From Campylobacteraceae bacterium (GTDB lineage Bacteria > Campylobacterota > Campylobacteria > Campylobacterales > Arcobacteraceae), in NCBI GenBank assembly GCA_013373175.1, contig JABXII010000013.1:1-64000 (forward strand): 64,000 bases of DNA, in the 5' to 3' direction. Position numbers and translations under genes: made by a program. How positions within the stretch are numbered: position 1 is the stretch's first letter; every line of letters begins with the position of its first letter. Shown one piece after another: positions 1 to 64,000 of the stretch. Under the pieces are notes generated by a model. It saw only the letters and a program-made list of their open reading frames with translations, did not search any database and was not told where the DNA came from.

Positions 1-1
1 A

Positions 2-238
2 GTAAATAAATTTAAAAAAGATATAACAAAAGATTTAGAAGAACTAGAAATATTAATACAAAATCAAGAGAAAGAAGCAATAGCTCAAAAAGCTCATTAT
101 ATTAAAAACTCTTGTTTAAATGTCGCTTTAGATGATATTTGTTCTTTACTTCAAGAGTTAGAAACTAAGAGTGTTTCTATGGAAGAGAGTTTAGATTTAT
201 ATAAACAAATAAAACAAAAGATAAAAGCTATTATATAG
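2..238 (+). CDS. C-terminal end of a protein with a histidine phosphotransfer (HPt) domain, partial
   Basis: The reading frame is open from the left edge to a TAG stop at 236-238, so only the last 78 residues are visible. They contain the HPt signature AHYIKNSC followed by a helix ending LLQELE; the phosphorylatable histidine would be the CAT codon at 95-97. HPt domains relay phosphate between receiver domains and usually end large hybrid sensor kinases, which is the most likely identity of the missing N-terminal part. Its stop overlaps the end of the convergent cvfB gene by 8 bases. The domain call is fairly firm; the full architecture is unknown. Confidence 0.7.
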   Translation, partial: VNKFKKDITKDLEELEILIQNQEKEAIAQKAHYIKNSCLNVALDDICSLLQELETKSVSMEESLDLYKQIKQKIKAII

Positions 239-1064
239 CTTTTATCGAAGTTTCATTAAGTATAATTTTTTTATCTTCAAGTAGTTTTGTTAGTGAGGCT
301 TTAAAAGCTTTTTTACTCATCTCAAAAGTATCTTTTATGTCTTCGGCATCACTTTTATATGTAAAGCCTAGTTCTCCACCATTTTCTTTTAAAATATCTA
401 AAACTCTTTGTGGATTGTCATCACTTTTTTTAGCACCAATTTTTTGTAATGAGATATCAAGTTTTTCATCTTCTCTAATAAATTTTACATAAGCTCTTTT
501 TCTATCTCCAACTTGAATATTTTCAAAAATCTCATTATGATAAATAAGTCCTGGGTATTTGTTATTTACAATAACTTTAAACCCTAAAGGTGTTTTGATA
601 TATGGAATAATCTCCACTTCTTCATTTTGTGAAAACTCATAATCAAGTTTTTTTAATTCAAATTTTTCACTTCCAATAAGTCTATGAGTTTTCTCATCTT
701 CAATAATCTGAACTACTTTTTTCTCGCCTACATTAAAAGTAGATCTTTGTTTGTTTTTAGGAACTAATAAATCTTTTGGAAGTCCTATATCTAAAAAGGC
801 TCCAAACTTTGCAATATCAATTACTTCTAAAGATACAAAATCTCCTTTATATCCATAGGGAGTTAATGTTGTTGCAACAAGTCTATCTTCACTATCTGTG
901 TAGATAAATACCTCTAAAGTAGAGTCAATTTGCATCTCTTTTGTTATATAAGCATTTGGAAGTAGTACTTCTTCATCATTTAAAGCTTTTAAGTAAAGAC
1001 CTGGTTCACTAACTCTTGATACTTTTAACTTATTTATTTCACCTAAATTTATTTCTTTATTCAT
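231..1064 (-). CDS. cvfB: CvfB-family S1-domain RNA-binding protein
   Basis: A 277-residue protein with the CvfB/YitL layout: an N-terminal OB-like segment (about 1-65), an S1 domain (about 74-130, core FGAFLDIGLPKDLLVP), further S1-like strands (about 145-210) and a C-terminal winged-helix segment (about 215-277). CvfB of Staphylococcus is an RNA-binding virulence regulator; in this phylum its role is not established. It is the last gene of the znuC-znuB-cvfB operon, its ATG overlapping the znuB stop by 4 bases (ATGA). The length is normal for the family. Whether co-transcription with a metal transporter has functional meaning is unclear. Confidence 0.8.
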   Translation of the reverse strand: MNKEINLGEINKLKVSRVSEPGLYLKALNDEEVLLPNAYITKEMQIDSTLEVFIYTDSEDRLVATTLTPYGYKGDFVSLEVIDIAKFGAFLDIGLPKDLLVPKNKQRSTFNVGEKKVVQIIEDEKTHRLIGSEKFELKKLDYEFSQNEEVEIIPYIKTPLGFKVIVNNKYPGLIYHNEIFENIQVGDRKRAYVKFIREDEKLDISLQKIGAKKSDDNPQRVLDILKENGGELGFTYKSDAEDIKDTFEMSKKAFKASLTKLLEDKKIILNETSIKAI

Positions 1065-1858
1065 TTTTTTCCTAATAGTTTTACCAATAAAAGTGTAATT
1101 ACACCAACAATAATGATACTTGCTCCAGAACTAATGTCATAAAGGTATGAAATTAGTAATCCACATATTGTAAAAAAAGTTGCAAAAAGTGAACTTATGA
1201 TCATCATTGAAGAGAGTTTTTTGGCGAAAAACTCTGCTATAAAAGTAGGGATAGTTAGCAATGCTATTACTAAAATTAAACCTACAACCTTAATCGCTGC
1301 AACAACACTTAGTGCAGCAAGAATTAGTATTAATGTATAAAAAAACTTAACAGAAATACCTCTTAAACTTGCAAATTCACTATCATAAGAGACTGCAAGT
1401 ATTTGTTTATAAAATAGTGATACTGATATTAATATAAATGAGTTTAAAACTAATAAATAATAAACATCAGCTTGGGAAACTGCAATTATTGAACCAAATA
1501 GGTATGACATTAAATCAACATTGTATCCAGGAGTTAAGTCAATTAGAATAATACCTATTGCCATTCCTAATGCCCACATAATACCAATAATAGAGTCAAC
1601 TCTATTTCTATTTTTTAAAGTTATCGCTGCAATAATTATTGCTGTTAATATTGCAAAAACTGTTGCTCCAAATAAAACAGGTAACCCTAAATATATAGCA
1701 AGACCAATTCCTCCATAAGCACTATGGGCAATTCCTCCTGCTAAAAAAGTGATTCTGTTAACAACAATTAATGAACCAATGATTCCTGCTGCAATAGAGA
1801 CAAGAACTCCTGCTAATATTGCATTTTGTATGAAATCATATTGTAAAGCATCTAACAT
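1061..1858 (-). CDS. znuB: Metal (zinc/manganese-type) ABC transporter permease
   Basis: A 265-residue, very hydrophobic protein of the ABC-3 metal permease family (ZnuB/MntB/SitC type) with about eight membrane segments and the typical stretch VVNRITFLAGGIAHSAYGGI near residues 32-51. With the ATPase encoded just upstream it would move a divalent metal, most likely zinc, across the inner membrane. No substrate-binding protein lies beside it; the only ZnuA-like gene here is at 57289, about 55 kb away, and is the probable partner. Metal specificity cannot be read from the sequence. It follows the ATPase gene by 9 bases. Confidence 0.85.
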   Translation of the reverse strand: MLDALQYDFIQNAILAGVLVSIAAGIIGSLIVVNRITFLAGGIAHSAYGGIGLAIYLGLPVLFGATVFAILTAIIIAAITLKNRNRVDSIIGIMWALGMAIGIILIDLTPGYNVDLMSYLFGSIIAVSQADVYYLLVLNSFILISVSLFYKQILAVSYDSEFASLRGISVKFFYTLILILAALSVVAAIKVVGLILVIALLTIPTFIAEFFAKKLSSMMIISSLFATFFTICGLLISYLYDISSGASIIIVGVITLLLVKLLGKK

Positions 1859-1867
1859 TTTTTCTCT

Positions 1868-2611
1868 TTATTCATGTGTTGAGTTACAACAAACTTGTTT
1901 TTTGCCAAGGGCTGAAAGTAGTTCTACTTCACATAAATGTTCATTATCATCATATTTTTCTTCTATGTTTTTCAAATGGTGATAAACTAAGTTTTTATTT
2001 ATGTGAGCAACATTTTTCGCATAGTTTAAAAGTACTGAAATATCATGACTAACAACTACAATAGCAATAGATTTATTTAATTCTTTTAATAAATCATAAA
2101 CTTCTTTTTGTCCTTTTACATCAATACTTGCAGTTGGTTCATCAAGTAACATTAGTTTTGGATTTGAACAAAGAGCACGGGCAATAAAAACCCTTTGTCT
2201 TTGACCTCCACTTAAATCACCAATTTTACTATTTGCAAAATCTTCCATACTAACTTGTTTTAATGAATGCATAGCACAAGCAATATCTTCTTTTGAATAC
2301 CCAAATAGTTTTTTCTTTTTTTGCTTATGTCCCATAAGTACAACTTCTAAAGCAGTAATAGGAAAATCAATATTCAAATTTGTATTTTGAGGGACATAGC
2401 CAATTTGATTTTTTTTTAAAAAATTTTTGATTTTTCCCTTTTTAGGTTCAAGTAGATTTAGAATAAGTTTTAATAGTGTTGACTTTCCCCCTCCATTTGG
2501 ACCAATAATAGCAAGAAAATCATCTTTTAAAATATCTAAATTAATATTCTCTAAAACTGTTTGTTTATCATATGAAAAATAGATATTTTTTAATTCTATA
2601 ACTTTATTCAT
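1868..2611 (-). CDS. znuC: Metal ABC transporter ATP-binding protein
   Basis: A 247-residue ABC ATPase with Walker A GPNGGGKST at 37-45, the signature LSGGQRQR near 139 and Walker B LMLLDEPTA near 158. Its pairing with an ABC-3 permease places it in the ZnuC/MntA group that powers divalent-metal import. The C-terminal tail carries several Cys and His residues (HLCEVELL, CCNSTHE), unusual for a bare ATPase core and possibly metal-responsive, which is inference. It is the first gene of the znuC-znuB-cvfB operon and sits behind a strong promoter at 2644-2673. The palindromic operator seen upstream of znuA is not present here. Confidence 0.85.
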   Translation of the reverse strand: MNKVIELKNIYFSYDKQTVLENINLDILKDDFLAIIGPNGGGKSTLLKLILNLLEPKKGKIKNFLKKNQIGYVPQNTNLNIDFPITALEVVLMGHKQKKKKLFGYSKEDIACAMHSLKQVSMEDFANSKIGDLSGGQRQRVFIARALCSNPKLMLLDEPTASIDVKGQKEVYDLLKELNKSIAIVVVSHDISVLLNYAKNVAHINKNLVYHHLKNIEEKYDDNEHLCEVELLSALGKKQVCCNSTHE

Positions 2612-2626
2612 TTATATTTATATTAC

Positions 2627-2639
2627 CCCTTGTTAAGGG
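2627..2639. other. Short inverted repeat in the znuC leader
   Basis: CCCTT-gtt-AAGGG is a 5-bp perfect inverted repeat around the predicted transcription start of znuC, just downstream of the -10 box. It could be a small operator or leader hairpin. No known consensus was matched. Confidence 0.3.
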
Positions 2640-2643
2640 CGAA

Positions 2644-2673
2644 ATTATACTATATTAAGTAAAGAAAAGTCAA
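2644..2673 (-). promoter_or_regulatory. Sigma70-type promoter of znuC-znuB-cvfB
   Basis: On the minus strand TTGACT (2673-2668) is followed after 18 bases by a perfect TATAAT (2649-2644), about 33 bases before the znuC ATG. The -35 box overlaps the stop codon of the preceding elyC-like gene, so the operon has its own promoter despite close packing. Confidence 0.65.
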
Positions 2674-3434
2674 TCAGTAAGAAATTTGATTTTTTCAGTT
2701 ATTGTATGCCATAGAATTCCAATATATTCATGCATAGCTGATTCTGTTTTTTTAAGGTTTGAAGCTTTTGGAACACTGAATATTTTACCTTCAGTTTTTG
2801 CTAAATAATCTGTAGGAGCAGCAATGGGATTTAGCCAATTAGCTTCAAATATTTTCATGGCTCTTGGCATGTGAGATGCTGATGTAACAAGAATAAAAGG
2901 CTCTTTCATTAAAGTTTTTTTTGTATATTCTGATTCTTCTTTTGTATCTTTTGCTTCTTCATGTAAAATGATGTTTTCTTCTTTTATTCCAAGCTCTCTA
3001 GCAACATTCTTCATCATTTGAGCATTTGATAGTTTTTCATCACCTTTATATCCAGAAAGAATAAGTTTTGCATTGTCTAGTTCTTTGTATATTCTAATAC
3101 CTTCAGTAAGTCTTATCAATGCAGTCTTAGAAAGTTGAGAAACATCTGATAATTTTTCATTATTTACATGCCCAGAACCTAAAACTAATACATAGTTTAT
3201 TGATTTGTCAATTTTTAAATATGAAGGATATTGATTTTCTAAAGATTTTACAAGATTGTTTGAAAAAGGAGAATAGGCAATTAGTGCTGTCCATAAAAAA
3301 GCAATAACCATAAAAAAGTTTGCTTTTCTTTGTTTTTGAATTAATAAGTAAAATAATCCAATTATAAATAAAGTTAAGCCAATAGACAAAGGCATAAGTA
3401 AAGCAGAAATTAGTTTTTTTAAAGTAAATAGCAT
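2670..3434 (-). CDS. ElyC/SanA/YdcF-family DUF218 membrane protein
   Basis: A 254-residue protein with two hydrophobic segments in the first 60 residues, then a DUF218 domain beginning YVLVLGSGHVN near residue 82 and containing KLILSGYKGDEK and VTSASHMPRA. ElyC in E. coli affects peptidoglycan/lipid-carrier homeostasis and envelope integrity; the layout here (two N-terminal membrane helices, then the domain) resembles ElyC. It ends the hemH/AmmeMemoRadiSam operon, starting 3 bases after the memo-like gene. Family is fairly sure; the specific function is inferred from E. coli only. Confidence 0.7.
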   Translation of the reverse strand: MLFTLKKLISALLMPLSIGLTLFIIGLFYLLIQKQRKANFFMVIAFLWTALIAYSPFSNNLVKSLENQYPSYLKIDKSINYVLVLGSGHVNNEKLSDVSQLSKTALIRLTEGIRIYKELDNAKLILSGYKGDEKLSNAQMMKNVARELGIKEENIILHEEAKDTKEESEYTKKTLMKEPFILVTSASHMPRAMKIFEANWLNPIAAPTDYLAKTEGKIFSVPKASNLKKTESAMHEYIGILWHTITEKIKFLTD

Positions 3435-3437
3435 TTT

Positions 3438-4235
3438 TTAGGTTTTTTCTCCAATTAAAAATGATGCATATCCCACTACACTTTTGTCATCTTTTGTTCT
3501 ATCATAACTTGTACAATAATGTAAAAATTTAGTTATAAAATTATTTTGTATGGAACTTTCTATCATAGCTTTTACACCGATTTTGCCACAAGCTTCACAG
3601 GGCTTATCAAGTAAAGATATATCCTTATTTATTATACCATTTAAGCAGATATTGTCAAGGTGCTTTGCTTCTTCTAGGTTATAAAAATGACTTAAATCTG
3701 TACTTATTACTATTAAATTATTTTCTTTTTTTAGTAATTCATCAATTACTAGAGATAATTTTTTAAAATCAATCTTTCCATATACAATTTCTACTATTTT
3801 TGAATTAGGAAAATAGTTTTTTATAAAAGGAGCTTGTGTTTCAGTAGAGTGTTCAAAATGAGCATCTTCATCAAATCCAAGAAAGTCAAATTTATCTTTT
3901 AATTGTTTGACTAAATTTAAATTGATTTGGATATTTCCTAAGGGTGTTTCATACTCACTTTTAGTGGCAACAGAAGCACCTTCTAAATAGTGTCTATGAG
4001 AAGGTCCAATTACAATTATATTATCAAACTGTTTTCTTGAAGAAATATAATAAGCTAAATTAGCAGTAAAACCACTATAAATGTATCCTGCATGGGGAAC
4101 AATTATAGCTTTTATATCCATATTCAAATCATTTTCTAGTTTAAAGTTTGAATTAAAATGTTCTATATATTTTTTTATCTCTTCTTCTTTATCTGGATAA
4201 AAACTTCCACTTACTACTGCTTTTCTAATATCCAT
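3438..4235 (-). CDS. amrB: AmmeMemoRadiSam system protein B (MEMO1 family)
   Basis: A 265-residue MEMO1-family protein. Expected family residues are visible: VPHAGYIYSG with H48, VIGPSHRHY with H80, HFEHSTE with H126 and H129, STDLSHFY with D180 and H183, and a Cys pair near 213/216; equivalent residues bind iron or copper in human MEMO1. The start is the ATG at 4235, preceded at good distance by AAGGAG; an in-frame TTG at 4250 would place that site inside the gene. It overlaps the end of the radical SAM gene by 11 bases. With its two neighbours it forms the AmmeMemoRadiSam set, whose reaction is still unknown to me. Confidence 0.85.
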   Translation of the reverse strand: MDIRKAVVSGSFYPDKEEEIKKYIEHFNSNFKLENDLNMDIKAIIVPHAGYIYSGFTANLAYYISSRKQFDNIIVIGPSHRHYLEGASVATKSEYETPLGNIQINLNLVKQLKDKFDFLGFDEDAHFEHSTETQAPFIKNYFPNSKIVEIVYGKIDFKKLSLVIDELLKKENNLIVISTDLSHFYNLEEAKHLDNICLNGIINKDISLLDKPCEACGKIGVKAMIESSIQNNFITKFLHYCTSYDRTKDDKSVVGYASFLIGEKT

Positions 4236-5220
4236 TAAAGACTCCTTCAAGTTTTTTATTGCACCTAGGACATGCTTTATTTTTTAAATTATATTCTTTT
4301 ACATTAAAAAATTCCCTTGAAATAAGTAGTTCATTACAGTTTGAACAGTAAGTATTATTTTCATATCCTACATTTCCAATATAAACATATTTTAGTCCAT
4401 ACTCTTTTGCAATATCATAGGCTTCTTTTAGCTTTTCAAAGGAAGTTCTTGGAAGTGAAAGTTCTTTATAATCAGGATGAAAAGCTGATATATGCCAAAC
4501 TGTATTTTCACCTAGATTGTTTTTAATAAATTTTACTATATTAGTAATCTCTTCTTTTGAGTCATTTTTTGTTGGAACTAAGAGTGTAGTTATTTCAGTA
4601 TGAATATTATTTCTGTTTAGTTGTATTAGATTTTCTAAGACTTGGTTTAAATTACCTCCAAGACTCTTTTTATAATAACTTTCATTGAAAGATTTTAAAT
4701 CAACATTTATAGCATCTATTACATCTTTCATATCATTTATAACTTCTTTACTTTCAAAACCATTACTTACAAAAACTGATTTAATTCCAAATTTTTTAGC
4801 TTCAAGTGCAATATCTTTTGCAAAGGGATAAAATATAGTTGGTTCATTATATGTATATGAAATAGATTGGCAAGCTCTTTGTTTTGCTATATTTACAACT
4901 TCTTTTGGTGAAATATATTTTGTTTTATCTATTTTCTTTTCTTGAGAAATGCCATGGTTTTGACAAAAGTTACAATGAAAGTTACATCCAACTGTTCCTA
5001 AGGATAAGGATTTAGATTTTGGAAGAAAATGATAAAGAGGTTTTTTCTCAATAGGGTCAATATTAAAAGCACTAATATGTCCATAAACTAGACATTTAAC
5101 TTGATTGTCAATATTTTTATTAACTCCACAAACTCCTATTTGTCCATCTTTTAAATCACAATAATATGAGCAAAGTAAACATTTTAATTTGCCTTTATTA
5201 GATTTTTCAAAATAGTGCAT
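4225..5220 (-). CDS. amrS: AmmeMemoRadiSam system radical SAM enzyme
   Basis: A 331-residue radical SAM protein with the cluster motif CNFHCNFC (C79, C83, C86). An N-terminal cysteine set (C14, C17, C21, C31) and a C-terminal zinc-ribbon-like pair (YCSNC and ACPRC) flank the barrel, as in the PflA-like AmrS family. It would cleave S-adenosylmethionine to make a radical; the target is unknown. It lies between the AMMECR1 gene (1 base apart) and the MEMO gene (11-base overlap), so the three products are almost certainly made together. Family assignment is firm, biochemical role open. Confidence 0.88.
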   Translation of the reverse strand: MHYFEKSNKGKLKCLLCSYYCDLKDGQIGVCGVNKNIDNQVKCLVYGHISAFNIDPIEKKPLYHFLPKSKSLSLGTVGCNFHCNFCQNHGISQEKKIDKTKYISPKEVVNIAKQRACQSISYTYNEPTIFYPFAKDIALEAKKFGIKSVFVSNGFESKEVINDMKDVIDAINVDLKSFNESYYKKSLGGNLNQVLENLIQLNRNNIHTEITTLLVPTKNDSKEEITNIVKFIKNNLGENTVWHISAFHPDYKELSLPRTSFEKLKEAYDIAKEYGLKYVYIGNVGYENNTYCSNCNELLISREFFNVKEYNLKNKACPRCNKKLEGVFNGY

Positions 5221-5221
5221 G

Positions 5222-5773
5222 TTAAGGCTTTTTTATTTTTTGTGCTTCATATGTTTGAATTTTTGGATATCCAGGTAAATTTGTAGGATCTAGTCCTGCT
5301 TTTTTACATAGTTGTGAAATAAAAGCTTCAAAAGTAGGAAGTTGTTCCCAGACATGAGGAAGGAAAGTTGCTCTTTTCCCTCCTAATTCTAAAATAACTC
5401 CATGTTTATTTGGAATTAATTTTTGTTTTAAATCATCAAGGTCAGTATAAACTAGTTCTTCTGGTGGTGTTAATATAGAAATTTCAATCTCAATATTTTG
5501 AAACTCTTCATAGGATAATCTATTAAATCTTAAGTCATTAAAAGCTGCTGCTTTTGCATTATGAATAATATCATCAAATAAAGTTCTATGTGCAACAAGT
5601 GAGCCAACACAACCTCGTAGTTTATTGTCAAGGTTTATGGTTACAAAGGTTGCACATAGTTCGTTTAAAATTGGAAACTGTTTTTTTAAAGAAGTATCTA
5701 AATAAGTTGTCTCATCAAATTCACTTTTGATAGAGTCTTTTGCTAACTTTAAAAGAACATTTTCTATTTCCAC
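5222..5773 (-). CDS. amrA: AmmeMemoRadiSam system protein A (AMMECR1 domain)
   Basis: A 183-residue AMMECR1-domain protein with the hallmark LRGCVGSL (C55) and a C-terminal KAGLDPTNL segment common in bacterial members. The start is a GTG at 5773 with AGGAG seven bases before it. AMMECR1 proteins are conserved from archaea to humans without an agreed enzymatic activity. It is the first gene of the amrA-amrS-amrB trio, 9 bases after hemH. Confidence 0.85.
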   Translation of the reverse strand: MEIENVLLKLAKDSIKSEFDETTYLDTSLKKQFPILNELCATFVTINLDNKLRGCVGSLVAHRTLFDDIIHNAKAAAFNDLRFNRLSYEEFQNIEIEISILTPPEELVYTDLDDLKQKLIPNKHGVILELGGKRATFLPHVWEQLPTFEAFISQLCKKAGLDPTNLPGYPKIQTYEAQKIKKP

Positions 5774-5782
5774 TTTTTTCTC

Positions 5783-6727
5783 CTAATTTAATTTTGTTAT
5801 ATCTTTAATAGCTTCAATAAAAATATCATCATCATTTACACATTTGCAAACTCTATAATCTTTTATTCCTATTTCATCTGCTTCTTCTTTATATTCAATA
5901 CTTAATTCAAAATCAGTTTCTGAATTATCAACTATAAAAGCAATAGGATAGATTAGTACATTGTCATCTTTATAATTTTTTAATTCATCATCTAATGATG
6001 GTTCTAGCCATTTCAATGGACCAACTTTTGATTGATAAGCTAAAGAAATAGATTTAAATCTAATACCTTTTTCTTCTAGTTTCTGTGATAGTATCTGAAC
6101 ATGATCATTTACTTGTTTTTCATATGGATCACCTGCATCAACTATTTTCTGAGGTAAACCGTGAGCTGAAAAAATTAAGTTAAAGTCTTCAGTTCTAGCA
6201 TTTGAAACTTCTTTCTTAATTGAGTTTATAATCACTTCATTATAGATATCATTTTCATAAAATGGTTCAATAACTGTAAGATTAAACTCACCTTTTGCTG
6301 CTTCTTCAAAATCTTCTAATGAAGACTTAGTTGTTGTTGTTGAGTATTGAGGGTATAAAGGTAGTAATACTACATCTTTAATACCTTTTTCTTTTAGTTG
6401 TTTAATACACTCACTTGCAAAAGGAGGAGTATATCTCATAACTTGAAAAGTTTCTACTTCTTGTAATTGTTTGTTTAGTTTATTAACTAAATCTTCTGTA
6501 AGAGGATTTAAAGGAGAAAATCCACCAATTTCTTCATAGTTTTCCCATGCTGAGTTTAATCTTGTTGTAACAATAAACTTTGCAATAAATGATCTAAGAA
6601 GATTACTTTTAACTGTTAATATATTTTTATCATTGAACATATTTGTTAAAAACATTTTTAGTTCATTCTTATTTCTTGCCCCACCCATATTTAAAAGTAC
6701 TAATGCTTTTGTAGGAGTTTTGTTCAT
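5783..6727 (-). CDS. hemH: Ferrochelatase, last step of protoheme synthesis
   Basis: A 314-residue ferrochelatase: N-terminal KALVLLNMGGA, LPLYPQYSTTTTKS in the middle, and FSAHGLPQKIVDAGDPY carrying the catalytic histidine. It inserts ferrous iron into protoporphyrin IX, usually at the cytoplasmic face of the membrane. The length matches the family. It lies between an ABC ATPase gene (5 bases) and the AmmeMemoRadiSam trio (9 bases) in one apparent operon; whether those neighbours serve heme or iron metabolism is inference. Confidence 0.92.
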   Translation of the reverse strand: MNKTPTKALVLLNMGGARNKNELKMFLTNMFNDKNILTVKSNLLRSFIAKFIVTTRLNSAWENYEEIGGFSPLNPLTEDLVNKLNKQLQEVETFQVMRYTPPFASECIKQLKEKGIKDVVLLPLYPQYSTTTTKSSLEDFEEAAKGEFNLTVIEPFYENDIYNEVIINSIKKEVSNARTEDFNLIFSAHGLPQKIVDAGDPYEKQVNDHVQILSQKLEEKGIRFKSISLAYQSKVGPLKWLEPSLDDELKNYKDDNVLIYPIAFIVDNSETDFELSIEYKEEADEIGIKDYRVCKCVNDDDIFIEAIKDITKLN

Positions 6728-6732
6728 TTGTT

Positions 6733-7341
6733 TTAATCCTTTTGTAATTCATTTAAATTAATTATTTTATCGCTGCTCCAGTTGGCAAGACTGTTATCGT
6801 GAGTAATTAGAAGCATACCACATTTATCTAAATTATTTATTAATAATTTCATAACCTCTATGGCAACAATATTGTCTAATGCTGAGGTTGGTTCATCAAC
6901 TAATAATAAATCAGGTTCCATAAGTAGTGCTCTTAAAATAGAACATCGTTGAAGTTGTCCACCACTTAATTCATGAGGTTTTTTAGTGATTAACTCTTTT
7001 GTTAGATTTAGTTTTTTTATAAAATCTTGTATTTTTTCTTCTAAATCTATGGGGTTAACCACATCTTTAATTTGTTCAATAATTTTAAATGATGGATGGA
7101 ATGAGCTGTAAGGGTCTTGGTAAATACAAGAGACTTTTTTTGAACTTATATTTCCTTTTAAAGGTTGTAAATTTTTGCAAATTAGTTCAAATAAAGTACT
7201 TTTACCACTTCCGCTTGTTCCTACAATAGAGATTAACTCATTGTTTTTAACTTCTAAGTTAAAGTCTTTATATATTAAATTATCTTTTGAGTAACCAAAC
7301 GACAAGTTTTTTATAGTTAATACAGCTTCTTCACTATTCAT
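6733..7341 (-). CDS. Orphan ABC ATPase of the peptide/nickel (DppF/NikE-like) type
   Basis: A 202-residue ABC ATPase with Walker A GTSGSGKST near residue 41, Q-loop CIYQDPYSSFHPS, signature LSGGQLQR and Walker B LLLVDEPTSALD. The Q-loop and signature resemble the second ATPase of dipeptide/nickel importers, but it lacks the usual C-terminal extension and no permease or binding protein is nearby. It heads the operon with hemH and AmmeMemoRadiSam. It may serve a transporter encoded elsewhere; the substrate is unknown. Confidence 0.7.
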   Translation of the reverse strand: MNSEEAVLTIKNLSFGYSKDNLIYKDFNLEVKNNELISIVGTSGSGKSTLFELICKNLQPLKGNISSKKVSCIYQDPYSSFHPSFKIIEQIKDVVNPIDLEEKIQDFIKKLNLTKELITKKPHELSGGQLQRCSILRALLMEPDLLLVDEPTSALDNIVAIEVMKLLINNLDKCGMLLITHDNSLANWSSDKIINLNELQKD

Positions 7342-7396
7342 TTCATATCCTATTTTTAGAAGATAACTATATAAAAAAAATCATTAAGATTTATTT

Positions 7397-7978
7397 TTAT
7401 TGGATGATAATTTGGTTTTTATGAGTTACTTGAAAAGTAATCTCATGTTGGGTTAGAAGATCTGTTACAAATACTAAAGCAGAAGTTGGAATATTATCAG
7501 AAAGGAAAGAGTCTCTATCTTTACAGTATTCAAATTTTAAATAAGGATATTCTAGTTGTACTTTCTTCTTAATTTTTTTTAAATTAAACTCTTTTGTTGA
7601 TAGAAATTCATTTTCACAAGTAAATTTTCTACTTATGATTTTTGTTAATTGATTTTGAGATAAAGGTTTTATGATTATATTTTTTTTAAACTTACTTTTA
7701 CAAAGATCACAATTTTTTTCTAAAGGGCAATCATTTCTTTCACTTAATAAAAAAACATTTTGTTGAGGATTTTTCTCTATTATTACATTTAATAGCTTTT
7801 TACCTGTGTCATCATCGTAGTTTATAAATATTTTTTCATAATTATGATTATTTAAAAAGTATAGAATATCTTCGTAATTTGACGCTTTATCTACAAGTAT
7901 TTCAATAGGATAAAGATTAATCATACTACAAAACTTTTCTAAGTCTTGTTTGTTATTATCATAAATTAGAATTTTCAT
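7397..7978 (-). CDS. Uncharacterised protein with a receiver-like N-terminus and a Cys cluster
   Basis: A 193-residue protein I do not recognise. The first 110 residues follow the alternating pattern of a response-regulator receiver fold (MKILIYDNNKQDLEKF at the start, KIFINYDDDTG where the phospho-acceptor would be, IIIKPLS resembling the conserved Lys-Pro). A cysteine cluster, CPLEKNCDLC, interrupts the usual strand-4 region and could bind a metal or act as a redox switch. The C-terminal 80 residues match no family I know. It stands alone, 55 bases upstream of the hemH operon and downstream of a hybrid kinase on the same strand. Confidence 0.5.
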   Translation of the reverse strand: MKILIYDNNKQDLEKFCSMINLYPIEILVDKASNYEDILYFLNNHNYEKIFINYDDDTGKKLLNVIIEKNPQQNVFLLSERNDCPLEKNCDLCKSKFKKNIIIKPLSQNQLTKIISRKFTCENEFLSTKEFNLKKIKKKVQLEYPYLKFEYCKDRDSFLSDNIPTSALVFVTDLLTQHEITFQVTHKNQIIIQ

Positions 7979-8048
7979 ACGATATTGTACTAAAAGAGTG
8001 TCTCAAAAGTGTCTCATTTTGAAATAAAATATACAAAAAAGATATTTA

Positions 8049-10472
8049 TTATAGATATTTTTTTATTGTTGAATATAGTTTTTTTATCTCAATTGGTTTT
8101 CTTAAGTGGTCATTCATTCCACATTTATGGGATTTTTTGATATCATCATCTTGACTATTAGCTGTAAGGGCTATAATAGGTATCTTTTTATTTTCAGTTC
8201 TTATTATTTTTGTAGTTTCATATCCATCTAAATCTGGCATTTGAATGTCCATTAAAATTAAATCAATATTAGAGTTTTCTTCTATCTTTTTTATAGCATC
8301 TCCACCTGTAGAGACAATCTCTAACTTTACATTTGTTCCTTTTAATATTCCTGCAATTATTTGCTGGTTTAATTTATTATCTTCTACTAATAGTATTGTT
8401 TTATTTGAAAAGTCTGGTTTTGCACTTGCTTTTATCTTTCCCTTTTCTTTTGAATAAGCTTCTAATTCAAGTTTTACAAAAAAAGTACTACCTTTTCCTT
8501 TTTCTGATTTCACCCAAATTTTACCATTCATTAAATGTATTAAATCTTTTGATATCGCAAGTCCTAAACCTGTACCTTCGTATTTTTTAGAAGTACTTAA
8601 ATCCCCTTGAGAAAAAGACTCAAATATCTTCTTTTGGTCATATTTGCTAAGTCCAATTCCTGTGTCTTCAACTTCTATATAAATCATATTATCTTCGTTT
8701 TGTTCAACTTTTAATCTAATATAACCTTCTTTCGTAAATTTTACAGCATTGTGTAAAATATTTGTAAAAACTTGTGAAACTCTTAATTTATCACCAAAAT
8801 AGTATTCACTTAAATTTTCATCATACTCTAAAATAAATTCTAAATCTTTTTCCTCTAAATCAATATCAATATAATCAATACAATCACTAATAACTTCTTT
8901 TAATTTAAAAGGGGTGTTGTGAAACTCTATTTTCCCTTCTTCAATTTTTGAAAAGTCTAAAATATCATTGATAATTCTAAGTAAAGAGTTAGCACTTTTG
9001 TCAATTTTTTCGATGTACTCTTTTTGCTCATTTTTAAGTTCGGTTTCTAAGACTAAATGACTCATCCCAATAATAGAATTCATAGGAGTTCTAATCTCAT
9101 GACTCATATTTGCTAAAAATTTAGCTTTAGCTTTTGTTGCTTCATATGCTTTATTTCTCTCTTTTTGAAGCTGTTTATTTAAAAGACTAAGTTTTCTATT
9201 CCAATATAAAGTAATTAGAATGATAAATAAAGAGATAATTGAAAGTTGCCAAACTAAAGTATAATCTGTTTTGATTTGATAACTAGTTTTAACCCACTTA
9301 TTAAGGATTTCTTCTTTGATTTCTTTTGTTAATACTGTTAATGCTTTTTCAAAAATACTGTTTAAAATAGGGAGGTCTTTTCTTGTTGCAAGGGAAAGGT
9401 TCATCTCTCCATTTAGTTTTCCTGATACGGCAACAGAACCTATAAAATTCTTTTGAATTATATGATTAATTACGATTGAGTTATCAATAAATCCAAATAT
9501 CTCTTTTGTCTCAACTTTATTTAATCCTTCTTCAACAGAATCAACTTCTATAATATTAACATCTGGATAGCTTTGTTTTAATACCTTAAATAGATAATGA
9601 CCTCTTAAAACAGCAAAAGTTTTATCCTTTACTTGAGCAATATTATCAAAGAAAGGAACATTTACTTTTGTTGCAACTACAATATTTGATTTTATATATG
9701 AACTTGTAAAGTTTAAGTAACTTTGTTTATCTTTTGAAGGAAAGGCTAAAGGTAATATATCACAACGTCTATCTTTTATCTTCTCTAAAGACTCTAACCA
9801 TGAGTTTGTATGTACTAATTTTGTTTCAATATTAAGTTGATTTGAAAGTATTTTTAAAATATCAGATGCTATTCCAATATATTGACCATCTTCTATTTTT
9901 CCAAAAGGTGCCCAATTAGGTGCAACACAAATTTTTAAAACACTATTATCTTCTAAAAACTTTTTTTCCTCTTTTGTAAATTGAATAACTTTTTTATAAT
10001 AAGAACTATCGTTAAAATAAATTGTTAATTTTCCTAGATTATTGTAGGTGTACTCTTTTTTTTCAATAATATCTTTTTTTATAGAGTCATAAAGTTTGTA
10101 TTTTGCAGGAAGTTTTTTTGTAAATATAATTTTGTTGTTTTCATTTCTATATGCAGTAACAAGTGTTTCATTTAAATAGATGTCTTTTATCTCTATAGCT
10201 TCAATAAAATTATTCTGAAAGTCTAATTCTATTTTATCCTTAAGTCCTTCTATTGCAAAATTTGAAAGATAAATAACACTAGATTGTGCAATTATTTTTG
10301 CTGTCTTATCTATATCTTGGGTAGTCTTTATTATGTTTTCATATTTTTCAGGTGCAGTTTTTGTTTCCAAGAAATACTTTTTTATAGAAAAGTCCACAAC
10401 TAAGTAAATCAATACTATAAGTAAAGGGGGAATAAAAGTATAAGAAAACCTTTTTAAAGTTCTTTTTTTCAC
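8049..10472 (-). CDS. BvgS-like hybrid sensor histidine kinase
   Basis: An 807-residue hybrid kinase: membrane helix (about 12-30), periplasmic segment, a family-3 substrate-binding domain (about 180-395, starting LKICVAPNWAPFG), second membrane helix (about 405-425), coiled coil, HisKA with NMSHEIRTPMN (H458), HATPase motifs and a C-terminal receiver with LMDIQMPDLDGYE (D742). The periplasmic domain should sense a small molecule and control phosphorelay. No HPt domain or output regulator is encoded beside it. It follows, 7 bases apart, a gene for a secreted binding protein of the same fold, which suggests the pair senses or captures one ligand. Confidence 0.88.
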   Translation of the reverse strand: MKKRTLKRFSYTFIPPLLIVLIYLVVDFSIKKYFLETKTAPEKYENIIKTTQDIDKTAKIIAQSSVIYLSNFAIEGLKDKIELDFQNNFIEAIEIKDIYLNETLVTAYRNENNKIIFTKKLPAKYKLYDSIKKDIIEKKEYTYNNLGKLTIYFNDSSYYKKVIQFTKEEKKFLEDNSVLKICVAPNWAPFGKIEDGQYIGIASDILKILSNQLNIETKLVHTNSWLESLEKIKDRRCDILPLAFPSKDKQSYLNFTSSYIKSNIVVATKVNVPFFDNIAQVKDKTFAVLRGHYLFKVLKQSYPDVNIIEVDSVEEGLNKVETKEIFGFIDNSIVINHIIQKNFIGSVAVSGKLNGEMNLSLATRKDLPILNSIFEKALTVLTKEIKEEILNKWVKTSYQIKTDYTLVWQLSIISLFIILITLYWNRKLSLLNKQLQKERNKAYEATKAKAKFLANMSHEIRTPMNSIIGMSHLVLETELKNEQKEYIEKIDKSANSLLRIINDILDFSKIEEGKIEFHNTPFKLKEVISDCIDYIDIDLEEKDLEFILEYDENLSEYYFGDKLRVSQVFTNILHNAVKFTKEGYIRLKVEQNEDNMIYIEVEDTGIGLSKYDQKKIFESFSQGDLSTSKKYEGTGLGLAISKDLIHLMNGKIWVKSEKGKGSTFFVKLELEAYSKEKGKIKASAKPDFSNKTILLVEDNKLNQQIIAGILKGTNVKLEIVSTGGDAIKKIEENSNIDLILMDIQMPDLDGYETTKIIRTENKKIPIIALTANSQDDDIKKSHKCGMNDHLRKPIEIKKLYSTIKKYL

Positions 10473-10479
10473 AATATTA

Positions 10480-11196
10480 TTAATATCTTTCTAAAATTTT
10501 ATCATAGGTACCATCAGCTTTTATCTCTTCAAAAACTGATTTCCAATCATTTATTATATCATCACTTGTCTCTTTATTAAAAGCAATATATAGTTTTGAT
10601 TCAAAGAAAGCTTCCATTTCAACTGGAACAACTTTTTTATCTAAGCCTTTTTGCTTAAGATTATAAATAAAGGTAACTTCATCTGTAGGCATTAGGTCTG
10701 TTTTATTTTCTAGTAATTTATTTAGTCTATTATTAGATAAGGTATTTAAATCAAGGTTATTAAATCCCAAACTTTTAAGGACATCTACTGTTACAGTATC
10801 CCCTTCAACAATAATTGAGTTTACTTTTTTTGCATCTTCAAGGGTTTTAATATTTAAATCTTTTCTTGAAGCATTTTTAAAAAATCTTATTTTAACTGAA
10901 GCAATAGGACCTATCCATTTAAAAAGATTTTCTCTCTCTTTTGATTTTGAAGTAAGAAATAGGGCATAACCTTTTTTTCTTAATGTTATATTGTATGCTC
11001 TTTTCCATGGAAAAACTTTTATTTCTTTTTTATTTCCTAATCTTTTTTGTATTTCTTTTACTAAGTCTATACTAATCCCAGATAAACCATCTTTATTTTC
11101 TATTTGATAAGGAGCCCATGGTTCAGTAAGAGGTTGTATTTGGGCACTAGAAAATGAAATACTTATAAATAATAAAAGTATAAATAAAATTTTCAT
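10480..11196 (-). CDS. Periplasmic substrate-binding protein, family 3
   Basis: A 238-residue secreted protein: a signal peptide of about 18 residues (ending FSSAQ), then a family-3 solute-binding fold (TEPWAPYQIENKDGLSGISIDLVKEI). No ABC permease or ATPase lies nearby. Instead it is co-transcribed with the hybrid kinase whose sensor domain has the same fold, so it may act as ligand-carrying partner or decoy rather than in transport; that is inference. Its promoter region is shared with the divergent Fur-box operon at 11263-11329, so iron control of this pair is possible. Confidence 0.8.
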   Translation of the reverse strand: MKILFILLLFISISFSSAQIQPLTEPWAPYQIENKDGLSGISIDLVKEIQKRLGNKKEIKVFPWKRAYNITLRKKGYALFLTSKSKERENLFKWIGPIASVKIRFFKNASRKDLNIKTLEDAKKVNSIIVEGDTVTVDVLKSLGFNNLDLNTLSNNRLNKLLENKTDLMPTDEVTFIYNLKQKGLDKKVVPVEMEAFFESKLYIAFNKETSDDIINDWKSVFEEIKADGTYDKILERY

Positions 11197-11262
11197 AACT
11201 CCCCTTAACTTGTAAATTTTTTAATTATATAAAAAAAGTAATAAAAGTTTTCATATAATTTA

Positions 11263-11277
11263 TGATAATGGTTATCA
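11263..11277. promoter_or_regulatory. Fur box 1 of the flavodoxin operon
   Basis: TGATAATGGTTATCA matches the 7-1-7 Fur consensus TGATAAT-N-ATTATCA at 13 of 14 positions. It lies 69 bases before the DUF2325 start, between two divergent operons. Confidence 0.75.
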
Positions 11278-11314
11278 ATATAAAGAAACTTTAAGTTTTG
11301 TACTGTTACTATAC

Positions 11315-11329
11315 TGATATTCATTATCA
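11315..11329. promoter_or_regulatory. Fur box 2 of the flavodoxin operon
   Basis: TGATATTCATTATCA matches the 7-1-7 Fur consensus at 13 of 14 positions and lies 16 bases before the DUF2325 ATG, where bound repressor would block transcription. Two boxes 52 bases apart suggest cooperative control. Confidence 0.75.
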
Positions 11330-11345
11330 TTTAAAGGATAGAAAA

Positions 11346-11648
11346 ATGTCAGTTTTAATTATCGGTGGAGACAAGATTGATACTATAAAAAGTATTTTAG
11401 ATCAGTTGGGAAGCTTTTCTGTTACTCATTGGGATACAAGAAAGAAATCAAGTGCTTGTAGAAAAGATATTCCTCAAAATACAGATTATGTATTAATGTT
11501 AACAGATTTTGTAAATCATAATGCAATGTACAAATATAGAAAAGAAGCAAAAAAGAAAAACATTCCAGTTATTTGTACAAAAAGAAGTGCTAGTTCAGTG
11601 TATTGTGAGGTTTGTAAATTTCTAAATATAAAAAAATGTGAGGCATAG
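11346..11648 (+). CDS. DUF2325 protein, first gene of a Fur-box operon
   Basis: A 100-residue DUF2325-family protein beginning MSVLIIGGDKIDTIKSIL, with KSSACRKDIPQNTDYVLMLTD-type strands and Cys residues near the C-terminus (YCEVCKFLNIKKCEA). The start is the ATG at 11346, preceded by AAAGGA; an upstream in-frame start at 11298 would run through Fur box 2 and lacks a ribosome site. DUF2325 has no assigned biochemical role that I know. Position behind two Fur boxes predicts expression when iron is scarce, together with flavodoxin. Confidence 0.75.
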   Translation: MSVLIIGGDKIDTIKSILDQLGSFSVTHWDTRKKSSACRKDIPQNTDYVLMLTDFVNHNAMYKYRKEAKKKNIPVICTKRSASSVYCEVCKFLNIKKCEA

Positions 11649-11849
11649 ATGAGCGAATTAGTTATTAATGAACTTAATGGTTTCAAAAACTATAAGTATG
11701 AATCAACAACAAGCAGAGTAGTAAACTTAAAAAATATATCTGATGCGGATTTAGATGAGTTTTTAGCTATTACGCATATATTAGATAGGAACTATATTAA
11801 ATATAAGTTTACTACAAATATAGATATTAGAATTTTAGGTAAAAAGTAA
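11649..11849 (+). CDS. Small unknown protein of the Fur-box operon
   Basis: A 66-residue soluble, charged protein (MSELVINELNGFKNYKYEST) with no recognised family, signal peptide or membrane helix. Its ATG directly follows the stop of the DUF2325 gene, which implies translational coupling. No cysteines. Function unknown; the operon suggests a role in iron limitation. Confidence 0.6.
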   Translation: MSELVINELNGFKNYKYESTTSRVVNLKNISDADLDEFLAITHILDRNYIKYKFTTNIDIRILGKK

Positions 11850-11867
11850 AAGACAAGAGGAAAAGAA

Positions 11868-12044
11868 ATGTCAAATTTAATTTTAAAAAAAGAGATTAGA
11901 AGTGTAATTAGAAATTCAGGGCAAGAGGCAAACTCTAAAATGCTTTGTTCAATCGTAAAATTAATGAATATGAGATATAAAAATTTAGATAAACAAAGAG
12001 TTGTATCATTAACAAATGAATTACTTTTTGAGTCAAGAGTATAA
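11868..12044 (+). CDS. Small unknown basic protein (58 residues) of the Fur-box operon
   Basis: The frame starts at ATG 11868 behind AAGAGGAAAAG and encodes a 58-residue, lysine/arginine-rich, helix-prone protein (MSNLILKKEIRSVIRNSG) with one cysteine, ending in TAA immediately before the next ATG at 12045. The tight packing between coding neighbours and a good ribosome site argue that it is a real gene. I recognise no family; the size and charge could suit a protein- or RNA-binding factor, which is speculation. Confidence 0.55.
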   Translation: MSNLILKKEIRSVIRNSGQEANSKMLCSIVKLMNMRYKNLDKQRVVSLTNELLFESRV

Positions 12045-12800
12045 ATGAAAAAATTTGGCTTTAATAGTAAAAATGAATATCTTCCTTCTTTTGATAAATT
12101 TCAAAGTAGTATAAATCAAAGATTAATGTTTTTAAAACTTTTTAATCAACAAGTAAACTGTTCTTTGAAGTTTTCAAAAAAGGAGATGTCTTTATGTAAA
12201 AACAACTCTTTATTTGAGCTTTTTATTAATAAAATTTTTATTAATTTACAGTGTAGTTCGAATTACTCTTCTAAAATAAATATTGATATTGAAAAAACAG
12301 TATTAATAAATAAATTTCTTAAAAAAGTGAGATTAAGAACAGAAACTATTCCTCTAAAATACTCTATTTTCACAAAAAAAATTAATAACTTAAAAAAATC
12401 AACTGACTTATTAACACTACTTTTAGAAAATGACTTTTCATTCTTTTTAGATGGAAATAGTTGTTTTAAAAAATTTGTCTCTAATAAAATTGTTAACTCT
12501 TCACATAATAGAGAAGTTACAGTTAGCGATGATTGTATTGATATTATTTCTCACGAGCAACTGTTTCAAACAAAAATATTTACTTTTTGGGAGTTTATAA
12601 ATAGTAAAAAACTTGATATCGATAAACATATAAATAAAGCAGTGAAATGTATTAAAGAGAGTGACTTTAAACAAGTTTATTTAGTCTATCCAAAAAATGA
12701 TGATTTTTGTAAACATGTAAGCGTTAGATGTAATGATATAAAAAGCAGTGAATATAATATTAAATTAATCCCATATTCAATGCGTTCAACTTTAAGATAA
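12045..12800 (+). CDS. Unknown 251-residue protein of the Fur-box operon
   Basis: A 251-residue protein that I do not recognise, without signal peptide or membrane helix. It is rich in Lys, Asn, Phe and Ser, with scattered cysteines (residues 40, 52 and 74, among others) and no CxxC pair. The ATG directly follows the stop of the preceding small gene; flavodoxin follows after 20 bases. The last third (KAVKCIKESDFKQVYLVYPKN) looks like an alpha/beta element. Its place between DUF2325 and flavodoxin suggests a job in low-iron metabolism, but nothing in the sequence shows which. Confidence 0.6.
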   Translation: MKKFGFNSKNEYLPSFDKFQSSINQRLMFLKLFNQQVNCSLKFSKKEMSLCKNNSLFELFINKIFINLQCSSNYSSKINIDIEKTVLINKFLKKVRLRTETIPLKYSIFTKKINNLKKSTDLLTLLLENDFSFFLDGNSCFKKFVSNKIVNSSHNREVTVSDDCIDIISHEQLFQTKIFTFWEFINSKKLDIDKHINKAVKCIKESDFKQVYLVYPKNDDFCKHVSVRCNDIKSSEYNIKLIPYSMRSTLR

Positions 12801-12820
12801 TTTTATAAAAAAGGATAAAT

Positions 12821-13312
12821 ATGAAAGCAATATTTTATGCAACAAGTACAGGAAATACAGAAGAGGTTGCAAGTAAAATTCATGAAAAATTAGATGGTTT
12901 CGAATTAATAGATATTTCAAGTGATGGTGTTGATAAGATGAATGATTGTGAATCAATCATTTTAGGAGTATCTACTTGGGGTGAGGGTGAGTTACAAGAT
13001 GATTGGGAAGATTGTTTTGAAGATATTCAAGAGATAGATTTCAAAGATAAAAAAGTTGCACTTTTTGGTTTAGGTGATCAAGAAAGTTATGGACATGAGT
13101 TTGTAGATGCCTTAGGAATTATGTATGAAACATTAGCTGAAAAGAATGTGCAAATTATAGGTGAAACCTCTACGGATGGATATGAATATGAATATTCTAA
13201 AGCTGAGGTAAATGGCAAATTTGTTGGATTAGTAATTGATGAAGATAATCAAGATGATTTAACAGATGAAAGAGTAGAAAATTGGTGTGAAAAGATAAAA
13301 GATTTAATATAA
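12821..13312 (+). CDS. fldA: Long-chain-type flavodoxin
   Basis: A 163-residue flavodoxin with the FMN phosphate loop ATSTGNTEEVA at 7-17, the aromatic loop STWGEGELQDDW and the second loop GLGDQESYGHEF, plus the inserted segment of long-chain flavodoxins. It carries electrons on FMN in place of iron-sulfur ferredoxin. AAGGA precedes the ATG. As the last gene of an operon behind two Fur boxes, it is predicted to be induced when iron is scarce; in related Campylobacterota flavodoxin is often the acceptor of pyruvate and 2-oxoglutarate oxidoreductases. Confidence 0.92.
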   Translation: MKAIFYATSTGNTEEVASKIHEKLDGFELIDISSDGVDKMNDCESIILGVSTWGEGELQDDWEDCFEDIQEIDFKDKKVALFGLGDQESYGHEFVDALGIMYETLAEKNVQIIGETSTDGYEYEYSKAEVNGKFVGLVIDEDNQDDLTDERVENWCEKIKDLI

Positions 13313-13315
13313 TAT

Positions 13316-13330
13316 TGATAATTGTTCTTA
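13316..13330. promoter_or_regulatory. Weak Fur-box-like site before the porin gene
   Basis: TGATAATTGTTCTTA has a perfect left half-site (TGATAAT) but only 4 of 7 matches on the right. It lies 80 bases before the porin start, just after flavodoxin. It could be a degenerate Fur site or chance in AT-rich DNA. Confidence 0.3.
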
Positions 13331-13409
13331 GAATCAAGATAAATTAAGTTTAATTTTATTACAATTCAAAATCGATTCAAGCTGGTTGAATCACACACAA
13401 GGAGATTTA

Positions 13410-14525
13410 ATGAAAAAAATAAGTTTAGTAGCAGCTTCTTTACTATTAACAAGTAACTTAGTTGCAAATAGTATTGATGAAGCTTTTAAAGCTGGAACTG
13501 TAAGTGGTGACATCACATTATATGGTGAAAGACAAGATAACAGTGGTGGAAACAAAGATTCTGGTTTTACTATGGGTTCTATTGGTCTTACTTATGAAAC
13601 TGGTGAATTAAATGGTTTTAAAGCTGCAGTTGGATTTAGAGGAAACCATGATTTTTCTGAAGTAGAAAAAGATGATTATTCTGACGGAAGTGAAAAAGAA
13701 GCAATTGTTCACACTGCTAATATCGCATATGCAAATGAGTACTTAGGATTAACTCTTGGTAGACAAGAGATTGATTTAGAGTGGTTAGGTGATTATAATG
13801 AAGCAGCAGTTCTTGGTATTACTGCAATTCCAAATACTACAGTTGTACTTGGATATACAAATAGAATAGCAGTTGCTGATGCAGATGCTCCTTTAGAAGA
13901 TTTTGATGATTTTGGTGAAAATGGTGATGGTCAAGAGATTGATTATGCAGCTGTATTAGATGCTAAATATGAAGGTGTAAAAGGTTTAGTTGTTAATCCT
14001 TATGTTTATGATGCTGATAACTTAGCAAACTGGTATGGTTTAAAAGTTGATTATGATACTGATATGTTTGGTGTAACTGTACATGGTGCAAGTTCAAATG
14101 AAGATGTTTCAGGAACTGAAGATGGAGATATTGCTCACATTGAAGGTAGATTAAATATTGCAGGTTTTGGTTTTAACCTTGGATATATAACTACTGATAA
14201 TGATGGTGGAGTAGGTTCAATGGCTACATTAGGTGATAACATCAATCCATTTGATGCACTAAGAGGTGGTGATGGTGAAAAAGTTTATGAAGCAGATGCA
14301 CAAACTACTTATTTAAACGTAAACTATGAAATTTCAGGTGTTGAATTAGGTGCTATGTATGGTGAAATGGAATATGGAAGTGACAAAGATAAAGAGTTTG
14401 ATTTTACTGTAGATTATGGTATTACTGATAACTTATCTATTGGTGCTCTTTATGTAAATCTTGACGCTGAAAATAGTGACGATGATTATGATAAATTAAC
14501 TTTAACAGTTGAGTATTCATTCTAA
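13410..14525 (+). CDS. Outer-membrane porin
   Basis: A 371-residue porin-like protein with a signal peptide (MKKISLVAASLLLTSNLVANS) and, after it, short amphipathic alternating stretches typical of beta strands, many Asp/Gly turns and the terminal LTLTVEYSF with a closing phenylalanine as in barrel proteins. The start is ATG 13410, preceded by AAGGAG; an in-frame TTG at 13386 is rejected because the ribosome site would lie inside the gene. It resembles major porins of Arcobacter. The acidic loops (EDFDDFGENGDGQE) suggest cation selectivity, which is inference. A strong terminator follows. Confidence 0.8.
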   Translation: MKKISLVAASLLLTSNLVANSIDEAFKAGTVSGDITLYGERQDNSGGNKDSGFTMGSIGLTYETGELNGFKAAVGFRGNHDFSEVEKDDYSDGSEKEAIVHTANIAYANEYLGLTLGRQEIDLEWLGDYNEAAVLGITAIPNTTVVLGYTNRIAVADADAPLEDFDDFGENGDGQEIDYAAVLDAKYEGVKGLVVNPYVYDADNLANWYGLKVDYDTDMFGVTVHGASSNEDVSGTEDGDIAHIEGRLNIAGFGFNLGYITTDNDGGVGSMATLGDNINPFDALRGGDGEKVYEADAQTTYLNVNYEISGVELGAMYGEMEYGSDKDKEFDFTVDYGITDNLSIGALYVNLDAENSDDDYDKLTLTVEYSF

Positions 14526-14539
14526 TATAACTTATTAAA

Positions 14540-14568
14540 ACAAGGAAGAGGTTTAATTTCTTCCTTGT
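14540..14568. terminator. Bidirectional terminator between porin and the RimA-like gene
   Basis: A perfect 10-bp stem, ACAAGGAAGA with TCTTCCTTGT, encloses a 9-base loop and lies between two convergent genes. A/T runs flank it, so it can serve both strands. Confidence 0.8.
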
Positions 14569-14574
14569 AAGCTT

Positions 14575-15615
14575 TTATATAATTTCTTCATTATCTAATT
14601 CAGAAAATTCATTATTAACTATAGCATCTTCATGGAAGTATTCAATTTTATTTTCTGCTGTTTCTAGGTTTTTAAACTTTGCAATATGAAAAACAGCATC
14701 CCCTTCTTGAATTAAAGGAATTTCTGATTTACCAATAATTATTCCATCAAAATTAGCTTTTATTTCATAACTCATATCATCTAAAGGTTCATCAACATAA
14801 GCTATTACTTCATTTTCTTTAACTGTTTCTCCTAGGCCTTTTATTGTTCTTATAATTCCACTTTCTGTAGACCTAATCCATTGGCTACTTTTGGCAATAA
14901 TTGGAAGAGAAAATTTCTTTCTTTTTGTTGTTTTAGGAATCATCTCTGTCTCTCTTAAGACATTTATTATTCCTTTAACTCCTATTCTAATTGATTTTTC
15001 ATCAAATCTTAGAGCTTCTCCTGCTTCATAAAGTAAAACAGGAATACCTCTATTTTGAGCTTCTTCTCTTAATGAACCATGTCTTAATTCAGAATGCAAT
15101 ACAACAGGAGCTTCAAAAGCTTTTGCAAGATTGTAAGTGAAAGGATTATTCAAATCTGTACGCACTTGCGGTAAATTTGATTTATGAATAGAAGCTGTGT
15201 GTAAATCTATTCCAAAATCACATTTTGTAACAATTTCATCAAAAAATATTTTTGCAATTCTACTTGCAAGTGAACCTTTTTTTGACCCAGGAAAAGAGCG
15301 ATTCAAGTCTCTTCTATCTGGCATATATCTTGAAAGTGTAGTAACTCCATAGGTATTTACTATTGGTATTAAAATCAAAGTTCCTTTTAGTTTTTTAAGA
15401 ATACTAAGTTTTCTTAATCTTCTAATGATTTCAATACCATTTAATTCATCTCCATGAATTGCTGCACTAACAAAAATAGTTGGACCATCTTTTTTCCCTC
15501 TTATGATTCTAATAGGTAGTCTCATAGGAGAATGATATAGTTTAGGAAGCTTTAAATCTAAAGTTATATTTGAATTTGCTTCTATTTGGGTATCAGCTAT
15601 TATTAGCTTTTTCAT
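14575..15615 (-). CDS. Succinylglutamate desuccinylase/aspartoacylase-family zinc hydrolase (RimA-like)
   Basis: A 346-residue M14-like deacylase/carboxypeptidase. Zinc ligands are visible in AAIHGDELNGIE (H54, E57) and GIDLHTAS (H near 139). The C-terminal region (about 250-320) looks like a biotinyl/lipoyl-type beta barrel, common in this subfamily. It follows rimK and a retropepsin-like gene with gaps of 3 and 11 bases. This three-gene arrangement occurs with RimK, which adds glutamates to ribosomal protein S6; RimA/RimB are thought to regulate or trim the modification. The family is sure, the exact substrate is not. Confidence 0.8.
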   Translation of the reverse strand: MKKLIIADTQIEANSNITLDLKLPKLYHSPMRLPIRIIRGKKDGPTIFVSAAIHGDELNGIEIIRRLRKLSILKKLKGTLILIPIVNTYGVTTLSRYMPDRRDLNRSFPGSKKGSLASRIAKIFFDEIVTKCDFGIDLHTASIHKSNLPQVRTDLNNPFTYNLAKAFEAPVVLHSELRHGSLREEAQNRGIPVLLYEAGEALRFDEKSIRIGVKGIINVLRETEMIPKTTKRKKFSLPIIAKSSQWIRSTESGIIRTIKGLGETVKENEVIAYVDEPLDDMSYEIKANFDGIIIGKSEIPLIQEGDAVFHIAKFKNLETAENKIEYFHEDAIVNNEFSELDNEEII

Positions 15616-15618
15616 AGT

Positions 15619-16542
15619 TTATGCCCCAATATTATCTCTTTTTATTCTTCTTTTTTTATCTCCTGGGGTTGGTACATTTTTCTCAATATAATCCATGATT
15701 TTTCCAGCAATATCTATTTGAGTAGATTTTTCTATTCCTTCTAATCCTGGGCTTGAATTAACTTCCATAACAAGAGGACCACGACTTGATGGAATCATAT
15801 CAACTCCACAAACTCCAAGACCCATAGCTTTTGCAGCTGCTAAAGCAGTAGATTTTTCTTTTCTATTTAGTTTATAAGATGTTGCACTTCCGCCTTGGTG
15901 TAGATTTGATCTAAAATCTCCTTCTGCACCTTGTCTTTTCATTGCTCCCACAACTTCTCCACCAACAACTAAAGCTCTTATATCAGCTCCACCTGCTTCT
16001 TCAATAAACTCTTGAACTAATAAGTTTACGTCCATTCCATAAAAGGCATCAAGAACTGATTTTGCAGCTTTTTCACTATCAAGCAATACCACCCCAACAC
16101 CTTGAGTACCTTCTAAAATCTTAAGAACTAAGGGTGCTCCACCACTAAGAGCAATAACATCTTTTGCACTTGATTTATTTGAAGCAAAAACAGTTCTTGG
16201 CATATCTACACCATTTTTTGAGAGTACTTGAAGACTTCTTAGTTTATCTCTACTTCTTGCAATAGCTAAGTTTCCAGAAGTACTAAAAACATCCATCATT
16301 TCAAAATGTCTTACCATAGCAGTTCCATAAAATGTTCTACTTGCACCTATTCTTGGAATAATAGCATCTGGAACAGGCAATTTCTTTCCTAAATAGTTGA
16401 TTAATAATTCACCTTTTATAATCTCAATAGTACACTTTAGATAATCAATTACTTTAATTTCCCAGCCTTTTTTCTCTCCTGCTTCAACTAATCTTCTAGT
16501 AGAATATAGTTTTGAATTTCTTGATAAAATATATACTCTCAT
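15619..16542 (-). CDS. rimK: RimK-family ATP-grasp alpha-L-glutamate ligase
   Basis: A 307-residue ATP-grasp ligase starting [20 protein letters not shown], with [18 protein letters not shown] in the nucleotide site, [20 protein letters not shown], and [14 protein letters not shown] as the metal-binding end. RimK adds glutamate residues to the C-terminus of ribosomal protein S6 and alters translation. The length fits. It sits in the middle of an operon with a retropepsin-like protease and an aspartoacylase-like hydrolase, matching the RimABK set described in Pseudomonas. Confidence 0.9.
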
Positions 16543-16553
16543 TTTTTTCTCAC

Positions 16554-16961
16554 TTATTGTTTTGTTAAATACTCTTTTGATACATCAACTAAAAATTTTC
16601 CACTTAGGAATTTTCTTCCTATTAACATAGGTAGTTTCATATCTGCTCTATTTGTAAGAGTAATTACACTCTTATACTTTTTGCCCATAAATTCTACATT
16701 AACCTTAATTGATGGTCTTACTTGAAGTTGTCCATTTGAGCTTCTTACTTTTTTTAGTTTATGTAGAGGCATTTTCATTCTCTTTCCATGATAAGAAGGG
16801 TGTATCTCATCAAGAAGTGTAAAATATACCAAACCATCTTCTATTTCTATTTCATCACAGTGTAGTGCATTTGAATCTGCACCTGTGTCAATTTTTGCAT
16901 CTAACTTATAAAGTTCTAAATCAATTATAGAAATAAGCTCTTTTTTCCCAACAATTTTCAT
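16554..16961 (-). CDS. RimB-like retropepsin-fold protease (RimK-associated)
   Basis: A 135-residue protein of the putative ATP-dependent zinc protease family (DUF785/retropepsin-like). The aspartic-protease-type motif [12 protein letters not shown] includes D25-T26-G27, and [17 protein letters not shown] ends the fold. It is first in the three-gene RimK operon. RimB in Pseudomonas is reported to be a protease working with RimK. Whether the single Asp site is active, presumably as a dimer, cannot be shown here. Confidence 0.75.
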
Positions 16962-17097
16962 ATGTAAATACTCGCATATTAAGATGTAATAAATTAAATT
17001 TATTTCACTATGCTATCATAATATTATTAAAAATATAAGCCTATTTTTTATTTGGTTTTGGTGTTGTAAGTATTGTGAGCTTAGAAGAAGAGGGTGT

Positions 17098-18255
17098 TTA
17101 CTCCTCTTCTAATAAGTGTTCATATCTTTTGTCAGTTAATAGTTTCATAAATGCAACTAAAGCATCTATTTTTCTATCATTTTGTTTTTTTGCTTTTAAA
17201 TCATCTAAGGAAATAGTTTCTTCAACTTCAGGCTCAGCCCAAGGTTTTCCTGTTTCTGGATTTATCTTTCTTTCTTTATTATTATACTTATCATAAAACT
17301 CAACTACTGTTCTTAGGTCTTTAAATACACCATTATGCATATATGGACCAGTTACTGCTACATTTCTTAGTGTTGGAACTTTGTGTTTTCCTAAATGTTT
17401 TTTATCAGTAACTTCAGGGTTTGCTAATAATCCTTTATCAATATCTTTTACTCCATTTTTAGCTCTTAACTCATGGTTAATAGGTGTTCCTATGTTATGG
17501 TACTCATAGTTTGTAAAAGTTTCACCTTCTGAGTCTTCTGGTTTATTAAGGTGACAATTTGCGCAAGAATTATTTGCATTTGAGAAAAATAGTGATCTTC
17601 CTAAATCTTCAAGTGGAGTTAAATCATATTCTCCTCTTAAAAATCTATCATATTTTGAATCAAAAGGAGCAAACTCTTTTGTTTGTTCAAATTTCTCAAT
17701 TGAATCAGTCATTGCTGTATAAGCTTTTTCATTTGATAAGAAGATATCTTCTCCATAAATATTTTTAAAAGTCTCTATGTAATAAGGGTTTTCTTTAAGT
17801 CTATCTACAACAGCTTTTTTAGACGGCATTCCCATTTCAATTGGATTTGTTGGAGGACCTCCTGCTTGTCCTGCTAAAGTACCTTCTCTTCCATCCCAAA
17901 ATTGACCACCTATATATTGATCACTTTTTTTATCATAATGAAACTTTGGACTAAACATAGCATAAGCTGCACTTGGTGCTTGTCTATCACCTAAAGATTT
18001 TTTGTTATCTCCCATTGATGCCATTGCTTTTATACCATTGTCTCTATCATCAACAAAACCTCTTTCTGGGTTATGGCACGTAGCACAAGCTTGAGATCTA
18101 TTTTTCGATAAGTTTTTATCAAAAAATAAGACTTTTCCTAATTGTTCTTTTTGTTTTATTTGCTCTTGTAACTCTTGCTTTGATAAAGTAGAGTTTGTAC
18201 AACCTGTAACAAGTAAAACAGCAGTTGCTAGTGCAACTAAATTTAAATATTTCAT
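17098..18255 (-). CDS. Di-heme cytochrome c peroxidase/MauG-family lipoprotein
   Basis: A 385-residue di-heme protein with a lipoprotein signal (LLVTGC, C19), heme sites CATCH (57-61) and CANCH (231-235), and the family segments GLLANPEV and KVPTLRNVAVTGPYMHNGVF. It would use electrons from cytochrome c to reduce hydrogen peroxide or oxidise another substrate in the periplasm. It is the last gene of a five-gene operon with two imelysins, a di-heme oxidase and a membrane hydroxylase; its start overlaps the previous stop by 1 base. The Fur boxes upstream predict iron control. Confidence 0.88.
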   Translation of the reverse strand: MKYLNLVALATAVLLVTGCTNSTLSKQELQEQIKQKEQLGKVLFFDKNLSKNRSQACATCHNPERGFVDDRDNGIKAMASMGDNKKSLGDRQAPSAAYAMFSPKFHYDKKSDQYIGGQFWDGREGTLAGQAGGPPTNPIEMGMPSKKAVVDRLKENPYYIETFKNIYGEDIFLSNEKAYTAMTDSIEKFEQTKEFAPFDSKYDRFLRGEYDLTPLEDLGRSLFFSNANNSCANCHLNKPEDSEGETFTNYEYHNIGTPINHELRAKNGVKDIDKGLLANPEVTDKKHLGKHKVPTLRNVAVTGPYMHNGVFKDLRTVVEFYDKYNNKERKINPETGKPWAEPEVEETISLDDLKAKKQNDRKIDALVAFMKLLTDKRYEHLLEEE

Positions 18256-19157
18256 TAACTTCTCCTTCTTAAAATATTTATAAATGGTAATAGTAATAAG
18301 TTTTTTATTGAGCAGTAATCTTTCATTTGCTCTTTTCTAAGTCCAAATTTTAAAACTTTAACTTCATTTGATAATTTCAATGTTCCAAAAACTCTGTCCC
18401 AAAGAGCTAAATATCCTCCATAGTTTTTGTCAAAAAAATCTTTACTATGATGAATTTGATGTTGTTTTGGTGAAATAAGCCATTTTTCTAAGAAGCTAAA
18501 ATATCCAAGAGGAATATGAGAGTGTCTTAAGTTTGAACCTAAAAAAGAAAAAAGAAATACAAAAATATTAGCTCCGATTACTTCAACAATTCCAATTTTT
18601 GAACCAAAGAAATACAAAAATACTCCAGTTGTAAGACCTATACTTAAAGAGTATCTAAAGCCAAAAAGAATATTTTCTATTGGATGAACTCTATAAAAAG
18701 TTAGAGGATTTAAAACCTTTGCACTATGATGTATCTTGTGAAATTCCCAAAGAAAAGGAATTGTATGAAGAAATCTATGTAGCCAATATCTTGTAAAGTC
18801 ACTTATAATAAAAAGTGTAATAGTGTACATAATAATTACTACTTCATAAGAAAGAGTATTTATATGATTAAAGCCAAACTCTAAATATAGAATTTTTCTT
18901 ATATACAATGCAACACTATTTGCGCTAATTACTATTGGAAAGATTATTGCAATTTTAATAAAGTATGAAAGAATAAAGTAGTAGTAATCAAGTTTTGCAC
19001 TTGGGTGTAGCCATAAGGCTTTTGATAGGTTTGTTCTTATGTATTTTTTATTAAAGTATAAATAAATCATTGCAATAGCAATTGATGAGATAATATAAAC
19101 CCAGAAAGTTCTTTTATCTGGGTTTATTAAATACTCAAAGAGTAAAAGGTCATTCAC
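18255..19157 (-). CDS. Sterol desaturase/fatty acid hydroxylase-family membrane di-iron protein
   Basis: A 300-residue integral membrane protein with the histidine clusters of the superfamily: HRFLH, HKIHH, a further H in FYRVHP, RHSH and HQIHH. These bind two irons that activate oxygen to hydroxylate or desaturate a lipid-like substrate. About four to five membrane helices. It lies between an imelysin gene (2 bases) and the peroxidase gene (1-base overlap). A hydroxylase is an unexpected member of an imelysin/di-heme operon; its substrate is unknown. Confidence 0.85.
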   Translation of the reverse strand: MNDLLLFEYLINPDKRTFWVYIISSIAIAMIYLYFNKKYIRTNLSKALWLHPSAKLDYYYFILSYFIKIAIIFPIVISANSVALYIRKILYLEFGFNHINTLSYEVVIIMYTITLFIISDFTRYWLHRFLHTIPFLWEFHKIHHSAKVLNPLTFYRVHPIENILFGFRYSLSIGLTTGVFLYFFGSKIGIVEVIGANIFVFLFSFLGSNLRHSHIPLGYFSFLEKWLISPKQHQIHHSKDFFDKNYGGYLALWDRVFGTLKLSNEVKVLKFGLRKEQMKDYCSIKNLLLLPFINILRRRS

Positions 19158-19159
19158 TT

Positions 19160-20143
19160 TTAGTCACCATCAGCATCAATGATTTTTGCGTTAATAGATA
19201 ATTCTTCAATTAAATCTAAAAAAAGAACAACATGAATTGTATTTGTTACTTCATAAAGCTCTTTTGCATCTTTAAAATCATCATTTTTAATTTTCTTATT
19301 TAGTGAAATTGCTTTAGTAATAGAATCTCTTAAAACTTTAACTTGTTTATTATGAGTTAAGTCTTCAAGATAGTTTCCATAATCATAGTAATGTTTAGTA
19401 TTAAAAACATTTTTGTATGTATTTAAAATAGCACCAATTGCTAAAGAAGAGTTTTTACTAAGGGCATATTCACCTCTTTTATTATCAAAATTGTCTTTAT
19501 ATTTTTTACTTGTACCTAAAATATCTCCAATTCTCCACTCTTTTAATTTATAAGTATTTTGGATTAATCTATTGATTAAAATTCCATTTGCTTTTTTTAA
19601 GTCACTTAAAAAAGTTTTATGTAATGCTTTATATTCATTATTGATATCTTCAAGATGAGACTTGATTCTTTTTACAATAGTAAGAGTTAATTCATTTACT
19701 CTTTTATTTTTAATATCTTTTGTATATAAAACATATTCTAAGGCATTTATTGATTTAAGTGAGTTTTTAAATAGAGCAATTCTTGGGGCATCATCACTTT
19801 TAATAGCTCTGTCTAATTGTATTTTGATATCTTCATTTCCATGATGATAAATATCAATTAATCTTGGTGTATCAATATAGTCTTCATTTAAATCACCTAA
19901 GATATAAACTGATTGAACACTTTTCCATGATTTAACAAAGTTTTTAAAAGCTTGTTTTGCTTTTTCTTCATTATTATTTGAAACTTCATTTTCTAAAGTT
20001 TTAATATCCTCTAAAACTTTTTGTGAATCTTTTAAAATCACTTGTTCATAAATGTTGTTTAATGCTTTTTGATTTTTATCAACAGCCGCATTTGAGATAG
20101 TAACTAAACAAAGTATTGCTAGAACTATTTTTAATATTTTCAT
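19160..20143 (-). CDS. Imelysin-family periplasmic protein with degenerate motif
   Basis: A 327-residue secreted protein (signal peptide to about residue 19) of the imelysin/EfeO-like family. The helical repeats and WKSVQSVYILGDL segment match the family, but the signature GxHxxE is altered to SINALE around residues 131-136: the histidine position is Asn133 while Glu136 remains. This suggests weaker or changed metal binding compared with the paralogue at 21514. It follows the di-heme oxidase by 1 base. Imelysins are iron-regulated and likely bind iron; none is shown to be a peptidase here. Confidence 0.75.
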   Translation of the reverse strand: MKILKIVLAILCLVTISNAAVDKNQKALNNIYEQVILKDSQKVLEDIKTLENEVSNNNEEKAKQAFKNFVKSWKSVQSVYILGDLNEDYIDTPRLIDIYHHGNEDIKIQLDRAIKSDDAPRIALFKNSLKSINALEYVLYTKDIKNKRVNELTLTIVKRIKSHLEDINNEYKALHKTFLSDLKKANGILINRLIQNTYKLKEWRIGDILGTSKKYKDNFDNKRGEYALSKNSSLAIGAILNTYKNVFNTKHYYDYGNYLEDLTHNKQVKVLRDSITKAISLNKKIKNDDFKDAKELYEVTNTIHVVLFLDLIEELSINAKIIDADGD

Positions 20144-20144
20144 T

Positions 20145-21548
20145 TTATAACCTTTCTAAAAATTGTATTAATTTTTTTCTTTTTTCTTTAGGTAAGTGAG
20201 TATAAGCTTCTTTTGAAGCTTTTGCTTCTCCATCGTGCCACAGAATTGCTTCTTGGAAATCTCTTGCTCTACCATCATGCAATAATCTTGGTTTTTTACC
20301 ATTGATTTTTTCATGCAAACTTAAACCCCATAAAGTAGGAGTTCTCCACTCACTTCCACTAGCACTAAATTCTGTTCTTCCATCTGCTAATCCTTCTCCC
20401 ATATCATGAAGTAATAAATCAGTAAATGGAGAAATGTTTATACCACTTTTTGTAGTAAAAGATTCTTTATGACAATCTGCACAACCAATAGATTTAAAAA
20501 GTTTTAATCCCTTTTTATAAGAGTCATCTTTTTTAGCACTATATGTTTGTCTTTTTTTTATATAAAAATCAATAGCTTGAAGTCTAGAATCAGGCAAATC
20601 AATTTTATGCCTAGCTTTTGGAGCTTCTTTACAAGCTATTTGTTTATCAGTACATCTATCTTCTGTGAAAATTGTGGTTGTTAATCCCATGTCATTTATT
20701 GCAGCATCTGCTGTTTGATGTATTAGGGATGTATTATTTGCTTTCCAAGAGTATTTACCTATCTCTTTTTTCTTTGTAATTGGTGAATATGCATAATTCA
20801 CACGTCCAGAAATTCCATCTTTATTTTTATCAAATTCATCTGCATTTGCTAATATTTGTTCATCAGGAATATCTTCTATTAGTCCTAAACCATTTAAAGA
20901 GGGTGCAATTCTAAATGTTATAATAGTATCTTTGTGTAATTCTCCATATTGTAAATCATTTAATACATAAGTAGGCTTTAAAATAGTATCAACTTCACCA
21001 TCTGGAAACTTCACTTTAAGTTCTTCAAATTTTATTTCTGGTTTTGCTTCAAATCTTGCATCAGGTGTTCCATTTATAGCAATTTGACCACCATAAGTTG
21101 GTTCTGGGATTAAGGGGTTTGTTTTTAAAAACTCTAACTCTTCTTTTAAACCCTTTGAAGGAATTGAAAGTTTAGGAATAACAGACCTTGATAAACTACC
21201 GTTTTCATTGTATAAATTACCTCTTCCATTGCTTGGATGACAACTATTACAGGTATTTGCATTAAATAAAGGACCTAATCCATCTCTAGCAGTAGTTGCA
21301 CTTGGAGCTTCAACCCAAGGAATTTTGAAAAAACTTCTTCCTAAAATAAACTTATCGTACTCTTCATTAGATAAAGAGTCTATATGTTTAACTAAAGTTT
21401 TTTTATCTTGTTTATGAGTTATTTCAGAACTATTAGCTAAAACCGCAAAAAGCCCAGTAGCAAAAAGTGCTACGAGGCTTTTATTTATAAGGGTTTTATT
21501 AATTGATTTGAAATTATAGTTTTGTTTCTTCTGGATCTGTAACATCAT
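20145..21548 (-). CDS. Di-heme oxidoreductase, putative thiol oxidoreductase (DUF1111 family)
   Basis: A 467-residue periplasmic protein of the COG3488/DUF1111 family with heme sites CNSCH (100-104) and CADCH (356-360), TLWGLSLHEKINGKKPRLLHDGRA near the C-terminus, and an N-terminal signal-like helix (LVALFATGLFAVLA). The proposed start overlaps the end of the imelysin gene by 35 bases; a shorter start inside the first 20 residues is possible. The family regularly neighbours imelysin (IrpA) genes and is thought to handle electrons for iron or thiol chemistry, but the reaction is unproven. Confidence 0.85.
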   Translation of the reverse strand: MMLQIQKKQNYNFKSINKTLINKSLVALFATGLFAVLANSSEITHKQDKKTLVKHIDSLSNEEYDKFILGRSFFKIPWVEAPSATTARDGLGPLFNANTCNSCHPSNGRGNLYNENGSLSRSVIPKLSIPSKGLKEELEFLKTNPLIPEPTYGGQIAINGTPDARFEAKPEIKFEELKVKFPDGEVDTILKPTYVLNDLQYGELHKDTIITFRIAPSLNGLGLIEDIPDEQILANADEFDKNKDGISGRVNYAYSPITKKKEIGKYSWKANNTSLIHQTADAAINDMGLTTTIFTEDRCTDKQIACKEAPKARHKIDLPDSRLQAIDFYIKKRQTYSAKKDDSYKKGLKLFKSIGCADCHKESFTTKSGINISPFTDLLLHDMGEGLADGRTEFSASGSEWRTPTLWGLSLHEKINGKKPRLLHDGRARDFQEAILWHDGEAKASKEAYTHLPKEKRKKLIQFLERL

Positions 21549-22854
21549 CAGTACTTAAAGAAATTCCATTCGCATTTGCAATTGTAACCATTTCATCACC
21601 AAGTTTTCTCATTTGATTTTTAAGTTTTACAATAACTTTTGCCATTGGGTTATCTGGCTGAATTTGGTAATCAAAGTGTTCTTTTGTTTTTGCTGTTTTA
21701 TCAACTTTTGCAATTTTCTCTTCAATTGAAGTCATTAAAGCAATAATTCTAGTTTTGTCTTCTTTTGAAACTTTATCTAATAATGATGGACCATAGTCTT
21801 TACCATTATATGTAGAAGTTAAAATATTTTTGAAACCTAAGTAGTTTGTTACAATATCTCTATGTGTATTGTCTGAGAAGCAAGAGTGCTCATCTTCTTC
21901 AGATGGTGTTAATACAGCAACTGCAATTCTTTCATTTGCAAGTTCTGATTTAATAAATACACCCATACCCGCAATAACTTGTTTTAATGCTTCTTCTTTA
22001 GATAAATTCTTAGCAGCGTCTTTTCCTGTTAATTTTCCTTGGAATGCTGCTTGATATAAACCATCTTTATTCCAAGCTGAAGTAACAGTTTCTAAATCAG
22101 AAACAATTTTTTGTGCAGAAGCTTTTAAGTAAGATAATCTTCTTGGTGCATTTACATCTGAAGTAAAGTCAGAAAGTGGTCTTTGACCTGCTGTTAATGG
22201 TCCATTTGTAATTGAATCTTTTACAAAGTTAGAGTAGTCTTGATCTTGTCCCCATAATAAGAACTCAACGGCATGGTATCCAGTAGATACATTTGCCTCA
22301 CCACCATTTTCATTTAAGTCAGTTAAAGAATCAACAGTAATTGAAGTTACATCAACAGTTGATGAATCTTCTCCACCTGGATTAAACTTACCTTTCGTAT
22401 CAATAATATTTCCAGTAGTTCTTTCACCATTAGCATCAATAGTATAGTCAATCATATTTTCATCTAGTGGCCAAGCATTTAATTGTCCTTCTAGTGCACC
22501 ATATTTTTCTGCTACCCAACCTTCTTCTGCATCAATTGGACCATTTGAAAGTCTGAAAATTTCAGTTTGTCCATAAGACTCTCTAGAAACTAACCAAGCA
22601 TCTTTTGCTGCTTGTAAATTTTTTTCTGTAGGATTTGCTGCAAATTTATTAATAGCATTTTGTAATGCTTTTGCATCTTGAAGTGCATCATTGTAGTTAT
22701 CATGTGCAATCATTGCATAAGCACTTAAAACATCACCTTTTTGTATATTGTGGTGTGAATGTACTTTTGAATCTGCATTTGAAGCTGCACAACCAGCGAA
22801 TGCTAGAGCTGCTGCAAAACTAATACTTGCTGCTAATAATTTTGTTTTGTTCAT
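21514..22854 (-). CDS. Imelysin-family iron-regulated lipoprotein (IrpA-like)
   Basis: A 446-residue lipoprotein (lipobox AFAGC, C22) of the imelysin/IrpA family with the intact motif GYHAVEFLLWG (G192, H194, E197) and the conserved WLVSRESYGQTE. Members are periplasmic or outer-membrane anchored and bind iron in structural studies of EfeO-like relatives. It is the first gene of the five-gene operon; Fur-box palindromes at 22878-22892 and 22936-22960 lie just upstream of its ATG. That is direct sequence support for iron-repressed expression. Confidence 0.88.
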   Translation of the reverse strand: MNKTKLLAASISFAAALAFAGCAASNADSKVHSHHNIQKGDVLSAYAMIAHDNYNDALQDAKALQNAINKFAANPTEKNLQAAKDAWLVSRESYGQTEIFRLSNGPIDAEEGWVAEKYGALEGQLNAWPLDENMIDYTIDANGERTTGNIIDTKGKFNPGGEDSSTVDVTSITVDSLTDLNENGGEANVSTGYHAVEFLLWGQDQDYSNFVKDSITNGPLTAGQRPLSDFTSDVNAPRRLSYLKASAQKIVSDLETVTSAWNKDGLYQAAFQGKLTGKDAAKNLSKEEALKQVIAGMGVFIKSELANERIAVAVLTPSEEDEHSCFSDNTHRDIVTNYLGFKNILTSTYNGKDYGPSLLDKVSKEDKTRIIALMTSIEEKIAKVDKTAKTKEHFDYQIQPDNPMAKVIVKLKNQMRKLGDEMVTIANANGISLSTDDVTDPEETKL

Positions 22855-22877
22855 ATTTTTCCTTTTAGTTTTCTAAG

Positions 22878-22892
22878 TGATAGTCGTTATCA
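22878..22892. promoter_or_regulatory. Fur box proximal to the imelysin operon
   Basis: TGATAGTCGTTATCA matches the 7-1-7 Fur consensus at 12 of 14 positions, 24 bases before the imelysin ATG. Confidence 0.7.
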
Positions 22893-22935
22893 AATAATAA
22901 GAGTATTCTAAATAAATCACACTTAAATCATACTT

Positions 22936-22960
22936 AATATTGATAGTCCTTATCAATATT
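22936..22960. promoter_or_regulatory. Extended palindromic Fur box distal to the imelysin operon
   Basis: AATATTGATA and TATCAATATT form a perfect 10-bp inverted repeat around GTCCT; the core TGATAGTCCTTATCA is Fur-like. It overlaps the stop of the upstream gene, so it could also act as a hairpin at that gene's end, but the TGATA/TATCA arms favour an operator. Confidence 0.65.
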
Positions 22961-23348
22961 ATAAATTATTAATATATTTTCTAATTGTGTTTATAAGTTC
23001 ATCATTGATTGATTTCATATCAATCTCATCTTTATAGCACTCATACTCTTCTAGAATAAACATATAGTTATTTAATGTATTAATTAACTTATCTTCATTA
23101 GTTAGCAATACTAATTTTGAAATAATAGATCTAATAACTACTTTTTTTTCTGCTAAGTTTTCACAAGACATAGTAACAATCTCATCACTTAATATAGAAA
23201 AGGTATTAAGCTTTTTTTCTCTTAACCATTTTTTTCTATCTTGTTTTTGAGAAATTTTAGAGCTAATTACTGAATCAATTAACTTAGTCGCAATTGTTCC
23301 AACTAATGCATTGCTTGCAAGAGTGTTTATAGCAGGTAGTGCAATCAT
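22959..23348 (-). CDS. Unknown protein between Fur boxes
   Basis: A 129-residue protein I do not recognise. It begins with a mildly hydrophobic stretch (MIALPAINTLASNALVGTIA) and continues as a charged helical protein with two cysteines (CENLAEK, EYECYKD). It lies directly upstream of the imelysin operon on the same strand and is itself preceded by a Fur-like site at 23364-23378, so it is probably iron-regulated and may be co-expressed with that operon. Confidence 0.55.
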   Translation of the reverse strand: MIALPAINTLASNALVGTIATKLIDSVISSKISQKQDRKKWLREKKLNTFSILSDEIVTMSCENLAEKKVVIRSIISKLVLLTNEDKLINTLNNYMFILEEYECYKDEIDMKSINDELINTIRKYINNL

Positions 23349-23363
23349 TTTTTATCCTTTACT

Positions 23364-23378
23364 TGATAATAGCTATCA
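23364..23378. promoter_or_regulatory. Fur box upstream of the unknown 129-residue gene
   Basis: TGATAATAGCTATCA has a perfect left half-site and matches 5 of 7 on the right (12 of 14). It lies 16 bases before the ATG of the minus-strand gene. Confidence 0.65.
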
Positions 23379-23415
23379 AAATTATAAGGGAAGAAGTCTT
23401 AAAAGGAGTTTAAAA

Positions 23416-23430
23416 TGATAATTACTATCA
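23416..23430. promoter_or_regulatory. Fur box between divergent iron genes
   Basis: TGATAATTACTATCA, extended on both sides to AATGATA...TATCATT, is a near-perfect Fur-type palindrome. It lies between the minus-strand unknown gene and the plus-strand small membrane peptide/fur operon. Confidence 0.7.
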
Positions 23431-23465
23431 TTAATATAAAATTAAGAATATTTACATTAGTATTT

Positions 23466-23480
23466 TGATACTGATTATTA
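23466..23480. promoter_or_regulatory. Fur box just upstream of the small membrane peptide and fur
   Basis: TGATACTGATTATTA matches the 7-1-7 consensus at 12 of 14 positions, 10 bases before the ATG at 23490. Fur autoregulation is the natural reading. Confidence 0.6.
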
Positions 23481-23489
23481 AGGTTGAAA

Positions 23490-23612
23490 ATGAAAAAAGA
23501 GTATCACGTATCAAATTTACATAAAAAGAATATCAAAATTCATAGTAGGCTTTGGAAAGTTTATACTCTAGCTTTATTAGTTAGCTTTGTAATAATATAT
23601 ATAAGAGGATAA
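23490..23612 (+). CDS. Small single-pass membrane peptide upstream of fur
   Basis: A 40-residue open frame starts at ATG 23490 and ends at TAA 23610-23612, three bases before the fur start. It has a basic, His-containing N-terminal half (MKKEYHVSNLHKKNIKIHS) and one hydrophobic helix (VYTLALLVSFVIIYI) ending in Arg-Gly: a plausible inner-membrane peptide. The ribosome site is weak (AAGGTTG). Position behind Fur boxes and tight coupling to fur support reality. No family recognised; it could be a regulatory leader peptide. Confidence 0.5.
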   Translation: MKKEYHVSNLHKKNIKIHSRLWKVYTLALLVSFVIIYIRG

Positions 23613-23614
23613 TA

Positions 23615-24064
23615 ATGAATATTAAACATGGAATGACATTTGATGCATTTTTAAAAAACTTCAAACTGCACGTATCAAAGCTTGGATTTAAAAACTCAAT
23701 TCAAAAAGATTATATTTTAAAAATTCTTTTTTACTCAGATGAACATTTAACAGCAGAACAAATAGCCTTCAAAGTAAAAGAAGAATATAACATTGATGTT
23801 GGAATTGCAACAGTTTATAGAACAGTTAAGTTTTTTGAAGATTTAGGAATTGTTGATAACTTAGATGTTGGAGATAGTGTAAAAAGATATGAACTTAAAA
23901 TTTCTGAACATCATGATCATCTAGTTTGTACTTCTTGTCATAAAATTATTGAATTTTCAGATGATATAATTGAAGAAAAACAAGAATCAATTGCAAAAGA
24001 TAATAATTTTGTTTTAAAAGACCATGCAATGATAATTTATGGACTGTGTGAAGATTGTCAATAA
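23615..24064 (+). CDS. fur: Fur-family transcriptional regulator, probably Fur itself
   Basis: A 149-residue Fur-family repressor: an N-terminal winged helix (LTAEQIAFKVKEEY...ATVYRTVKFFEDLGIV), then the metal-binding segment HHDHLVCTSCHKIIEFSD and the terminal CEDC pair. ISEHHDHLVC is typical of Fur rather than PerR or Zur. It would bind Fe(II) and repress the TGATAAT-type boxes found in this window. It follows the 40-residue peptide by 2 bases and is preceded by its own Fur boxes. A second family member, at 56775, is better read as Zur. Confidence 0.85.
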   Translation: MNIKHGMTFDAFLKNFKLHVSKLGFKNSIQKDYILKILFYSDEHLTAEQIAFKVKEEYNIDVGIATVYRTVKFFEDLGIVDNLDVGDSVKRYELKISEHHDHLVCTSCHKIIEFSDDIIEEKQESIAKDNNFVLKDHAMIIYGLCEDCQ

Positions 24065-24073
24065 AATAAGATA

Positions 24074-25927
24074 ATGAACATAAACAAAAAGGTCTCACTT
24101 CTTTTTATAATAATCTTTATATTCTCTTTTTCTTTAATCTCTTTTATTGTAAAAAGTAGGGTTGTAAATATAGAAAATATTGAAAAAAAGATTATTATAA
24201 ATAATATAAAAAAAGTTCAAAGTATATTAAATAACTATTATGAGAAAGTAGATAATATAAGTTATGAATACTCAACTCATGATTTACTTTTAAACTATAT
24301 AAAAAATAGTGATACAAACTCTTTAAACAACTTTTTTATAAATAAACCTGATTTTATGAAGAAATTAAATTTATCTTACTTTATTTTGCTTGATGAAAAT
24401 AAAAACCCTTTAATTTCAAAATATTATGATTTAAGTTCTGAGGAGCAAATGAGTGTTCCTGATGAACTTTATGTTTTTCTAAAGCAGTTAAATTTAGAAA
24501 AGCTAAATGAAAACAATAAAAATAGATATATAACTCTTAATTTTGAGAAAGTACTTTTTAGTTTAGAAAAAGTTTTAATCAATAATGAACTATCGGGATA
24601 TGTATTTACAGGAAGAGTTATAAATTCTACATTTTTAACTAAGATAAGTGAAATAATAGGTGACTATGGAAGTTTAGTTAGTAGTTATGAAGAAACTAGT
24701 TTTGATAAAATCAATTTTGAAAATGAAAATATTGATTATAAGATAAAAATTCAAGATGAACAAAATCTATTTTACTATTTAAGTTTCTATGACATTTTAG
24801 AAAATAAAAAATTCTTTATAAGATTTCAAAACAGTAGAGAAGTATATAATAATATGATAGTAGAGTTAAAATATATTTTAGCACTATTTATAGCACTGCT
24901 TCTTATAACTGTTATTGTCTTTTTTATCTTTATAAATAAACTTTTTGTAAATAGAATTAATTATATTGCAAACATAGTTAAAAAAGTATCTTTAAATGAA
25001 ACCTTGAAGTATCAACTAAAAGTAAGTTATGACGATGAGATTTCTTATTTAATTAGAAGAATAAATGAGATGTTTCGTGTAATAAATGCCCAACAAGATT
25101 TAAACTTAAAAAAAGAGAGAGACTTTTTACAGTCTGTACTTGATACTCAACAAAATATTATCATGATAACTGATGGAAAAGAGATTCAAAGTGTAAATAG
25201 AAAGTTTAAAGAAATATTTTTTAATACAGAAAACTTTTTAGAAAACATAGCCTTAATTGACAATAGAACAAAAGCAAACTTTATGGCTGTTGCAAAAAGG
25301 TATAATAATAAAGATATGCCTGCAAAATTTAGTCTTATGGATAATCAAGAGAAGTATTTTACTTTTCAAGTTTCAAAATTAGATTGTAGAAAATATTTAA
25401 TTTGTATGAATGATGTATCTACATTAAATCATAAAATAAAGCATCTAACTTTTAAAGCTAATATAGATGAGTTAACAAGCGTTTATAATAAATCAACAGT
25501 TACTAACTATGCAAAAAAATGGCTTGCAGATAAAGATTTTTCAATGATTATTTTTGATATTGATTATTTTAAAAAGATTAATGATAATTACGGACACTAT
25601 GTTGGTGATTGCATTTTAAAAGAGATGACAAAACTTATTTCACAAGAGATTTCAAAAAGCGATATTTTAGGAAGAATAGGTGGAGAAGAGTTTTTACTTT
25701 TAATAGATGATACTTCAAGTATAAATGTTATTAAAATTGCAAATAGAATAAGAAAAATAGTTGAAAAGAAAGTATTTGCAATTGATGAACATAGAATTTT
25801 TGTAACAATTTCAATGGGGTGTACAGTGTGTATTTTCGACGAGAAATTTGAAACAATATATAAAAGAGCAGATGAAGCTTTATATGAAGCAAAAAAAACA
25901 GGTAGAAATAAAGTAATATTTTATTAA
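24074..25927 (+). CDS. Membrane diguanylate cyclase with periplasmic sensor domain
   Basis: A 617-residue sensor cyclase: membrane helix (about 8-28), periplasmic sensing region (about 35-265), second helix (LALFIALLLITVIVFFIFI), HAMP-like linker, a PAS-like segment (about 350-440) and a GGDEF domain with GGEEF at 536-540. The active-site motif is intact, so it should make cyclic di-GMP; the inhibitory-site Arg of RxxD is replaced by Ser (SKSD), so product inhibition may be lost. It starts 9 bases after fur, which may couple it to iron-responsive transcription. Confidence 0.85.
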   Translation: MNINKKVSLLFIIIFIFSFSLISFIVKSRVVNIENIEKKIIINNIKKVQSILNNYYEKVDNISYEYSTHDLLLNYIKNSDTNSLNNFFINKPDFMKKLNLSYFILLDENKNPLISKYYDLSSEEQMSVPDELYVFLKQLNLEKLNENNKNRYITLNFEKVLFSLEKVLINNELSGYVFTGRVINSTFLTKISEIIGDYGSLVSSYEETSFDKINFENENIDYKIKIQDEQNLFYYLSFYDILENKKFFIRFQNSREVYNNMIVELKYILALFIALLLITVIVFFIFINKLFVNRINYIANIVKKVSLNETLKYQLKVSYDDEISYLIRRINEMFRVINAQQDLNLKKERDFLQSVLDTQQNIIMITDGKEIQSVNRKFKEIFFNTENFLENIALIDNRTKANFMAVAKRYNNKDMPAKFSLMDNQEKYFTFQVSKLDCRKYLICMNDVSTLNHKIKHLTFKANIDELTSVYNKSTVTNYAKKWLADKDFSMIIFDIDYFKKINDNYGHYVGDCILKEMTKLISQEISKSDILGRIGGEEFLLLIDDTSSINVIKIANRIRKIVEKKVFAIDEHRIFVTISMGCTVCIFDEKFETIYKRADEALYEAKKTGRNKVIFY

Positions 25928-25942
25928 AAAAATAATATTTGT

Positions 25943-25957
25943 TGATAGTGATTATGA
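25943..25957. promoter_or_regulatory. Fur box of the ferrosome-like cluster
   Basis: TGATAGTGATTATGA matches the 7-1-7 Fur consensus at 12 of 14 positions and lies 55 bases before the first gene of the cluster. It predicts repression in iron-rich cells. Confidence 0.6.
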
Positions 25958-26012
25958 CTTTATAATAAGTTGTTATTAAGAATAAGATACAATAATTACA
26001 AAAAGGAATTAA

Positions 26013-26327
26013 ATGATAAGTACTGAAGATATTATTAAAATAGCTAGCTATTTTACTGTTATAGCTCATACTCCTGGAAGACTAAGAGTAAGAGTAAATC
26101 CAAAAATTAAAAATGAAAGTGGAAATATCACTTTAGAAGATATTGAAAACTTACCAGAAAAAATAGATGGAATAAACAGTATTAAAATTAAAAAAATAAT
26201 AGCTTCTGTAACTATTACTTATGATCCAACTGTTTTTCCTCCTAGGTTATGGGATGATTTAATAGAAAATAGAAACTTAAGTGAAATCACAGAGCTAATA
26301 AATAGTTTAGCAAAGGAGGTTGTGTAA
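26013..26327 (+). CDS. HMA-like small protein with an arginine-rich motif (ferrosome-like cluster, gene 1)
   Basis: A 104-residue protein with a predicted beta-alpha-beta HMA2-like fold but no CxxC metal site. The segment VIAHTPGRLRVRV (about 18-30) carries a histidine followed by alternating arginines; a similar H-x3-R element opens the P-type ATPase of the same operon. AAAGGA precedes the ATG. HMA-like proteins of this kind accompany P1B-6-type ATPases. It may act as partner or regulatory domain of the ATPase; that is inference. Confidence 0.65.
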   Translation: MISTEDIIKIASYFTVIAHTPGRLRVRVNPKIKNESGNITLEDIENLPEKIDGINSIKIKKIIASVTITYDPTVFPPRLWDDLIENRNLSEITELINSLAKEVV

Positions 26328-27005
26328 TTGGCAGCAAATTTAGATGAGGCTTTATTAGTAAGCCAGAGAATAGACGTAAATGACCCTCAACCAATAGTTT
26401 CTCAAGCACTTAGAATTGCTATTTATGATGAGTGTAAAGCATATGAAGCATATGTAAGAATAATTGAAAAATTTGGTTTAGTTCAACCTTTTGTGCATAT
26501 AAAGGAGTCTGAAGCTAGGCATTACCAAGCTTTAATTTCTTTATTACAAAAATATAATGTTGAAGTGCCAGTTAATGATTGGCATTTAAAAATTGAAGCA
26601 CCAAATAGTTTTGTTGAAGCTTGTGAATTAGGTGTGGCAAGTGAGATTCAGAATATCGCTATGTATGATAATCTTTTACAACATGTTCAAGAAGCAGATA
26701 TAAGAGATGTTTTTTATCAGTTACAAGCCCATTCATATAATAATCACTTACCAGCTTTTAGAAACTGCATTTTAAATCATTACACAGTTGCAAATGATGT
26801 TCAAGGTTTTAATCAAGCACAAGTAATGGAAAAAATTGGTGAATATCAGATGATATTAGAAGATATGCTAAATGGAAATATGGATGAAGCAAAATTGACA
26901 AATCTATTTTCTAAGTTAAATCTTTCAATGCTTTCAGGAGCAGCACTAGGCGCAGCAGGGGTTGCATTTTTTAATGACTACATGAATAAAAAAGATAAGG
27001 AGTAA
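26328..27005 (+). CDS. Ferritin-like protein (ferrosome-like cluster, gene 2)
   Basis: A 225-residue protein starting at a TTG (26328) directly after the previous stop, with a strong AAAGGAGGT ribosome site supporting it. It is a helical, ferritin-like (DUF2202-type) protein: AIYDECKAYEAYVRI (D34, E35), ESEARHYQALI with ExxH (E62, H65), a Glu/Tyr helix (E106, Y113) and HSYNNH (H135, H140). These residues could form a di-iron site. A GAALGAAGVAFF hydrophobic tail near the C-terminus could anchor it to a membrane. It may oxidise or store iron inside or at the compartment. Confidence 0.65.
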   Translation: MAANLDEALLVSQRIDVNDPQPIVSQALRIAIYDECKAYEAYVRIIEKFGLVQPFVHIKESEARHYQALISLLQKYNVEVPVNDWHLKIEAPNSFVEACELGVASEIQNIAMYDNLLQHVQEADIRDVFYQLQAHSYNNHLPAFRNCILNHYTVANDVQGFNQAQVMEKIGEYQMILEDMLNGNMDEAKLTNLFSKLNLSMLSGAALGAAGVAFFNDYMNKKDKE

Positions 27006-27008
27006 GTC

Positions 27009-27272
27009 ATGGCTTTACCATTTGTATTAGGACTAGCAGTAGGAGCGGGTGCAGTATACGCTTTTTCAAGATCAGATAAACTAAAAGACAAAGCAACATC
27101 ATTGTTTTCAAAATCAAAAGATGTAGCAAATACATCAATTGAAAAAAGTAAAGAAACAGTTGATGAGGTAAAAGATACTATAAATGCAACAGCAGCTTGT
27201 ATCAAAGAGAAAAAAGAACAGCAAAAAGTAGAAAAAGAAACTAATAAAGAAAAAAAAGAGGAAGCTAAATAA
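27009..27272 (+). CDS. YtxH-like small protein with one membrane segment (cluster gene 3)
   Basis: An 87-residue protein: a glycine-rich hydrophobic N-terminus (FVLGLAVGAGAVYAFSRSD), then a long Lys/Glu-rich amphipathic helix. This layout resembles YtxH-type proteins and, loosely, small structural proteins of bacterial organelles. Function unknown. It follows the ferritin-like gene by 3 bases and its stop overlaps the next start (TAATG). Confidence 0.6.
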   Translation: MALPFVLGLAVGAGAVYAFSRSDKLKDKATSLFSKSKDVANTSIEKSKETVDEVKDTINATAACIKEKKEQQKVEKETNKEKKEEAK

Positions 27273-27631
27273 TGAACCAACCTTTAATTAATAATCCAAC
27301 AAATCCTGTTTTAAGAAGTGTAATAACTGGAGCAATTGCATCAGCAGTTGCTTCTAGTACTATTAATATGAGAAAAGTTAAAAATGAAGAAATTTCTAAA
27401 AAAGAAGCATTAAAAGATACTTTAAAAAGAACTTCTCAAGGAGCAATTGCAACAGGAGCTGCTGTTGCTACTGCTGATTATCTATCTCAAAAGGGTGGAT
27501 TTATAAAAGCTATGACAACTATCTCTGTTGGAATGGCAGGAATTTATGCCTTAGAAGTTTTAGATGATAAATTAAATAAAAGTTGTGAACAGCAGTGTGA
27601 AGAAGCAACATTAATTGCAAAGGAGCAATAG
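27272..27631 (+). CDS. Small unknown protein with glycine/alanine-rich hydrophobic segments (cluster gene 4)
   Basis: A 119-residue protein with two Ala/Gly-rich hydrophobic stretches (VITGAIASAVASSTI and AIATGAAVATADYL), a third weaker one (TTISVGMAGIYALEVL) and a C-terminal Cys pair (SCEQQCEE). I do not recognise it. Small membrane-associated proteins with Ala/Gly packing motifs occur in magnetosome-type gene sets, which makes a structural role in an iron compartment a reasonable guess only. It overlaps the previous stop by 1 base and meets the next gene directly. Confidence 0.55.
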   Translation: MNQPLINNPTNPVLRSVITGAIASAVASSTINMRKVKNEEISKKEALKDTLKRTSQGAIATGAAVATADYLSQKGGFIKAMTTISVGMAGIYALEVLDDKLNKSCEQQCEEATLIAKEQ

Positions 27632-28033
27632 ATGAATCAAAATGGTAATCAAAATCCACAAAATATGAATATAAATCAAAATCAAATGAATACTATGAAT
27701 CAACAAAATATGTATGACCCAAATATTGATAACACAAGAGTTGGAGCAACTCCTTCTATGAATATAAATCAAAATCCATATATAAACCAAAATCAACAGT
27801 TTTCAAATGCACAACAAAATCCTCAAGATCAAGGTGTATTTAATAATGCTGATTTTGTTAAGGGTGCTTTAGTTGGTGCAGCTGTAACTTTTCTATTAAC
27901 AAATAAAGGTGCACAAGAAACTATTATGAAAGCTGCTTCAAAAGGAACTGAACTTTTTCAAGCTGGAATGGAAGAGTTAAAAGAGCGATATGAAGATGCA
28001 AAAGCGCAAATGGAAGCGAACCAAAATCAATAG
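27632..28033 (+). CDS. Asn/Gln-rich protein with YtxH-like C-terminus (cluster gene 5)
   Basis: A 133-residue protein whose first 70 residues are dominated by Asn, Gln, Met and Pro (repeats like NINQNP), presumably disordered. This is followed by a hydrophobic segment (FVKGALVGAAVTFLLTNKG) and an amphipathic helix (ELFQAGMEELKERYEDAKAQ). The C-terminal half mirrors gene 3. Low-complexity segments fused to a membrane helix suggest a scaffold role. No family assigned. Confidence 0.6.
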   Translation: MNQNGNQNPQNMNINQNQMNTMNQQNMYDPNIDNTRVGATPSMNINQNPYINQNQQFSNAQQNPQDQGVFNNADFVKGALVGAAVTFLLTNKGAQETIMKAASKGTELFQAGMEELKERYEDAKAQMEANQNQ

Positions 28034-28035
28034 CT

Positions 28036-30147
28036 ATGAGTAATAATTATAAAATAGTACACCAAACTAACAGAAGAGTTAGATATAAATATTCTTTATT
28101 AGATGATAAATATATTGATGGAAATATATTAAAAAAAGATTTAGAAAAATTAGATGGTGTAGAAAGTGTAAGAGTTAATAAAGTAGCAAAAAGTGTAGTT
28201 GTTAACTTTGAAAACTCAAAAGTTTTAGAAACAGTAGAAAATAGACTTAAAGATTTAACTCTTGATGATTTATTAGAATCATGCAAAAATGAAGCAGTAT
28301 GCGTGTCTTGTGTTAGTGATGAAGACCCTAGCATAAAAGGAATTGTAAGAGCAAGTTCTGCTTTAGTTGCTGAAAGACTTACTAAAAATAGTTTAATAAA
28401 AGCTACTGTTTCTTCTATTGCAGCTGCACCTTTATTACTTGAAGGAAGTAAAGAACTTTTTGAAGAAGGTCTTACTTCAAAGGTATTAGAAAGTGCTGCT
28501 GTTGGTATCTCTTTATATAGAAAAGATTATTTAGCTGCAAACTCTACTAATGCAATGTTAGAGTTAGGTGAATATATTGAAGAAACTACAGTACATAAAA
28601 GTGATGACTTACTAAAAGAACTTGCTAAACCAAATGTTGAAGAAGCATGGATTGAAAAAGAGATTGATGGAAAAATCACAGAAGTTTTAGTTAAAAGTGT
28701 TGAAATTAAAACTGGTGATGTTGTAGTTGTAGGTGTTGGAAATACAATTGCAGTTGATGGTCATATCTTAGATGGAAGTGCAAGTGTAAATGAAGTTTCT
28801 ATGACAGGTGAAGCAGAACCTGTTACTAAAAGAAGAGGGGATAGAGTTATCTCTGGAACTATCGTTGAAGATGGTAGATTAAGAATTTGGGCTGAATATG
28901 TAGGTGCTGATACTGCTACACAAAGAATTAAGCACTATATTGAAAATTCATTAAATGAGAAATCTTCTGTTCAATTAAAAGCTACGAAATTAGCTGATAA
29001 GTTAGTTCCTGTAACCCTTGGACTTGCTGGAACATCATATGTTTTAACAAAAGATTTTGAAAGAACAGCTTCTATTTTACAAGCTGATTACTCTTGTGCT
29101 TTAAAACTTGCAACTCCTGTTGCTTTTAAAACAACTATTTCAAAAGCAGGTAATAATGGTATTATGATTAAAGGTGCAAAATCTATTGAATCTTTAAGTA
29201 GTGCTGATACCTTTGTTTTTGATAAGACTGGGACTTTAACAGAAGGGGAACTTGAGGTTATTTCTGTTGAATCATATGACGAAGAGTGGACTGAAGAGGA
29301 TGTTTTAAATCTTACTGCATCAACAGAAGAACACTACTTTCATCCTGTTGCTGAAGCTGTTGTAAAAGCAGCAAAGGAAAAAGGTTTTGTTCATATGCAC
29401 CACGAAGAAGTTGAGTTTATTGTAGCTCATGGGGTAAAAACTGAAGTTGATGGAAAACAAGTTGTTATTGGAAGTAGACACTTTTTAGAAGACGATGAAA
29501 AAATTAATTTTGGTAAAGCAAAAGCAAGAATTCAAAAATCATTAGATAAAGGAGAAACTCTTCTTTATATAGGTTTTGATGGAAAACTTTTAGGAACTAT
29601 CTCTTTAGCTGATAATTTAAGAAAGAACACAAAAGCTTCTATTCAAAAGTTAAGAAAGCTTGGTGTTAATAATATAGTTATGCTTACAGGAGATACTAAG
29701 AAAAAAGCTTCAATGATAGCTAAAGAGCTTGATATTGATGAAGTAAGAGCAGAACTTTTACCAACTGATAAAGCACGAATTATTAAAGAGCTTATGGACG
29801 AAGGTAGAAAAGTTGCTTTTGTTGGAGATGGAATAAATGATGCTCCAGCGTTAATCTCTTCTCATGTTGGTATTTCAATGAGTAGGGGAGCTGATATTGC
29901 AAAAGCTACAGCTGATGTTAGTTTATTAAAAGATGATATTGCAGCTGTTGTGGAAGCAAAAGAGTTAGCTAATAACACTATGAAGTTAATTAACAATAAT
30001 TTTAATGCTACAGTGGGAATAAATTCAGCTATCTTAGCAGGAGCTACGTTTGGATTGTTCTCGCCAATACAAACAGCAGTACTACATAATGGTACTACTA
30101 TAGGTTTACTTTTAAACTCAATTAGAGGTGTAAAAGTAAATAAATAA
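28036..30147 (+). CDS. fezB: P1B-type metal ATPase, FezB-like (cluster gene 6)
   Basis: A 703-residue P-type ATPase with TGEAEP (T257), DKTGT (phosphorylated D396), the P1B HP motif (H436, P437), TGD and GDGINDAP. The membrane metal motif is SCA (353-355) followed by TP, not CPC or SPC. The N-terminus lacks CxxC and instead has HQTNRRVRYK (9-18) ahead of an HMA-like fold. These traits fit the P1B-6 group including FezB, needed to make iron-storing ferrosomes in Desulfovibrio, Shewanella and Clostridioides. Iron as substrate is inferred from that family, the Fur box and the ferritin-like neighbour. Symbol tentative. Confidence 0.75.
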   Translation: MSNNYKIVHQTNRRVRYKYSLLDDKYIDGNILKKDLEKLDGVESVRVNKVAKSVVVNFENSKVLETVENRLKDLTLDDLLESCKNEAVCVSCVSDEDPSIKGIVRASSALVAERLTKNSLIKATVSSIAAAPLLLEGSKELFEEGLTSKVLESAAVGISLYRKDYLAANSTNAMLELGEYIEETTVHKSDDLLKELAKPNVEEAWIEKEIDGKITEVLVKSVEIKTGDVVVVGVGNTIAVDGHILDGSASVNEVSMTGEAEPVTKRRGDRVISGTIVEDGRLRIWAEYVGADTATQRIKHYIENSLNEKSSVQLKATKLADKLVPVTLGLAGTSYVLTKDFERTASILQADYSCALKLATPVAFKTTISKAGNNGIMIKGAKSIESLSSADTFVFDKTGTLTEGELEVISVESYDEEWTEEDVLNLTASTEEHYFHPVAEAVVKAAKEKGFVHMHHEEVEFIVAHGVKTEVDGKQVVIGSRHFLEDDEKINFGKAKARIQKSLDKGETLLYIGFDGKLLGTISLADNLRKNTKASIQKLRKLGVNNIVMLTGDTKKKASMIAKELDIDEVRAELLPTDKARIIKELMDEGRKVAFVGDGINDAPALISSHVGISMSRGADIAKATADVSLLKDDIAAVVEAKELANNTMKLINNNFNATVGINSAILAGATFGLFSPIQTAVLHNGTTIGLLLNSIRGVKVNK

Positions 30148-30172
30148 AAGTAGAAGGTTTTCTTCTACTTTT
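30146..30172. terminator. Bidirectional terminator after the P-type ATPase
   Basis: AAAAGTAGAAG and CTTCTACTTTT form a perfect 11-bp stem with a 5-base loop between convergent genes, flanked by A and T runs. Confidence 0.8.
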
Positions 30173-30431
30173 AGCTATCTTTAGAAATTTTCATTAAATT
30201 TACATACCAGTCTTCATCAACTGTTTCTAAATCAATACTTGATAGAACTATCTCTAAATTATATGCATCATTTACATTTAACTCTTCAATAAGTTCTTCT
30301 GGAATAAATAGTGCTTCTGTGCAGTAACTAAATAGTTGTTCTTCGCATTGGATATCTTCCATACCCCAACCATCTTCAAATTCACTTACTACAAAATATC
30401 TTTCTGGTTCAACTTTACTCTTCAAGTACAT
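30171..30431 (-). CDS. Small unknown acidic protein after an ABC operon
   Basis: An 86-residue acidic protein (EFEDGWGMEDIQCEEQLFSYC) without recognised family. The ATG at 30431 is almost touching its AAAGG ribosome site, so the in-frame TTG at 30425, at five bases from AAAGGA, may be the actual start. It lies 15 bases after the ABC permease gene on the same strand and is probably the third gene of that operon. Two cysteines; no signal peptide. Confidence 0.5.
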   Translation of the reverse strand: MYLKSKVEPERYFVVSEFEDGWGMEDIQCEEQLFSYCTEALFIPEELIEELNVNDAYNLEIVLSSIDLETVDEDWYVNLMKISKDS

Positions 30432-30446
30432 CCTTTCTTTTTTGGT

Positions 30447-32057
30447 TTATTCAAATATTTCTTGATCAATTTTTTCAAAGTTTTTGTTAAAAATTGCGAC
30501 ATGATAACTTTTCTCATCTGTATATCTTATTAGGTAATATTTAGGATTTGAAATAAGTTGTAATCTCATTGTTTTATAATCAAAATTATCTAGCTTTAAG
30601 CCCCTAAAATCAAGAGTTTTATAATCGATTAAATAAATTTTGTTATTTTTAGAAATTGCAAATCCTGCTAGTTTTTGTTGCTTGTTTTCACTTATTTTTA
30701 TATGTTTTATTTCAATATTTAGAGGATATGTAATTTCTTTTAGATAGATTTCATCATTTGCTCTATTTATTTTAAAAAGTTTATTCTTTGAATCTATAAA
30801 AAAGTAGCCTAAATCAAAAGGTTTTAGATTCGTTGCTTTACCCCAAATATTTTTGATTGGAAAAGATATATTCTTTTTTCTACTTAGTTTTTTAATTTTA
30901 TTTGTAAGTTTGATATCTAGTTTTTTATCAAAGTTATATACTTTTATCTCTTGATTTTTAAATAGAATAAACTCTTCAGGAAACTTAATCATTCCTATCT
31001 TACTTATGGGGTTTATAAAAGGGAAAAAATTTAATTCTTGTTTTTTTAAGTCTTCCGGCTTATAAGAAAAACTTAGCCTAGATTCTTTTATAATCTTTTT
31101 ATTAAAGCTTTCATTACCAATTTTTATTGGAAGTTTATTTTGAATATCAAGGTTTCTCCAATACACAAAAGGTAAATATGATTCATATGTTTTTCTATCA
31201 AAGGTTTCTTTATTTTTTATTCCATATTCAAAATGGTGCTCTCCAAAGTTTTTTTGGTAAACAAACTCTTTTTTTATAGGAGAATAGAATACATAATATT
31301 TATTAAAACTTTTTTTGTACCTTTCATTGTAAGTGTTATATGAAAAATATGAAACCAATATAAAGGATATTAGAAGTAAGATTTTAAATAGTTTACTTTT
31401 TACTCTTTGTTCTTTTATACTATAAAAACTATCTAATGCAATAAAAAACATAGAAATAAGTAAGATAAGCCAAATTAAATCAAAAGAGTTATAAATACTT
31501 TTATGAAAAATAGTTGTAATAAATAGTGTAATAAGTAGTTTTAGAGCACTAATAAAAGGTTTTCTTTCTATAATTGCAGAACTTATTCCAAGGTATAAAA
31601 TAGTAGAAGAAATAAGATAAAAAAACATATCTTTTAAAGCTATTAAAGTTAACTCATAAGGATAGTAGTTTAGCAAAATAAAGTAGCATGTAATACTAAA
31701 AATAATAGCAATTATTAATAGATAAAAGAAGCCTATTATAAGGTGCAAAAATAAAGATTTATGCATATCAATAGGAAGATGAATCATTATCTTTATCTTT
31801 TTAGATATTTTCTCAGGTATAAATTGAAAAGAGGATATCAATATAGCTATCATATAAAATAAATATGAAAAGTGTTGATATGGTTTTTGTTCTAAAGTAA
31901 TAAATCTATACCACATCATAGATTCAGGTTCAACAGTTGAAAAAAGAAAATCTAGTCTAAACCAAAAGTATCCCAATATAAAAATACTTAGAACAAATAA
32001 AGCTATTACTAAATATTTAATCTTTAACCACTCTTTTTTTACAATTGCATAAATCAT
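30447..32057 (-). CDS. ABC-2-like permease with a large C-terminal soluble domain
   Basis: A 536-residue membrane protein. The first 260 residues hold about six helices in ABC-2 permease style (start MIYAIVKKEWLKIKYLVIAL). The remaining 270 residues are a soluble, beta-rich region with repeated short strands (KLFKINRANDEIYLKEI; KIYLIDYKTLDFRGLKL), perhaps propeller-like and probably outside the cytoplasm. It reminds me of DUF4857-type permeases, but I cannot confirm that. It directly adjoins the ATPase gene. Substrate unknown; the upstream Fur-like box hints at iron-responsive export. Confidence 0.65.
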   Translation of the reverse strand: MIYAIVKKEWLKIKYLVIALFVLSIFILGYFWFRLDFLFSTVEPESMMWYRFITLEQKPYQHFSYLFYMIAILISSFQFIPEKISKKIKIMIHLPIDMHKSLFLHLIIGFFYLLIIAIIFSITCYFILLNYYPYELTLIALKDMFFYLISSTILYLGISSAIIERKPFISALKLLITLFITTIFHKSIYNSFDLIWLILLISMFFIALDSFYSIKEQRVKSKLFKILLLISFILVSYFSYNTYNERYKKSFNKYYVFYSPIKKEFVYQKNFGEHHFEYGIKNKETFDRKTYESYLPFVYWRNLDIQNKLPIKIGNESFNKKIIKESRLSFSYKPEDLKKQELNFFPFINPISKIGMIKFPEEFILFKNQEIKVYNFDKKLDIKLTNKIKKLSRKKNISFPIKNIWGKATNLKPFDLGYFFIDSKNKLFKINRANDEIYLKEITYPLNIEIKHIKISENKQQKLAGFAISKNNKIYLIDYKTLDFRGLKLDNFDYKTMRLQLISNPKYYLIRYTDEKSYHVAIFNKNFEKIDQEIFE

Positions 32058-32891
32058 TTAATATTTTCCTACAAAACCTAAGAATTTGTCTTCAAAACTA
32101 GTTTGAATCTCTTTTAGGTTTTCAAGTTTCTTGAAAGTGTATATTTTCTTTTTACCTTTGAACTCTTCTATTCTATGAATAAATGAGTTATCAATCTCTT
32201 CTTCTTGTAGCTCATAACATCTAAAACTATTAATAAAATTAGACATTTTATCTTGATAAACATTTCCACCTTTTTGTACAATAGCCATATCATCAATTAA
32301 ATCTACTAAGTCTTCCATGATATGAGAAGTTATTAGTACTGTTACTTTTTTCTCTTTTATGTATTCTTTTAAATAATCAATAAAAAGTCTTCTGTATCCT
32401 GCATCTAAACCCATAGAATAATCATCTAAAATAAGTAATTTTGCATTTTGAGCAAACAAAGTTCCTAAAACAACTTGTGATTTTTGACCAAAAGATAGAG
32501 TTGAGATTTTTTGTTCATAGGATAAATTCATTAAGTCAATAAGTTCATAAAATACATTCTTATCCCAGTTTTCATAAAAAGAGGAATAAAACTCTTCATT
32601 TTGTTTTATTGTCATAAAATCATAGGCTATAAAACCTTCATGAAGAAGTGCAATTCTTTTTTTTGTTTGAGAAGAGAGATTATATGAAGATTCATCAAAT
32701 ATAGTGCAAGTACCATTAGTTGGTTTAATGTAGCCCATTAAAATATTTATTAAAGTTGATTTTCCAACACCATTTTTACCTAAAATACCATAAATTGAAC
32801 CCTCTTTTATAGTGAGGTTTAAATTTTCATATATTGTTTTATTTCCATATTTATGGGATAGTTTTTCTATTTTTATAATTGTTTTCTGCAA
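32058..32891 (-). CDS. ABC transporter ATP-binding protein, ABC-2 type
   Basis: A 277-residue ABC ATPase: Walker A GKNGVGKST, signature LSFGQKSQV and Walker B LLILDDYSMGLD. The signature and the YSMGLD replacing the usual PTxGLD mark a divergent branch. It begins with a TTG at 32891 (AGG seven bases before). With the adjacent permease it forms an exporter-like pair. A Fur-like site lies 29 bases upstream of the start, in a region shared with a divergent diguanylate cyclase. Confidence 0.75.
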   Translation of the reverse strand: MQKTIIKIEKLSHKYGNKTIYENLNLTIKEGSIYGILGKNGVGKSTLINILMGYIKPTNGTCTIFDESSYNLSSQTKKRIALLHEGFIAYDFMTIKQNEEFYSSFYENWDKNVFYELIDLMNLSYEQKISTLSFGQKSQVVLGTLFAQNAKLLILDDYSMGLDAGYRRLFIDYLKEYIKEKKVTVLITSHIMEDLVDLIDDMAIVQKGGNVYQDKMSNFINSFRCYELQEEEIDNSFIHRIEEFKGKKKIYTFKKLENLKEIQTSFEDKFLGFVGKY

Positions 32892-32919
32892 ATATTAGCC
32901 TATTTATATAATATAATTT

Positions 32920-32934
32920 TAATAATTGTTATCA
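32920..32934. promoter_or_regulatory. Fur-like box before the ABC operon
   Basis: TAATAATTGTTATCA matches the 7-1-7 Fur consensus at 12 of 14 positions. It lies 29 bases before the ABC ATPase and 120 bases before the divergent cyclase, so the ABC operon is the likelier target. Confidence 0.5.
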
Positions 32935-33053
32935 ATTATAACTTTTTGAAGTTTAAAAAAAGATGAATATTATTTTGATAACTTTATAATTTATTTACTT
33001 TTTAATGGAAACAATGATATATTAATTTTTTAATATTTTATTGATGGAGAGCT

Positions 33054-34484
33054 ATGAAAACAAAATACAAAGTGGTATTTTTAATTACAAGTTTATTAAT
33101 TATATTGTCTATTTCCATCTCCTTTATTAACTATTCCATTTCATTTTCTTCTATTCAAAAACAGTTGAAAAATCAGATACTTCCGTTGTTTTTAAATAAT
33201 GTATACTCTGATATTCAAAAACATATTGTAAAACCACACATAATTTCTTCTACAATGGCAAATAATAGTTTTTTAAAAAACTGGTTAATAGAAGAAAAAA
33301 ATAAAAGCAAGGTAGAAGATTATTTAGCTTCAATAAAAGATGAATATGATTTATTTAATACTTTTCTAGTATCAGAAAAAACAAAAAAATATTATACAAA
33401 AGATGGTGTTTTAGAAGTTTTAGATGAAAGTAAACCTTCAAGTGCTTGGTATTTTAATTTTAAAAAAAGTGATAAAAAACATGAAATAAATTTAGATATA
33501 AATAAGTTTATTTCTGATGATTTAATTATGTTTATAAACTATAAAATTTATGATGAAAGTTCAAAATTACTTGGAGTTACAGGAGTTTCTTTAAAAACAT
33601 CATATATAAATAAAATATTAAAGACATTTAGAACTAATGAACATTTTATTGTAAGTTTTTATAATAAAAATGCACAAATGATTTTATCTGAAGGGTATGT
33701 AAATAATAGTTTTCCTATTGATAATAAACAGAATTTAAATAGATTTAAAGAAGAAATTTTTACTAAAGATTCTTCAATGATAGAGTTTGAAAAAGATGGG
33801 GATACTCATATATTAAATTCTAAATATATTCCTGAACTTGATTTATTTTTAACAGTAGAAGCAAATCTGAAAAATTTCACTTATAATATTACAAATATCT
33901 TATATTTTAATATGATTGTTTCTTTTTTAGTTACATCGATAATTGCATTTTTAGTTTATTTAATAATAAGAAATTATAGTAAAAAGTTAGAGTTTTTATC
34001 ACAGCATGATTCCTTAACTAAACTCTCTAATAGAAGAGATTTTCAATTAAAACTTAATACTCTTTTTAACTTGATGAAGAGAAAGGGAAATGATATTTGT
34101 TTAATCTTTATTGATATTGACAATTTTAAAAATTTTAATGATAAGTTTGGTCATCAAACAGGAGACCAAATATTAGTAAAATTTGTTGATGTATTACAAT
34201 CAGAAGTAAGAAAAACTGACTTATTTGCAAGGTGGGGTGGAGAAGAGTTTCTTATTGCACTTATTGATTCAAATATTGAAGATACAAAAGCATTGACTGA
34301 GAAGTTAAGAATACTTATTGAAAATGATACTGCTTTAAATAAATTAACAAAAACAAAAGTTACAGCAAGTTTTGGAGTTACAAAGTTAGAAGAATATGAT
34401 ACGATAGATGAAGCTATATCAAGAGCTGATAAAGCTATGTATCTATCTAAAAATAATGGGAAAAATCAAGTTTCAATATTATAA
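33054..34484 (+). CDS. Membrane diguanylate cyclase, dCACHE type
   Basis: A 476-residue cyclase: N-terminal membrane helix (about 6-28), a periplasmic CACHE-like domain (about 30-280), a second helix (MIVSFLVTSIIAFLVYLII), then GGDEF with GGEEF at 395-399. The inhibitory-site RKTD (RxxD) is intact, so feedback inhibition by cyclic di-GMP is expected. Its end overlaps the convergent PAS-GGDEF gene by 19 bases. Confidence 0.85.
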   Translation: MKTKYKVVFLITSLLIILSISISFINYSISFSSIQKQLKNQILPLFLNNVYSDIQKHIVKPHIISSTMANNSFLKNWLIEEKNKSKVEDYLASIKDEYDLFNTFLVSEKTKKYYTKDGVLEVLDESKPSSAWYFNFKKSDKKHEINLDINKFISDDLIMFINYKIYDESSKLLGVTGVSLKTSYINKILKTFRTNEHFIVSFYNKNAQMILSEGYVNNSFPIDNKQNLNRFKEEIFTKDSSMIEFEKDGDTHILNSKYIPELDLFLTVEANLKNFTYNITNILYFNMIVSFLVTSIIAFLVYLIIRNYSKKLEFLSQHDSLTKLSNRRDFQLKLNTLFNLMKRKGNDICLIFIDIDNFKNFNDKFGHQTGDQILVKFVDVLQSEVRKTDLFARWGGEEFLIALIDSNIEDTKALTEKLRILIENDTALNKLTKTKVTASFGVTKLEEYDTIDEAISRADKAMYLSKNNGKNQVSIL

Positions 34485-35476
34485 GAGTTTTTATCTAAAT
34501 AAGAAACTAAACTATCTTTTCCTTCTTCTTTAGCTTTTGCTAAAGCATCATAGGTTTTACTTAAAAGAGAATCTAAATTATCTTGTGGATTATCTATTGT
34601 AGAAAGACCAATACTTGTTGTTATATTGATTTTTTTATCTTTAAACTCAAATTCCATATTTCGTGTTTCATTTAATAATCTTTTGGCAAGAATTTGCGCA
34701 TCTTCTAATGAAGTCATAGGAAGAAGTAAAATAAACTCTTCTCCACTATATCTAGCTAAAATATCAGAGTCTCTAATACTGCTTTTTAAAAGTTCAGCAA
34801 AGCTTTTTATAACAGTGTCACCAAAAGTGTGAGAACATGACTCATTTACATGGCTTAAATCATCAATATCTAATACCATACAAGTAAGGCAACTATCATA
34901 TCTATGAGCTAAAGATATTGCTTTATTTGCGTGGTCATTTAAGTACCTTCTATTTCCAACTTCTGTTAATTGGTCATTAAATGCAAGTGTTTTAAGTTTT
35001 GAGTTTGTACCTTCTACTTCTTCATTTTTTTCAATTAAAAGTGAGTCCAAATCTTTATTTAATTCTTCTAATCTTTGTTTAGTAACTTTTAATTCTGTTA
35101 CTTCTCTAGAAATTCCAATAACTTTCTTTTCATGATTAGCTTCATCATTAATTGGAATAATCATAGTGTTATAGTATCTGTCTTCACCATTAATACTTAC
35201 TGTTTCTTCTTCTATGATAGGTTTGTTTTCTTCAAGACATTTTAAATACTTCTCTTCTAGAAAACAAGCATTTTCTTCACCTAAAAACTCTTTTAGTTTT
35301 TTATTGATGATTGTTTCACTTTGACCAAGATTTTTCATTTGTGATGGATTCATTTTTTCAGCAACAAAATCCCCATCTTTATCTAAGGATGCCAAGAACA
35401 TATTATCATTTGAATTGCTCCAAAAGTGCTCAAAAAGGTTAAGCTTTCCTTCTGCCAATTTAGAAATATTATCCAT
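34466..35476 (-). CDS. Cytosolic PAS-GGDEF protein with SGEEF active-site variant
   Basis: A 336-residue soluble protein: a PAS domain (about 15-135), a short coiled coil (EELNKDLDSLLIEKNEEVEG) and a GGDEF domain with SGEEF at 244-248 in place of GGEEF. An intact inhibitory site (RDSD) precedes it. The Gly-to-Ser change at the first position may reduce activity, though some cyclases with altered first residues work. No membrane helices, so it senses a cytoplasmic signal. It overlaps the convergent cyclase gene by 19 bases. Confidence 0.8.
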   Translation of the reverse strand: MDNISKLAEGKLNLFEHFWSNSNDNMFLASLDKDGDFVAEKMNPSQMKNLGQSETIINKKLKEFLGEENACFLEEKYLKCLEENKPIIEEETVSINGEDRYYNTMIIPINDEANHEKKVIGISREVTELKVTKQRLEELNKDLDSLLIEKNEEVEGTNSKLKTLAFNDQLTEVGNRRYLNDHANKAISLAHRYDSCLTCMVLDIDDLSHVNESCSHTFGDTVIKSFAELLKSSIRDSDILARYSGEEFILLLPMTSLEDAQILAKRLLNETRNMEFEFKDKKINITTSIGLSTIDNPQDNLDSLLSKTYDALAKAKEEGKDSLVSYLDKNSYNIET

Positions 35477-35651
35477 TTAAATTCTCTTTTTTTAAAATAT
35501 TATTGATTATATTAACTTATAAATAATGAAAATAATATTAAGTGTAACTTCCATTTTTATTAATTATTTTGTAATTTTGTTTTAATATTAATAATAAAAA
35601 TACTTTTTTTAGGTAAAATAAATAGATTGTATTATAGGTGTGCGAGGTTCT

Positions 35652-37565
35652 ATGAAAGTTTTCTTATTTATTATTTTTTTCACTACTTTAGTTTTTTCCC
35701 AAGAACTTGATACTTTATTAAAAGAATATGAAAGTTCATCAAAAAATTCACTTGAAACATTAAATGAAAAAATGGGTTATGTAGTTGTTTATACAAAAGA
35801 AGAACTAGAACTCATGCAATATACTAATTTATCAGATGTATTAAAAGAAATTCCTTCTAATAATTCAAATGTAAATAGATTTGGCTTAAATAATATTTCT
35901 CTTTCAGGAAGTAAAACCGACGTAACAGGATTTTTTAGACTATACATAAATGACCATGAAGTAAGTTCTATTTATAATCAATCTGCATCTTTAACTTGGC
36001 TTCAAATGCCTGTATCTATGATAGACCATATTGAAGTTTATTATGGAGAAGGTTCTTTTACTTTAGGTAATGAAACTGGAGTTCAGTTTATAAGAGTATA
36101 TACAAAAAATGCTCAAAGAGAGAATGGAAGTGAAATACAAACTGTTCAATCAAATAAAAGCACAAACTCTCAAAGTTTTACCCACTCTTCGATTTTAGAA
36201 AATGGTTGGGGCTATTTATTACATTTTACAAATAACAATAATAATTCAAGCACAGATTTTAATGGAAATGATTTAAAGAATAATCTAAATTCACAATACT
36301 TTTTTATGAATTTAAATTCCCAAAGAATGAATATCGATATGGGATATTCAAAAATTAAAAAAGATATTTATACTGGATATTCATCTAATTTTGTTCCAGA
36401 TGATGGAGAATTAAACTCAGATAACTTCTTTATAAGTGCTAGTACCTCTTTTTTAAGAGATAATTCTTTAAAAGCTAAAATCTCTTATGATATAAACAAT
36501 TTAAAATATGAAGAAGAAAATGATGATGGTTTATTTATTGTTCCAAATGTAGATTTAACAAACCCTTTTCTATCTACAAATTATTTTAAAGAAGATCTAA
36601 AATTACAAAAAATAAATGCTTCATTATCAAAAGATTTTAAACTTGGTAAGCATGATATTTTTACGGCAATAAGTTTAAAAGATAAGAAATATACTGTAAA
36701 AGATAGAGAAACAAATTTAAATAAAAATATTGGCAAATATAATGACTATGACCAAGAAAAAAAATACTCTTTTATGTTTCAAGAGGATTATGCACTTTTT
36801 GATAATCTTCATTTAATAGGTAACTATAAGATAGATAAATACAATAGAGAAGGAAATGATTTAGATGACGAAACTCAAAATCTATACAGATTAGGGTTTA
36901 TTTATTTACCTACTGATTATTTAGGTTTTAAATCTTTTTATACAAAAAGCTATATTCCTCCAACTTTTTATAATATGGATTTCAAAGATAAAAAGCTTTC
37001 AACTATAAAAACACAAAAATATAAATACTACAATATTGAAGGGGTTTTAACTTTAGGAAAGTCGAAATTAAATATTGATTATCATAAAGTAAAAATAGAT
37101 GACTTTGCCTATCTTACTCCAGTTGGATTTATTAGTATTGATGACCAAGTAGAAACTAGTGGATTAATATTTGAGTTTGAGTACAACTTTAATAAAGATA
37201 ATAAGTTAAAATTAAACTACAATACAAGTAATTTAAATAGAAACTACTCTAACTCAAATAGAGGTGGTTATATTAAATATATGGGTAAATATGAAAGAAT
37301 AGATTATTTTACTTCTTTAATATATAAAAACTCCTATGAATATTTAGGCATTGAGGTTGATGATAGTTATAATCTTAACCTTGGATTTACTTATCATCAT
37401 ACAAAAAATTTAAGTTTTAGTTTAAAAGGTGAAAATCTTTTAAATCAATCAACTGCTTCATTGTTTTCAGCTAGCTCATTCTCTGTATCAGGTTTAAACA
37501 GTGAGTATATAGCGTTGGATGATTATGAGAGAAAAATCTCATTTGCGATGAGGTGGCTATTTTGA
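35652..37565 (+). CDS. TonB-dependent-receptor-like outer-membrane protein
   Basis: A 637-residue secreted protein (signal MKVFLFIIFFTTLVFSQ). A plug-like region follows: VVVYTKEELELMQYTNLSDVLKEIPSNN, ISLSGSKTDVTGFFRLYINDHEV and IDHIEVYYGEGSF resemble plug domains. The rest is beta-barrel-like with aromatic strand ends and terminates in FAMRWLF. A TonB box is not evident. The ATG at 35652 is chosen for its signal peptide, although the ribosome site is close; a GTG at 35640 is the alternative. It heads an operon with a small periplasmic protein and a CACHE cyclase, so it may feed a signal or ligand to them. Confidence 0.7.
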   Translation: MKVFLFIIFFTTLVFSQELDTLLKEYESSSKNSLETLNEKMGYVVVYTKEELELMQYTNLSDVLKEIPSNNSNVNRFGLNNISLSGSKTDVTGFFRLYINDHEVSSIYNQSASLTWLQMPVSMIDHIEVYYGEGSFTLGNETGVQFIRVYTKNAQRENGSEIQTVQSNKSTNSQSFTHSSILENGWGYLLHFTNNNNNSSTDFNGNDLKNNLNSQYFFMNLNSQRMNIDMGYSKIKKDIYTGYSSNFVPDDGELNSDNFFISASTSFLRDNSLKAKISYDINNLKYEEENDDGLFIVPNVDLTNPFLSTNYFKEDLKLQKINASLSKDFKLGKHDIFTAISLKDKKYTVKDRETNLNKNIGKYNDYDQEKKYSFMFQEDYALFDNLHLIGNYKIDKYNREGNDLDDETQNLYRLGFIYLPTDYLGFKSFYTKSYIPPTFYNMDFKDKKLSTIKTQKYKYYNIEGVLTLGKSKLNIDYHKVKIDDFAYLTPVGFISIDDQVETSGLIFEFEYNFNKDNKLKLNYNTSNLNRNYSNSNRGGYIKYMGKYERIDYFTSLIYKNSYEYLGIEVDDSYNLNLGFTYHHTKNLSFSLKGENLLNQSTASLFSASSFSVSGLNSEYIALDDYERKISFAMRWLF

Positions 37566-38023
37566 TTAAAAAAATATTTATAGCCATTTTCTTAGTTGTT
37601 ACTTTAAATGCAAATAACTACACATACCTTTTAGATGAGTACAAAAAAGATACAGAGTTAGAAGCAAAAATTGTTTTAAAAATTGCAAGAGATATTTTAA
37701 CTACAACACCTGTACATTTATATATTCCAAATATGAAACCATTGGATTATGAAGTTTATTCTTCATCTGTGAAGTTAGTAAGAACTTGTGAAAAAGCTAA
37801 TTTTGTTTTTGTTAAGTATGGTAAATCTTTTCAGTGTAAAAAAAATAAAAATATTTTTGTGTTGACAAATAATTATAGACAACTATTAACAAATCATAGT
37901 TTTATTGGTGCATTTTTTTGGAGTAAAAGTAGACCTAATATTGTGTTGGTAAAAAATAGACTAAGTAAAAATGCTATTGTTTTACCAAAAGAGTATGAAA
38001 GATATATTGAGGATTTACATTGA
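37562..38023 (+). CDS. Small secreted protein between receptor and cyclase
   Basis: A 153-residue protein with a signal peptide (LIKKIFIAIFLVVTLNA) and no recognised family; the mature part contains two cysteines (VRTCEKAN, SFQCKKN) about 16 residues apart that could form a disulfide. It starts at TTG 37562, which overlaps the receptor stop as TTGA and lies seven bases after GAGGT; a GTG at 37553 is less likely. Its N-terminal YTYLLDEYKKDTELEAK echoes the LDTLLKEYESS opening of the receptor. It may be a periplasmic adaptor for the sensor cyclase that follows. Confidence 0.6.
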   Translation: MIKKIFIAIFLVVTLNANNYTYLLDEYKKDTELEAKIVLKIARDILTTTPVHLYIPNMKPLDYEVYSSSVKLVRTCEKANFVFVKYGKSFQCKKNKNIFVLTNNYRQLLTNHSFIGAFFWSKSRPNIVLVKNRLSKNAIVLPKEYERYIEDLH

Positions 38024-39183
38024 AAACTAAAAGACTTTTATTCAATAGATTCTTTTTGATATTTTTTTCTATGTTTGTTTCTATTTCCCTTTTTCTTTTA
38101 CTTTCGGGAATAACTAAATTTGAACAAAAGTTTGAAAATAAAGTTTTAGAAGTAGTTACAGCAGATATTATTGGCATAATCAAAAATACAGCTAAATCTA
38201 TAGAAAATAATTTAGAAGGTAGCTCAGATTATATTGAAACCATAAAAAAATCAAGCATGACACAGATAAACTTGGAAAATAAATTATCTGTACTTTTAAC
38301 AGAAAATATAAAATATGCATATTTACTTTATAAAGATGAAAAAAATGTTTTTAGATTTTTAGCAGATGGTGCGCCCCTTGAGCAAAAGGCATTTTTAAAT
38401 CAAAAGTTTGATGTAGAAAGTAAAGAGTGGTTTGAAGTTTATAAAACAAAAAAACCTGCACTTCTTAAACAACCTTTTTTACATCAACTATCTATTACAT
38501 ACATAGAACCAATAATAAAAGATGATAAAGTTGAACTTCTTCTTGTAATTGATTTTTCTATTGAGAAAACAAAAGATGTAAATGAAGTAATTACTTTAGT
38601 AAAAGATATTCTTATTTCTATTAATATTGTAGTAGTAATCTTTATCTTAATATTATTAATTCAAACAATTAAATACTTTATGGTTAAAAAAACTGCCTAT
38701 GTAGATAAGCTTACAAATGTTTACAATAGAAATTATCTTCAAGAAAATGAACATAAAATAAATCTTGAAGAGTATATTTTAGTGGCAATTGATATTGACC
38801 ACTTTAAAAATGTTAATGATACTTTTGGTCATGATGCTGGGGATTTAGTTTTAAAAGAAGTTGGAAAAACAATTCTTAGTTCTACGCGTTCTAAAGAAGA
38901 TATTGTAATTAGATATGGTGGAGAAGAGTTTATTATTCTAACTAAGAAACAAAAAAGTACTGATATCAAAAGTCTTAGTGTGATAAAAAGAATTCATAAA
39001 AATATCCAAAGAAAAAAATTTAGAAATACTCGTGGAGAAACTATTAGTATAACTGTTTCTGTTGGAGTAAATCTTTATCCTCATGAGTCAAGAAACTTTA
39101 AAGAAGCATTCAATTTAGCTGACAAAGCTTTATATAAAGCAAAAGAAGAGGGTAGAAATCAGATTCAAATATATAAAGAATAA
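38020..39183 (+). CDS. Membrane diguanylate cyclase of the receptor operon
   Basis: A 387-residue cyclase: membrane helix (about 7-27), periplasmic CACHE-like domain (about 30-190, with PAHL-type ligand strands such as KQPFLHQLSITYIEPI), second helix (IVVVIFILILLIQTI) and GGDEF with GGEEF at 300-304. The canonical RxxD site is shifted (RSKED), so inhibition may be altered. The TTG start at 38020 overlaps the previous stop (TTGA), with TTGAGGA upstream. Co-transcription with an outer-membrane receptor and a periplasmic protein suggests one signal pathway across the envelope. Confidence 0.8.
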   Translation: MKTKRLLFNRFFLIFFSMFVSISLFLLLSGITKFEQKFENKVLEVVTADIIGIIKNTAKSIENNLEGSSDYIETIKKSSMTQINLENKLSVLLTENIKYAYLLYKDEKNVFRFLADGAPLEQKAFLNQKFDVESKEWFEVYKTKKPALLKQPFLHQLSITYIEPIIKDDKVELLLVIDFSIEKTKDVNEVITLVKDILISINIVVVIFILILLIQTIKYFMVKKTAYVDKLTNVYNRNYLQENEHKINLEEYILVAIDIDHFKNVNDTFGHDAGDLVLKEVGKTILSSTRSKEDIVIRYGGEEFIILTKKQKSTDIKSLSVIKRIHKNIQRKKFRNTRGETISITVSVGVNLYPHESRNFKEAFNLADKALYKAKEEGRNQIQIYKE

Positions 39184-39223
39184 AACTAGAAGTATATAAA
39201 AAGTGTAGTTTTGATTATGTATA

Positions 39224-39308
39224 TGGTGCGACCGACGAGATTTGAACTCGTACACCCTAAGGCACTACCCCCTCAAGATAGCGTGTCTACCAATTTCACC
39301 ACGGTCGC
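39224..39308 (-). tRNA. tRNA-Leu (GAG)
   Basis: The minus strand folds as an 85-base tRNA with acceptor GCGACCG, a class II variable arm, T-arm GTTCAAATC and an encoded CCA end. The anticodon stem CTATC/GGTAG holds the loop TTGAGGG, giving anticodon GAG for leucine codons CUC/CUU. It lies downstream of the acetyltransferase gene on the same strand. Confidence 0.93.
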
Positions 39309-39366
39309 ATTTTAAAAAAACGAATTATATCCATAAAAAGTTATGAAAATTATTAAAACAAAAATA

Positions 39367-39915
39367 TTAGAAATTATATTGTTTTATTAATTGGCTGTTT
39401 TTAATTTGCTTTTGCATATGTACAGTTTGCATAGAATTCTTTTCATCTAATGTTATATTAAAACCCATCTTTTGCCAAAAGTTAAATCCTCCTGGTAAAA
39501 AGTAGTGTGTATGTAAATACATAGTTTGGTAGTTTTTTTCATTTGCAAATTCTGAGGCTAGATTTAATAGTCTTGAACCTATACCTTTTCTTCTATATTC
39601 TTCTTTTATATAGCATCTTCCTATTTCAGCTATATTTTTATTTTGATAAATTGGTTTTAATGCTTCTATTCTATTATCATAGTCTGATATGCTAATTGAA
39701 CCAACTATTTCATTAAATTCATTTATTGCAATAAAAAATGCATTTTTATCTCTATTTTTTATTAATAGGGACATTTTTTTATATAGTTTCTCGTATTGTA
39801 TTTTTGATATTCTTTTATCATAATGTTTCATATACTCTTTTATAATATAATCTTTTGTTGCTTTTTCTAAATGCCTATTTACATATTTAAAAGATATTTT
39901 TGAATTTTTATACAT
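39367..39915 (-). CDS. GNAT-family N-acetyltransferase
   Basis: A 182-residue GNAT protein with the acetyl-CoA loop YRRKGIGSRLLNLA after the strand EIGRCYIKEE. Substrate is unknown. It starts 9 bases after the last ABC gene and may be the sixth gene of the nickel/peptide transporter operon. In several bacteria GNAT genes occur beside metallophore transporters, but nothing here shows such a link. Confidence 0.75.
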   Translation of the reverse strand: MYKNSKISFKYVNRHLEKATKDYIIKEYMKHYDKRISKIQYEKLYKKMSLLIKNRDKNAFFIAINEFNEIVGSISISDYDNRIEALKPIYQNKNIAEIGRCYIKEEYRRKGIGSRLLNLASEFANEKNYQTMYLHTHYFLPGGFNFWQKMGFNITLDEKNSMQTVHMQKQIKNSQLIKQYNF

Positions 39916-39924
39916 AACTTTCCT

Positions 39925-40608
39925 TTATTTTTCAAGCTTCATTATAGAATCTATTAACATTTTAGTGTAGGGATGTTTTACATTTTTTAGTGAGTTACTT
40001 TTCAATGATTCTATAATATCTCCTTTATATAATATCTTTATATCTTCACATAAAGTTACTGCAATTTCTAAATCATGGGTTATTAGAAAAAGGGTTAAAT
40101 CTTTTTGTTCTTTTAAAAAAGATACTATTTTTGCTTTTGTATATATATCAAGGGCGTTAAAAGCCTCATCTAAAATCAGAAAATCTGGTTTTGATAAAAT
40201 AGCTCTTAAAATACAAACTCTTTGTAGCTGTCCACCACTTAACTGATGGGGATATTTATCTAATATAGTATTTGGTAGATTAAAAATTTGTAATAAGTTT
40301 CCAAGTTCTTTTTTATCAAATTTTATATTTGTTGACCAAAAAGGTTCTTTTAAAATCTCATCTATATTAAAAGTAGGGTTTACTGAACTTCTATAATCTT
40401 GAAATACAACATTTACTTTTTTTTCTCTTATATTAATCTGTCCTTTTGTAGGTTTCTCTATATTTAGTATTAGTTTGGATAAAGTTGTTTTCCCTGCGCC
40501 ACTTTCTCCTATAAGAGCTAAAGAAGAGTTTTTTTTCACATTAATATTGATATTTTTTAAGATAAACTTTTTATTGTAACTTTTGTATAAGTCTTTTATT
40601 TCAAGCAA
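39925..40608 (-). CDS. Nickel/peptide ABC importer ATPase (NikE/NikV-type)
   Basis: A 227-residue ABC ATPase: Walker A GESGAGKTT, Q-loop VVFQDYRSSVNPTF, signature LSGGQLQR and Walker B FLILDEAFNALD, of the OppF/NikE type. It overlaps the other ATPase gene by 13 bases. It is the last transporter gene in an operon matching the nikZYXWV order of Campylobacter. It would power import together with its partner. Confidence 0.8.
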   Translation of the reverse strand: MLEIKDLYKSYNKKFILKNININVKKNSSLALIGESGAGKTTLSKLILNIEKPTKGQINIREKKVNVVFQDYRSSVNPTFNIDEILKEPFWSTNIKFDKKELGNLLQIFNLPNTILDKYPHQLSGGQLQRVCILRAILSKPDFLILDEAFNALDIYTKAKIVSFLKEQKDLTLFLITHDLEIAVTLCEDIKILYKGDIIESLKSNSLKNVKHPYTKMLIDSIMKLEK

Positions 40609-41357
40609 GAGATAAACTCCTTTGATAAATTGTTTTGAATATCCAACAATGATTTGACATATTCATTTTTAGGATTATAAAAAATATTGTTTTTTTCCCC
40701 TTGTTCTGCTATTTCTCCATGTTTTAAAACAATAATATCATTTGCTAAATATGAAATTAAAGCTAAATCATGGGAAACAAAAATAAGGGTTTTGTTTAAA
40801 TTTTTAAAAATGTTGATAATCTCTTTTTGATTTATACTATCAAGGGAAGAGGTGGGTTCATCTGCAATTATTATCTTTTTGTTTTGTAATAATGCTATTG
40901 CAATCATTATTCTTTGAAGTTGTCCTCCACTTAGTTCATGGGCATAACTTTTTAATATCTTTTTAGTATCTTTTAATCCAACTTTTTCAAGTTTTTCTTT
41001 GCATAGTTTTAAAGCTTCACTTTTTTTATATTTTATACTTTCTAGCATATGAAATTGTATAGTATATAAAGGATTGAAGGCATTTAAAGCTTCTTGTAAT
41101 ACTACACAGAAGTTTTTTCTTATCTCTTTTTCATTATTTATTAATTCTATGTTTTCTAGTTTTATACTGCCTGAAAGTTTTAAGTTTGTATCTAATAATC
41201 CTAAAATTGCTTTACAAAGTAAAGACTTCCCACTTCCACTCTCTCCTAAAACTCCCAGTATTGTTGGTTCTTTTATATCAAATGATATATTTTTTATTAA
41301 TCTCTCTTTTGTTTTAGGATTTTCAATTGTAAGTTCTCTTACTTCAAGGAGATTCAT
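40596..41357 (-). CDS. Nickel/peptide ABC importer ATPase (NikD/NikW-type)
   Basis: A 253-residue ABC ATPase with Walker A GESGSGKSLL, signature LSGGQLQR and Walker B IIIADEPTSSLD, plus a C-terminal extension (NPKNEYVKSLLDIQ) typical of OppD/NikD. Start and stop overlap the neighbouring genes by 4 and 13 bases, showing tight operon packing. Role: ATP hydrolysis for the NikB/NikC-type permeases upstream. Confidence 0.8.
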   Translation of the reverse strand: MNLLEVRELTIENPKTKERLIKNISFDIKEPTILGVLGESGSGKSLLCKAILGLLDTNLKLSGSIKLENIELINNEKEIRKNFCVVLQEALNAFNPLYTIQFHMLESIKYKKSEALKLCKEKLEKVGLKDTKKILKSYAHELSGGQLQRIMIAIALLQNKKIIIADEPTSSLDSINQKEIINIFKNLNKTLIFVSHDLALISYLANDIIVLKHGEIAEQGEKNNIFYNPKNEYVKSLLDIQNNLSKEFISCLK

Positions 41358-42202
41358 GAGTTATCCTTTACTTTTAAGGTATAAGTTGGATCAAGAATAT
41401 CTCTTATACTATCCCCTAATAAATTAAAAGATAAAACTACTAAAAGTATCATCAAGCCAGGTGGTATCATCATATAAGGATCAATTGTCATTAACTCTTT
41501 TGCTTCATTTAACATTATTCCCCATTCACAAGATGGTGCTTGTACCCCAAGACCTAAAAAAGATAAAGCAGATATACTTAAAATAATCGAACCAACATTT
41601 AAGGTGGCTAACATTGCTATATCACTTAAAATTAGAGGGAAAAGATGTTTTCTTATTATAGTTTTTGAATCAATTCCAATGACTTTTGAATAATGGATAT
41701 AGTTTTTATCCATGTGGTTTATTGTAAATGAATAAATCATTCTTGTATACCAAGCGACTTTTGAGATTATTGCTGCAATAATAATATTTTCTATTCCTGT
41801 ACCTAAAAATCCCACTATTGCTAACATCATTAGTTCACTTGGAAAAGATAACAATACATCACAAACTCTTAAAATAACACCCCTTATAGATTTAAAAAAG
41901 CTTGCAGTAAGACCTAGAATTAAACCTATAAAAACTGTAATAACCATTGCAAGTAAGGCATAAAATACTGTAATCCTAATGGCGTAAATCAGCCTTGAAG
42001 CAATACATCTTCCTAAATGGTCAGTTCCTAAAGGATAAGTTAAACTAAAAGACAATAATTTATTATCTAGGTTTACAGCGTAAGGATCATTTGGTGCAAC
42101 TAAAGGGGCAAAGATTCCTGCTAATATAATAGTTAATATAAAAATCAAACTTATAAAGGCTAGTTTATCCTTTAATAACTTTTTAAAAAAATTCTTACTC
42201 AT
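41354..42202 (-). CDS. Nickel/peptide ABC importer permease (NikC/NikX-type)
   Basis: A 282-residue permease of the DppC/NikC type with about six helices, the N-terminal motif VAPNDPYAVNLDNKLLSFS and the coupling loop ARMIYSF/YIHYSKVIGID. The ATG at 42202 overlaps the previous stop as ATGA, so it is preferred over an in-frame start at 42238. It forms the membrane channel with the NikB-type partner. Confidence 0.82.
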   Translation of the reverse strand: MSKNFFKKLLKDKLAFISLIFILTIILAGIFAPLVAPNDPYAVNLDNKLLSFSLTYPLGTDHLGRCIASRLIYAIRITVFYALLAMVITVFIGLILGLTASFFKSIRGVILRVCDVLLSFPSELMMLAIVGFLGTGIENIIIAAIISKVAWYTRMIYSFTINHMDKNYIHYSKVIGIDSKTIIRKHLFPLILSDIAMLATLNVGSIILSISALSFLGLGVQAPSCEWGIMLNEAKELMTIDPYMMIPPGLMILLVVLSFNLLGDSIRDILDPTYTLKVKDNS

Positions 42203-43125
42203 ATTGCTTTTAACCTTGAATCTCTCATTTGTAACCAAATATCAGTAATGAGATTAAAAATAATAAATAAAATTGCTATAAAAAGTACATAAGCTTGAAT
42301 TATTGGATAATCCCTTGCAAAAATTGCATGTACACAAAGCCTTCCTAGTCCTGGCAGTGCAAATATATTTTCAATAATCACTGTTCCTGCCAAAAGCTTT
42401 GGTATAGCCATTGTCGTAGCTACAATAAAAGGGGTTGTTATATTTTTTATTTCATGTCTTAATATTTGAAATTTACTAAGTCCTCTAGCTCTTGCATATG
42501 TTATAAATAAAGAGTTTTTTATTTCAATTAGTGAATTTCTTATGATTCTTATAAATACACAAATATATGCTAATGCTAATGTTAAAGAGGGCAAAACAAT
42601 TCCATTGAAACTTTCAAGACCATTTGAAGGAAAGATATTAAGATATATTGAAAAAAACCAAATAAATAAAAGAGCAAGCCAAAAACTTGGCACAGCAGTT
42701 AATGTAAAAATAGCTATTCTAATTATCTTATCAAAATAGCTATTTTCATAATAAGCACATAACACTCCAATTGCAAGACCAAAAACAATTATCAAAAATA
42801 AAGCAAACATAGCCAAATAAAAAGTTACTGGAATTGCATTAATAAGCTCTTCTTTTACAGAGGTTTTAGTTTCATAACTAGTTCCTAAATCTCCTTTTAT
42901 AAGATTTTGAATCCATAAAAAGTATTGCTCAATTAATGGCTTATCTAAACCAAGCTCTTTTTTTGTTTCTTCAATCGCTTGGGGAGTAACTGTTATATTG
43001 TTTATTCTAAGAGTTACTTCAGCTGGATTACTTGGATTTAAATTTACAAGAATAAAACATATTATTGTAACACCAAGTAATAATGGAACTAAAAATAAAA
43101 TTCTTTTTATTGTATATTCAATCAT
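42199..43125 (-). CDS. Nickel/peptide ABC importer permease (NikB/NikY-type)
   Basis: A 308-residue permease of the DppB/NikB type: start MIEYTIKRILFLVPLLLGVT, LGLDKPLIEQYFLWI and TYARARGLSKFQILRHEIKN as EAA-like coupling loop. About six helices. It overlaps the binding-protein gene by 4 bases and the next permease by 4. Membrane subunit for import of nickel, possibly as complex, or a peptide. Confidence 0.83.
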   Translation of the reverse strand: MIEYTIKRILFLVPLLLGVTIICFILVNLNPSNPAEVTLRINNITVTPQAIEETKKELGLDKPLIEQYFLWIQNLIKGDLGTSYETKTSVKEELINAIPVTFYLAMFALFLIIVFGLAIGVLCAYYENSYFDKIIRIAIFTLTAVPSFWLALLFIWFFSIYLNIFPSNGLESFNGIVLPSLTLALAYICVFIRIIRNSLIEIKNSLFITYARARGLSKFQILRHEIKNITTPFIVATTMAIPKLLAGTVIIENIFALPGLGRLCVHAIFARDYPIIQAYVLFIAILFIIFNLITDIWLQMRDSRLKAI

Positions 43126-44699
43126 TTGATATTTTCAAAATACATCTTTTCAAAAGGAATCTCGTATTGTGAGATATTAAAAGTCACTCCTTTTACTCTA
43201 GGATTAAATACAACTTTTGTTCTTGAATAACTAAGTGGAATATATACATTTTGGTCATTTATATATGTAAAAATTTGAGTATATAACTCTTTTCTTTTTT
43301 CTTCGTTTGGTTCTATTAAAATACTTTTAACTGTTTTATCTAACCAATTTTTTCTTTTTAAACCTACTTGTGCTTGATAATCTCCATGGGCAGGTCTTCT
43401 CCATGATGAGATGAAAGATTGTGGGTCATAAGGAATTCCCCAAGATAATCCATATTGTAAATCAAAATCTCCACTTTGTTGCCTATCTAAGAAAGATTGT
43501 TTCTCTTCCCCAATGATTTTTAAATCTACACCAATATCTTTAAAATTACTTTGAATATATTCACTTATAGTTTTTTCTTGGGCATTGTTTGCGTTATAGT
43601 ATAATTTTAATCTTAGTGGCATATCTTTTTTATATCTTATTTTATCTTCTTTAAGTTCCCAACCAAGATTTTTTAATATCTCTTTTGATTTATTAGGGTT
43701 AAATTCTTTTGTTTTTAAATCAATATTACAATAAGGAGTTGTTTTTGAAAATAGAGTTTTCGCAACTGTTTCTGAATTGTTTAGTATCCCTTTAACAATC
43801 GCTTCTTTATTAACTGCATAAGAAAGTGCTTCTCTTATTTTTAAATCTTTAATAATAGGTTTATTTGTATTTAAAAGAATTGCTCTAGATGCAATAGGAT
43901 TACTAAGTAAAGTTTTTAGATTATTCTTTTTTTCAATTGCTGAAAAAGCATTAAGATTAATCATATCTCCATCTGAACCAAAGATTAGGTCAATTTCATT
44001 TTTTTGTAAAGCTAATAAGATTGATTGATGATTTGGAATTACTCTCCATTTAATAGTTTCAATTTTAGGTATTTTATTCCAATAGTTTTTATTTCTTTGA
44101 AATAATGCGAAATTGTTTTTTTCATGTTCTTCTAATATCCATGGACCCGTACCCTTATAACAAGCAACACCTTCTTTAGTTCCACCATTTTTAAAACATT
44201 TAGGAGAGATAAATCTAAAAGGTCTTGTCATTGCAAGCTCTGTAAGAGTAGGGTAATAAGGATTTTTTAGGTTAATTTTAAATGTATATTGATCGATTAC
44301 TTCTGTTGATTTTATCTCATTTACAAGCTCTAACCATGCATGTCTAACTCTATTTTTTAAAATTGCATCAAAGTTTTTTTTCACAATATTTGCATCAAAT
44401 TTTGTTCCATCTGAAAAAGATACATTTTCTTTTAGATTAAAGATATAACTTTTTCCATCATCTTTAATTTCCCAACTTTTTGCAAGCCAAGGTTTGATTC
44501 CATCTTTTGTATCTATTATAAGTGGTTCAAACACCATATTTTGTGCAGCCATTTCCCCTCTATATAAATGGGGATTTATATCTCTTATATCTTTTGTACT
44601 TGCATATACTAATTCATTTGGATTTTTATTATTAGAATTTTCACATCCTAAAATAAAAAATGATAAAAATAATAATATTATTATTGATGTAATTTTCAT
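43122..44699 (-). CDS. nikZ: Nickel/peptide-binding lipoprotein (NikA/NikZ-like)
   Basis: A 525-residue family-5 solute-binding lipoprotein (lipobox FILGC, C19) with INPHLYRGEMAAQNMVFEPL, RPFRFISPKCFKNGG and CYKGTGPWILEEH, segments closest to NikA-type nickel-binding proteins. The gene order binding protein, two permeases, two ATPases matches nikZYXWV of Campylobacter jejuni. Nickel would supply hydrogenase or urease. A dipeptide transporter cannot be excluded by motif reading alone. It heads the operon; no clear NikR palindrome was found upstream. Confidence 0.75.
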   Translation of the reverse strand: MKITSIIILLFLSFFILGCENSNNKNPNELVYASTKDIRDINPHLYRGEMAAQNMVFEPLIIDTKDGIKPWLAKSWEIKDDGKSYIFNLKENVSFSDGTKFDANIVKKNFDAILKNRVRHAWLELVNEIKSTEVIDQYTFKINLKNPYYPTLTELAMTRPFRFISPKCFKNGGTKEGVACYKGTGPWILEEHEKNNFALFQRNKNYWNKIPKIETIKWRVIPNHQSILLALQKNEIDLIFGSDGDMINLNAFSAIEKKNNLKTLLSNPIASRAILLNTNKPIIKDLKIREALSYAVNKEAIVKGILNNSETVAKTLFSKTTPYCNIDLKTKEFNPNKSKEILKNLGWELKEDKIRYKKDMPLRLKLYYNANNAQEKTISEYIQSNFKDIGVDLKIIGEEKQSFLDRQQSGDFDLQYGLSWGIPYDPQSFISSWRRPAHGDYQAQVGLKRKNWLDKTVKSILIEPNEEKRKELYTQIFTYINDQNVYIPLSYSRTKVVFNPRVKGVTFNISQYEIPFEKMYFENIK

Positions 44700-44809
44700 T
44701 TAATTCCTTTTTAGAATTTTAATTTTTTATTGTGAAATACAATTTATAAAAAAGAATTGTTATGTATTTTTAGAACTAAATGTATTGAAATTTTTAAAAT
44801 AGATATAAA

Positions 44810-46945
44810 CTATTGTTTATATCTATTAGTAAATTCTTTTTTATTGACATCTTCAAGGATAGTTTTTGCAATTTCTGAAGTGTTCTTAGCTATGTCATGA
44901 GTTTGAGCTGCTACTGAAGCATTGTTTTGAGTTTGTTGATCAAGTTTATTAATTACATCATTAATTTGTTCAATACTAGTTTTTTGTTCTTTAGAGGCAT
45001 CAGAAATATCTCTGATAGCTTTTGTTGTCTCTTCTATATTTTCATTTAGTTTTCCATATCCAGCAATCATATGGTCAGCTATTTTTTTACCATTATTTGT
45101 TTTTTCAGTGGCATTTTCAACTAATGTTTTTATTTCTTTTGCAGCTTCAGCTGACCTAGATGCTAAGTTTCTAACTTCTTGTGCAACAACTGCGAAACCT
45201 TTTCCAGCTTCACCAGCTGTTGCTGCTTCTACTGCTGCATTTAATGAAAGAATATTTGTTTGGAAAGCTATTTGATCAATCACAGTGATTGCTTCTGCAA
45301 TAGATTGTGTTTGTTCATTAATTTCATCCATTGATTGAACTGTTGAGTTTGCTAAACTATTACCTTCTGAAATAGACTTTCTTAATTCATTAGAGTGGAT
45401 TGACATATCTGAAATTCTATTTGTATTGTTTACAATTGTACTTGTGATTTCTTCAATTGAGGCAGCAGTCTCTTCTAGTGAAACAGCAGTTTCATTTGAA
45501 GCTTTATTTAACTTATCAACATTTTCTAATAATATTTTTGAGTTATTATCTAGTTCAATACCATTTGTTTTATTCTCTTCAAGCATTTGGGTAATTATTG
45601 AACATAGATTATTTAATCCTTTTGATACTTTTCCATCAGGATTATCGATTAAATTAGTAAACTTAAGTTGCGAATACTCTTCTAATACTTTTAAAATAGG
45701 ATTTATATCACTATTTACATTTGCATTAATATTTTCAATCATTTGGTTTAAAATATTTTTTAATTCATTTAATGCTTTATTTGAAGTATTTGCTTTAACT
45801 AAAATATCAAGCTTCCCTTCATTTATATGGTTTACAACTGATTTTACTTCTTCGATTAGAATTCTATCTTCATCTAATCTTTTTGAAATTTGTTTTATCT
45901 CTGCATCAATTACTCTTCCCATATTTCCAAATTCATCATTAGTTTTTATATTTAATTCTTTTGCAACACTTTCTTCACCTTTTAAATATTTGAAGAAAAA
46001 TTCAAGTCCATCTTCAACATCTTTTATAGGAGCCAAAAGTTTAGTCATTGCAAAAAATAGAAGTAAAAGAATAACCACAAGTAAAATAGTATATAAAATC
46101 ACATCTTTTACAATATTTGTTATGATTTCATCAATAATCTCTTCTTTATCAAGTTGAACAAGTGTGTACCAATTGGCTGAAGGAATTTTACTATAAGAGG
46201 CTAATACTTTTCTATCTTGGTAAAGGGCTTCTCCAAATCCATTTTCTTGATTTTTAATATCTTCATAAACACTACTTTTTGTATTTAATATTTTTTTATC
46301 TTTGTGAATAAGGATTTTACCTTCTTCATCAAGTAAATATGCAAAACCAGAATTTTTGAATTTAACATTTAAAATTGTATTTACAATAGTATCAATAAAT
46401 ATATCAGAGCTAACTACTCCAACTAATTTATCTTCTCTAATTAATGGATAGAAAACGGAAACAACAAGCTTTTTAGTAGTGAAATCAACATATGGCGGTG
46501 TTACTCCTCCTATTTTCATTTCAACAGCTTGTGTGTACCAATCTCTTTTTCTAGAATCATAATCAGTTGTTTGAGGTGTTCTTTTTGTACCGTCAGACAT
46601 TAAAAAATTACCATTTTCTTCATATCCCACATAAACAGCAACAAAGTTACCAGACTTTGAACCAAGTCTTAATTTGTCTTCAATATCTTTGTTATCTATA
46701 GTAAGTTTATTGATATCTTGCGGAAGTTCATCTGCAACTGCTTTTAATATATTTATTCTAGATTGTAAATATCCTTCAATATATTTAGAACTTTGCTTTG
46801 ATAAATCAATCTCTTTTTGTTTTAAGTTTTCAAATTCAATGTTATATTCAGTTCTTAAACTATTTACACCTAAAATAACAAATGAAATTGTTATTGAAAT
46901 CAATAATAAAATCAAAATTTTGGATTTAATGCTACTCTTTTTCAT
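44810..46945 (-). CDS. Methyl-accepting chemotaxis protein with dCACHE sensor
   Basis: A 711-residue chemoreceptor: membrane helix (about 7-28), periplasmic dCACHE domain (about 35-275, with [19 protein letters not shown]), second helix ([20 protein letters not shown]), a HAMP-like and coiled-coil region, and the signalling tip [17 protein letters not shown]. The start is ATG 46945, preceded by AAGGAG; a frame extension to 46987 has no ribosome site. dCACHE domains with the WY/D pattern often bind amino acids; the ligand here is unknown. Confidence 0.88.
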
Positions 46946-47040
46946 AATGCTCCTTAATCTTAAGTATTCATTTTGAAAATATATCATTTCAAAGTAGCAA
47001 TTTGGAGTCTTTTTTATATTTGAAAAAAATTAAGCAAAAA

Positions 47041-47071
47041 AAAAGGCCAAAGCTTTAAACTTTGACCTTTT
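47041..47071. terminator. Terminator of atpE
   Basis: A 12-bp stem with one mismatch (AAAAGGCCAAAG with CTTTGACCTTTT) and a 7-base loop lies 37 bases after the atpE stop. A run of A on the plus strand below 47041 gives the U-tract for minus-strand transcripts. Confidence 0.75.
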
Positions 47072-47107
47072 TTTGTTAGAAGTTTATAAAATCTGTAGTT
47101 TTATAAA

Positions 47108-47422
47108 TTACCCTAAGAATGGATTAGCATATAATGCGATCATCGCAATAACTAATGCATAAATAACTTGTGCTTCGATCATCGCTAATGCAATGAACAT
47201 AGTAGTCATTAATTTTCCACCTAAACCTGGGTTTCTAGCAGTACCAGCGATTGTTGCAGCAGCAGTGTTACCCATACCGATAGCACCACCAAGTGCAGCA
47301 AGACCAAGTCCGATACCTGCAGCAACTACAGAGTAAGCTTTTAAAGTTTCGTTTGCAACTGCACCATCAGCAGCGAATGCAGCACCAGCAATAGCTAGCA
47401 TTAAAAGAACGATTTTTTTCAT
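47108..47422 (-). CDS. atpE: ATP synthase F0 subunit c
   Basis: A 104-residue protein with an N-terminal signal-like helix (MKKIVLLMLAIAGAAFA) followed by the two-helix c-subunit hairpin: glycine-rich VVAAGIGLGLAALGGAIGMG and the second helix with MIEAQVIYALVIAMIAL, whose Glu carries the proton. The loop ARNPGL is diagnostic. It stands apart from the other ATP synthase genes, as is usual in Campylobacterota. The window holds a long leader (47423-47640) upstream. Confidence 0.93.
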   Translation of the reverse strand: MKKIVLLMLAIAGAAFAADGAVANETLKAYSVVAAGIGLGLAALGGAIGMGNTAAATIAGTARNPGLGGKLMTTMFIALAMIEAQVIYALVIAMIALYANPFLG

Positions 47423-47679
47423 TCTAGATTCCTTATAATATTTTTGTTTTCAAAGTCTGTTCGGATTGCGTAACCTTATCATAAAGATAAAGCGACCATA
47501 ACATAAATGCCATGATTCTCCCTACTTATCACTTTGATTGGCAAGATTTTATCTCAATGAACTTTAAAGTAACATTATATAAACATAGTTTTCAATAAAA
47601 AAAGCTACAAAAAAATAAAATAATAAAAAGTTCAATTTGTTTGGAGTATAATATGACTCAAATATTAAAGGAAATAAAT

Positions 47680-49797
47680 ATGAAGAAACTCTTTTTTTCT
47701 CTTACACTAATCATAATTCTAATAATAGCTACAATATATGGGGTACTATTTACAAGTCCTGGTAACTCTTTAGTTGCTTCAATTATCGAAAATAAAGTTA
47801 ATGAAGGACAAAAAAATGTAAATCTAAAAGTAAATAACTTTGTTTTAACTTTAGATAAAATTGTTTTTAAAGCAACTATTGATGATAACTCAGAAATAAA
47901 TGTTTTTGGTGCTTTAAATCTTTTTGCTAAAAGTATTGATGTAAACTATAATATAAATATTAATGATCTTTCAAAACTTCAAAATATTACAAAACAAAAA
48001 TTAAATGGTTCTTTTTCTACAAAAGGTATAGTAAGAGGAAATGAAAATCTTGCGGAAATTACAGGTCAAAGTTTTATAGCTTCTGGTAAAACAGAGTATG
48101 ATGTAAAACTTGAAAAATTTGAACCTAAGAAAATCTTAGTTGAAATGACAAATGTAAAGATTGATGAACTATTATATATGGTAAATCAACCAAAATATGC
48201 AACGGGTCTTTTAAATGTAGACGCGGCAATTAAAAATGCAGATATAAATAATTTAGATGGAATGATAAATACTTCTATCTCAAAGGGTGTTTTAAATACT
48301 CTTGCAATACAACCAAAAGCAAATAAAAAAGCTTCAACTCCTATCGTTTTTGATCTAAAAGCACATACTCAGCTTTCTAGTGAAGTAGCTTCTTCTCAAG
48401 TTGTACTTGATAGTTCAATTGCAAATTTAGATATTAAAAAAGCTGATTACAATCTAAAAAATAATTCATTAGTAAGTGATTATAAATTATTTGTAAAAAG
48501 TTTATCAAAATTAGAACCTTTAATAAATCAAAAATTAAATGGAAACTTCACTGCAAGTGGAGATGTAAAGTTTGAAAATAATAATTTAGATTTAACAGGT
48601 TCTACTGATATTTTTAAGTCAAATACTACATATAAAGTTACTACTAAAAACAATAAACCTGAAACAGTAAAATTAAATATGAATGATGCCGAACTAGCAT
48701 ATGTTTTAAATTTAGTGAATCAACCAAAATTTGCAACTGGTCTTTTAAGCATTGATGCAAATATTAAAAATGCTGATACAAATAATCTTGATGGAAAAGT
48801 TATTACAAAAGTAGTAAATGGTTTAGTAAACAATAGTATTGTTAATAAAGAGTTTGAGCAAAAACTAAAAAATAAAATCAACTTTGATGCAGTAATTGAT
48901 ACTTCTTTAGAAAAAACTTTAGCAAGTTCTATTATTGATGTAAACAGTACTTTAGCAAATATTGATATGAAAAAAGCAGTTTACAATCTAAAAGATTTAG
49001 TCTTTACAAGTGATTATCTATTAACTGTTGCTGACCTTAGAAAACTAGAAGATGTAACTGGTCAAAAGATGAGAGGAAATGTAAGTTTAACTGGAAATAT
49101 TAAACAAGCAAAAGATGAGTTAAAAGTAGATGGAAAAACTGAACTATTTGGTGGAGATATTAACTTTAATCTTGTAAATGATAACTTCAATGCAAAAATA
49201 GATGGTGTAGAAATTAAAGATTTAACTCACATGCTATATTATCCAGAAATTTTCACTTCTAAATCAAATATTGATGTAAACTACAATACAACTTCAAAAA
49301 TTGGTAATATTAAAGGAAGTCTAATAAAAGGGCAATTTATACAAAATGAGTTCTCAAATATTATTAATACTTTTGCAAAATTCGATATTACAAAAGAGAT
49401 TTATAAAACAGTAGATATTGATAGTAAAATAAATAAAGATATCATCAATACTATTGTAAATATGGAAAGTAAATACACAACTATTAAAGTTCCTAGTAGT
49501 ACATTAAATACAAAAGCAAATACAATTAATGCACTAGTTAAAACAAAAATCAAAAAATATGACTTTGATACAAAAGTTACAGGAAGTTTATCAAATCCTA
49601 AAGTTCGTGTAGATACAAGTAAATTTGTAAAAGATAGATTAAAAAATAAAGTAAAAGAAAAGCTAGAAGAAAAGTTAAAAGACTCTATTTTAAAAGACCT
49701 TTTAAATAAAGCTCCAATTCAAGAAGAGCAAATAAGAAAGCCAGCTTCAAATGAAGAAATTGCAAGAGCTTTTAGAGAAATGTTTGGACAAAACTAA
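47680..49797 (+). CDS. Large three-module repeat protein with one membrane anchor (AsmA-like?)
   Basis: A 705-residue protein anchored by one N-terminal helix (LFFSLTLIIILIIATIYGVL), otherwise rich in short alternating strands. Three modules of about 180 residues repeat: each has YNL or YNI near its start, QKLNG or QKMRG, and in the first two NQPKYATGLL / NQPKFATGLL followed by KNADINNLDG / KNADTNNLDG. The C-terminal end is a basic coiled helix. The layout resembles AsmA/YdbH-like envelope proteins that span or transport lipids, but the family is not certain. ATG 47680 follows AAAGGA. Confidence 0.6.
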   Translation: MKKLFFSLTLIIILIIATIYGVLFTSPGNSLVASIIENKVNEGQKNVNLKVNNFVLTLDKIVFKATIDDNSEINVFGALNLFAKSIDVNYNININDLSKLQNITKQKLNGSFSTKGIVRGNENLAEITGQSFIASGKTEYDVKLEKFEPKKILVEMTNVKIDELLYMVNQPKYATGLLNVDAAIKNADINNLDGMINTSISKGVLNTLAIQPKANKKASTPIVFDLKAHTQLSSEVASSQVVLDSSIANLDIKKADYNLKNNSLVSDYKLFVKSLSKLEPLINQKLNGNFTASGDVKFENNNLDLTGSTDIFKSNTTYKVTTKNNKPETVKLNMNDAELAYVLNLVNQPKFATGLLSIDANIKNADTNNLDGKVITKVVNGLVNNSIVNKEFEQKLKNKINFDAVIDTSLEKTLASSIIDVNSTLANIDMKKAVYNLKDLVFTSDYLLTVADLRKLEDVTGQKMRGNVSLTGNIKQAKDELKVDGKTELFGGDINFNLVNDNFNAKIDGVEIKDLTHMLYYPEIFTSKSNIDVNYNTTSKIGNIKGSLIKGQFIQNEFSNIINTFAKFDITKEIYKTVDIDSKINKDIINTIVNMESKYTTIKVPSSTLNTKANTINALVKTKIKKYDFDTKVTGSLSNPKVRVDTSKFVKDRLKNKVKEKLEEKLKDSILKDLLNKAPIQEEQIRKPASNEEIARAFREMFGQN

Positions 49798-49799
49798 AT

Positions 49800-50495
49800 T
49801 TATTTCATCTGCTTTGTAAGTGGTAGGGAAACCCCTACCCAAGAAGCGACTCCTCCTCTATACCAAAGAATTTTTTCCTTTGGAAATCCTATTTTTATAA
49901 GTGTTTTTATAGCTCTAGGTGATTGTGCGCACCATGAACCATTACAAAAAAATAGTGCAGTTTTTGCTTTTGAAAAATCATATTTATTTTTATCAACTAT
50001 TTTTACACCTAAAAGTTCATAGGCTCTTTCATATTCTAATTCAAAATCTTCATCAAAAGTTAGTTCATCATAAGGAATATTTACAGCACTTGGTATTGTT
50101 CCTTTATCAAACCAATCCTTTGTTCTACTATCCACTAAGATATATTTTTTAGGATTTTTATTTGATTTGTTTTCAATAAAATCTAGCACTTCAAGTTCAG
50201 CAAATGTTTTTACATCCTTATGTAAAAAAAGAGGTTGAATCGTACCTTTTGTAGTTATAAATGTTTTTTTGCACTTTTCATGAACACTTGAAGACGCTAA
50301 GTTCTCACTTTGAAAAGTTTCAACGTTTACTGCTAAATTTAAGCATTCTTTATAGCTTTGTCTTTCAATTATATATTTTTCTTTTTCTCCATTTGAGTAC
50401 GTGTGTTCTACTTTTACACCTTTTAATGGAAGCATTATTGGATTTATTGCATATGAATAAATAAAAAAGAAAGATAATAAAATAAACTTTTGCAT
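49800..50495 (-). CDS. Secreted rhodanese-like protein
   Basis: A 231-residue protein with a signal peptide (MQKFILLSFFFIYSYA), an N-terminal region of unknown fold (about 20-95) with two cysteines, and a rhodanese domain (about 100-225): YILVDSRTKDWF, GTIPSAVNIPYDEL and the active loop FFCNGSWCAQSP containing the nucleophilic cysteine. Probably a periplasmic sulfur transferase or persulfide handler. It is a single gene, convergent with the repeat protein. Confidence 0.8.
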   Translation of the reverse strand: MQKFILLSFFFIYSYAINPIMLPLKGVKVEHTYSNGEKEKYIIERQSYKECLNLAVNVETFQSENLASSSVHEKCKKTFITTKGTIQPLFLHKDVKTFAELEVLDFIENKSNKNPKKYILVDSRTKDWFDKGTIPSAVNIPYDELTFDEDFELEYERAYELLGVKIVDKNKYDFSKAKTALFFCNGSWCAQSPRAIKTLIKIGFPKEKILWYRGGVASWVGVSLPLTKQMK

Positions 50496-50581
50496 AAAGA
50501 ACTCCTAAATTTAATTTATAGTAAGCTATTGCTTTAATAATATCTATTTTTGATTTAAAGAAATAATTACAAGGATATAAC

Positions 50582-51286
50582 ATGTCTAAAAGAGTTTTAG
50601 TAACTGGTGGAAACAAAGGAATAGGATTAAAAGTTGTAGAAAAGTTTTTAGAACTTGACTACGAAGTTATAACATTAGCAAGAAACTATGATAACTTTCC
50701 TTATAAAGATAATGAAAAAGTAAAGGCTATTGAATATGACTTATCAGATGTTGATGGTTTAAGTGCTTTAGCTAAAGAAGTAGGGGATATTGATATTTTA
50801 ATTAATAATGCAGGATATATGCAACCAAAATACACTTATAATAATTATCCAAAAGAAGCAAAAGAACATATCATGAATGTTGATTTACATTCACCTGTAG
50901 AGTTAATGAACTTATTTAGTGAAGGTATGAAGAAAAAAGGTTATGGAAGAATAGTAAATACAGCTTCAATTGCAGGACAAATAGGTCATCCTGATGTTTG
51001 GTATGGGATTGCAAAAGCAGGACTTATAAATGCTACAAAAATCTATGCTAAACTTTTAGGAAGTGATGGTATTACAGTAAATTGTGTTGCCCCAAGTGCA
51101 GCAGAGACTGATATGCAAAAAGATAATGATGAAGAAAGAAAAAAAGCATTTAAAGCTGCTGTTGTAACAAATAGATTTGCCGAGCCTGAGGAAGTAGCAG
51201 CAGCTATTTTTTGGTTAGCAACTGATTGTCCAGAGTATATAAATGGAATAACAATTGATATAAACAATTGTTTTTATCCAAGATAG
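50582..51286 (+). CDS. Short-chain dehydrogenase/reductase
   Basis: A 234-residue SDR with cofactor loop VTGGNKGIGLK, LINNAGYM, catalytic Ser in VNTASIAGQIG and the YGIAK Tyr/Lys pair, ending in GITIDINNCFYP. It resembles FabG-type ketoreductases; a distinct substrate cannot be read out. It stands alone; a palindromic terminator overlaps its stop. Confidence 0.85.
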   Translation: MSKRVLVTGGNKGIGLKVVEKFLELDYEVITLARNYDNFPYKDNEKVKAIEYDLSDVDGLSALAKEVGDIDILINNAGYMQPKYTYNNYPKEAKEHIMNVDLHSPVELMNLFSEGMKKKGYGRIVNTASIAGQIGHPDVWYGIAKAGLINATKIYAKLLGSDGITVNCVAPSAAETDMQKDNDEERKKAFKAAVVTNRFAEPEEVAAAIFWLATDCPEYINGITIDINNCFYPR

Positions 51287-51302
51287 GTTTTAAACCTATC
51301 TT
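51280..51302. terminator. Terminator between SDR and the OB-fold gene
   Basis: AAGATAGG and CCTATCTT form a perfect 8-bp stem around TTTTAAA, overlapping the SDR stop. It lies between convergent genes and can serve both. Confidence 0.6.
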
Positions 51303-51310
51303 AGGAAAAG

Positions 51311-51997
51311 TTAGATTTTTTCAACCTTTGCATTTACTCCAATAACTTTATATTTAAAACCATATCCATAATCTACATCAGTATTAATAGTTCCAGTAAC
51401 TTTTATTTTGTCACCTTTCTTTACTTTTTCATCTTCCTTTATTGACCTAAAAATTATTGCATCATCTTTATTTTGAATTTTAATCCAAGTATTTCCCATA
51501 ACTTTATTTGATACTTGAACTACTTCTCCTTGAACAGTTACATTTTTATTTTTAAATTTTTTTGTATTTTTATAAATAGTTGCAATATCAGTTTTAATAG
51601 CTTTTTCTTTTGAGATAGTTATGTCATTAAACTTGGGATTAGGCTTCTTTTTCATAGCTTGCCCATGAATTCCATGTACATTGTCAACTCCATGAATAAC
51701 TTTTTTTTGTCCTTCAATCTCACCGAAAAGAACTTTATCAAAGGTCTTATTTAAAGTTTTACTTTTAAAATTTGTCATCCATGTTGATTCTTTTATTGTT
51801 ACTTTATCTCCAACTTTAATAGCTGTTTTAGGAATTGCTGCCCAAATCTGTTCATCTTTCTTTTTTAGTTTTATATAAATATACGCACCAGAGTTTTCTA
51901 ACTGCAGAATTTCACCTTTGTGTAACTTTCCTGCTGCAAGCAAACTACTTCCTAAAAAAAGTATTCCAATACATGCGTATGCTAGTCTCTTAATCAT
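51311..51997 (-). CDS. Secreted OB-fold (nucleic-acid-binding-like) protein
   Basis: A 228-residue secreted protein (signal MIKRLAYACIGILFLGSSLLAAG) with two beta-rich modules: residues about 25-90 (IYIKLKKKDEQIWAAIPKTAIKVGDKV) and an OB-fold at about 130-228 (NVTVQGEVVQVSNKVMGNTWIKIQ). Similar proteins are labelled DNA-binding OB-fold proteins in other genomes, but an exported location argues for another ligand. Function unknown. Confidence 0.65.
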   Translation of the reverse strand: MIKRLAYACIGILFLGSSLLAAGKLHKGEILQLENSGAYIYIKLKKKDEQIWAAIPKTAIKVGDKVTIKESTWMTNFKSKTLNKTFDKVLFGEIEGQKKVIHGVDNVHGIHGQAMKKKPNPKFNDITISKEKAIKTDIATIYKNTKKFKNKNVTVQGEVVQVSNKVMGNTWIKIQNKDDAIIFRSIKEDEKVKKGDKIKVTGTINTDVDYGYGFKYKVIGVNAKVEKI

Positions 51998-52104
51998 TTT
52001 AATCCTTTAACTGAATAGTTATTCATAATTTTATCAGAAAAAGAGTTTTTAGAAATTGACATAAGTCATAATAGGGCAAATGAATCTAGTTTTTACTTCT
52101 TTTA

Positions 52105-53004
52105 TTATGGCGCAACTTTTTTCTTTCTATTTATTTTTATATTATTTAAAATTTTTACTGCAACTATAGTCATAATAGTTCCAATTATAATAGAAATAGT
52201 AATGTGCTCTTTTAAAAATATTGCACTAAGTGTAATTGCAGCAAAGGGAACTAAAAATATAAAACTACTTACATTTGCAGCTCCAAGTTTTTCAATACCT
52301 AAGAAGAATATGGTATTGGCAAAAGTTGAGGCAAAAATTGTTATTGCAAAAAGATTTATATAAAATATAGAATCAAATTTATCATAGGCAATAGTTGTAA
52401 AGTCCATAAAGAAAATAGCCATAAAACTACTTACTATATATAGATAAAAAGTAAATACAATAGGCGAAATCTTTGTAGCTTTTGAACTAGTTATTGTAAG
52501 AAGAGGCCAAAGAATAGATGCTAAGATAAAATATAAGTTATGAATTACAAATACTTCATCAAAGTTTGCGCTCCAAACATTTAACATTGTTAAAACACCT
52601 AATGCTCCAAGAGTTAAAGCAAAATAATCTTTTTTTAAAATCTTTTTACTTCCAAAAATAGCAAGTATTAAAAAAGTATTTATAGGAATAAGTGTTGTTA
52701 CAAAAGCTCCACCTAAACTAGCAGTTCCTAATTTAGTACCTAAATAAAAGTATTTCATATACGCAACAAGTATTGCAGAGGCTACAACAACTAAAAAAAA
52801 GCTTTTTAAATCAATTTTGAAAGACTTTCTAAGTACTATCATTATAGGAATCATAGTAACAGCAGTAATCATGTATCTAAAGAACATCACATCATATTCG
52901 TTTATGTAAGAACTTAAAACTTTTATATTTACCCAAGAACCACCCCAGCCAATCATGGCAATAAACATTAAGGTGTAAAATATATTTTTATTTGAATCAG
53001 TCAT
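52105..53004 (-). CDS. EamA/DMT-family exporter
   Basis: A 299-residue membrane protein with ten predicted helices arranged as two EamA repeats (start MTDSNKNIFYTLMFIAMIGWGGSWVNI; second repeat near LYFILASILWPLLTITSS). The C-terminus is basic (KINRKKKV). DMT exporters move amino acids or other small metabolites out of the cell. It is 76 bases downstream of an AraC-type regulator on the same strand, which may control it. Confidence 0.8.
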   Translation of the reverse strand: MTDSNKNIFYTLMFIAMIGWGGSWVNIKVLSSYINEYDVMFFRYMITAVTMIPIMIVLRKSFKIDLKSFFLVVVASAILVAYMKYFYLGTKLGTASLGGAFVTTLIPINTFLILAIFGSKKILKKDYFALTLGALGVLTMLNVWSANFDEVFVIHNLYFILASILWPLLTITSSKATKISPIVFTFYLYIVSSFMAIFFMDFTTIAYDKFDSIFYINLFAITIFASTFANTIFFLGIEKLGAANVSSFIFLVPFAAITLSAIFLKEHITISIIIGTIMTIVAVKILNNIKINRKKKVAP

Positions 53005-53080
53005 AGTATTATCTTTTTTTTGTGTGATTATACTATTTAATTAATATGTTTGTATAGAATAAAATTGCGAAATGTAAAAA

Positions 53081-53854
53081 CTATTTTTTTAAATATGAAG
53101 GAGAATATCCAAAGTATTTTTTGAAGTTTCTTCCAAAGTGAGATTGGTCATTAAACCCCACTTTTACACTAGCTTCACTTATAGATAAACCTTGTTTTAT
53201 ATAGTTGTTTGCTTGATTTAATCTTTCATTTACAATAAAAGCATGGGGTGTAAGACCAAAATCTTTTTTAAAAAGTCTTAAAAAATGATATTTACTTAAA
53301 TTAACATTTGAAGCAAGAGTATCAAGGGAAAAATTTGTATCAATAGAGTCTTTTATATATTCATAAGTATCTTTAACTATTTTTTTATCTTCAAAAATCT
53401 TTTTGTACTCTTTTGTATATAAAGTGTTTGAAAGTATTAAATCTGATAAGGCATCAATTAAAAGTGTCTCAATTATCATTGGGTCACTGTTTTTAAAATA
53501 TGCGGTAAAAAAGTTATGTAATTTCATAAAAAGTATTTTGTTTTCATCAATATGTCTTTCAAAAATTGGAATTTTTTTTTCATAAAAAATTTCTTCATAA
53601 ATAGTTGAGACAAGTTCAATAGTTGGGTAAAAGTTTACATGAGACCACTTTTGGGATTTTCCTCCGTGAACTTCACCGGGATTGTTTATTCTAATAGAGT
53701 GTTCATAAGAATTGTATGTTTGATAGGAATTATATGATTTTAATACACCTTCATAAGTAATACCTACTGTGTAAGTATCATGATAGTGTTTTGTAAAGTC
53801 ATCATTTGAAAACTTTACATTTTCAAATAGTATATTTTCTAATAATTTGCCCAT
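53081..53854 (-). CDS. AraC-family transcriptional regulator
   Basis: A 257-residue regulator with an AraC-type cupin-like sensing domain (about 1-150; HYHDTYTVGITYEG) and a C-terminal double helix-turn-helix (NVNLSKYHFLRLFKKDFGLTP and ISEASVKVGFNDQSHFGRNF). The likely target is the adjacent exporter gene; the ligand is unknown. Confidence 0.85.
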   Translation of the reverse strand: MGKLLENILFENVKFSNDDFTKHYHDTYTVGITYEGVLKSYNSYQTYNSYEHSIRINNPGEVHGGKSQKWSHVNFYPTIELVSTIYEEIFYEKKIPIFERHIDENKILFMKLHNFFTAYFKNSDPMIIETLLIDALSDLILSNTLYTKEYKKIFEDKKIVKDTYEYIKDSIDTNFSLDTLASNVNLSKYHFLRLFKKDFGLTPHAFIVNERLNQANNYIKQGLSISEASVKVGFNDQSHFGRNFKKYFGYSPSYLKK

Positions 53855-53899
53855 ATTAAATTATAGCAAAACTATTAGAAATACACTAGAATAATATTG

Positions 53900-54472
53900 C
53901 TATTTTAAAATAACCTCTAAGCTCTCTTTGATTTTACTCGGGTCTGAAAAATGGTCAACTTTAGCTACAAATTTACCTTCTTTATCAAAAAGATAGATAT
54001 AAGAAGTATGAGAAACTGAGTAACCCATCGCTGAATCATTTAAAGGTATTTTTTTATAATATGTTTCATATCTTTTTACAATATCATCAATATTCTCTTT
54101 ATTTGATGTTGCACCTATAAAGTTTTTATTAAAATATTTAGCATAATCTTTTAGGTTTGCTAATGTATCCCTATCTGGGTCTACACTTATAAATAAACCT
54201 ACAAAGTCTTTTGTCTTTTCTTCATCAAAAGATTTTAATGCTTGAGATAATGAACTTAGTGATGTAGGACAAACATCAGGACAATAAGTATATCCAAAGT
54301 AAATAGCTAAGGCTTTTCCTTTGAAATCATCTTTTGATACTTTTCCATCTATTGTATTAACAGTGAAATCATATTTTTGTTTTTCTTTATAGTCATCAAC
54401 AAAAGGTTTTAATACTGAAATTAATATTGCTGCAACTAAAAAAATAATACCTAGTCTTAAAAATGTTTTCAT
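53900..54472 (-). CDS. SCO1/SenC-family copper chaperone
   Basis: A 190-residue membrane-anchored thioredoxin-like protein with the copper site CPDVC (in YFGYTYCPDVCPTS) and the distal histidine in SVSHTSYIY. SCO proteins deliver copper to cytochrome oxidase and keep its cysteines reduced. It is the last gene of an operon with PCuAC and a membrane-anchored unknown protein, overlapping the latter by 1 base. Confidence 0.88.
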   Translation of the reverse strand: MKTFLRLGIIFLVAAILISVLKPFVDDYKEKQKYDFTVNTIDGKVSKDDFKGKALAIYFGYTYCPDVCPTSLSSLSQALKSFDEEKTKDFVGLFISVDPDRDTLANLKDYAKYFNKNFIGATSNKENIDDIVKRYETYYKKIPLNDSAMGYSVSHTSYIYLFDKEGKFVAKVDHFSDPSKIKESLEVILK

Positions 54473-54960
54473 TATATATCCGTTTTAAATTGAAATCTTG
54501 CACCGATATTTTCAGTGGCTTTTTCTATTTTTATATCTGCATTCCATTCCATATCTCCAACTGGACAAGTAGGTAATGTTCCTATTGCTTCATAGTTACC
54601 ATTGCCTAAATTTTTGATTGGAAGGTTAAACTCACCCATAAACATATTTGTTGCATATATATTTAAAGTTAAATTTTCTAAATTTTCATTATTACTTTTT
54701 ATAATAAATTTAAGAGGTTCCATAAGTGGAATAGTTTTTGGTTCTATATTTAAAGTAAACTCAGTTCCATCTTGTATTTTTATAGTACAAGAAGTTTTAT
54801 GTAAATCACACTGTTTACTTTGAGTTATATATGTAACTTCACCTTTTAAAGATTGATAAATCTTATTGAAGTCTAATGTAAAGTATCCTACTACAATTAA
54901 AAGTACAATACTAACTTGTAGTATTATACTTTTTATATTGCTTTGTTTTTTATAGCCCAT
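54472..54960 (-). CDS. Membrane-anchored unknown protein in copper operon
   Basis: A 162-residue protein with one N-terminal helix (IILQVSIVLLIVVGYFTL) and a periplasmic beta-rich domain with Cys pairs (CDLHKTSC and a later TCPVGDMEW). The MW and Met residues (NMFMGEFN) may bind copper; this resembles accessory proteins seen between PCuAC and SCO genes, but I do not recognise the family. Gaps to its neighbours are 4 bases and a 1-base overlap. Confidence 0.6.
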   Translation of the reverse strand: MGYKKQSNIKSIILQVSIVLLIVVGYFTLDFNKIYQSLKGEVTYITQSKQCDLHKTSCTIKIQDGTEFTLNIEPKTIPLMEPLKFIIKSNNENLENLTLNIYATNMFMGEFNLPIKNLGNGNYEAIGTLPTCPVGDMEWNADIKIEKATENIGARFQFKTDI

Positions 54961-54964
54961 AAGA

Positions 54965-55435
54965 CTAGTTTTTCATTCCATGTTTCATATTTTTATGATT
55001 TCCATGATGGTTCATACCACCCATTACAGTTTTAACAGGTGCCGTGATAGTTTTTGTCTCACCATTAGATAATTCTAATGTTAATTCAACATTTTCACCT
55101 ACTTTTAAAGGGTTATATAATCCGATTAACATAATATGAAAACCACCTGGTTTTAAAACAGTTTCAGATTTTGAAGCTACATCAATTTTTGGAACTTGAT
55201 ACATTTTCATAACACCATCTTTCATATCATGAGTATGTAACTCAACAACTTTCGATACTGTTGATGATGCTTTAACTATAGCAACATCTTTATCTGTATT
55301 ATTAACAACTGTCATAAATGCAGCAGAGTTTGGTAATCCCGGAGGTGTAGCTCTTACATAAGAGTTTTTAACTTCAATATTTGAAGCAAATAAAGCAGTA
55401 CCTGCTACTAATAATCCAAGTAGAGTTTTTTTCAT
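54965..55435 (-). CDS. PCuAC-family periplasmic copper chaperone
   Basis: A 156-residue secreted protein (signal MKKTLLGLLVAGTALFA) with the copper motif HTHDMKDGVMKM followed by GGFHIMLIGL, that is H-x-M type ligands typical of PCuAC. A His/Met-rich tail (GGMNHHGNHKNMKHGM) adds further possible copper sites. It first accepts copper and passes it towards SCO and the oxidase. It is the first gene of a three-gene copper operon. Confidence 0.9.
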   Translation of the reverse strand: MKKTLLGLLVAGTALFASNIEVKNSYVRATPPGLPNSAAFMTVVNNTDKDVAIVKASSTVSKVVELHTHDMKDGVMKMYQVPKIDVASKSETVLKPGGFHIMLIGLYNPLKVGENVELTLELSNGETKTITAPVKTVMGGMNHHGNHKNMKHGMKN

Positions 55436-55490
55436 TTTATGCCTTTAAAATTTTTTGAAACTATTTTATATTATATGTGTTAAAAAATTG

Positions 55491-56771
55491 TTAATTTCTT
55501 TTAACTCTTAGTAATAAAATTACACCAATAACAGCAGCAACAAATGAAGCTGCAAATACACCAAGTTTAACTGCTGAAATAACTTCTTCACTTACAAATG
55601 CTAAGTGCGTAATGAAAATAGACATTGTAAATCCAATACCAGCAATAAATCCAACTGCTAAAATCTCACTCCAAGAAATAGTATCTGGTTTTTTAACAAT
55701 TTTAAATTTATGAGCTAAATATGTGAATCCTAAAATACCTATTGGTTTACCAATAACAAGACCAAGTACTACACCTAGAACAATTGCTAAGTTAGCATTT
55801 ACTGTTGAGAAATCTATTAAAACTCCCGCATTTGAAAATGCAAATAAAGGCATAATAAGAAATGCTGACAATCCATGTAAGTTATGTTCTAATCTTACAA
55901 GTGGATTTTGAACCTTATCATATCCATAACCAATAGTTTCTAAGGCATCAATTTGATGATGGTTTAAAACTGGAATATCATCCATATTTTTCTCAAAGTC
56001 ATCTATTGATTGTCTACTCTCTTTTATAAACTCTTTTTCATCTATTTTTGAACTAATAGGAATTGCAAAGGCTAATAAAACACCAGCGATAGTTGCATGA
56101 ATTCCAATTGCATGGATATAAACCCATAGTGCAATACCTAATATAAGGTAAGGTAGAAGATTAGTTACACCTCTTTTATTTAAAACCCAAATAAGTGCAT
56201 AAATAATACCTGCATGAATAAAGTATTGTGATTGAATGTCACTTGTATAAACAGTTGCAACAACTAAAACTGCACCTAAGTCATCAACTACTGCAAGAGC
56301 AACTAAAAATAGTTTTAATGCAGGATTTACTCTTTTACCTAAAAGCATTAAAATACCAAGTGCAAAAGCAATATCCGTTGCCATAGGAACACCAAACCCT
56401 AAAGGATTACCAGGGTTTAATGCAACATAAATAAGAGCAGGAATTGCCATACCACCAACTGCTGCTATTAATGGAAAAGAAGCTTTATTTAATGTTGAAA
56501 GCTCTCCAATTAACATTTCTCTTTTTATTTCTAAACCAACCATTAGAAAGAATAATGCCATTAATGCATCATCAATCCAATAAGTTAGTGTCATAGAGAT
56601 TTTAAGTTCTCCAATATTAATTCCAAGAGGTAAGTGCCATAAGTCGTAATAAGCTTGTCCAAGACTTGAATTGGCAACAATTACAGCAGCAACTGTTGCG
56701 ACAAATAATAAGATTCCACTTAAGGCTTCTTTATTGATAAACTTTTCTAAAGTAATCAATGGTTGAATCAT
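55491..56771 (-). CDS. nhaA: NhaA-type sodium/proton antiporter
   Basis: A 426-residue NhaA with MVGLEIKREMLIGEL, MATDIAFALG and the ion-binding pair AVVDDLGA. A long charged loop (about 240-300; DEKEFIKESRQSIDDFEKNMDDIP) is typical of Campylobacterota members. It expels sodium in exchange for protons at the inner membrane. It begins 3 bases after the Zur-like gene, an unusual pairing that may be co-transcription by position rather than function. Confidence 0.92.
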   Translation of the reverse strand: MIQPLITLEKFINKEALSGILLFVATVAAVIVANSSLGQAYYDLWHLPLGINIGELKISMTLTYWIDDALMALFFLMVGLEIKREMLIGELSTLNKASFPLIAAVGGMAIPALIYVALNPGNPLGFGVPMATDIAFALGILMLLGKRVNPALKLFLVALAVVDDLGAVLVVATVYTSDIQSQYFIHAGIIYALIWVLNKRGVTNLLPYLILGIALWVYIHAIGIHATIAGVLLAFAIPISSKIDEKEFIKESRQSIDDFEKNMDDIPVLNHHQIDALETIGYGYDKVQNPLVRLEHNLHGLSAFLIMPLFAFSNAGVLIDFSTVNANLAIVLGVVLGLVIGKPIGILGFTYLAHKFKIVKKPDTISWSEILAVGFIAGIGFTMSIFITHLAFVSEEVISAVKLGVFAASFVAAVIGVILLLRVKRN

Positions 56772-56774
56772 ATG

Positions 56775-57149
56775 TTAATTTCCTTTTTCTAAACAATTTG
56801 GGCAGATACCCTTTATAACAATATTATCTATTTTATGGCCTGTTAAGTTAAATGTAGGGGTTTCATGAATGCACTCTATTTTTGAACAGGCAGTACATAT
56901 AAAGTGTGAATGCTCACTTTTTTGAAACTCAAAATATCTTTTTCTATCATTTGATTCAAATGAAGTAATAATATCTTGTTCTTCAAAAATAGAAATATTT
57001 CTATAAAACGTAGCTTTATCCATTTTTAGTTCATCTTTTATGTCTTCATAACATAATGGACGTTTACTATTAATAAGTATTTCTAGAATTGCTCTTCTAG
57101 CAGTAGTTAGTTTTACGTTAGAGTCGTTTGCTATTTTTTCTATGTTCAT
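56775..57149 (-). CDS. zur: Fur-family regulator, probably Zur
   Basis: A 124-residue regulator with winged helix (PLCYEDIKDELKMDKATFYRNIS), metal segment HSHFICTACSKIECIHE and the CPNC pair. Its gene faces znuA with two matching palindromes between, which makes zinc the likely metal. The other family member, at 23615, is more Fur-like. It lacks the N-terminal extension common to iron-Fur. Confidence 0.8.
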   Translation of the reverse strand: MNIEKIANDSNVKLTTARRAILEILINSKRPLCYEDIKDELKMDKATFYRNISIFEEQDIITSFESNDRKRYFEFQKSEHSHFICTACSKIECIHETPTFNLTGHKIDNIVIKGICPNCLEKGN

Positions 57150-57203
57150 GATAAGATTATATCTTATTAATTTTAAATTTTCTATACTTGAGAAGCTAAA
57201 GAA

Positions 57204-57220
57204 TACAACTAAGTTGCATA
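57204..57220. promoter_or_regulatory. Zur-like operator A (towards zur-nhaA)
   Basis: TACAACTAAGTTGCATA is an imperfect palindrome around CAACTAAGTTG and equals operator B read from the other strand. It lies 55 bases before the zur start. Confidence 0.6.
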
Positions 57221-57250
57221 AAAGTTTTAATATACTAATATTTCAAAATT

Positions 57251-57269
57251 ATGCAACTTAGTTGCAAAT
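57251..57269. promoter_or_regulatory. Zur-like operator B (towards znuA)
   Basis: ATGCAACTTAGTTGCAAAT is a near-perfect palindrome around GCAACTTAGTTGC, 19 bases before the znuA ATG, where a bound repressor would block transcription or initiation. Similar to known Zur-type palindromes in shape only. Confidence 0.6.
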
Positions 57270-57288
57270 TGTATCACAAAGGTAAAAA

Positions 57289-58296
57289 ATGAAAAATATT
57301 TTTATAGCTTTTTTTGCGTTATCATCAATATTATTAGCTAAAGAAGTTACTGTAAGTATAGTTCCTCAGAAGTTTTTTGTTGAAAAAATAGCAGGAAATA
57401 AAATAGACGTAAATGTTATGGTTAAACCAGGTTCTTCTCCTGCAACTTATGAACCAAAAGTATCTCAAATGAAGAAACTTGCAAACTCTGAACTTTATTT
57501 TGCAATAGGTGTTCCTTTTGAAAATGCTTGGTTAGAAAAATTCGAACATGCAAATGAGAGTATGAAAATAGTAGATACTTCACATGGCATCAAAAAATTA
57601 AAAATGCAAGCTCACTCACATCATGACCATGAAGAGCATTTAGCAAAACATGAAGAAGAGGGAAATACTCACCACGACCATGATGAAGAAGAACATGAAC
57701 ATGCACACCATGACCACGATGAAGATGGGCATGAACATGCACATCATGACCATGAAGATCACGACCATGATGGACACAAAGAAGAAGCCCACCATGGACA
57801 TGATCACTCAGGACTTGATCCTCATATTTGGTTAGAACCAACATTAGTTAAAAATCAAGCTAAAATCATTTATAGAGAATTAGTTAAAATTGACCCAGCA
57901 AATAGTGATTTTTATAAACAGAATTTACAAACATTCTTAATAGAGTTAGAGTCTTTAGATGCTCAAATAAAATCTATTTTAAAAAATTATGAACATAAAG
58001 CATTTATGGTATTCCATCCATCTTGGGGATATTTTGCTAAGAAATATCACTTAGAACAAATTGCAATAGAAATTGAAGGTAAAGAACCTAAACCTTCTCA
58101 ATTAGTAGAGTTAATTGAAGAAGCAAAAAAACATAATATTAAAGTTGTATTTGTAGCTCCACAGTTTTCAAAGAAAGGTGCAAAAACTATATCAAGTACT
58201 ATTAAAGCAAATGTAGTTGTAATAGATCCATTAGCACAAAACTGGGATAAAAACTTATTAAAAGTAGCAAAAGAAATTGCAAACTCTTATAAATAA
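57289..58296 (+). CDS. znuA: Zinc-binding periplasmic protein ZnuA with long His/Asp-rich loop
   Basis: A 335-residue cluster-9 binding protein: signal MKNIFIAFFALSSILLA, domain I, then an acidic His-rich loop at about 108-173 with more than 25 histidines, DPHIW (H179), FHPSWGYF (H243) and IDPLAQ (D313). In other ZnuA proteins the first zinc ligand is a His in GxxPHxYEP; here that position is Ala52 (GSSPATYEP), so a different ligand or loop histidine must help. It is likely the partner of ZnuB/ZnuC at 1061-2611. The Zur-like box upstream predicts induction under zinc lack. Confidence 0.88.
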   Translation: MKNIFIAFFALSSILLAKEVTVSIVPQKFFVEKIAGNKIDVNVMVKPGSSPATYEPKVSQMKKLANSELYFAIGVPFENAWLEKFEHANESMKIVDTSHGIKKLKMQAHSHHDHEEHLAKHEEEGNTHHDHDEEEHEHAHHDHDEDGHEHAHHDHEDHDHDGHKEEAHHGHDHSGLDPHIWLEPTLVKNQAKIIYRELVKIDPANSDFYKQNLQTFLIELESLDAQIKSILKNYEHKAFMVFHPSWGYFAKKYHLEQIAIEIEGKEPKPSQLVELIEEAKKHNIKVVFVAPQFSKKGAKTISSTIKANVVVIDPLAQNWDKNLLKVAKEIANSYK

Positions 58297-59743
58297 ACTA
58301 TTTTTATTTTTATTAATTACAAGTAGTGCACTTCATGGGTGTGCTATTTGTACTATCTATTCTCCTGAAACAAAATTTTATGTTGAAGTAGATGCTTCCC
58401 CTAAGAAAATAAATACTGCAAAAGTTACTTGGGTATTAACAAGAGATTTTACAGACTCTTTAAAAGATGTTTATGATAAAAATGCAAACAATTTTTTTGA
58501 TAAAGATGAACTAGAACTTATTGAACAAGCTATTTATGATTATGTTATTCCAAGAAATTATTTAGTTCAACTTTCTTATTCTAAAACTTTAGATAAAGAG
58601 ACGTCTCTTCCTATACATGTTAAAAAAAGAAATGTTTATATTAAAAACTCTATTTTACATTTTGATTATACTATTGATTTAAATTTTGAAGTAAAAGATG
58701 AACATGTTTTGTATTTTAGAATTAGTGATGATGAAAACTATTTTGTATTAGTACATTTTGATAAACTATCAAAAATTAATAAAATTGAAGATGTTAAGAC
58801 AACAAAAATGGCAACAAGAGATGAATTGATTTTCAATTTCACCCTTGAAGGTGCACTTGCGCAAAAGCCTTTATACGAAAACAATGTTAAAAAAATAAAA
58901 CAAACAGAAGAAGAAATAGAAAAACAAAGTTTATATGAAGAACAAGATAAAGAAAAAAATGAATCTATTTTAAAGAAATTTGTTAAAAAGGTTAAATATT
59001 ACTTAGTGCGTATTGAAAATGGCGATAACTTAGCCTTATTGATGCTGTTAGTTGTTTCTTTTGTATATGGAGTTATTCATGCCTTAGGACCAGGACATGG
59101 TAAATCTTTGGCATTTTCATACTTTATGGCAAATAAAAGTTCATATACTAAAGCGTTTGTGATTTCTCAAGCTAGTGCTTTTATTCATATAGTTGGAGCC
59201 ATGGTTTTAGTTCTTGTCTCAGTTTTTGTTTTACAATCAGTTCTTAATAACTTTGTAAATGATTCTGTTGAGATTTTAACAAAATTTTCTTCAGTACTTA
59301 TTATGATTTTAGCTATTTATATTTTATATAGAAAAGTTAAAAATAAAGGTTGTTCTTGTAGTTCGTGTTGTTCTCCAACTACTTCTCAAACAACTCAAAG
59401 CCCTTGGAGCACAACAAAACCAAAAACAACAAATAGTTTAAAACCAAACTTTATGAAACAAGATTTATATTTTGTAATAATGTCAGGAATAATTCCTTGT
59501 CCAGGTACGGTTGTATTATTTATCTATGCTTTTGTTTTAAAAACTTATTTTGCTGTTATTTTAGCTTCTATTGCAATTAGCTTTGGAATGGGTCTTGTGA
59601 TTTTTGCAAGTTCATTTTTAGGTGTTAGTGTTAAAAATTTAAGTGAGAAGTCTCATAAAATAACTTATGCCTTAGAAATAATTGCACCTATAGTGATGTT
59701 TATTTTAGGTGTTTTCCTATTTTTAAACGCTCAAAGTTTTTAA
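58277..59743 (+). CDS. Fused ZevA-ZevB-like (DUF1007 + NicO family) zinc-system protein
   Basis: A 488-residue protein: signal-like helix, a DUF1007-like periplasmic domain (about 25-215; VTWVLTRDFTDSL and FFDKDELELIEQ), a charged coiled segment, then a NicO/RcnA-type membrane domain of about six helices with HALGPGHGKS and SGIIPCPGTVVLF, and a Cys-rich loop CSCSSCC. ZevA and ZevB of Haemophilus are separate DUF1007 and NicO proteins needed for zinc; here they look fused. The TTG start at 58277 overlaps znuA by 20 bases. The N-terminal HPH of DUF1007 is replaced by CAIC. Confidence 0.75.
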   Translation: MQTLINKLFLFLLITSSALHGCAICTIYSPETKFYVEVDASPKKINTAKVTWVLTRDFTDSLKDVYDKNANNFFDKDELELIEQAIYDYVIPRNYLVQLSYSKTLDKETSLPIHVKKRNVYIKNSILHFDYTIDLNFEVKDEHVLYFRISDDENYFVLVHFDKLSKINKIEDVKTTKMATRDELIFNFTLEGALAQKPLYENNVKKIKQTEEEIEKQSLYEEQDKEKNESILKKFVKKVKYYLVRIENGDNLALLMLLVVSFVYGVIHALGPGHGKSLAFSYFMANKSSYTKAFVISQASAFIHIVGAMVLVLVSVFVLQSVLNNFVNDSVEILTKFSSVLIMILAIYILYRKVKNKGCSCSSCCSPTTSQTTQSPWSTTKPKTTNSLKPNFMKQDLYFVIMSGIIPCPGTVVLFIYAFVLKTYFAVILASIAISFGMGLVIFASSFLGVSVKNLSEKSHKITYALEIIAPIVMFILGVFLFLNAQSF

Positions 59744-59762
59744 TTGATTGCAATCAATTTTT
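59742..59762 (+). terminator. Probable terminator after the zinc operon
   Basis: AATTGATTG/CAATCAATT is a perfect 18-base palindrome followed by five T, overlapping the stop of the Zev-like gene. The loop is formed by the centre bases. Confidence 0.5.
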
Positions 59763-59805
59763 AAACTTTTGTATTTGATTATACTTCCAATAAAAAGGTT
59801 TTCAA

Positions 59806-60147
59806 ATGCAAAAGTTTAATATATATGACAAGATAGAATATAGTGAAGAAAAAGTTTTAATAACTCCTATGTTTGATGATGAAAATAGAAAAGAGATAAG
59901 AATAGTCTTTTCAAAAAATCAAATAATGAAAGATCATAAAACAAAGTTTCCTATTACTGTAGAAATAGTTGAAGGTTCAATTGATTTTGGTGTAAAGGAA
60001 GAGGTTTTTTCTTTAGTAAAAGGTGATATTGTTGCACTAGATGGTGATATTATGCATAATCTAAAAGCAAATGAAAACTCTGTTGTAAGACTAAGTTTAT
60101 CTAAAAGTGATACAACAAATAGAGTTCAAGGGGTACTTAAACTCTAA
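59806..60147 (+). CDS. Cupin-domain protein
   Basis: A 113-residue single cupin with MKDHKTKFPITVEIVEGSIDFG in the first motif and GDIVALDGDIMHNLKANE in the second. Metal ligands H and E positions are partly present (H in KDHK, E in VEIVEG, H in MHNL). Such small cupins bind a metal and a small ligand; the activity is unknown. It ends 1 base from the convergent PLP enzyme gene. Confidence 0.75.
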   Translation: MQKFNIYDKIEYSEEKVLITPMFDDENRKEIRIVFSKNQIMKDHKTKFPITVEIVEGSIDFGVKEEVFSLVKGDIVALDGDIMHNLKANENSVVRLSLSKSDTTNRVQGVLKL

Positions 60148-60148
60148 A

Positions 60149-61645
60149 TTATTCTTCTAATTTTTTGAACTCGTTGATTATTTCTTCAATGGGTTCAACT
60201 CCAACTGAGATTCGAATTAAATCTACTGGTAGTTTTACTTCTTCTAAATGTTTTCTTCCCTCTTTTGTAAGTATTAAATCATAATGTGCTAAATAGGTGT
60301 AAGGCATAAGAAGTGTAAACTCAGTTCCTAAGCTTGGCCCTTTTGCAAAATTCAGCTTATCATAGCTTTGTGTTAAAGGTTTTGTAAAAAGAATTGAAAT
60401 AACACCACAATATGAGTTGTTATCAACAATAGTTTGTGAATAAAGTTCTTTATTTTCTTCATCCATGCAGTGATAAACTTTTTTTATAAGTTTAGAGTTT
60501 TCAAGATATGAAATTAACTTCTTGGTATTTGACGAGATAGTTTTTACTCTTTTTTCATAATCTTTTATTTGAAAGCTAAGCCTTTGAAGCTCTTTTATAT
60601 AAACAGGCTCACAGTGTTTAAAAAACTCCCAATTCATATGTGAAAGGGTATGTTTTTTATTTAAAATAATTGCTCCCATTAAAACGTCAGCATTTCCACA
60701 GGCAAACTTTGTAAGTGATTCTACAAAGATATCTGCGTACTCTGTTAAATCAAGGTTAAAAGGCGTGGCAAATGTTGTATCAATGATTAATGGAATATTA
60801 TATTTATCACAAAGTTTTCTTAATTTTTTTATATCTAAGCATTTTAATAAAGGATTTGTTGGTATTTCTGTAACGATAGCACTTACTTTTAAACCTTCTT
60901 CTTTTAAATACTCTTCTAATAAATCAAGCCTATCAAGGTGAGGGAAGCTTTTTGATTCTTGATAGTGATGATTCACTATATTCATAGTATCAAGATAAAG
61001 CCATCCTAGTTGAACTAAGATAGTTCTTCCATTTTTTGCTTGAATAGAGTTTATTCCTCTAACACTTGAGTAAATAGCATTCATACCTGAAGGAGCTAAG
61101 TGTACGTTTTCACAAGGTTGTTTATAAGCCTTTGCTAAAGTAGAAATGATTATATCTTTTGCATTTTCTTCTTTCTCTAACTCTTCTTTATGAATTTTAT
61201 TAATAATGCCTTTTTCAAAAAGATAAAGCTCTGCAAGTCTTGAGGAAAGATTACAACCTACATGTTGAATATAACTTAGTACTCTTTGAAGTTGTGATGT
61301 TCCATTTTGAACTAAAATTACACCAAAGGGTTCATTTATTTCTATTTTATTATGAATATAATATTTGTCACTTACAAGTTTAACTGCTCTTTGAGAACTT
61401 AAAAGTACTACTTCATAAGAATCACTTACTTTGTACTTCTCTTTTATATAAAGAGCTAGCTTTCTTAAGTAAGGATGAAGCATAAATCTTGGATATCCAC
61501 TTTTTATCACTTCTAAAATTTCAGGTGTTTGTTCTTCATAATCAATCACATCTTGAATTGCTGGCATAGAAACAGATACTGCATGTATATTGTTTACAGG
61601 AAGTGTTTGTCCACAAGGAATATGATTGAAATAGTTTTTACTCAT
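60149..61645 (-). CDS. PLP-dependent Cys/Met metabolism enzyme, extended version
   Basis: A 498-residue PLP enzyme of the cystathionine gamma-synthase family, about 110 residues longer than usual at the N-terminus (YFNHIPCGQTLPVNNIHAVS at the start). The PLP lysine is in ESLTKFACGNAD and the phosphate/ring site in IDTTFATPF. A family motif change (FACGNAD where SxHxD is usual) suggests altered substrate. It follows the shorter paralogue by 13 bases. It could be cystathionine gamma-synthase-like or a lyase; the reaction is not fixed by sequence. Confidence 0.75.
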   Translation of the reverse strand: MSKNYFNHIPCGQTLPVNNIHAVSVSMPAIQDVIDYEEQTPEILEVIKSGYPRFMLHPYLRKLALYIKEKYKVSDSYEVVLLSSQRAVKLVSDKYYIHNKIEINEPFGVILVQNGTSQLQRVLSYIQHVGCNLSSRLAELYLFEKGIINKIHKEELEKEENAKDIIISTLAKAYKQPCENVHLAPSGMNAIYSSVRGINSIQAKNGRTILVQLGWLYLDTMNIVNHHYQESKSFPHLDRLDLLEEYLKEEGLKVSAIVTEIPTNPLLKCLDIKKLRKLCDKYNIPLIIDTTFATPFNLDLTEYADIFVESLTKFACGNADVLMGAIILNKKHTLSHMNWEFFKHCEPVYIKELQRLSFQIKDYEKRVKTISSNTKKLISYLENSKLIKKVYHCMDEENKELYSQTIVDNNSYCGVISILFTKPLTQSYDKLNFAKGPSLGTEFTLLMPYTYLAHYDLILTKEGRKHLEEVKLPVDLIRISVGVEPIEEIINEFKKLEE

Positions 61646-61658
61646 AGTCTGACTCTTT

Positions 61659-62813
61659 TTACTTTACTGCCTGTTTTATATCTTCTATTAAGTCTTCAAT
61701 ATTTTCTAATCCAATAGAGAATCTAACAGTTCCTTCAGCAATTCCAATCGCTTCTAACTCTTCTTTTGAAAATGATGCATGGGAAATCTTTGCAGGAATT
61801 TCTATTCTACTATCTGGACTACCAAATGAACACTTTTCCCCAAAGATTTTAGTATTTTCAATAAACTTTTCAGCTAATTCTAGGCTTTCGAAATCAGCAC
61901 AAAATACACCAGGGATATACTTCATTTGTTTTTTTGCTAACTCATGTTGTGGGTGTGACTCTAAAGCAGGGTGCATTACTTTTATAATGTAGTCTTGTTC
62001 TTCTAAAAACTTAGCTATTTTTATAGAAATATCTTGATGTTCTTTCATTCTAACTTTAAGAGTTGGAATACCTAAAGAGATTAGATATACATCCATTGGG
62101 TTTTGGCTTCTTCCCCCTGCATTAGCATAATAGTGAATTTGCTCTGCTAAATCTTCAGTTTTAGCAACAATTGCACCAGCTACAACAGCTCCATGTCCAG
62201 AGATATATTTAGTTGTAGAAAATAGTGAGAAATCAGCTCCTAAATCTAATGGCTTTTGAGAAATAAATGTTGCAAGAGAGTTATCAACTGCAAAAAGAGA
62301 ATGATACTTATGTGATAACTTCGCAACTTCTTCTAAATCAATTATTTTTAAACCTGGATTAGTAGGACTTTCACAAAGAACTAAATCAATAGGATTATTT
62401 TTTAAAATCTCTTCCATTTCATCAAATTTAGTAAAGTCAGCAAAGTGTACAGTTACGTTGTATTTTTCTTTAAATACTTTTAATAATCTAAATGTTCCAC
62501 CATAACAATCCGCTTCAACTAAAATTTGAGAATTTGCTTTTAAAACTGTTTCAAATAGAAGTGCAACAGAAGCAATTCCAGTATGTGTACAAACACAACC
62601 AGCTCCATTTTCAACTTGAGTAAAAAGGTTTTCAAGCATTTCTCTTGTTGGGTTATCACTTCTTGTATAGTCATATATTTTATCGCCATCTTGCTTTTTT
62701 AAATCAAAAGTTCCTGTGTTATAAATAGGAAAGTGTGAAGCGCCTGCTACATCTTCAAATGGAGCAAATTTAGCTATATGGCTTAGTGAGGTTTCAACAT
62801 GCAAATCTTTCAT
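61659..62813 (-). CDS. PLP-dependent cystathionine gamma-synthase/lyase-family enzyme
   Basis: A 384-residue PLP enzyme of the Cys/Met family: YDYTRSDNPTREMLE for the phosphate site, AVDNSLATFISQKPL, and the lysine in STTKYISGHGAVVAG. It makes or breaks a C-S bond at the gamma carbon, as in methionine and cysteine metabolism. Typical length. It is co-transcribed with the longer paralogue downstream, so the two may act in sequence. Confidence 0.82.
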   Translation of the reverse strand: MKDLHVETSLSHIAKFAPFEDVAGASHFPIYNTGTFDLKKQDGDKIYDYTRSDNPTREMLENLFTQVENGAGCVCTHTGIASVALLFETVLKANSQILVEADCYGGTFRLLKVFKEKYNVTVHFADFTKFDEMEEILKNNPIDLVLCESPTNPGLKIIDLEEVAKLSHKYHSLFAVDNSLATFISQKPLDLGADFSLFSTTKYISGHGAVVAGAIVAKTEDLAEQIHYYANAGGRSQNPMDVYLISLGIPTLKVRMKEHQDISIKIAKFLEEQDYIIKVMHPALESHPQHELAKKQMKYIPGVFCADFESLELAEKFIENTKIFGEKCSFGSPDSRIEIPAKISHASFSKEELEAIGIAEGTVRFSIGLENIEDLIEDIKQAVK

Positions 62814-63032
62814 AATAGTCCTAATTTTTTGGTGGATTATAGCTAATTTTTTCTAAGAGTAAATGAAGTGTATTAGATAGATTATATATTGTTATAAGTT
62901 ATTCTTATAGAAAATTAAATATATTTATAGTTTTTTTATTTGTAATGTAGCTTAATTTTAAAAAGTATTTGAATAGTTAAATAAGGCAGATAATATCTTA
63001 TTTTATAATTGTGAAAATATAAAGAGGTATTA

Positions 63033-64000
63033 ATGAAATTAGATGAACTAAAAGTAAAATGTGATTATTTTGACTTCGATGATAAGTTTTATCAAAAAAT
63101 ACAGCCTCAATCACTTTATGATGCTCATTTAATTAGCTATTCTAAAGAAGCTTGTGATTTAATTGGTTTAGATTATAGTGAGTGTGAAACACAAGATTTT
63201 GTTGACTTTGTAAATGGAAAAAAGAAATTAAAAGGTTCTGTTCCATATTCTCAAGCTTATTCAGGACATCAATTCGGTTTTTATGTTCCCCAATTAGGTG
63301 ATGGAAGAGCTATTAATCTTGGAAGTGTTAATAATTGGCACTTGCAAACAAAAGGCTCAGGACTTACAAGATATTCACGACAAGGTGATGGCAGAGCTGT
63401 TCTAAGGTCTAGTATTAGAGAATATATTATGAGTGAAGCAATGCATGCTTTAGGAATACCTACCACAAGAGCTTTAGCTATTATTGGTTCTAAACATCCT
63501 ATTAATAGGTCATATGAAGAAGAGGAAACAGGTGCAATAGTTCTAAGGATATCTCCTTCTTGGATAAGAATAGGTACATTTGAATATTTTGCTAAACAAA
63601 AAGATAAAAAACATTTAAAACAACTGCTTGATTATGTAATAAAAAATTCATATCCTCATTTAGAAGGGAAAGAATACTCTTATGAGAGATTCTATTTTGA
63701 ACTTGTAGATAAAACAGCAAAGCTAATGTCTCAATGGATGGCGTATGGATTTATACATGGAGTTATGAATACTGATAATATGTCAGTAGCAGGGCTTACA
63801 ATTGATTATGGTCCATTTGCATTTATGGATAATTTTGAGATGATGTGTATTTGTAATCATACAGATGTGGAAGGAAGATACTCTTATAATAATCAACCTC
63901 ACATAGCAAAATGGAATTTAGAAGTTTTAGCTTATGCTTTAAAAGATGTTTGTGATGTAAGCAAATTAATTGAGTATTTAGATACTTTTATGTCCTCTAA
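63033..64000 (+). CDS. selO: SelO/YdiU-family protein AMPylase, partial at right edge
   Basis: The first 322 codons are visible, starting at ATG 63033 behind AAAGAGG. Family signatures include YSGHQFGFYVPQLGDGRA (Y76 onwards), TKGSGLTRYSRQGDGRAVLRSSIREY-type residues and MNTDNMSVAGLTIDYGPF. SelO is a pseudokinase-fold enzyme that AMPylates proteins and takes part in redox responses. The end lies beyond the window. Confidence 0.93.
   Translation, partial: MKLDELKVKCDYFDFDDKFYQKIQPQSLYDAHLISYSKEACDLIGLDYSECETQDFVDFVNGKKKLKGSVPYSQAYSGHQFGFYVPQLGDGRAINLGSVNNWHLQTKGSGLTRYSRQGDGRAVLRSSIREYIMSEAMHALGIPTTRALAIIGSKHPINRSYEEEETGAIVLRISPSWIRIGTFEYFAKQKDKKHLKQLLDYVIKNSYPHLEGKEYSYERFYFELVDKTAKLMSQWMAYGFIHGVMNTDNMSVAGLTIDYGPFAFMDNFEMMCICNHTDVEGRYSYNNQPHIAKWNLEVLAYALKDVCDVSKLIEYLDTFMSS

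Follow-up and report, generated by a model that had tools for sequence, protein, structure and literature searches.

In Rhodopseudomonas palustris, six fez genes are used to make ferrosomes (PMC12016538) and are co-regulated with iron genes (PMC6879726). In fezXAB of Clostridioides difficile and fezABC of Desulfovibrio magneticus, a P-type ATPase is accompanied by small membrane partners, the former set being under the control of Fur (PMC12574912, PMC11533511), which represses the fez genes in C. difficile (PMC12574912). The window analyzed here, a stretch of 64,000 nucleotides from a Campylobacteraceae bacterium, contains six abutting genes on the + strand (26013-30147), which an initial annotation had pointed out and which we confirm as real. 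Likened by description and not by sequence, they resemble the fez operon of R. palustris CGA009 (RPA2333-2338) in gene number, in the presence of a metal P-type ATPase and in the link to iron regulation (PMC12016538, PMC6879726), and, again by description, fezXAB and fezABC in the combination of a P-type ATPase with small membrane partners and in a Fur-box-like site where C. difficile has Fur control (PMC12574912, PMC11533511). The locus differs from fezXAB and fezABC in having more small membrane proteins and, among its six genes, no DUF4405-like cytochrome FezC. The features are as follows:

23615..24064, + strand: Fur-family regulator, 149 aa (PF01475, 8.8e-34)
25943..25957, + strand: Fur-box-like site TGATAGTGATTATGA, starting 70 bases 5' of g1 (12/14 versus consensus)
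26013..26327, + strand: g1, HMA_2-like protein, 104 aa, with an H-x-x-G-R-x-R motif (PF19991, 9e-7)
26328..27005, + strand: g2, ferritin-like protein, 225 aa, TTG start, C-terminal membrane-prone segment (DUF2202, 1.2e-7)
27009..27272, + strand: g3, 87 aa, N-terminal GxxxG membrane-prone segment followed by a charged helix (conserved G8, G12)
27272..27631, + strand: g4, 119 aa, homologue of the magnetosome protein MamC (NF038051, hhalign)
27632..28033, + strand: g5, YtxH-like protein, 133 aa, N/Q-rich disordered start, GxxxG segment at 73-91 (invariant residues)
28036..30147, + strand: g6, FezB-like P1B-type ATPase, 703 aa, HMA_2-like N-terminus, SCA (TIGR01525, 2e-145)
30145..30173, + strand: hairpin, likely terminator (13 pairs, of which only 3 are G-C; from the consensus scan alone)

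Our best reading, to which we assign a probability of roughly 0.78, is that of a ferrosome-type (fez-like) operon that would build a membrane-bounded iron store. A ferrosome-like compartment had already been proposed in the initial annotation; phylogeny, shared gene content and the Fur link now speak for it, whereas two of the points made there, the absence of a CxxC motif and the novelty of YtxH-like proteins, did not stand. In a profile search that allowed E up to 1, none of the six proteins matched DUF4405, and the lack of a DUF4405-like FezC among the six genes is counted against the ferrosome-type reading.

Nearly all of the Campylobacterota loci examined (Arcobacter, Campylobacter, Helicobacter, Sulfurospirillum, and Sulfurovum) have the six genes in this order, indicating that the arrangement is not due to chance. 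Among the relatives compared, g2 and g4 occur only together with the ATPase, which, along with a gene order kept through the phylum, argues for the ferrosome-type reading. The ATPase gene is present in about a third of the sampled Campylobacterota genomes (136/397), and at a strict limit of E 1e-130, which makes both counts lower bounds, a FezB-type ATPase was found in at least 2 of 289 alphaproteobacterial genomes and at least 2 of 369 gamma- and betaproteobacterial genomes. The hairpin at the end of the operon, in line with the closing terminator noted initially, is one of three found in the region by consensus scan (1.1 expected), and promoter-like sites are no more frequent in the region than in shuffles.

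HMA-like, MamC-like and YtxH-like proteins are not novelties of Campylobacterota, since they are also encoded in clusters of Azospirillum, Telmatospirillum, Vibrio, Cereibacter, and Lautropia; YtxH-like proteins, thought at first to be new components, are present in all alpha-, beta-, and gammaproteobacterial clusters that were read completely. The set of g1, g3, g4, g5 and the ATPase is common to Azospirillum and other alphaproteobacterial clusters, with related sets elsewhere, and the position of the ferritin-like gene in Campylobacterota is occupied in Azospirillum by a second HMA2 gene, located upstream. Grant et al. 2022 reportedly described a six-gene operon in Shewanella putrefaciens as well. 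The recurrence of the partner gene set in distant proteobacteria, and the fact that the six fez genes of R. palustris make ferrosomes, further support the ferrosome-type reading.

With respect to regulation, the Fur box that had been placed before the genes corresponds to a Fur-box-like site, TGATAGTGATTATGA, which agrees with the consensus TGATAATNATTATCA at 12 of 14 positions, a level reached in none of 100 shuffles. A comparable site lies 69 to 78 bases 5' of g1 in about 24 of 61 loci. Among the loci scanned upstream of g1 it was not seen in Helicobacter members, an observation counted against the ferrosome-type reading. The Fur-family regulator at 23615..24064, one of four such genes in the genome, shares 46% identity with the best-scoring Fur, and many relatives have a Fur homologue immediately 5' of g1. 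The operon is probably iron controlled, and the combination of its putative Fur site with a linked Fur paralogue favors the ferrosome-type reading, the fez genes of C. difficile being repressed by Fur.

The ATPase (g6) matches the heavy-metal P-type ATPase family TIGR01525 at 2e-145. It carries the SCA membrane motif noted initially (seen as DYSCALKLATPV), and its N-terminus is indeed Arg rich, an HMA_2-like domain with R-x-R standing in place of the metal-binding MxCxxC domain. It is not devoid of CxxC, as had been stated, since C89-V-S-C92 is present in the linker that follows the HMA_2-like domain, outside the domain itself; the motif is not conserved, being shared by the Arcobacter group and Sulfurovum and missing from those Campylobacter and Helicobacter members that were compared. 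The phylogeny that the initial annotation had proposed as a check places the 24 cluster ATPases in one clade (100/100), apart from the copper and zinc exporters CopA and ZntA of Escherichia coli, which is a main reason for the ferrosome-type reading; the partners in this clade from beyond Campylobacterota are those of Azospirillum, Telmatospirillum, Vibrio, Cereibacter, and Lautropia. The sequence does not identify the substrate of the ATPase, which is likewise counted against that reading. Export is the usual function of P1B ATPases, and pumps of this kind can have small single-segment membrane partners, as in mycobacteria, where PacL proteins stabilize CtpC. The ATPase could be a detoxifying pump of the plasma membrane that exports ferrous iron or another divalent metal, with the small proteins as scaffolds and no vesicle, and its score over the cut-off of the cadmium family TIGR01512 fits this. 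However, its position apart from CopA and ZntA, the lack of a DUF1490 match in g3, g4, and g5 in a profile search, and a Fur-box-like site suggesting expression at low iron, when export is unneeded, make us regard such a pump as unlikely.

As for the small proteins, the initial annotation had given each of three a membrane-prone segment, which understates the case: g4 has two, and the ferritin-like g2 also has one. The HMA-like character of the first gene was upheld by a match of g1 to PF19991 (HMA_2) at 9e-7, just below the Pfam cut-off, and its H-x-x-G-R-x-R motif is nearly invariant in 22 relatives. In g3, where the membrane-prone segment spans residues 1 to 19, G8 and G12 are invariant in 19 relatives, Azospirillum included; an assignment as GvpT was rejected, with a match in just 2 of 19 members that we take as charged-helix similarity. 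In g5, F75, G78, G82, and L89 are invariant in 22 relatives from four proteobacterial and campylobacterial groups. This protein scores 17.4 bits against YtxH (PF12732), under the Pfam cut-off of 37.5, and 9 of its 22 relatives match YtxH at E up to 0.1.

A profile search of the small proteins, also proposed at the outset, revealed what had been missed, namely that g4 is a homologue of MamC. Profile-profile comparison (hhalign) gives a probability of 96.1% (E 3.3e-9), with homology over the whole length, and a score of 54.8 compared with at most 18.2 in 40 shuffles. A composition artefact was rejected on the basis of these reversed and column-shuffled profiles, and the YtxH-like and GxxxG-type profiles do not match MamC. 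Against the MamC model NF038051, g4 scores 24.6 bits (curated cut-off, 100 bits), making it a homologue and not MamC itself; 16 of 23 g4 relatives match this model, and g4 occurs in 22 of 23 ATPase-bearing relatives and in none of 18 that lack the ATPase. The predicted model has three helices (pLDDT 90), and a fold search of the PDB with it returned no match at E up to 0.001. As in MamC of magnetotactic alphaproteobacteria, a helical loop connects the two membrane-prone segments of g4, but the g4 gene adjoins an ATPase outside any magnetosome operon, and its carriers, in contrast to magnetotactic bacteria, have no other magnetosome sign among those looked for. We conclude from sequence comparison that g4 and MamC are of common ancestry. 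This relationship to a protein of another membrane-bounded iron organelle supports the ferrosome-type reading, and in pointing to an organelle it also weighs against metal export. In the g4 tree, MamC does not branch outside the two cluster lineages but joins the g4 proteins of the Vibrio/Cereibacter/Rhodospirillales lineage (97/97). The nearest relatives of MamC that we found outside magnetosomes are encoded in FezB-type clusters. We tentatively suggest, at somewhat less than even odds, that MamC descends from a protein of ferrosome-type operons, in which case two membrane-bounded iron organelles would share a component by descent.

The ferritin-like protein, g2, is DUF2202/rubrerythrin-like, with 32 bits for DUF2202 (Pfam cut-off, 22 bits), and its structure model predicts a four-helix bundle with a Z of 16.8 to bacterioferritin over residues 21 to 158, bearing out its early description and, through the ferritin fold, adding to the ferrosome-type reading. 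Of 23 relatives that carry the ATPase, 22 show a strong match. Among the clusters compared, the family is seen only in Campylobacterota and Lautropia and is in this sense a lineage-specific component. MJ0754 of Methanocaldococcus jannaschii (DUF2202, PDB 3q4r) has the four-helix ferritin fold as well (Z 16.3, with 29% identity across 133 aligned residues), but g2 differs from it in having a C-terminal extension with a membrane-prone segment (residues 197 to 215), in the replacement of one di-iron ligand and in always being accompanied by the ATPase. That g2 is itself the store, with no lipid vesicle and with the ATPase just supplying or draining iron, would agree with the ferritin fold; we consider it very improbable, since related alpha- and gammaproteobacterial clusters have all parts except the ferritin-like gene, the tail of g2 is membrane prone, and two ordinary ferritin-family genes are present at other places in the genome.

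Whether g2 acts on iron is a closer question. Five of the six usual di-iron ligands (E35, E62, H65, E106, and H140) are kept in most of 51 members, E106 in all 51, and the distant relative MJ0754 was crystallized with Zn2+ (3q4r). Yet a complete six-ligand site is not found in g2, the sixth position (137) being Tyr or Phe in 43/51 members and Glu in none, and several Campylobacter members lack E62, H65, and H140 while the gene stays in the operon. With these observations pulling in both directions, there is nearly an even chance that g2 is a structural part of the compartment and no iron enzyme, its ferritin fold kept while the metal site decays. Since part of the phylum has degenerate di-iron ligands, an iron-oxidizing role is putative and unproven, and these missing ligands are also counted against the ferrosome-type reading.

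The mechanism that we infer for a ferrosome-type operon, including iron as the substrate, the direction of transport, vesicle formation, topology and the role of each protein, would run as follows. At low iron, Fur would leave the site at 25943, and expression of the six proteins would follow. In a patch of inner membrane, the FezB-like ATPase would pump ferrous iron to the far side, the future vesicle lumen, with the HMA_2-like protein and the matching ATPase N-terminus probably serving iron delivery or gating. The MamC-like, YtxH-like, and GxxxG-type small proteins would probably contribute to membrane packing, vesicle shaping or coating, and the ferritin-like protein, tethered C-terminally, would probably bind or oxidize iron at the cytoplasmic face or act as a scaffold. 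The filled vesicle would be an iron reserve.

If this is true, ferrosome-type iron stores would be common in a phylum whose members range from bacteria of the gut and of food (Campylobacter concisus, Helicobacter pullorum, and Aliarcobacter) to species of vents and sediments, and culturable hosts would be on offer for ferrosome tests. The homology of g4 and MamC ties ferrosomes to magnetosomes in a concrete and testable way, and the ferritin-like part suggests a meeting of protein-based and membrane-vesicle iron storage. The understanding of how Campylobacterota store iron and survive iron limitation would change.

Six abutting plus-strand genes (g1-g6) occupy positions 26013-30147, as located correctly by the initial annotation, and we read them, with a probability of roughly 0.8, as a putatively Fur-controlled ferrosome-type operon whose ATPase would load ferrous iron into vesicles. 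The operon and its flanking features are as follows.

Features of the operon and its upstream region
23615-24064, Fur homologue, among the genome's four Fur-family genes
24074-25927, GGDEF protein, between the Fur homologue and g1
25943-25957, Fur-box-like site, 12/14 identity to the Fur consensus, matched by 0 of 100 shuffles
g1, plus strand, HMA_2-like, 104 aa
g2, plus strand, ferritin-like, 225 aa, TTG start
g3, plus strand, 87 aa
g4, plus strand, 119 aa
g5, plus strand, YtxH-like, 133 aa
g6, plus strand, P1B ATPase, 703 aa
30145-30173, hairpin 3' of the operon

An orthologue of the g6 ATPase is present in 23 of 41 genomes of relatives, nearly all retaining the g1-g6 order around it, and the order also holds throughout the phylum, where the ATPase was found in 136 of 397 sampled genomes (28 of 68 genera) at a limit of E up to 1e-150. 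Scanning of named genomes gave a FezB-like fragment at 317 loci, the best 80 of which are mostly from Campylobacterota (Arcobacter, Aliarcobacter, Poseidonibacter, Malaciobacter, Sulfurospirillum, Sulfurovum, Helicobacter pullorum, H. rodentium, H. apodemus, Campylobacter concisus, C. showae, and C. gastrosuis), with Azospirillum, Telmatospirillum, Lautropia, and Azoarcus among the others. Strong matches to g2 occur in 22 of the 23 relatives with the ATPase versus two weak matches only (about 1e-7) in the 18 without it, and g4 in 22 of 23 versus 0 of 18; since both track the ATPase, both are part of the system.

Among the stretches fetched around FezB-like loci, two 133-kb Arcobacter plasmids (p133; L034 and L038) also bear the entire operon, which in one case lies close to genes for TonB-dependent receptors and a ChaN-like protein. 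L038 has its ATPase frame divided between two annotated genes. A contig labelled Desulfosporosinus (L095) carries the typical Campylobacterota version and is therefore probably mislabelled or misbinned. Reduced clusters (L060 from genome G037, L121, L137, and L140) keep the HMA-like, YtxH-like, and ATPase genes, and no ferritin-like or MamC-like genes were recognised in them.

The ATPase had been described as lacking CxxC, which does not hold: g6 has C89-V-S-C92 in the linker past its HMA_2-like domain, a pair seen, among the sequences compared, only in the Arcobacter group and Sulfurovum. Placement among copper or zinc exporters, the test originally proposed, was not observed: in a maximum-likelihood tree of 44 ATPases, all 24 cluster ATPases fall together in a single clade (100/100) that excludes E. 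coli CopA and ZntA. Gene content and the report of ferrosomes made from six fez genes in R. palustris (PMC12016538) point to g6 as a putative member of the proven FezB group.

Outside the phylum, an Azospirillum brasilense plasmid cluster encodes HMA2, HMA-like, g3-like GxxxG, g4-like, and YtxH-like proteins and an ATPase 54% identical to g6 over residues 130-701, and related gene sets occur in Vibrio sp. THAF190c, Cereibacter, Telmatospirillum, Azoarcus, Lautropia, and three Rhodospirillales genomes. Only in Campylobacterota and Lautropia could a ferritin-like gene be recognised, in both between g1 and g3. The YtxH-like protein combines a conserved membrane segment with a disordered head of cluster-dependent composition, Asn/Gln-rich in Campylobacterota and long and rich in Pro/Gly/Met/His in L184-L186, L036, and L037. 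Several genomes have a second P1B ATPase directly upstream of g1, between it and a Fur-like gene (L073:523-2721, L085:250-2490, L098:639-2810, L104:641-2761, and L051-L054), with about 30-33% identity to g6, an SCPCATVL membrane motif, and its own clade (100/100). P-type ATPases with HMA2-domain neighbours on Gloeothece (L039) and Priestia (L196) plasmids place near the cluster ATPases in the tree and may mark further compartment systems; DUF5132 is present in L039, and some g5 proteins match it weakly.

In the g2 model, a four-helix bundle is predicted with high confidence (pLDDT above 95) and the C-terminal part poorly, and residues 21-158 match bacterioferritins (Z 16.8) and MJ0754 (Z 16.3, 29% identity). 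Across 51 members, ligands are retained at E35 (45), E62 (38), H65 (40), E106 (51), and H140 (41), the sixth position being Tyr or Phe in 43 and Glu in none; most of these ligands are missing in several Campylobacter and related members. Segment 197-215 is membrane-prone, and g2 would have a tethered role in iron handling or as a scaffold. Two ordinary ferritin-family genes occur at other places in the genome.

For g4, the magnetosome protein MamC was the sole match of a single-sequence scan (2.3e-5), and 16 of 23 cluster relatives matched the MamC model (best 8.8e-9), with no second family recurring among them. When a profile of 13 Campylobacterota g4 proteins was compared with one of 7 MamC proteins, drawn from the order of Telmatospirillum (18 genomes above the MamC cut-off), the probability was 96.1% (E 3.3e-9, score 54.8, 93 columns); the controls scored no higher than 18.2 for 40 column-shuffled profiles, about 15 for reversed profiles, and about 20 for the profiles of g5 and g3. 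Homology of g4 and MamC is well supported. Three Rhodospirillales genomes hold intermediate-score MamC-like proteins inside HMA, MamC-like, YtxH-like, ATPase clusters, and in a tree of this short protein, which has long branches, MamC groups (97/97) with g4 from the Vibrio/Cereibacter/Rhodospirillales lineage. We suggest that magnetosome MamC may have derived from a ferrosome protein.

With respect to regulation, the best Fur-site score over 61 loci averages 10.6 versus 9.2 in shuffles, and about 24 of the 61 have a good Fur-box-like site 69 to 78 bases ahead of g1, none being seen in the Helicobacter members. A Fur homologue is encoded in 37 of the stretches retrieved, in many of them immediately before g1. 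A divergent adjoining operon (17098-22854, minus strand), of a kind frequently tied to iron uptake, putatively encodes imelysin-like, di-haem oxidoreductase-like, sterol desaturase-like, and MauG-like proteins.

In C. difficile, fezXAB is repressed by Fur and required for vesicles holding amorphous iron phosphate (PMC12574912, PMC11533511), and FezC is a cytochrome (PMC10979944). We found no description of such an operon in Campylobacterota, or of a ferrosome-MamC link, in the literature searched; the founding ferrosome papers lay outside its scope, so priority for either is not established. Upon the anatomy, conservation, phylogeny, folds, and homologies observed at the locus, we infer the substrate, transport direction, vesicles, and protein roles: the FezB-like ATPase would fill membrane vesicles with ferrous iron, the small proteins would give these vesicles their shape, and Fur would govern expression of the operon.
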